The notes below the pieces were generated by a model. That model searched no databases and was not told the DNA's origin. It saw only the letters and a program-made list of their open reading frames with translations. A stretch of 33,567 nucleotides of DNA from Spirogloea muscicola (Eukaryota; Streptophyta; Zygnematophyceae; Spirogloeales; Spirogloeaceae): the NCBI GenBank assembly GCA_009602725.1, contig WELB01000310.1, forward strand, positions 66,511-100,077, given 5' to 3'. Position 1 is the first letter of the stretch, and each line of letters begins with the position of its first letter. Shown in pieces: positions 1-33,567 of the stretch. Position numbers and translations under genes: made by a program.

Positions 1-110
1 GCGACCTCTATGTGCTGACTCGTGGTTACTGAGCGGGTCAGCTTAGCAGCAGGTGACGTACATTTGTCCAATGTGCTTGCCTTTGTACTTGGCCACACAT
101 GGCCTCCCCA
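1..110 (+). mobile_element. 3' end of a RLE-type LINE (family A), truncated by window edge
   Basis: The first 33 bases encode the last residues of a LINE ORF, D-L-Y-V-L-T-R-G-Y-stop. About 75 bases of 3' UTR follow and share the phrase GTGCTTGCCTT-GTACTT with the family A copies at 11.96-12.45 kb (minus) and 12.48-13.53 kb (plus). Only the tail of the element is in the window and its 3' boundary is blurred. It lies about 200 bp upstream of the NicO-like start codon in the same orientation. Assignment to family A is by direct comparison within the window. Confidence 0.75.
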
Positions 111-310
111 TCTCTTAATATACACGCATTTTCCTCCCCGGCGCGCGGGCCTGGCCCGCCCTGCTGCGCCGCTTCCCCCCGCCCCCTGCGCGCCCTGCCG
201 CCGCCGCCGCCGCCGCCCGCCTGCCTCCCGTGCCGCCAGCCCGTCCCCTCCGCCTCGCATCCTGCCCCTCGGCCAGGCAGCGCCCCCCTCGGCCCCCCCG
301 GCGCGCCGCC

Positions 311-1335
311 ATGGGCGTGGACGCCGAGGAGCTGTCCACCATCGGCGGCATCGCCACCGTCTCGCTGCTGCACTCCTTCATCCCCACGCACTGGCTGCCT
401 TACTCGGTCGTCGGCCGCGCCCAGAAGTGGTCCATCTCCCAGACGCTGCTCGTCAGTGAGTCCCTGCGCCTGCGTCGGCGGGCCACGCCCCCGCCCCGGC
501 CCCTCTGCCGCTCCCGCGCCCGCGGCAGCGCGCCCCTCCTCACAGCCGGTGCCCCTGCCTCACCGCGCAGCGTCAGTCGGCGCGGTGTGCCACGTGCTGT
601 CGACGTCGCTGCTGGGCCTGACGGCCGTGACCATGGCTCACACACTGGCCGGCGAGGAGGCGGTGCACCACATTGCGTCGCTGCTGCTGGTCTTCCTGGG
701 CGCGGGCTACATAGGGCTCTACCTCATGGGCCAGCGCGGCGGCCACGGCCACGCGCACAACCACAGCATGGAGAAGGCGGCTGTCGCCGGCCTCATCCTC
801 GTGCCCGCCCTCTCGCCTTGCGCCACCACGCTGCCCGTCTTCCTCGCCGTCGGCAACAGCTCCCATGTGCGCACTCTACATTGTACCTGGCCAAACTCCT
901 GCAAGTCGTTGATGGAGGGAGGCTGGTCCACGAGACTGTTGACATCTGGCTCTCGGCACATGGCAGTGCTCTCTCAGGGCGGGGCATCTTCATCGTGCTC
1001 AGCCAGTGCTCCATTCTTACAGTCCTTGTCAGCCTGGGCATGTACCGCAGGGCTCGATGCTGATCGCGATCCTTGTGCTGCTCATCTGCACGCTGACGGT
1101 GATGGTGTCACTGGTGTCGCTCTCTTTCTACGGTGCGGGCCAATTCAAGTTCCAGTGGGTGGAGCGCTACGACAAGCTGCTCGTTGGCTCTGTGCTCTGT
1201 GCCGTCGGCATCCTCACACACTTCTTCCACCACCACAACCATGGCGACGAATCCACGCTTGACCCTGACAGTAGCCTTGATCCTGACGGTGGCCTTGCCG
1301 CCATGCACAGTCACATACATCGGCTGTTCAGATGA
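311..1335 (+). CDS. NicO/RcnA-like multi-pass membrane protein with His-rich loops
   Basis: Inferred exons are 311-455, 571-866 and 1051-1335, giving 241 residues with continuous phase. The start ATG at 311 opens M-G-V-D-A-E-E-L and is followed by a hydrophobic helix holding H-S-F-I-P-T-H-W. That resembles the first His-bearing helix of NicO-type nickel/cobalt transporters. Further hydrophobic stretches include L-V-P-A-L-S-P-C-A-T-T, comparable to the conserved Pro-Cys helix of that family. Two His-rich segments (G-H-G-H-A-H-N-H near the middle, H-H-H-N-H near the C-terminus) could bind metal. Plants and algae have such proteins, annotated loosely as high-affinity nickel transport family. The substrate is not known, so metal transport is an inference. 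The first exon is very GC-rich and the last is not. A LINE 3' tail lies upstream. Confidence 0.75.
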
Positions 1336-1970
1336 AGCAGTTTGAGTTACATGCCTTGCCATCCTCCCTTCCCTGCCAGCCTGCCGCTCTTGTTCTGATC
1401 CAGCTATTGCTAGATGATTGATTGCCCTGCTCCAAGGTGGACTTGTGCAATTTGTCATTGCAGCACATTGCTGGCGGTGCCTGCCAGCTGCCAGCAAGGC
1501 AGGCCACCGTGTTTGTACAGTGCTCCGGGCTTGCAAGCTTTAGCAATGTCCAGGAGGTGATCGGATGAGAGAAGGGCGCCCAGGCTCCTGTGCAGTGAGC
1601 CTCCTGCCATGTAGACCATCGGCCAGTCTGAGGGCCTTGACGAGACTTTGCACGGCCAGCATCACAGACAGCGACGTGCAGAGTCTACCAGGCCGCACAA
1701 TGCCAGGCGTGCGGTAAGACGTCTGTCGACTTGCCGACGTTTGCCAGCCACCCACTGCAGCTGCAGCGGGAAGTGTGGGGCTAAGACTCACCTGAGTGGC
1801 TTGGTCATGGTGTGAGAACGGATCTGGATAGTCATCTGGAGGACTTGGAAAGTGGGCGGCAGCGGAAGAAGCGATACTGAGTGATGGAGGGCGGGGGGAA
1901 GGAGCAGGGCGGTTGGGAGAACGTTTGGTGCTGGAGAGGGGTGGCCAGGGGCTGACTGCAAAGCCTTCCT
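1336..1970. other. Intergenic stretch with one unassigned minus-strand open segment
   Basis: No gene is recognised here. On the minus strand, from about 1655 down to a stop near 1488, an open frame reads W-P-M-V-Y-M-A-G-G-S-L-H-R-S and later A-K-A-C-K-P-G-A-L-Y-K-H-G-G. This looks more like protein than random sequence. It could be a last exon of the minus-strand gene at 1971-2904 through alternative splicing, a separate short gene, or chance. The rest probably contains the 3' UTR of the NicO-like gene. Confidence 0.35.
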
Positions 1971-2904
1971 TCAGGGGACCCCCACGGCCAGCTTGCCCTG
2001 GAACCCCGGGTGCTGCCGCTGCAGATGCTGCGCCAGGCCTCTCACAGTGTTGCTAAGTTCCTCCAGCTGTGCCGCGCTGATCTTCGTCGCCTTTGACAAG
2101 CCAGCAGGCGCACTTGCACCTGCTGCGCTTCTGAGCAAAGCCTCAGAAGAATCATCCTCAAGACCCCGTGACAGTGTGCGTTGCTTTGCTCGTTCCTGCA
2201 GAGACAAGGCAGGATGGTTATCAGTCGCAAGAGTGGATGGTCTTGCAAGGAGCACACCTTGGGTCACATGTAAGCAGTAAGGAGGCAGACCTGGCGCCCC
2301 TTGAGCAACATAAGAGCAGGCACCAAGACAAAAACATCAAGCAAGGCGAGGCTGTTGCCCAGCAACTTCGTTGCATGACAGTTTTATTGCAAGCATGGCA
2401 GGTCGTTAAGAGCCAAGTGACCCTAGCGCTGGGGCTCCGGCGCCAAACCAGGTGGTCCTGGGCACGGTCACAAGCTGCATGGAAAACCTGCAGCTGCACA
2501 TGCACTGCCGCCAGGGCCACCGCCGCCCTCCGCGCCGCTCTGCGCAGCGCGCAGGCGTTGCTCCAGTCGCGCGCAGGGCTTGAGGTCGGGTGTTAGCCCC
2601 AGGATCTGGCCGCTTGCGATCGTTGTCGAAGCAGCAGCAGAGTCGTGCTGGATGGAACGTGGGAACTTCTGAGCGGGGCCGGCACTCACTGCGGGCGGGC
2701 AGCGTCGGGCCCCGCCCCGGCCTCCAGCACCGCGCTCACGGCGTTCACAAAGCCCTGCGCATGCGGGCGCCGAGCGGCGGCAGCGTCTCTGTCAGCGGCG
2801 GTGGCTGTCAGCCGGGGAGGCTCGCTGGCGAGTAGGGGCGCGAGCGAAGCAGGACGGCGGCTCGCCTCAAAGGCCTTGTGCATCGCGTCCACGAGCGCGT
2901 CCAT
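1971..2904 (-). CDS. Hypothetical protein, Ala-rich and probably helical, multi-exon
   Basis: I do not recognise this gene. The likely start is the ATG at 2904 (M-D-A-L-V-D-A-M-H-K-A-F-E-A). The first exon runs to 2690, before a canonical GTGAGT donor. The last exon runs from 2195, after a CTGCAG acceptor, to the TGA at 1971-1973. It encodes about 74 residues beginning E-R-A-K-Q-R-T-L and containing the amphipathic stretch A-A-Q-L-E-E-L-S-N-T-V-R-G-L-A. At least one middle exon lies between 2600 and 2440; two frames are possible, and the one reading A-V-A-L-A-A-V-H-V-Q-L-Q looks more protein-like. The start lies 195 bp from the divergent SKI2 start. Composition suggests a small helical, perhaps coiled-coil, subunit, but no family can be named. 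Exon structure in the middle is uncertain. Confidence 0.5.
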
Positions 2905-3099
2905 GGCGCGCGGCCCGCCGCCTCCGCCGCCGCCGCCGCCTTCGCCGTCGCGGAGGCGCTGCGGCAGCGCCGGGGGCGCGGGGCGGGCGGCTGCACCTGG
3001 CAGGAGGAGGGGTTTGGGGCTCGGGAGGGCTTAGCACGCTAGGGTTGTCAGCGGGCAGCGGCAAACCCCTCGCGCTCCCGCCTCTGCTGCCGGGCGGCC
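2905..3099. promoter_or_regulatory. Putative bidirectional promoter between hypothetical gene and SKI2
   Basis: The two start codons at 2904 (minus) and 3100 (plus) are separated by 195 bp of very GC-rich DNA, including runs of CCG/GCC triplets. With the two genes diverging head to head, this interval must hold both 5' UTRs and any core promoter. No TATA box or other named element is visible. The call rests on gene arrangement only. Confidence 0.45.
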
Positions 3100-6000
3100 A
3101 TGGCGGGCGGCGGCGGCGGCGACGGGCTGCCCTTCCGGCTGGCGCTCGGCGGCGCCGGCGGCGGCCTGCGCGTCGAGCCGCTGCCCGCTGTCACCCGCGA
3201 CACGCCGCTCTCCCGCCTCCCGCCCCTCCTCCTGGTTGGTGCCCATGCCCGCCGACTGCAGCCTACCGGGCCGAGACAGAGACGGCCCCTGCCGAGCGAT
3301 TGCGCCCGTCAAGAGGTCGCAGGAGCGAGCGTCCGTCTTGCAGCTGTAGCGTGCATGGTCATCCAGATGTGCTACTCCAATTCTCCCACTGGACGCACTC
3401 GGTCGGCAAGCACGCCGTCGCTTCGTAGCCGACCGAGCAGGCCTCGGCAGTAGAGCCGCTGGAGGTCGACACCCCTGGCCTTGCAAGCAGCCTCGGTGTG
3501 TCGGCGGCGCTTGAGCCAGTCCGCTGTGTGGCTCTGCTGCAGCCGCCACCCCTGCCAGCTGAGACGCGCGAGGAGCTGCTCCGGCGCCTCGAGCAGGAGC
3601 ACCTTACGCCGGCCCTCGATGCAGGGCCCCTGGATGACGATGATGGCTTCGCCAGTTCCTGGGTCGAGGATGACTGGCTGTTTGTACTCGCCCAGCCCCA
3701 CTTCCTTTGCTTGCAACAAAAGCACTATGCTCAGAGTGCGCTGCACGTGGCCCCCACCATTGACAAAGACACCCTCGCGTCCTGATGTCAGCCTGGTTCA
3801 GCTGCAAGCTCACAGCGAGTCCACTCTGCATTACAGGGTGGACTGGAGGTCGCCGAGCCCATGCTCCCGTGGGCGTCACTGGAGCCTCAGTGGGTACCTC
3901 CTTGGCAGCGCATCCGCAAGGATAGTGATGGCAGCTATGAACCCTGGACGCCTACCTCCCATGAGGTGACGCTCACATCAAGTGGCAGTATATCAGGATG
4001 CATGACTGCCAACCTGCTAAACGGCTTGGTCTAATAATCATGGCCTGCGCCGTGGCCCTCGTGTGCAGGTGGCATTGGCAGTGCCTGGAGAGAAAAGTGG
4101 TCATTCCTCCTCTCTGCTCCGTCGGCCAGCTTTAGCAGGCGAGTTTGTGCGAGGGGCCACCGGCGGGAGGCCCTTTTTGCCAGGCGGCATCACCTCCTTT
4201 GCTGCAAAGAAGGTTCCAGAGGAGGCGCGCAGTGGTGCCTGGTTACTCGAGGTCCTCCGTGGCAATGCGCTCTGCACAGTTCCGCCAGGTTTTCAAGTGG
4301 GTGTTGACTTCTCGGCTGCAGCTGGCGAGGTAAGGAGCTCATAAGTAGGTCCAGGTTCTCCCGCCTTCCTAGGAGGCCGGAGGCACATCACATCATTGCA
4401 GCTGTGCTGAAAGCCATTCCTACTGACTTCATGCTGGTCGCTGGAACAGACAGCTGGTGCTGTTAGTGGAGGTGTGAACAGCAGGGCAGGCACTGTTGAT
4501 CAGGTAGCCTCCTACCAATCTTCTCAAAAGACTTACCCTGAGCTTTGGCCCTTGCAAAATCGAAGCAGGGCATCGCATTGCCTGACAGTACTAACTGACA
4601 AATTAAGCTGTGGCAGGGAGGCACTCTGCGTTTCGATGATCTCCTTCAAGAGGAGTGGAGTTATGAGGCATATGATTATGACAGTGAGGAGGTCGGTGGT
4701 AGACGAGTAGACGAAATGCCATCAGCTGACTGGAAGTCGTGGGTTGAGCATGACGACAGCGCCGGACAAGCACAAGCAGCGGGACTGCCAGCAGAAAATC
4801 AATCTGGCCACCACACAGAAGCCCCTGTGTCAGGTGCTCCTACATGTCAATAATTTCAAGCCTCTGAGTCCTGCCTAGTGAGACCTGCTAGAGATCGCTT
4901 GCCATTTGCATGTGGTTACCGCAATGACCTCCACTTCAGGTACATGTCATCTGTGCCTGAGTGCAACTTTCCCCTGCTGAGCAGGAACAGGCATTCCTCA
5001 ATCGCTGGAGAAGGATGAGCAGGCTGCACTGCTGGAGGAGCTGCTGGCGCCGACACAGCAGGAAGCTTGGTCGCTCAGCAGCAAGAAGGGCGGCACTGAA
5101 AGAAAAACAAGGGCATTGCCGGCTGCACAGACCCAGCAAGTACGGTAGCCACTTCCTTCTTCTGGAGGTGATGTAACCACTTGGCTAGTGGTATTCATGA
5201 GCTTGTGCAGATGAAGTAACGACCTATTCTGTCCTGTGCGGGTGATCGCAGAGCTGGGCTGTCATGGAGGGCGTGGAAGGCATACCTGAGCGATTTGATG
5301 AGCTTGTGCCAGAGATGGTCATGTCCTTCCCGTTTGCTCTCGACAAATTCCAACAGGAGGTATTGCCGGCTTATTTCGAGGCTTGCAAGTTGATGTACAG
5401 CTTGCTATTGCGTATTTGTCATTCTCTAGGTCCCAGATAGGCAGGGTGACCAATGCGTGCTTAGATGCACGTCACTGTTTTGCTGCTGCTCTCTGAGTTA
5501 TAATGCAATTACAGGTGTGCTCATTTAGTATGGACTATTGAGGCACAACCACATTGAACAATCTCACCTTGACCTGTCCATGCAATAAATTGTGCAGGCA
5601 GTTTATCATCTGGAGCAGGGTAACTCTGTCTTTGTAGCTGCACATACTTCTGCAGGAAAGACAGCTGTGGCTGAGTACGCATTCGCTCTTGCAGGCAAGG
5701 TGAAGAGATCCATCTAGCTGCAGTTCGAGATGACCTGCTTGTGTGAGCAAGCCGAAGGCATTGAGCTTGACAGTGGTGCAGGGCTTCTCTTGTGCAGCAC
5801 TGCACACGTGCAGTCTATACGTCCCCCATCAAGACAATCAGCAATCAGAAATTCAGAGACTTCTCTGACAGGGGTTTCGATGTGGGCCTGCTAACGGGCG
5901 ATGTGAGCATCAAGCCCGACGCATTATGCCTGATCATGACTACAGAGATTCTGAGGTCTATGCTCTACAGAGGTGCAGACATCATTCGCGACATAGAATG

Positions 6001-9000
6001 GGTATGTGACTAGGTCTGCTTGCACTAGTGCTGCATAAATCTAGGCTTGCGTTTTCTCTGTGCAACCAGAGCGCCGCCTGACGTCCCTCTGCTCTACGTA
6101 GCACAGTCGTCCAGAAGTTGAGGAGTTGTCAAGCATGTGGTAAGTGGTGTAGGTCATATTCGACGAGGTGCACTATGTCAACGATGTGGAAAGGGGAGTG
6201 GTGTGGGAAGAAGTGATTATCATGCTTCCCAGCCACGTGGGGATGGTCCTTCTGTCTGCCACGGTGAGGCTCCCTGTGTGTGCCCCTGCAGTGCTGCATT
6301 CTTTGAAAATTTAACGTTCCAAAACCTTGTCGCAGCTAGCTTGGCAGACTTTGACCTCCCAGCATCAGCCAATCATGTGCCTGCTGTTTGACCAGGCACA
6401 TGATTGTGGATTTGTAGGTTCCCAATGCTTATGAGTTTGCAGATTGGATTGGGCGCACCAAACGGCGTCGTATTTATGTCACGGGGTGAGTAGTAGGGTG
6501 AGTAGTACAGTAGAACGGTGCTGCAGGCATGGTATTGCAGTGCATAAGGTGTTCAGTACCAAGTCTTACTGCTGCTTTATCCTTTTCAGTACACTCAAGC
6601 GGCCAGTTCCTCTAGAGCACTACCTCTACTATGGAGGCGAGCTGCTTAAGATCTACGCAGATGGCATATTCCTCCAGCAGGGTGTCAAGCAAGCCCAAGC
6701 ACTTCACAAGGCAAAGACTGCTGTCAAGCCAGCGGCGCCAGGCCATGCTCAGGGTGGGGCAAGAGGGGCTGCAAGAGGCCGAGGGGGTGGACGCCCCGGT
6801 GGAAGAGAAGGAGGAGCAAAGGCAGGAGCACCGGGAAGAGGTATTCCTGGTACTGCTGCTGGAGGAGGGGGCTGGAGGTCGGAGATCCCCCAGTGGTATG
6901 CCTTCATCAACTTGCTGTCAAAGAATGGGCTCCTTCCGGTAAGACAGCTCGCCTCTTCTGTGGTCATCTGCTCTGCACTGTGCCAACTCCAATAATGCTG
7001 GGAGGTCGCAGGGCAGCTTAGCTGAGGTGCTGAACGTGCTGTGCAGGTGGTCATCTTCTGCTTCAGCAAGAGCAAAGTGGACTCCTCTGCAGACAGCCTT
7101 GGCGGCCTCGATCTCACTTCTGGGCTGGAGAAAAGTGAGATTGTGCGGTTCACCTCCAAGGCCTTTGAGCGACTCAAGGGGTCTGACAGACGCCTTCCTC
7201 AGGTGCTCACTGGTCAAACCAAACCCTTTCCCTCTTGGACGTAGGTGGTCCTGCTGAGTAAGTATCTCCATCATGCAGTAGGCCTTTGCAACAAGCCAGT
7301 GGCGTTCTCTTGCTATTGCACGAATGCATCAGGTCGATAAAAAACACTCAGTAGCTGAACCGCAGCGTATTCGAGAAATGACACTGCAGGTGCTTCGTGT
7401 CAGTGAGTTGTTGAGGAGAGGGATAGGATGCCACCATGCTGGCCTCCTGCCTATTGTGAAGGAGGTTGTCGAGATGCTCTTCTGTAAGGGCGTCATCAAA
7501 GTGAGTCCTCACAGTGGCACTCTTACCAGCAGCTCAACTTCTGATCTTGCGGAGTTCGTAGGAGCTAGGGGGATTTTCAATGACACAAGCACTTCGTGCT
7601 CTAAAGTCTGTTTGTCAGCTTATGCCAGCTGGTTTCAGTAACACTTATGAGTAGTCATTCTTGTGAATTTCAGTGATGCGAAAACTGTACTGTTGTGATG
7701 ACATGAAGGTCCTGTTCTCTACGGAAACGTTTGCCATGGGTGTGAACGCACCTGCACGATCGGTGAGTGATCAGTGCAGCTTTGATTTCTTTGGTCAAGG
7801 TTCGAGTGCCAGGCTGCCTGTTCTGGACAAAGGCAAGGTTTGTCAGAGTCTTTGGAGAGCAATTGAGGATTTCCCACTCGGTTTCAGGTTGCTTTTCATG
7901 GGTTGAGAAAGCACGATGGGCAATCCTTCCGCCAGCTACATTCTGGGGAATACACACAGATGGCCGGTCGAGCTGGTCGCAGGGGCATTGACAAGGTGAT
8001 CAATGGCCTAATGTTTCTCAGCTTCTCGATGGTGACTACGTCAAGGATAGATAGACTCTGCTTTCCCTTCTTTACTCAACAAATATCTCGTGTGCAGGTT
8101 GGCACTGTAATTCTGATGTGCTGGGATGACAGCCCGGATGAGTCGGATCTTCGAAGATTGCTCACTGGGAAGCCAGAGCTCCTTGAGTCACGTTTCCGTC
8201 TGACGTACAATATGATACTCAACCTTTTGAGAGTTGAGGACCTTAAGGTGGGAGGTAGTGTATTGTGTAGCTTGGACTATTGGCCGTTCTGTCTGTGCCC
8301 TGAACAAAGATATGTCTTCAGTGGGCTCCATCTGATATTGTAACACTTTGACAAGTACAGGTGGAGGATCTGTTGAAGAGAAGCTTCGCGGAGATAAATG
8401 CACAGAGGGCACTTCCCGAGCAGCAAATGCTGCTGCTGAAAGCAGAGGGTGCACTCAAGAAGCTCAACACTGACGTTGAGTTAATACCTCAACTGACCCT
8501 TAATGCTTTGGATCCCAGCTTCTACTGGTGTCTTCTTCTTGCGTCCCCTGCACGTCCCCTGCCGTGTGGTCCATAGTCATGGGAAGGCTGGCACCTACTC
8601 TACAATTGCTATCTACAAAATTACTCCAATCGACAAGGAAGTGTGAAGGTTTGGCGGTGTGACACTGTTGGCTTCACAGGTGCATACTTGGTGACCCGAC
8701 CATAAGCGAGTACTATAGCCTGGCCAAGGAAGCGAGAGAGCTGGAGACTGTTGTCCAGAGTGCTGTGCTAAGCCTGAGGACGGCAGCTCAGGCACTTGCT
8801 CCAGGAAGGGCGGTTGTTGTGCGAACTCCAGAGGTATGAATGTAACACTCCATGCCTCACCAACATGCAGTCAGCTCTTCAGACAGAGGATGACAAGAAC
8901 TAGTGCAGTTTGTTGAACTGTCAGCATGGGCTTAAGCAGAGACAGGCTGCATGAGGAAAGGGCGGGCCTGTCACTCACACTGCGATGTGCTGGCAAGCTG

Positions 9001-11200
9001 GATGCAGGTAGCTATCCCAGCACTGGGCCTGGTCCTGCGCGGAGGCGGGACCGAAGAAGCCGCAGGTGGACGAGGCCAGATTGTACTTGCTCTGCACAGG
9101 GGTCCTGTTCCCAACAACACTTTGCCAGGCGTGGCCAGCCTCAGCCTGGCTGAAGACCGAAGTGCACAACCTTCCTCCTCGCATAGTGGGCAGATAGTTC
9201 CAAAGAAGGACCGAGACATCATCGATGACTACAGTCTGGCCAAGAGGCCTTCATCCAAAGCATCAACGGATGTCAACATCAGATTGCCTCTTTATGGGGA
9301 GGTGTCTGGCTTAGGATACGTGGTCTTCAAGGTCGAAGCTGGCAGCATTGTCAGCATTTGCAGGTGAGCAGCAGGCCTCCCTGGTGGGAGCTTCGGTCCT
9401 CAAAGCAGGATACAGTCCATACGGATTTTGTCTGACTGGCTAAATTCACAACTGGCCGCAGAGAGAAGGTGAAAATTGATGCGAAGGGCATTCTCGAGCA
9501 AGCCAATATTGCTGCAGTGTCAGCAGCCGTGCAGGAGCTGCAGCGGCTGGAACTTCAGTATCCATCACAAGACCCTCCATCTCTTGACCCCATAAAAGGT
9601 CTGCTCAGCTGAGTCAGTGACGTTGCTATCTCTCTGGGCTTGACATAGCTTACATGGTGTAAATGTTGGTAACCGACATGTGTGCATGTCTTTGCTGTCC
9701 ATGTTGACAGAGCTTGATTTGTTTCAGTCAACCGGTGCTTGCAGAGCTGAAGCTGACCGATGTAGATGCAGTTGAAGCCTACCAGAAGCACGCAGACATT
9801 GTGCGCCAGCTTGCAGGCAACAAATGCCACAGGTGCCCGAAGCTGGAAAAGCACTATAAGGTCCTGAAGGACCATGACGCTTTGCAGACAAGAGTACAGG
9901 AGTTGAGGTTCCAGTTGTCTGATTCTGCCCTCCTACAGATGACCGACTTTCAGTGCCGTGTATGCCTCAAGCTCATATGGCTCCTCCACTCCATCCGTGT
10001 CAACCCATTCTACGGCCTCATCTCTTGTGAAGTACCTTGTCTGTCTTTAACCCAGACACCACAGCAGCTGATGAGGACTTTCAGATCTCTTGACCACACA
10101 ATCTACGGCTTCTTGCATAGACCGAAAGAGCTCAACCTACATCTCTCGTGTTTTACAGGTGTATGTGCTGCAGCACCTGAACTACGTGGATGATGAGCGT
10201 GTGGTGCAGCTAAAAGGGAGAATTGCCTGCGAGATCAACAGGTGTTAACTCTGCTGCCACCTAAGCACGAAGCAGGACAATTATGTGTGCACCTTGCGTA
10301 TCTGCACTCCTTGACTAGACACCGTTTACCTGACACATTCCACTGGCCATATGTGAAGTGGTGACGAGCTGGTAACAAGTGAGCTCATACTGGCAAATGA
10401 GCTGGAGACCCTGACTTTTGAGGAGGCCGTGGCAGTCCTCTCGGCTTTGGTTTTCCAGCAGAAAGACGCTTCCGATCCCACTCTCACCCCAACTCTGGCT
10501 GCTGCCTGTGATAGGTCTGTATCAGCAAGCCTGTGCAAGTCCTAGATGCATGGAGTTGTTTGAGCCCCATACAAAGTTTATTGGTGTTAGCATCGCTGCA
10601 CATGACTTCACAGGTGCTGACATCAATTGGGATGATCATGAACTAGGCCTGCAGTATCCGGTATATGTAGTAGTAGGATAAGTCGACAAGCTTTTTGAAG
10701 CGCAGACATGACAAGCAAACCCCTCATCATTCAGGGTTTACAAAATTGCGCTGAGTTTGGGAGAGTTGCAGCGGCATTATGGTCTGCCTGTTGCGCCTGA
10801 GGAGTATGCTGCTGGTGCCCTTAGATTCGGCCTAGTGGAGGTCGTACACGAGTGGGCCAAGGTGATGCTGCATGGCACTCATGTCATCATGCTGCTCTAT
10901 CTAGATGTCAGCAATACTGGTGTACAGGTGAAGATGCTTGGTCTATAGCTGACTGCCTTCTGGCTGCATGTGGACCAGGGCACACCATTTGCGGACATCT
11001 GTGAGCTCACAAATGTGCCAGAGGGGACCATAGTGAGAGCAATCTTGAGACTGGACGAGACGTGCAGGGAGGTGCGGAATGTGGCCCGGATATTGGGCAA
11101 TGCTGCGCTACTTCAAAAGATGGAGGCGGCGTCACAAGCCATCAAGCGAGATATTGTTTATGCAGCAAGCCTGTATGTCACTGGGTCTACGCCAACCTGA
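3100..11200 (+). CDS. SKI2: SKI2-type DExH RNA helicase (Ski complex)
   Basis: SKI2 is the 3'-5' RNA helicase that feeds mRNA to the cytoplasmic exosome with SKI3 and SKI8. I infer 26 phase-consistent exons: 3100-3234, 3441-3662, 3837-3965, 4069-4329, 4617-4833, 4985-5139, 5252-5359, 5598-5699, 5798-6001, 6153-6263, 6418-6485, 6590-6938, 7047-7202, 7390-7500, 7709-7762, 7888-7995, 8098-8247, 8361-8527, 8680-8833, 9008-9363, 9462-9598, 9745-9959, 10159-10241, 10359-10514, 10735-10861, 10979-11200. They encode about 1418 residues, close to plant SKI2. Visible motifs are A-H-T-S-A-G-K-T (I, exon 8), D-E-V-H (II, exon 10), L-L-S-A-T (III) and [10 protein letters not shown] (VI, exon 16). A Gly/Arg-rich insert follows motif III in exon 12. 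The SKI2-specific arch and the C-terminal region ending A-A-S-L-Y-V-T-G follow. Exon 18's donor is the least certain boundary. Confidence 0.95.
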
Positions 11201-11959
11201 GCGTGATGTACAGGGCTTTGCAGACTGGGCAGGTCGAAGCTGTCTACGCTGGGCACTCAAGCTGATACTGGCATACGGCATCGCTGATTTGTGCCACTCA
11301 GAGTCAACTTGACCTACTTAGTGTCTGGGTAACCAGAAAACCAAAGCCCGATTGTGGACGCAGCGCCACGTGTAGTACCACCGCACTCATGCAGATGGGC
11401 GAGGTCAGGAGTTGGGGGCCAATGAAGGGAGCACAAGCCCTGCAAGAAGTAAGTGCCGTTACCTCTGTTGAAAGTGGCTGGAAGTGGCTCAAGTGGCTGT
11501 GAAGGGCAGCCCCAACAGCATGCTTATCGGAGAAGTTACTTGGAAAGGTAGCAGCACTACCACCAGGTTAAGATTCATGCACTTGATGGCCAATCGGGTG
11601 AGCTTAAGGGAGAGTGGGAGTGACAAGGTGCGCAAGCCAGAGGCAGCTCCAACGACTGGACCAACACTCCGAGGCATGGCACGCGTCTTCCAACAAGTGA
11701 CGTGAGACATGGACATCAAGAGATTCTGGAATAAACTCCTCCGGCTGGAGGTGGTTCTCTGAATGCCAACCCAAGAAGACCAAGGAGAGTGGAATGGCCA
11801 ACCACTCAGGCAAACAAGCGGCTATGAGGAATGGCCACTAGCTCGCCCCTTGTCACAAGTCTGAAGTCAAAAGAAGCAGGGACAACGCTCTTTCAAAAGG
11901 AGGCGATGGCTGTGGCTTCCCTCTCATCTCATCACAAGACATACAGCTCCTGATTGATA
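11201..11959. other. Intergenic stretch after SKI2, no gene recognised
   Basis: Open frames here on both strands are short and resemble no family I know. The right part (about 11850-11959) may be the 3' UTR or flank of the minus-strand family A LINE beginning at 11960. A run at about 11743-11785 faintly resembles the LINE tail hairpin in minus orientation but is too diverged to call. The SKI2 3' UTR must lie at the left. Confidence 0.4.
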
Positions 11960-12451
11960 AAGGCAATTTTGTGTATTCAGAGCAAACGAGGGCCAAATGG
12001 CTAAGTACAAAAGCAAGCACATCCAAAGACGTGCTTAAGCTCAGCAAATTGACCCGCTCAGTAACCCCTGGTCAAAACATAGAGGTCGCTAATCGATGCC
12101 TGAATACTAAATATCAGATATGAAGCCCTTCTGCCACCAACTAGAGCTCGCCCAGCTTTCTGGTGCAAAGCATTAGCCTGGGCACACTGCAAACAGGCCG
12201 CTACTCGTCGTCGCAAGAACGACACGTATGCAGCTGGCAAGCCCATCTCAGCCGGAAACACATCTGCACGATGTGTATAGCATAAAATGGCAATATTCTG
12301 GAGAAGTGTGTGGGAGCGAGGACCCAGACAGCCAAAGATGTCGACTGCCGCTGGCAGGAGCTAATCGCGTTTGGGGGTAATCAGAGTAGTGCCGTAACTT
12401 TCTTTGTTCTGCACCGCCCACTGGGTGGCCAGCGATGTGTGTCGATGCTGG
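11960..12451 (-). mobile_element. 5'-truncated family A LINE fragment (RLE domain to 3' UTR)
   Basis: Reading the minus strand from about 12451, a degenerate frame matches the plus-strand copy at 12780-13440. It contains A-G-H-A-V-G-G-A-E-Q-R-K-L-R-H-Y, then the C-terminal region with M-G-L-P-A-A-Y and A-G-R-A-L, ending S-D-L-Y-V-L-T-R-G-Y-stop near 12057. The shared 3' UTR follows down to about 11960. The 5' end is abrupt: homology to the plus copy stops at about 12451. Frameshifts and stops make it a dead copy. It forms an inverted pair with the next element. Confidence 0.8.
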
Positions 12452-12534
12452 AATTAATTTTTAGGGCATAGGCAGCGGCCTTGAAAGGAAAGGCCAGGAC
12501 ATCACATCGCTTCGCGCGCCCTCAGCTTCCACAG

Positions 12535-12600
12535 CAGAAGAAGAGCTCGCCCATAGAGAAGAGGGGCTGGCAAAGCCAACCCAAAAAGAATGAAAAAGGA
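12535..12600 (-). mobile_element. 66-bp tail-only retroinsertion with 13-bp target-site duplication
   Basis: In minus orientation this is the shared LINE tail: TTGGGTTGGC-TTT-GCCAGCCCC, then a short spacer, ATGGGCGAGC and a pyrimidine end CTTCTTCT. The stem has one mismatch. It is flanked by a perfect 13-bp direct repeat, CAGCTTCCACAGC, at 12522-12534 and 12601-12613. Nothing but the tail was inserted, consistent with extreme 5' truncation of a LINE or with a SINE-like unit. Confidence 0.8.
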
Positions 12601-12908
12601 CAGCTTCCACAGCTACTACCCCCTGGTGCTCAGCAGGAGTTAACAGAACCCGAGATCATTCTTCTCTGGGCTGCCTTTTTCCAGGGACGTCATCATCGCC
12701 GCACACTTGACATTGTGGGCGTGCAACCTGGTGGAGGACCACGGGCCCTGGTCGACGTAATGATTACGGAGGCATATAAGGGCCCAGCATCGACACACAT
12801 CGCTGGGCACGCGGTGGGCGGTGCAGAACAAAGAAAATTGCGGCACTACTCCGATTACCCCAATGCGATTAGCTCCTGCCAGCTGCAATCAACATCCATG
12901 GCTGTCTG

Positions 12909-13160
12909 AGAGAAAGAAAGTGCTCGCCCATTGAGAATAGGGGCTGGAAAAGCCAGCCCAAAAAAGAATGAACAGAGTACAAGAAGGGGGCCAGGGGAAG
13001 CGCTAAGCAGCACCTTCGGGCCGGCAGAGCCCTCGCTGCTGCCTCTGGCTCTGGCCAGGGGACCCACTTCCACGAGCCTAGCATCTCCGACCTGCGGCTG
13101 CTTAGCAGAGGTTACTGAGTGATTCGTAGCTGCTTTGTTTCTCTGTGTGCTTGTTTTTCT
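12909..13160. mobile_element. 252-bp family B LINE insertion with internal inversion and 6-bp target-site duplication
   Basis: The left part (12909-12995) is the shared 3' tail in minus orientation, with a perfect hairpin GGGCTGG/CCAGCCC at 12941-12959. The right part (about 12996-13160) is plus-oriented: the end of a family B ORF (S-D-L-R-L-L-S-R-G-Y-stop, frame disturbed) and the first half of its 3' UTR, stopping at GTTTTTCT. The two parts are adjacent in an intact family B 3' end, so one is inverted. TGTCTG flanks the unit at 12903-12908 and 13161-13166. The uninterrupted minus-strand copy shows GGCTGTCTGGGTCC at the equivalent place, which confirms the empty site. Confidence 0.85.
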
Positions 13161-13531
13161 TGTCTGGGTCCTCGTTTCCACACTCTCCTTGAACACATTG
13201 CCAATCTAGGCTACACTCGACGTGCAGATGTGTTTCCGGCTGCGATGGGCTTGCCAGCTGCATATCTGTCGCTCTTGCTGCGACGAGTTTCGGCCTGTTA
13301 GCAGCGTGCTCAGGCTAGTGCCTTGCACCAGAAGGCTGGGCGAGCTCTAGTTGGTGGTAGAAGGGCTCCGTTTCTGGCATCAAGTATTCATACATCGATT
13401 AGTGACCTTTATGGTTTGACCCGTGGTTATTGAGCGGGTCAATCTGCTGTAGGTCATGTAGATCTTTAGATGTGCTTGCCTTCGTACTTAGGCATTTGGA
13501 ATACATATGTTTCTGATACACGGAATTTTCT

Positions 13532-13580
13532 TTTTCCAGCCCCTAACCTGAGGGGCCGAGCCCTTCTCTCGAAGTCGCTG
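13532..13580 (+). mobile_element. Partial LINE tail (3' half of the hairpin and end) upstream of RH5
   Basis: TTTTCCAGCCCC, a diverged spacer, GGGGCCGAGC and CCTTCTCTCGAAG match the last 50 bases of the tail at 18700-18755. It directly continues the family A 3' UTR. This suggests that family A elements also end in this tail, or that a tail fragment inserted at that point. It ends about 150 bp before the RH5 start codon. Confidence 0.55.
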
Positions 13581-13727
13581 AACTGCCGGCTCGCACATCC
13601 GCTGCCCCGACGGTCAGCAGGCAGCAGCTGCGCTCGTCGGGAGACAAGGCGGTGCGCCCGGCGCAGTGCCGCCGCATCGTCAGTGCGCCTCGGGGTTCCG
13701 GGGTTAGGGGCGGCAGACCCCTCCGCC

Positions 13728-16700
13728 ATGGCGCTGCCCGCGCCCGCCGGCAAGGCGCGCCAGGCGGCGGCGGCGGCCGAGACCTCGCGGCGGCGCNGAA
13801 GAAGAAGAAGAGGAAGGCGGCACGCGGCGGCGCCGACGCCGAGCCTTCCGTCGGGGCAGCCGGCGGCGCCGAGCAGCCCGCGGCGGCGCGGGGAGACGAC
13901 AAGGCGGAGAGGAAGCGCGCCAGGGCTGCCGCCCGAGAGCCCGCGCCGGCAGAGCAGCCCCAGTCCCCCGGCGAGGCCCGGAGCGCTGAGGAGGCCGACG
14001 ACGGCACGGCGGCGCCCGTGAGCGTGTCGGGTGCCAGAGCGCACGAAGCGCGCTTCCAGGCGGTGCGGAGCTTCGCGGAGGCCGGCATGCCATTGGAGCT
14101 GCTGCCGGCGTGCGGGCGCTTCCGGCAGCCGTCGCCGATCCAGAGCCACGCCTGGCCCTTCCTCCTGGCCGGGCGGGACCTGGTGGGCATCGCCCGGACG
14201 GGCTCCGGCAAGACGCTGGCGTTCGGCATCCCCGCGCTGGCGCACATCCTGCGCAAGGGCCAGCGCGCCTCCAACTCCCCACTCGTCCTTGTGCTGTCCC
14301 CGACGCGCGAGCTGGCGCTGCAGGTGCACAACGCGCCCTGCGACCTCTTTCCTGTCCTTCCTGGGGCCGAACTGTGGCTGTGCTTTGCCCCGGGCAAGGC
14401 TTGGAAAGGCCTCGCCAAGCATCACCTGCGTCCGGGCAGCTGATGAGGCCCAGCATTCTGCCGCCTCTCCAGATCGCGGAAGTCATGGATGGGGCCGTCG
14501 ACAGCATCAAGACGGCATGCATCTACGTTGGAGCGCCCAAGGGGCCGCAGCGAAGTGCCATTCGCCACGGCGCTGTGCGCTCTCTCTTGATTAACCATGA
14601 TGGCATCTCTGTCTCTGCAAGGGTTGGTGCCCGAGAGCCGTGAGTGTGCAGGCTTTGACACGCATGTCCCAGTGGCACGCGCGGTCTCTGGACTCACGTC
14701 TGTGGAAGCACAACTGTGTCATGACGAGGGATTGGCCCTCTGGAGGTTGTCCTTGCAGGCGGTGTTGGTTGCCACGCCTGGGCGGCTCCTGGACTTCCTC
14801 AGCGAAGGGGCCAACTTCCTCTCAGAAGTGTCCTTCCTGGTTCGAGCCCCTGCCCTTTCAGAGCTGGTGCAACCAGCGGCAGCTTGGCAGCTGGCCATAT
14901 AGAACTGGCCGCGCTGGTTCAGCTACAGCTAGAAACCAAAAGGCATCAGAGGGCAGCCAGCGCCTGACATTGCTGGCCTTTGTGAAGGTGTTGGATGAAG
15001 CTGACCGGATGCTGGACCTTGGGTTTGAGGATGACGTTCGCAAGATCATCAGCCGGTTGCCAAATGGTGAAGTACGCCCTTACTGTTACTCACCCTCGGG
15101 GCACATGGCACCAAAATGCGATGCTGCTGTTTTTGCTCAAGATCTGGAAAGTGTTATCCCTTGGATGACTACAAGGCGTGCTTGCACGCGAAGTGTGGGC
15201 GCCCATATTGTAGAAGGCAGTCACACTTATCACTCATGTCAAGCTCTCGGTGGGACAGGTCGGCAAACAGTGATGTTTAGCGCAACCTGGCCGGCAGCTG
15301 TTGAGCAGTTAGCTACAGAGTACCTTCACAACGCCGTTAAGGTACTCATGTCAGGCCTTCAGTAGCTGTGAGAGCAATGTCCCCTGTTAGAGCTCCTGGG
15401 GCGTGTAGCTGCCCTTCCAGGACTTACATGGTGGCACAACCCTGGTCTACTGTGCCGAGTTGCTCGCCTTTAACACTTCCTGTCTGGTCCATACAGCCAG
15501 CCTTTTGAGGGCACTTCCAACAGCTTCTTTGCTGCTTGGCTCTCTGGTCCTCGCTCACGCCTCTGGACCTTGACTATTAACATTGCATTCACTAAGCTCC
15601 TGTTGTAAATGCAGGTCACAGTGGGGTCACTGGACCTTGCTGCAAACCATGATGTCAAGCAGATTGTTGAGGTGAGTATGTGATCGGGGCATCCTTCCTC
15701 CTCTGTCAATGGGCCATGGTTGCATTCGCTTGTGAATGTGAAGCACACGGGAGCATTGTCAAGACATGGCAGTAAATATGTGAAGTGAGCAGGTGGTGGA
15801 TGAAAAATCAAGGGACCGGAGATTGGAGGCGCTTCTACAGAACTATCACAAGTCGCGCAAGTAACCTGTCCTGACCTTCCTGTGCCCATGCAACAATTTT
15901 GACTGGTCTTGGAATGTCAAGTTTTTAGCGTTGTCACATAGCTGATGGAAATCATTGCATCTCTTTGTGTAGGAACCGAGTGCTAGTCTTTGTCTTGTAC
16001 AAGAAGGAGGCTCAGAGGGTGGAGCAACTGCTGCAGACCAGGTGGGGTGCTCAATCCAATAGTTACCATTGTCTGCTCATGCCTAAGGTATCTCTGTGAA
16101 CGCTGGCCATTGGCTCAAGTTGACTACATGCCGAAGTAGATACTAAACTCAATCCTGTGCAGGGGCTGGAATGTGGTGGCAGTGCACGGAGACAAAGGGC
16201 AGGCTGACCGCACACGTGCTGTTACCATCTTCAAGGCTGGGACTGTGCCACTGCTGGTGCTCCTCTCAAGCCTCAGCAGCACATTCTCCTGGACCTGCTC
16301 TTGTTCTTCTGTCAAGGTCAACAGCTGTCGGTGTACACGAACAATGCAAGACCTGATTGCTTCGTGTGTCCCAGATTGCGACAGATGTTGCCGCCAGGGG
16401 TCTAGACATCCCTGATGTTGAGTTTGTGATCAATTACTCCTTTCCTTTGACGATCGAGGATTATGTCCACCGCATTGGCCGCACTGGTCGTGCTGGTTCT
16501 AAGGGCACGGCTCACACCTTCTTCACACACAACGATCGGGTAAGACAGAGGAGTCACACATCTTGTCTCCTTCCTTGGCCTTATGTCGTTCCTTCCCCCT
16601 GAGTCTCCTTCTGTTTCAGTTATCTGATTTGCTGATGCATACTACTCGCTGATTGGTGATACAAGAATTGTGTATCAGGGCAAGGCAGGAGAACTGGTGA

Positions 16701-16993
16701 ATGTTCTGCGAGAAGCCAAGCAGGCAGTGCCTGACGAGCTTCTCAAGTTTGGCACGCATGTTAAGAAATAGGTGGGTCTTGTAAACACGTCCACCTTACA
16801 AAATTGATCATGAGCTGCCTTCAGGCATGTGCGTGTTGGGGCTTGTACTGCAGAGAGGTGGGCACCTTTTAAGCAGACGTCTAAGCAAACCTGGTTGCAA
16901 ATGCAGGAGTCGAAGCTCTATGGAGCTCACTTTAGGGACATCAGTGCCAGTGCACCCAAAGCCACAAAAATCACCTTTGATGATTCAGATTGA
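13728..16993 (+). CDS. RH5: DEAD-box RNA helicase of the RH5/DBP3 type (nucleolar)
   Basis: DBP3-type helicases act in the nucleolus in rRNA processing. Inferred exons: 13728-14323, 14473-14574, 14759-14839, 14988-15066, 15259-15341, 15615-15671, 15793-15860, 15973-16041, 16163-16256, 16375-16539, 16679-16771 (or 16759) and 16907-16993. Motifs in order: a Lys-rich N-terminal extension, Q motif [49 protein letters not shown] and [10 protein letters not shown]. The C-terminus K-L-Y-G-A-H-F matches plant RH5. Two anomalies: the ATG at 13728 is one base out of frame with the helicase, with an ambiguous base at 13797 between them, and the reading frame meets TAG at 16769-16771 directly before a GTGGGT donor. 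Using a GTTAAG donor at 16760 would avoid it. Length is about 495 or 520 residues. Confidence 0.93.
13797..13797. other. Single ambiguous base (N) with probable one-base loss
   Basis: The N separates a reading frame that starts at ATG 13728 (M-A-L-P-A-P-A-G-K) from the helicase frame that begins K-K-K-K-R-K. Restoring continuity needs two bases where one N stands. The surrounding sequence is GC-rich and followed by GAAGAAGAAGAAG, a plausible site of sequencing or assembly error. Confidence 0.8.
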
Positions 16994-17614
16994 TGATCAT
17001 TCAATTCATTCAGATTGTGGGCTTTCCAGCCGAATAAGCCAAACCGTATCAAAGCCATTGGTGCTGTCCTGTTAGAACAGATAATGGCCGGTCATATCAC
17101 AGATAATCTGAAGTTGTTGTACCGCCTTGGCCTCTAGCCATGTCTAAGCTCCTTAAGTTGAATAAGAAATTGCAAGGTAAGGCATGAGCGACTCTGTAAA
17201 GACTCTGGCCTTGTGCTCCAGAGAATACTTGCATTGTCAGTGGGCAAGCGAATGAGATGCTAAGGGCAAGTAGGAAATGGCAATGGATAGGCAGGAGGGA
17301 TGGTTCGAAGGTGTAGTCGTGCAGCTGCTAGTGAGATTGTTGTCCTCGTTGTTGTTGTTGTTGAGGTCTTGCGCAAGTACTGAAAGAGAGTTGTGGCAAG
17401 ATCAAGCTCGAAAGTAGAATTGGCGCCAGTAGCTTGCTGAAGCTCTTGCAGGCAGGAGACCACGTTGACTCCCAAAGGCAGCAACTTGATGCGGACTGCT
17501 TGTGCTGGCCTTCCCTTCGGCACCGCAGCAGCTCATCCAGTACTTGTTGTCGCACTTCTGCCCGGACCTTTACCTCATGCGCCCTCGGAGCAGCCACTTC
17601 GTCTTCCACATTCC
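16994..17614. other. Intergenic stretch between RH5 and the convergent DHBPS-like gene
   Basis: The left part should hold the RH5 3' UTR. On the minus strand two overlapping frames between 17640 and 17260 look protein-like: one contains V-R-Q-Q-V-L-D-E-L-L-R-C-R-R, the other L-L-P-L-G-V-N-V-V-S-C-L-Q-E-L-Q-Q-A-T-G. They may be 3' exons of the DHBPS-like gene or of a separate transcript. I cannot assign them to a family or fix the splicing. Confidence 0.4.
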
Positions 17615-18523
17615 TCATAGAGACCCATTGGCCAGACCATCCTCGTGGAGAGGCGGGCCTGGAGAGCCGAGCGCAATGATGTCTGCGCCCGTGATGAAGG
17701 GCACACCGTTTTCGGCAGCCCAGGCTCGCGCCTTGTCTGCAGGCAGGGCGCCGTAGTCGTCGCCGGAGTTGCTCAGCATGACACAGCCCACCTGCAGACC
17801 ACGGCGGGCCCACGAGAGGGCGGTCAGCATCGGAGGGCGAAGCCGCTGAGCTGGGGGCTGCCCAGCGCAAGCCGCGCAGCACGGCGGAGCCTGCTGCCGT
17901 CAGGCTGCTGCGTCCCATGAAGAAGAAGGGCGTACCATGAGGGGCGGGACGCCGGCGTGGCGCGCGAGCGCAACGGCGAGCTCGGTGTGGCCGGCGCGGG
18001 CGGCGAGGCCGGCGGGGCTCTCGGCGCAGAGGAAGATGTGGCCGGGCGTGTGGAACTCGGCGCCCAGCGCGTCCATGGCGGCGGGCGAGGGCGAAGGCTG
18101 GGAAGACGCGTGGTCGAGGTAGAGCTGGGCGAGGCGGCGGCAGGTGAGGGCGCGCTCGGCGTCGGGCGCGCCGGTGTGCGTTCTGCGGTGGTCCAGCGAG
18201 AGGGAGACGGAGCAGGAGCCCTGGCACATGGCGCCCGGCGCCTTGGCCAGCCGCGCCAGCAGCGGCCACGCGGGCGCCAGGCCCGGCGACGCCAGCGCGG
18301 CGCCCAGGAACGGCAGCCCGAACAGCGCCGCCACGTCCGCGCCCACGGCGATGTACAGCTCCCCACCGGCGTCCGCGCGCAGCCGCCGCAGGGCACCCGC
18401 GCCCGCGCCCGCCGCGCCGAAGAACAGGTCCACCTCCGCCTCGCGCGCCGCCGAGTCCAAAATCGCTACGGGCCGCCCCGCGCGCAGCGCCTCGGCGGCG
18501 GCGGCGGCGGCGGCGGGCGCCAT
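17615..18523 (-). CDS. 3,4-dihydroxy-2-butanone 4-phosphate synthase-like protein (RibB fold)
   Basis: DHBP synthase converts ribulose 5-phosphate to the four-carbon precursor of riboflavin. Inferred exons are 18523-17936 and 17791-17615, about 254 residues, close to stand-alone archaeal-type enzymes. Visible family motifs: L-D-S-A-A-R-E-A-E-V-D (acidic substrate/metal loop), S-L-D-H-R-R-T-H-T-G-A-P-D-A-E-R-A-L-T, F-H-T-P-G-H-I-F-L and R-A-G-H-T-E-L-A-V-A-L-A-R-H-A-G. Exon 2 continues C-V-M-L-S-N-S-G-D, where the family usually has C-E-M-L. The position usually holding Cys after the Gly of G-L-x-C reads Tyr (G-E-L-Y-I-A-V). These changes suggest altered or lost activity. Plants normally use a bifunctional RibB-RibA protein, so this may be a paralogue. 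Further 3' exons are possible. Its start lies in a very GC-rich block about 90 bp from LINE debris. Confidence 0.8.
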
Positions 18524-18611
18524 GCTCCGGAGCCCGGGATCCCGGGGTGGCGGCTGGCCAGGCCGGGGGTTTGGGGGGGGGCCTGTCGGCCAGGCCGGGC
18601 CGGGAAGCAGC

Positions 18612-18750
18612 TTTCCAAAGGTTGTTTGTTTCTTGTGTGCTTGTTTTGCTTACCGCTTCCCCCGGCCCCCTTCTCGTGCTCTGCTCAATCTTTTCCGGGC
18701 TGGCTTTTCCAGCCCCTATCCTCAATAGGCGAGCACTTTCTTCCTTTTCC
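18612..18750 (+). mobile_element. LINE family B 3' UTR and tail with perfect hairpin
   Basis: The segment contains the family B UTR phrase TTGTGTGCTTGTTTTGCTTA, then CGCTTCCCCCGGCCCCC and the hairpin GGGCTGG (18697-18703), CTTTT loop, CCAGCCC (18709-18715). ATAGGCGAGCACTTTCTTC follows. No coding sequence precedes it, so it is a 5'-truncated insertion. It sits 90-230 bp upstream of the DHBPS-like start codon, in opposite orientation to that gene. Confidence 0.8.
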
Positions 18751-18762
18751 GAAGCGGGTGGG

Positions 18763-19190
18763 GGATCGCCCGTCGCTTCTATGGAAAGCCGGTCGACTTT
18801 CCTGCAGCCGGGTCGCTGGCGCAAGTGTATCGCCTGGCCGTCTCGCTGCAGAGGTCCATGGCCCGTGCGCTGCACCTGCGTGCTGGCCGAGCCCTTGCTG
18901 CTGCCTCTGGCTCTGGCCAGGGGACATACTTCCAGGAGCATAGCCTCTCCGACCTGCGCCTGCTTAGCAGGGGTTACTGAGTGGTTAGTAGCTGCAGAGG
19001 TCTATGGCCCGGGCGCTGCACCTTCGTGTCGGCAGACCCCTCGCTGCTGCCTCTGGCCAGGGGACCCCACTTCCAGGAGCCTAGCTAGCATCTCGGATCT
19101 GCGGTTGCTTAGCAGGGGTTACTGAGTGATCGGTAGCTGCTTTGTTTCTTTGTGTGCTTGTTTTTCTTAGCGCTTCCCCTGGCCCCCTTC
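18763..19190 (+). mobile_element. LINE family B ORF end with a 146-bp tandem duplication, plus 3' UTR
   Basis: The plus strand encodes A-G-S-L-A-Q-V-Y-R-L-A-V-S-L-Q-R-S-M-A and A-G-R-A-L-A-A-A-S-G-S-G, ending S-D-L-R-L-L-S-R-G-Y-stop near 18980. The block from CTGCAGAGG at 18846 through this stop recurs at 18992-19137 with scattered differences and a disturbed frame, again ending at the same stop context. The 3' UTR then runs to CTGGCCCCCTTC at 19190, where it stops short of the hairpin. Confidence 0.8.
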
Positions 19191-19240
19191 AGAGAAGCGC
19201 GGCCAGATTGACTGGTGGCTGGGAAAGGCCAGCCCAAAGA
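19191..19240 (-). mobile_element. Diverged LINE tail hairpin at the end of a family D 3' UTR
   Basis: In minus orientation this reads TTTGGGCTGG, CCTTTC, CCAGCC, a diverged spacer and GCGCTTCTCT. The stem GGCTGG/CCAGCC (19217-19222 with 19229-19234) is still perfect. It directly continues the 3' UTR of the family D element to its right, so family D probably ends in the same type of tail. Confidence 0.65.
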
Positions 19241-20500
19241 GAGAGAAGGCGCGCGGGGCGCATGAATTGAAAGGGAGGCCAATTCAAGCCAATACATTGT
19301 TCAGGCAGAGTCGAGTGCAGACTAAACAATGCTACATAATACGGAGACCTAATCTAAGGTACCTAAGATGACATTAGTACCCACGGGTGAGCACAAACAA
19401 ATCTGACAAGCTAACTTGGGGAGCTGGAGCGCCGCCACGAAAGCCGGAGGCCTGACTTAGAGCACGCCCTGCACGTTGATGAAGAGCCAATGCTTGCGAG
19501 CGCTGCAAACTAAGCGAGAGCCGCATTCTATAATATGCAACTAAGGCCTGCGGAATGCTGGAGTGGCCCAAGCTGCCCCCCCGACTTCGACGACGCGCAT
19601 CAACCAGCCGGGCCAGATGCTGGATCAGGGAGGACCATTTCACGCCGTAGCCTCCATAGATATCCATGGCACACGGGTAAAGATGGTCCCCTCGAGGATG
19701 ATCATGGTAGTGCCGCTCCTTCTTGCGCTCCGCGCTGGACGTGGCCCAGCCAGACACGGTTGACGTTGGTGCGCCAGCCTTGTATGCGTCGATCAGTACC
19801 ACGTCCAAGAGCAGACGAGGCCCACCGCCCCGCGGGGTAGCGACCACGTCCAGACGCCGCACGTATGGCTTGCCGCGCCTTGAGGAGATTGGCATGATCC
19901 CAGACACCTCCATCGCCGGATGATATCCCGCCTCTCGCACAATGCCAAACATGGTATCCCTTAGTAGGTCGTGGGAGGCAATGCGCTCACCCCCCTCAAC
20001 ACACCTCAGCATGTGCGAAGCTAAGGCGAGCTTGTCGTCGGCAATGTGGCCACACTCGCACTGGCGGATGCCAGCCAAGCAAGGGGGGGGGAGGCCAAGG
20101 TGGTGGTGGAGCGCCGTGCGGAAAAGGTTGTCAGAAAGCCGAAGGGACTCGTAGATCGGCAGAGCGTTTAGCCACTCCGACGCGCCCGGGGAGCCGATTG
20201 AAAGGAGCCGGGTAAGGCCACGTCTATCGTCCTTGAGCAGTCCCTTCAAGTCGGAGGCGGCCTGCACGTCCGCAGCGTGTGTGTAGTGAGCCTGCGCTTT
20301 CCTATCGGAACAGCGTGCCCATGCCGCAAAATCTGCATGACCCTCGGCAAGTGTTGGTAGGGAGCACGAGAGGTCATGCAGTGCTGCGGTTAGGGAAAGC
20401 TGGAAGGGCCTGGTCCCTGTTGCAACACCCGCTAAACCCCAAAGGAATGGACAAGGTCTGAGGGAGCCTGAGTGCGAACGACTAGCACTAAGACATCAGC
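19241..20500 (-). mobile_element. Family D LINE fragment with intact zinc-RLE-C-terminal region (D3)
   Basis: On the minus strand a frame with no stop over 297 codons from 20267 to 19374 covers the C-terminal third of a non-LTR retrotransposon ORF. It continues upstream to about 20430 with F-A-A-W-A-R-C-S-D-R-K-A-Q-A-H. Counting from 20267, a zinc motif C70-x-C72-x12-H85-x3-C89 is followed by G-G-E-R-I-A-S-H-D-L-L-R-D. A restriction-like endonuclease core follows, with R-R-L-D140, x14 and L-L-L-D155-V-V, then a basic R-K-K-E-R-H-Y. The end is A-G-R-A-L then S-D-L-F-V-L-T-R-G-Y-stop. About 130 bp of 3' UTR follow. RT motifs are missing, so it is 5'-truncated. The long open frame suggests a recent insertion. 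Confidence 0.88.
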
Positions 20501-20512
20501 CAGGGAACACTC

Positions 20513-20849
20513 AGTAACCTCCAGTCAGGAGATGCAAGTCTGAGTAGCTAGCTGGCGGAAAGACGTCGCCCTGACGGAAGCCGGAGGCGCCCGCCAAAGC
20601 TCGGCCTGCGCGCACGTGAACCGCGAAGGCAAGGGACCGCTGCATCGAGACGGCCAAACGCATACGGAAGACTTGAGCGAGGGACCCGGCGACGTTGAAG
20701 CCGGGCTGCTCGCCCTGCTGCCCGAGGCGGTAGGCCGCTGCACGCCGCGCCAAGCGGTGGAGCAAGTCAAGCCATTTCGAGCCAAAGGCTCCGTGCACGT
20801 CGACTGCCAGTGGAACAAACTCGACTCCCACCGGGTGGTCCGAGTATTT
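20513..20849 (-). mobile_element. 5'-truncated LINE fragment (family C), ORF end
   Basis: The minus strand encodes K-Y-S-D-H-P-V-G-V-E-F, A-V-D-V-H-G-A-F-G, F-R-M-R-L-A-V-S-M-Q-R-S and A-G-R-A-L-A-G-A-S-G-F-R-Q-G-D, ending S-D-L-H-L-L-T-G-G-Y-stop at 20513-20515. The start is cut at the abutting tail insertion at 20850. It is closest to the element at 21192-22914: the last 100 bp (20513-20612) are nearly identical to 21195-21296. Confidence 0.82.
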
Positions 20850-20925
20850 CTCGTACTCTGTTCATTCTTTTTTGGGCCTTTTCCAGCCCCTATCCTCAAT
20901 GGGCGAGCACTTTCTTTCCTGAAGG
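20850..20925 (+). mobile_element. LINE tail with a shortened hairpin, tail-only copy
   Basis: CTCGTACTCTGTTCATTC, then GGGCCTTTTCCAGCCCC, a spacer, ATGGGCGAGCACTTTCTTTC match the tail. Three bases (TGG) of the left stem arm are missing, leaving a weak stem. It lies in plus orientation between two minus-strand LINE fragments. No target-site duplication is evident, so it may mark a rearranged junction. Confidence 0.7.
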
Positions 20926-21183
20926 TGCGCGGGGCGCATGAAATGAAATGGAGGCCAATCCAAGCCAATACACTGTTAAGGCAGAGTCTAGGGCAAACTA
21001 AACAGGGCTACATAATACGGAAAACGAAACCAAGCTGCCTAAGGTGACATCAGTACCCACGGGTGAGCACAAACAAATTGACAAGCTAACTTGGGGAGCT
21101 GGAGCGCCGCCACGAAAGCCGGAGGCCTGACTTAAAGCGCGCCCTGCACGTTGATGAAGAGCCAATGCTTGCGAGCGCTGCTG
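20926..21183 (-). mobile_element. 5'-truncated family D LINE 3' end (D2)
   Basis: This is a near copy of 19245-19507: the minus strand encodes S-Q-A-L-A-L-H-Q-R-A-G-R-A-L-S, then a C-terminus like that of D3 and about 130 bp of the same 3' UTR. It starts abruptly at the codon for Q-R-S and directly abuts the stop codon of the element to its right. One base is missing in the last codons (CAAATTGACAAGC against CAAATCTGACAAGC), which shifts the frame relative to D3. Confidence 0.8.
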
Positions 21184-21191
21184 ACTAACGC

Positions 21192-22914
21192 TCAGTAACC
21201 TCTAGTCAGGAGGTGCAAGTCTGAGTAGCTAGCCGGCGGAAAGACGTCGCCCTGACGGAAGCCGGAGGCCGCCGCCAAAGCTCGGCCTGCGCGACAAACG
21301 CATTCAGTAGCAGGACACAAGACCCAAATGCACCGAGCCACCGAGAAGGGCTGCAACCTGTTCCCGGCGCCGCTGGTCAGCTTGAGAAGCCAGCAGCGAA
21401 AGTAACGAGGACCACCGACCCCCGTAACACCCATGGATGTCCATGGTCAGGGGGTAAAAGGTATCACCCGCCGGGTGGTCCTTGTACTTGTGCAACTTCT
21501 TCTGTTCGGCCACCTTCACGGCATAGCCGGTCTCAGAAGTAATGGGGCCCTTCGTCCGGAAGCTGTTGGTCAGGACGACGTCCATGAGGAGCCGCTTGCC
21601 AACTCCCAGTGGGACGCCAACCAGATCGATATGCCTCGTCCGAGGGACCCCGTTGCGGAGTTGGACGGGCATCACCCCAGTGCTCTCCAACGCCACTTGA
21701 TGTCCCGCCTCCTTGACGATGTCATACATGGCGTCACGTAGGAGGTTGTGGGAGCCCGTGCGCTCACTGCCTCTGGCACACCTCAGCTTGTGGTCAGCCA
21801 TGAGCAATGCATCATGCTCAATAAGCCCACATTCACACTGGGTCACCCCTGCCAAGCACAGGGATGGTAAGCCAAGGCGGCGGCGCATTGCATCGCAAAA
21901 CAAAGCATTTTCCATCCGCAAGCCCGCATGCAAAGGCAAAGCGCGGAGCCACTCAGACGCTCCCAGAGACGATACAGATAGGAGCCGAGCCTGGCCTCGA
22001 GCATCCCCTTGTTTTTCTTAGCGCTTCCCCTGGCCCCCTTCTCGTACTCTGTTCATTCCTTTTTGGGCTGGCTTTCCAGCCCCTAGTCTCAATGGGCGAG
22101 CACTTTCTTCCTTGGAGGTCCGGAGATGCTCCAGTGGTTGCTCGTCTGCAGCACGGGAAAACCGCGATTGAGCCTTGACATCGGAAACGTCAGCCCAGGC
22201 AGCAAAACTAACAGGTATGCGACGAAGAGGTCCTGTTGGCATGCTTTGAGGTTCACTTGGAAAGGCGGACTCCCCGGAACCACGTTACTGATGTGAGGCG
22301 CCAATACACGTTGTTGCTCAAGGACGAATCGTCCAGATATGGACGAAGCCACTTGAGCCCAGCAGCCAAGGTACGCTGGTCTGCATAAGCGGACCAAGGG
22401 GCGAACCAAGCCCACCGTGGCGTATGGGCAGCGTACATTGCACCAGTGCTGTTGGAGACTGCTCTAGGAGTGGGTGAGCAATCAGATCAGCAGGGCATTG
22501 CTGAAGCTTGACATCAATGGTTGCATAGATAGCATCCAAGCTGACCAATGGTGAGACCGTACGCAGGAGGTAGCACGGCCGCTGTGCCACACTCCTGGTC
22601 AAAATGGCCACTGCCATCTGAGAGTCCCCAAGGCTGGGGAGCTCTGGCAGGACCTGCATGTATCCTTGGAGACGAGCAAGGACAGCACCCTCCGAGAAAG
22701 ACGGGTCCCCTAGTGGCACTCCCAAGATCCTCAAGCCGCCCTCTGGAGTCTGACAAGATGTCGGCAACGAGGGGAAGAGGAAAAGAGGGATGCCAATGGG
22801 GGACCAGGCAGAGCACTTAGCCGGATTGACCCCAAGCCCGATAAGCTGGAGCTGGTGCTGAAGCGTGCCAAAAGCTCGCAGCACCTCCTCTGGGGGGCCG
22901 AGGAGCGTGGTATC
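21192..22914 (-). mobile_element. LINE fragment with RT thumb region, zinc motif and RLE (D1), cut by gap
   Basis: Reading leftward from the gap, the frame shows the post-catalytic RT region (G-L-G-V-N-P-A-K-C, then L-R-I-L-G-V-P-L-G-D) and a linker F-A-A-W-A-D-V-S-D-V-K-A-Q. After a 98-bp tail insertion (22012-22109) come the zinc motif C-E-C-x12-H-x3-C and the endonuclease core T-R-H-I-D, x14, L-L-M-D-V-V, with the same spacing as in D3. The ORF end S-D-L-H-L-L-T-R-G-Y-stop is at 21195. Relative to the family C copy, a deletion of about 45 bp near 21297 removes part of the C-terminal helix. The RT catalytic motifs would lie in or beyond the gap. Confidence 0.85.
22012..22109 (+). mobile_element. 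98-bp tail-only LINE insertion with 5-bp target-site duplication
   Basis: The insert begins TTTTTCTTAGCGCTTCCCC, contains a perfect hairpin GGGCTGG (22065-22071), CTTT, CCAGCCC (22076-22082) and ends GGGCGAGCACTTTCTT. CCTTG occurs at 22007-22011 and 22110-22114. It interrupts the minus-strand LINE between its linker (R-A-A-D-E-Q-P-L-E-H-L-R-T-S-K) and the next conserved block (L-G-A-S-E-W-L). The related element at 20.2 kb is continuous at this point, so the empty site is known. Confidence 0.82.
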
Positions 22915-22993
22915 NNNNNNNNNNNNNNNNNNNNNNNNNNNNNNNNNNNNNNNNNNNNNNNNNNNNNNNNNNNNNNNNNNNNNNNNNNNNNNN
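22915..22993. other. Assembly gap (79 N)
   Basis: A run of 79 N separates a LINE RT fragment on the left from the first coding sequence of the P4-ATPase on the right. The true length is unknown. It probably hides the promoter and start codon of the flippase gene and the 5' part of the LINE insertion. Confidence 0.98.
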
Positions 22994-23024
22994 CCGCCGC
23001 CGCCGCCGCCGCCGCCCGCCGCCG
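22994..23024 (+). repeat. CCG trinucleotide run next to the gap
   Basis: About ten CCG/CGC triplets directly follow the gap. In the flippase frame they would encode Pro-rich sequence before [12 protein letters not shown]-rich repeat beside a LINE is a sufficient reason for the assembly break. Confidence 0.8.
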
Positions 23025-26000
23025 CTGCCCGGCAACTCCGTGCGCACCAGCAAGTACTCGGCGCTCTCCTTCCTGCCGCGCAACCTGTTCGAGCAGTTCC
23101 ATCGCGTCGCCTACTCCTACTTCCTCGTCATCGCCATCCTCAACCAGATCCCCGAGCTCGCCGTCTTCGGCCGCACTGCCTCCGTCTTCCCCCTCGTCCT
23201 TGTGCTCGTCGTCACCTCCATCAAGGACGCGTACGAGGACTGGGGCCGCCACCGCGCCGACCGCGAGGAGAATGCCCGCATCTGCCGCGTCCTGCAGCCC
23301 GGCGCTGGCGCCGGCGGCGGCGGCGGGCACTCGTACGCCGACACGCCCTGGCGTGATGTGCGCGTCGGGCACGTGGTGCAGCTGCACGCCGGCGAGCGCG
23401 TCCCCTGCGACATGCTGCTGCTCTCCTCCTCCGCGCCCGGCGGCCTGTGCCACATCGAGACCGGCAACCTGGACGGCGAGTCGACGCTCAAGAGCCGCCG
23501 GGCGCTGCCGCAGACGCAGCGCCTGGTGGAGGAGGGCAACCAGGCCGCGCTCGCCGCCGCCACCGTCGTTTGCGAGCCCCCGCACCGCAACATCTACGAG
23601 TTCCTCGCCTACCTGGAGCTGCCAGCCGAGGCTGCCGCGCCGGCGGGCGCTGAGCAGGGGGCTGGGAGCGCCAGCGCCGCGCCGCAGCGCTTGCCCGTGG
23701 GCCCTGGCAACATGATCTTGCGCGGGGCCGAGGTCCGCAACACCGCCAGCGTGGTGGCGGTGGCTGTCTACACGGGGCCCGACACCAAGGTCGTGCTCAA
23801 CTCGTCGGGAGCCCAGAGCAAGCGCAGCCGGCTGGAGGTTCTGATGAACCGCGAGATCGTGGTCCTGGCCTGCCTCCTCGGCGTCCTCTGCTTCGTTGGC
23901 GCGCTGGGCATGGGCCTCTGGCTCGACCGCCACGACGTGCACAAGCTGCCCTACTACGGCGCCGCGCACAGCTACCACGGCAAGCTCGGCGAGGCTGTGC
24001 TCAACTTCTTCTCCGTGCTCATCGTGTGCCAAATCATGGTCCCAATCTCGCTGTACATCTCCCTGGAGCTCATGCGCCTCGGCCAGGCCTTCTTCATGGC
24101 CCACGACCGCCACATGGTGGACGGCGCCACTGGCCGCGGGCTGCAGGTTCGCGCGCTCAACATCAATGAGGACCTTGGCCAGGTGCGCTACGTCTTCAGC
24201 GACAAGACGGGCACCCTCACCGAGAACCGCATGCTCTTTCAAGCCTGCAGCGCTATGGGCGTCAACTACAGCAACCCGCAGCTGCATGTGAGCAATGGGA
24301 CCGTGATGGAGGAGCCGTCTGCGTCGGCGCCTGACGTGGTGAGCCTCCTTCAAGGTGAGTGGCGCACTGCCACTGCTCTTGACTTCGGGCAGGTTGCTGC
24401 CGTCAAGACCGCTGTCGCTCTCGTGTCCATCCCTGTCGGTTGTGGGGCTATTCTGCAGTCTGCTGTTGGTGGTTGCTGGACTGCCTGGGGCTTCGAGGCA
24501 CATTGTTCCTCTTCTATGGCAGGCAATGTGATGGGTCAGTTGCACATTCACCAGGTGTTGCTGGCGCTATCGGCTACTCCGGAGCACAACTGGCACGCCG
24601 CTCTGTCTGCCGGGTCTCCCATTGCTCACGTCCCTCAACCTCGAAGTGACGTCCTGACACTGCAGAGCTGCCATGGAAGCCCCAGGAGGGGGCTCTGGTG
24701 GACGCCAGCCTGGTGCGGGAGCTCCAGCGGTGTAGGCCAAGCCTGCACTCTTTCATGCTGGCACTGGCCGCCTGCAACACCGTGGTCCCCACAAGGCTGC
24801 GCCGCACGGCTTCTGGCGAGGTGGAGATGGAGGCCGCGCTTCACGAGGATGGGACTGAGCTGAGTGGCGAGGACCGTGGCGTGGTGGAGTACCAGGGCGA
24901 GTCCCCTGACGAGCAGGCCCTTGTCACTGCTGCTGCCTCCTATGGCTACACGCTACTGGAGCGATCTCCCAACCTGATTGTCCTGCAGGTGCTTCGGGAG
25001 ATTCTAAGGTCAGTTGAGAGCGCTAGATGAGCTAATGCAATGCCGCTGTGCAATTGGCATGAGCACAAATGCCTGCGCAAATAGCTGTGCTCTGATTGAC
25101 CTCCAGTTGCTTCTGTTTCATGGTCAGGCCTGAGCTTGCGACTTGGTGATCAGGTTGCTGCTCACTTGCATCAGGTGCCCATGATGACGTTACTGCGTGG
25201 GCTTCTTGGCGTGCGTGTGCCTGTCCTGCAGGTACGAGGTGCTAGGCGTTCATGAGTTTGACAGCACCCGCAAGCGCATGTCGGTGGTTGTCCGAGGCCC
25301 AGACGGCAGGGTGCTGGTCCTCGCCAAGGGCGCAGACTCGGCCATCATGCCTTTGCTGCGCAGGGAATTGGGTGGGGAGGAGGGGCAGGCCGAGGCTGCC
25401 GTGCTGCAGGGCACACTGAGAGACTTGGACGCCTTTGCCAGGCAGGGGCTGCGCACGCTGGTGCTCGCGTGGCGTGAGCTGAGCGCAGAGGAGGAGCAGC
25501 TATGGGTGGCCAAGTACCAGCCTGCCATGACTGCGCTGGCGGACCGCTCAGGCGCTCTGCGGGACGCCGCGCTGCTTGTGGAGCGGGACCTGCGCCTCGC
25601 AGGGGCAACAGGCATTGAGGACAAGCTGCAGGAGGGCGTGAGCGAGACAATTGCACAGCTGCGCCGTGCGGGCCTCCAGGTCTGGCTCCTCACGGGCGAC
25701 AAGCAGGAGACAGCCATCTCGGTTGCATACTCGTGCGCGCTGCTGTCCGAGGACATGCACCAGATTGTTATCAACGAGGAGTCGGCTGAGGGGACTCGTC
25801 AGGCCATTGCCCAGGCTCGAGCGCTCCTGCCACCTCAACCAGGTACACGGCACAGGCGAGACAGCAGGTTGTGGCCCCTTCTTTTGCGCTTTCTAGCGTC
25901 TGGTAAGAGGCACCAGCGTAAGCGCAGGGGCTCGAAGTTTCCTGCACCAGTTGCAGAGCAGTCCCGCGTGAATGGAAGGGAGGGTGAGCATGTCTCCCTG

Positions 26001-27676
26001 CACAGTGCTGAGGACAGCAACCAGAGAGTGTCAGAGAGCGCTGGAGCAGAGAGTCGAGGAAAGCTTCCGAGCCTCAAGATCCCTGGGAAGGAGCTTGCCC
26101 TCATCATTGACGGGGGCACCTTGTTTCATGCTCTAGCGGAAGACCTTGAAGGGGAGGTTGGTGCTCCGTCCATCCAGCAGCCGCTTGGGCAGCCCACCTG
26201 CCCACAAATTGACCAGCTGTTGGAGCCTTGGCTGACCCCTTGCTGTGACTGAGGCATCCACTCCACGTGTGGCCTGGCAGCTATATGAGGTGGCAGCAGC
26301 GTGCACGGCGGTTCTGTGCTGCCGAGTTGCGCCGCTACAGAAAGCCGGGTTGGTCAACCTCGTGAAGCGACGGACGGATGACATCACGCTTGCAATTGGC
26401 GATGGTGCGACGTAGAGTCAAGTCAAGGATTGACCTTGACTGTCTGATGCACGCGGCAGGCAGTGCGTAGCGTTTTTCTGCGCTGAGATGTTCCGCGTGT
26501 GCTTGTGCAGGGGCTAATGACGTGTCAATGATACAGATAGCAGACATTGGTGTTGGTATCAGCGGTGTGGAAGGCCGTCAGGCTGTTTTGGCCTCTGACT
26601 TTGCCATTGGTCAATTCCGCTTCTTGAGACGTCTCCTGCTGGTGCACGGCCACTGGAATTACTACCGCCTCGCTACAATGATTCTTTACAACTTCTACAG
26701 AAATGCAGTCTTCGTACTGATGCTCTTCTGGTAAGCTGGTTGATTGCTCACTGCGCCTCTCCACCGTTGCCTTGCATCTGGCATTGTTGGGTATCAGCAT
26801 GCTGTGCACACCACTGACGATCTGCCGGTCGCACCACTTCCATGCCCAGGCTCATACTGCATACAGCTTTCTCGCCGACCACTGCGCTCGGGGATTGGAA
26901 TCTTGTCTTCTTCTCCCTCATCTACACGTCCGTGCCAACCATTGCAGTCGGAATCTTGGAACAGGATGTGAGCTCGAGGTTTTTGCTACGATTGCCACAG
27001 TTGTACAGAGCCGGGCTGCGCAATGAAACCTACAATCTCCCCCTCTTTTGGCTGACGATGGCCGACACTTTGTGGCAAAGTCTTGTCCTCTTCTACGTGC
27101 CCTTTTTCACGATTCGTCATAGTGACGCCTCTCTCTGGGGAGTGGGACAAATCTGGAATCTGGCTGTGGTCGTTGTGGTCTCCCTCCACCTGGCTATGGA
27201 CATTAGGCTCTGGAACTGGATCATTCATCTAGTGGTCTGGGCCTCTCTGGTCGTTACAGTAATTGTTGTCATCATCCTCGACATCATCCCCTCGCAGCCG
27301 CAGTATTGGTCAGCACTCCCTGCCAAACTCCTCAACTCGTCCTCCTCCTGACTACACCGTGACATGGTGACACTACTTGCTTGCTTACAAACGCCTGTCT
27401 CCTGTTTGCAGGTCATTTCTCCACATGGCTGGAGAACCGTCGCTATGGCTTAACACTCTCTTGATTGTAGTCATGGCTCTTACACCCCGCTTTGTACTCC
27501 AAGTGCTTCGTTCACGATTCCGGCCTACAGACGCCCAGCTGATCGAGGAGGCTGCAAAGAAAGCAGCCGGCGAAGTACAACGAAGTGGGCAGCAATCAAA
27601 TCACAATTCTTTAGAGGCTAACGAAGTTGTGAGGATGCTCTCCACTCCTCGAACCCCAGCAGATGGTATTCACTAA
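22994..27676 (+). CDS. P4-type ATPase, aminophospholipid flippase (5' end missing)
   Basis: P4-ATPases move phospholipids from the outer to the cytosolic leaflet. Exons with consistent phases: <22994-24354, 24666-25008, 25232-26156, 26281-26404, 26511-26730, 26850-27308 and 27412-27676. The N-terminal S-V-R-T-S-K-Y and [10 protein letters not shown] mark the usual start of conservation, so only a short N-terminus is lost in the gap. Motifs: L-D-G-E-S (DGET in most relatives), P-I-S-L-Y-I-S-L-E in TM4, D-K-T-G-T-L-T with the phosphorylated Asp at 24201, [14 protein letters not shown] and G-D-G-A-N-D. This last motif is split by the 26405-26510 intron. TM5-TM10 are in the last three exons. A basic Ser-rich loop lies near 25850-26090. 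The clade resembles plant ALA proteins, but the exact orthologue is not fixed. The stop is TAA at 27674-27676. Confidence 0.95.
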
Positions 27677-28723
27677 TGACAACATTCATTCAGTGTATTT
27701 ATGATGAGGCACTTGAGAAAATTTCAAATTAACGGACGGCTCGTTTGCTCTTGATACACTGCCGCCTCAAAGAGAGCATACAGGCAAAGTGACATCTTGA
27801 TGCTTTTTGGTGATAGTCCGTATGACGAATGTCCTCGTAAGAAGTCTCTCTAGGTGATCAAGGGAAGCTCTCTAGAGCTCTCTTGGAAGCTGCATCCATC
27901 CTGGCTACCAAGTTAGTTGTTGGCAGTAAATGAGGCACCCTACGCCTGCCAGGTGGCACAGATCTGGACGATTTTGTTGCTTTCCGGCCCTCCCCAGGTC
28001 ATAGATTCACTACAGAACACAAGTTAGTGCAGCCAGGTTAGTGCCAGATCAACATGTTAGTGCAGCCAGGTTAGTGCCAGATCAACATGTGGCAGTGCAG
28101 TCAAGTCACACGCAAGCTGAAACAGCACTACTAGCTACAAGGATATTCCCCCGTCTGACCTGCGCAACCTTACGACCTGCCAAGCCTCTCCTATTGTTCA
28201 GACATATTTGTTGTACATCTACAGTGCAAGGCCTACTTAAGTCCTATCATTGCATGGTCTCAGTCCCTGAATTACCTCCACGATTGTTGTCTGACAGCCA
28301 ACCTGATGTCTATTGCTGGCTTGCCCATCCTGCACAGTGAGAACCATTCCAGAAGCATGCAGTATGAGCACTTCCCCAGTCATCCTCTTGCACAACCACC
28401 CCAAGACGTCCACATGCAGATCGAGCAAAGGTGTGCTTTGCAACAGAAGTCCACCCATCAGCATAAGTACAAGTCTGGAGACAGCAATGCCTTGAGCTTT
28501 ATCAGCTTGCTAAGCTGGACAAGGCAAGAGCATACACCTGCCATGTGCCATTATGTTGTTGTAGGTATGACCCTGTCACAAGCCTTGATCAAGCCAATGT
28601 GGCTTTCTTGCCCTTCGCTTCGTGTGCCTGCATCACCCCAGCGCGGCTTTGAAGTACAGCAGTGACAACCAAGAGAAAGTGCGCCAATCAAACCCAGTGA
28701 CATGAGCAGATAATAGATAACAG
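27677..28723. other. Intergenic DNA between convergent P4-ATPase and PEX1
   Basis: The two genes converge, so both 3' UTRs lie here. Apart from a 33-bp tandem duplication at 28023-28088 I see no gene. An open frame of about 119 codons at 28306-28665 (plus) has no recognisable domain and an overlapping rival frame, and is probably chance. Possible downstream exons of PEX1 cannot be excluded. Confidence 0.5.
28023..28088 (+). repeat. 33-bp perfect tandem duplication
   Basis: The unit GTTAGTGCAGCCAGG followed by TTAGTGCCAGATCAACAT occurs twice in tandem, at 28023-28055 and 28056-28088, without differences. Each unit itself contains two GTTAGTGC words. The perfect identity suggests a recent duplication or a polymorphic minisatellite. 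Confidence 0.9.

Positions 28724-33567
<4,844 letters not shown>

Follow-up and report, generated by a model that had tools for sequence, protein, structure and literature searches.

In the stringent-type LINEs ZfL2-1, ZfL2-2 and UnaL2, a short stem-loop lies near the 3' end of the LINE RNA, and the part of PMC4176376 that deals with these elements reports experiments showing that the stem-loop is required and that the protein binds it. In R2 and related LINEs, a restriction-like endonuclease (RLE) lies at the C-terminus; the domain descriptions in PMC5678591 give RLE domains as a helix followed by three strands, a second helix and a further strand, and the CCHC knuckle as spaced CX2-3CX7-8HX4C. 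Chlamydomonas RandI/Dualen and SINEX are LINEs with short partners of common 3' ends, in the account of PMC3747384, which gives one SINEX tail as (CTTT)n and the RandI tails as (ATT)n and (CTATTT)n, and Dualen is described in PMC4640811 as possessing both APE and RLE. The section of PMC3747384 on monocots describes 3' hairpins of L1s and SINEs, with a conserved CGAG 3' of the stem and UCU in the loop, and PMC8226300 is a further paper among those used for comparison.

We analyzed a window of 33,567 bases, i.e. the whole stretch of DNA, to which all copy counts given here refer. Its broken LINEs and interrupted genes point to a eukaryotic origin; an algal host is a guess. Two clusters of broken LINEs, mutually related by self-BLAST, lie between its genes at about 11.9-13.6 kb and 18.6-22.9 kb, and several LINE copies in them (families A, B and D) end in a tail of about 60 nt. 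Like the stringent-type elements, these LINEs have a short stem-loop near the RNA 3' end, known here from sequence alone; they differ in that the endonuclease-like part is C-terminal, whereas in the stringent-type elements, as described, the endonuclease precedes the reverse transcriptase. R2 proper inserts into 28S rDNA, while the readable targets here are other LINE copies. As in Chlamydomonas, LINEs occur with short partners of common 3' ends; RandI is set apart by the published description of its tails, and the 5' part of the element, with which a Dualen or RandI would be compared, is absent from the window. Monocot L1s belong to the L1 clade and mostly end in poly(A), unlike the tail described here. 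In the open-licence literature on algal or RLE-type LINEs, we found no earlier description of this tail, and the text of PMC13188248 contains none of the RNA-structure terms looked for.

Seven tail copies were found, four on the forward strand and three on the reverse. The matches of a model built from all seven, correct to within a few bases, are 12912-12972 (-), 22052-22111 (+), 18684-18744 (+), 20861-20918 (+), 12536-12595 (-), 13514-13570 (+) and 19191-19247 (-). No further copy in the window scored below E 5.4 with this model, which we excluded as evidence because the same seven copies had built it. All seven places named in a previous sequence-only reading hold tail-related sequence; their placement on both strands had not been mentioned there. 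The exact stem GGGCTGG-loop-CCAGCCC (7 + 7) occurs three times in the window compared with 0 expected from 100 shuffles. This 7-bp stem (stem 1) is intact in the copies at 12.9, 18.7 and 22.1 kb, has seven pairs including one G-U at 12.5 kb, and is reduced to 6 bp in the family D copy at 19.2 kb; in the copy at 20.9 kb the 5' arm is three bases short, and it is missing altogether from the family A copy at 13.5 kb, leaving a usable stem 1 in 5 of the 7 copies. To the earlier tally of three 7-bp stems and one of 6 bp, this adds the G-U copy. Exact GGGCGAGC is present in four of the seven tails. Every copy finishes in a run of pyrimidines at its 3' end, the 5' end varies, and no poly(A) follows the tail in any of the seven, as had been claimed. 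With a sequence-only model, the tail's 5' half also matched weakly at 12656-12683 (+; E 0.005), within or beside family A coding sequence.

The tail occupies the 3' end of LINE copies whose junctions can be read in several cases. A solo tail of 65 nt (insert 12536-12600, tail 12536-12595, reverse strand) is flanked by a 13-bp direct repeat at 12523-12535, on its 3' side, and 12601-12613, a target-site duplication of a length reached by none of 3000 random pairs of 20-nt flanks, the longest random share being 10. The tail at 12912-12972 (-) is the 3' end of a 5'-inverted B insertion (12909-13161) in family A coding sequence, flanked by the 5-bp target-site duplication GTCTG (12904-12908 on the left, 13162-13166 on the right); the empty GTCTG site is uninterrupted in a second A copy (12310-12350). 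The inverted 5' segment (13007-13161, +) contains the C-terminal coding end, the stop and the start of the UTR up to CTTGTTTTTCTT; it and the remainder (about 12909-13009) are adjacent in the element (CTTGTTTTTCTT / CTTAGCGC) and stand in opposite orientation here. For L1, such an inverted form is explained by twin priming in PMC4245944, whose experiments with three LINEs in cultured cells are described as giving inversions once with Nimb-2_DR and otherwise with human L1 in human cells, the latter mostly flanked by duplications of 10-20 bp. The inverted copy seen here, with its duplication of 5 bp, deserves attention, since the element is apparently of RLE type and the inversions in that published account are nearly confined to human L1.

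In the second cluster, a 5'-truncated B end (18625-18746, +) consists of a piece of the UTR and the tail, with the intact stem at 18697-18715. Family B coding sequence ends in ...SDLRLLSRGY with a stop at 19123, followed by the UTR and then the tail; this C-terminal coding end and 3' UTR (19015-19190, +) are broken at 19190 by a D insertion, beyond which the UTR continues into its tail (20848-20918, +), the one whose stem-1 5' arm is three bases short. Because the D copy (19191-20847) lies inside the B 3' UTR, flanked on each side by TTC (a 3-bp repeat), the 3' end of D can be read directly, at ...GGCCGCGCTTCTCT; its tail (19191-19254, -) has the 6-bp stem 1 and ends in ...CTGGCCGCGCTTCTCT where it meets the B UTR. 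A solo B tail of 106 nt (22008-22113, +), with intact 7-bp stem, lies antisense in the coding sequence of the second D copy (D2), and no target-site duplication was found at its junctions there. The C-terminal coding end of family B is also tandemly duplicated in this region, over about 146 nt (18845-19140, 81% identical), and a 107-bp C-terminal fragment of family E occurs at 20506-20612 and 21187-21293 (-; 94% identical); both copies of this fragment end just past the stop codon and are joined there, without a tail, to family D sequence.

The claim that the tail forms the 3' terminus of LINE copies resembling products of target-primed reverse transcription is supported by the 13-bp and 5-bp duplications, by the solo tail within D2 coding sequence and by the LINE-in-LINE junction. 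Spread of these segments by recombination or duplication within the cluster, and not by retrotransposition, is very improbable: the mosaic character of the region, with its tandem duplication at 18845-19140 and an E fragment at two places, would suit such a process, but the 13- and 5-bp target-site duplications, the precise-ended insertions in coding sequence and the combination of a fixed 3' end with a variable 5' end argue against it.

The two solo tails, of 65 and 106 nt, could alternatively belong to a SINE or another non-autonomous family with a borrowed LINE tail, and the Chlamydomonas SINEs with LINE-shared tails described in PMC3747384 provide a precedent. We consider this unlikely, given that the short copies begin at different points of one UTR (the 12.5-kb copy just before a U-rich run, those at 22 and 18 kb further up) and share no separate head, so that ordinary 5' truncation is enough to account for them; furthermore, the window contains no tRNA gene, and no Rfam family reached its gathering score there.

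The motif had been claimed as shared across LINE 3' ends, which holds for B, D and, in part, A. Presence of the tail after the family D UTR was confirmed at 19.2 kb, that is, at one of two D 3' ends, the other (20921) adjoining an antisense B tail. For family A, where a tail had been thought probable, one of three ends carries a half tail (13514-13573, +) that consists of the 3' half without the stem-1 5' arm and folds into a second hairpin (hairpin 2, GCCCCU/AGGGGC), and the other two ends have no recognizable tail. The tail alignments B-D and B-A outscore all 3000 plain shuffles; with dinucleotide shuffling, the B-D score was attained once in 5000 trials and the B-A score never. In contrast to the tails, the pieces of UTR upstream gave no significant alignment (p = 0.33 for B-D, 0.06 for B-A and 0.86 for A-D; for B, the 69 nt preceding the D insertion were used). 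The likeness of B and D lies in stem 1 and its loop, that of B and A in the 3' half, and the tails of A and D are barely alike (p = 0.03), with their best match between non-corresponding places.

A sequence-only profile of five B-type copies recovered the A tail with 18.2 bits (E 7e-5) and the D tail with 15.8 bits (E 4e-4); the training copies are found by construction, so only these two tails are independent. After addition of stem 1 to the same profile, the values became 10.3 bits (E 2.5) for A and 16.3 bits (E 0.074) for D; the E-values with and without the stem are rough and scored differently, and judged by bits A drops while D is nearly unchanged. As far as its sequence goes, the tail is common to the families, beyond what descent within a single one would give.

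The C-terminal coding sequence of the first D copy (D1, 19377-20495, -; 373 aa) includes a Cys/His knuckle and a restriction-like endonuclease-like domain, and that of D2 (21307-22017, -) the motif KLHKY. Exact KX2KY occurs in D2 only, KX2HY in D1 and in one family A copy (A2). The first three PDB matches to the predicted fold of the D protein are the R2 proteins 9dou, 9nl3 and 9nl2 (Foldseek probability 0.99-1.00, E 7.7e-3 to 1.0e-2), with no PDB match at E 0.001. The predicted model, which is poor (mean pLDDT 42.7), has the order helix-strand-strand-strand-helix-strand known from RLE domains. The knuckle spacing is CX1CX12HX3C in both D copies, which differs from the published R2/RLE spacing. 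In sequence searches, none of seven LINE pieces matched a Pfam family at E<1 and the D profile matched nothing in the PDB. The D2 coding sequence upstream (22321-22914, -), truncated by an assembly gap at 22915, is read from its motifs as the putative end of the reverse transcriptase; it matched no family, four PDB matches by sequence were weak and unrelated, and its structure model (pLDDT 34) was unusable. On a low-confidence model that combines a PD-(D/E)XK fold with KX2KY, the C-terminus of the carrier LINE looks like an R2-type restriction-like endonuclease, and shares with R2/RLE LINEs a predicted C-terminal fold with KX2(K/H)Y. The assembly gap itself (22915-22993, 79 N) interrupts D2 upstream of the endonuclease, just before the gene for a phospholipid-translocating ATPase.

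We consider it probable that the ~60-nt repeat is the 3'-terminal tail of apparently RLE-type (R2-like) LINEs. The element RNA would end in this tail instead of poly(A); the element's reverse transcriptase would most likely recognize the tail, with target-primed reverse transcription starting from the pyrimidine-rich end; frequent early stops would give copies with little beyond the tail. In such a scheme, the tail would be bound by protein. A tail sometimes left alone upon insertion is what would be expected of a signal for the start of copying, and the arrangement is of a known kind. Since a 3'-terminal sequence common to LINE ends is found in B and D, and by half in A, the tail may work like that of a stringent-type LINE. 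Points contrary to the proposal include the missing tails at two of the three A ends and at one of the two D ends, the absence of a duplication at the 22-kb solo tail and the D-in-B repeat of just 3 bp; the stem without compensatory change, the B tails as diverged as their surroundings, the slight likeness of A and D tails, the poor protein model, the PDB matches all short of E 0.001, the deviant knuckle spacing and the missing Pfam match also count against it. The existence of solo copies allows the part needed for priming to be narrowed to about 60 nt. If the proposal is true, it adds an apparently RLE-type group of LINEs with a compact, poly(A)-free tail common to families.

Within the tail, the 7-bp hairpin would be what is read, as opposed to the adjacent linear sequence. 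The sequence-only reading treated this hairpin as a conserved feature, a view that our analysis did not bear out, given the lack of double changes in stem 1, a weak gain in folding and the failure of the stem to help the profile find the A and D tails. None of the seven pairs of stem 1 shows a compensatory change, a comparison of low power because five of the seven copies are of one type and B and D have the same stem letters. In stem 1, 80.4% of cells are paired, which is no better than in shuffles. Compared with shuffles, single copies fold more stably by 1.3-1.9 sd in five of the seven tails and by 3.2 sd in D, and less stably by 0.6 sd in the remaining one. Identity among B tails (87-95%) compares with 81-92% for the neighboring coding sequence and UTR, which gives no sign of added constraint in family B; as these copies are dead and their tails have diverged like their surroundings, conservation of the stem in B says little.

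RNAalifold, applied to the seven tails, picks hairpin 2 (GCCCCUAU/AUGGGCgAGC), which uses the GCCC of stem 1 and pairs in 89.3% of cells with one double change. This preference raises the possibility, which we consider less likely than not, that recognition is by the linear 3' sequence (CCAGCCCCUA...CGAGC-pyrimidines) or by hairpin 2 using it, stem 1 being incidental or specific to B and D. Such recognition would fit family A, which lacks stem 1 but forms a hairpin 2 of 6 bp favored by energy (-11.3 kcal/mol), as well as the profile scores, with 18.2 and 15.8 bits for the A and D tails without the stem compared to 10.3 and 16.3 with it. It is less easily reconciled with the far greater stability of stem 1 (-10.9 to -13.1 kcal/mol, versus -4.7 to -7.2 for hairpin 2) in the five copies where stem 1 is usable, or with the B-D likeness, which lies in stem 1 and its loop and not in the 3' half. 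Moreover, the pairing of hairpin 2, with its single double change, is within the range of shuffles (62 of 500 as high). A slid control favors both hairpins, at most 56.5% (stem 1) and 53.6% (hairpin 2) of cells being paired when slid, with both structures derived from the same seven sequences. The 20.9-kb copy is divided between the two, with about 0.35 for hairpin 2 versus about 0.63. CGAG after hairpin 2 in six of the seven tails and UCU in its loop in three resemble the monocot hairpins, in two very short motifs. A role of stem 1 in the proposed LINE tail is plausible.

The tail has one GCCC between two GGGC, and a two-state RNA could be imagined in which this GCCC pairs upstream (hairpin 1, the favored state for B and D) or downstream (hairpin 2, favored in A); the reverse transcriptase might use one state for binding and the other for the start of copying, with the families differing in the state stabilized. 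On seven sequences, we regard such a switch as distinctly unlikely.

Relatives were also sought elsewhere. Protein searches gave no relatives for any of 6 stretches in viral contigs or 59 in bacterial and archaeal genomes, collections that are non-eukaryotic; one 25-mer had no match in the viral contigs and another none in the bacterial and archaeal genomes. Two pattern matches in viral contigs (L001 and L002) lie in unrelated sequence and, on inspection by eye, were put down to chance. A scan of 18600-22150 against Rfam gave no R2 family at E<10; two matches to this region (E 0.027 and 8.7) were rejected as unrelated, both being under the family cut-off.

As for the host genes around the clusters, eight pieces were scanned; four had no match at E<0.01 and one had a match below its cut-off, and the other matches, one each, were to a phospholipid-translocating ATPase, DHBP synthase and an AAA+ lid domain. 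The window also contains a tandem pair of a 33-nt unit at 28019-28084, 97% identical.
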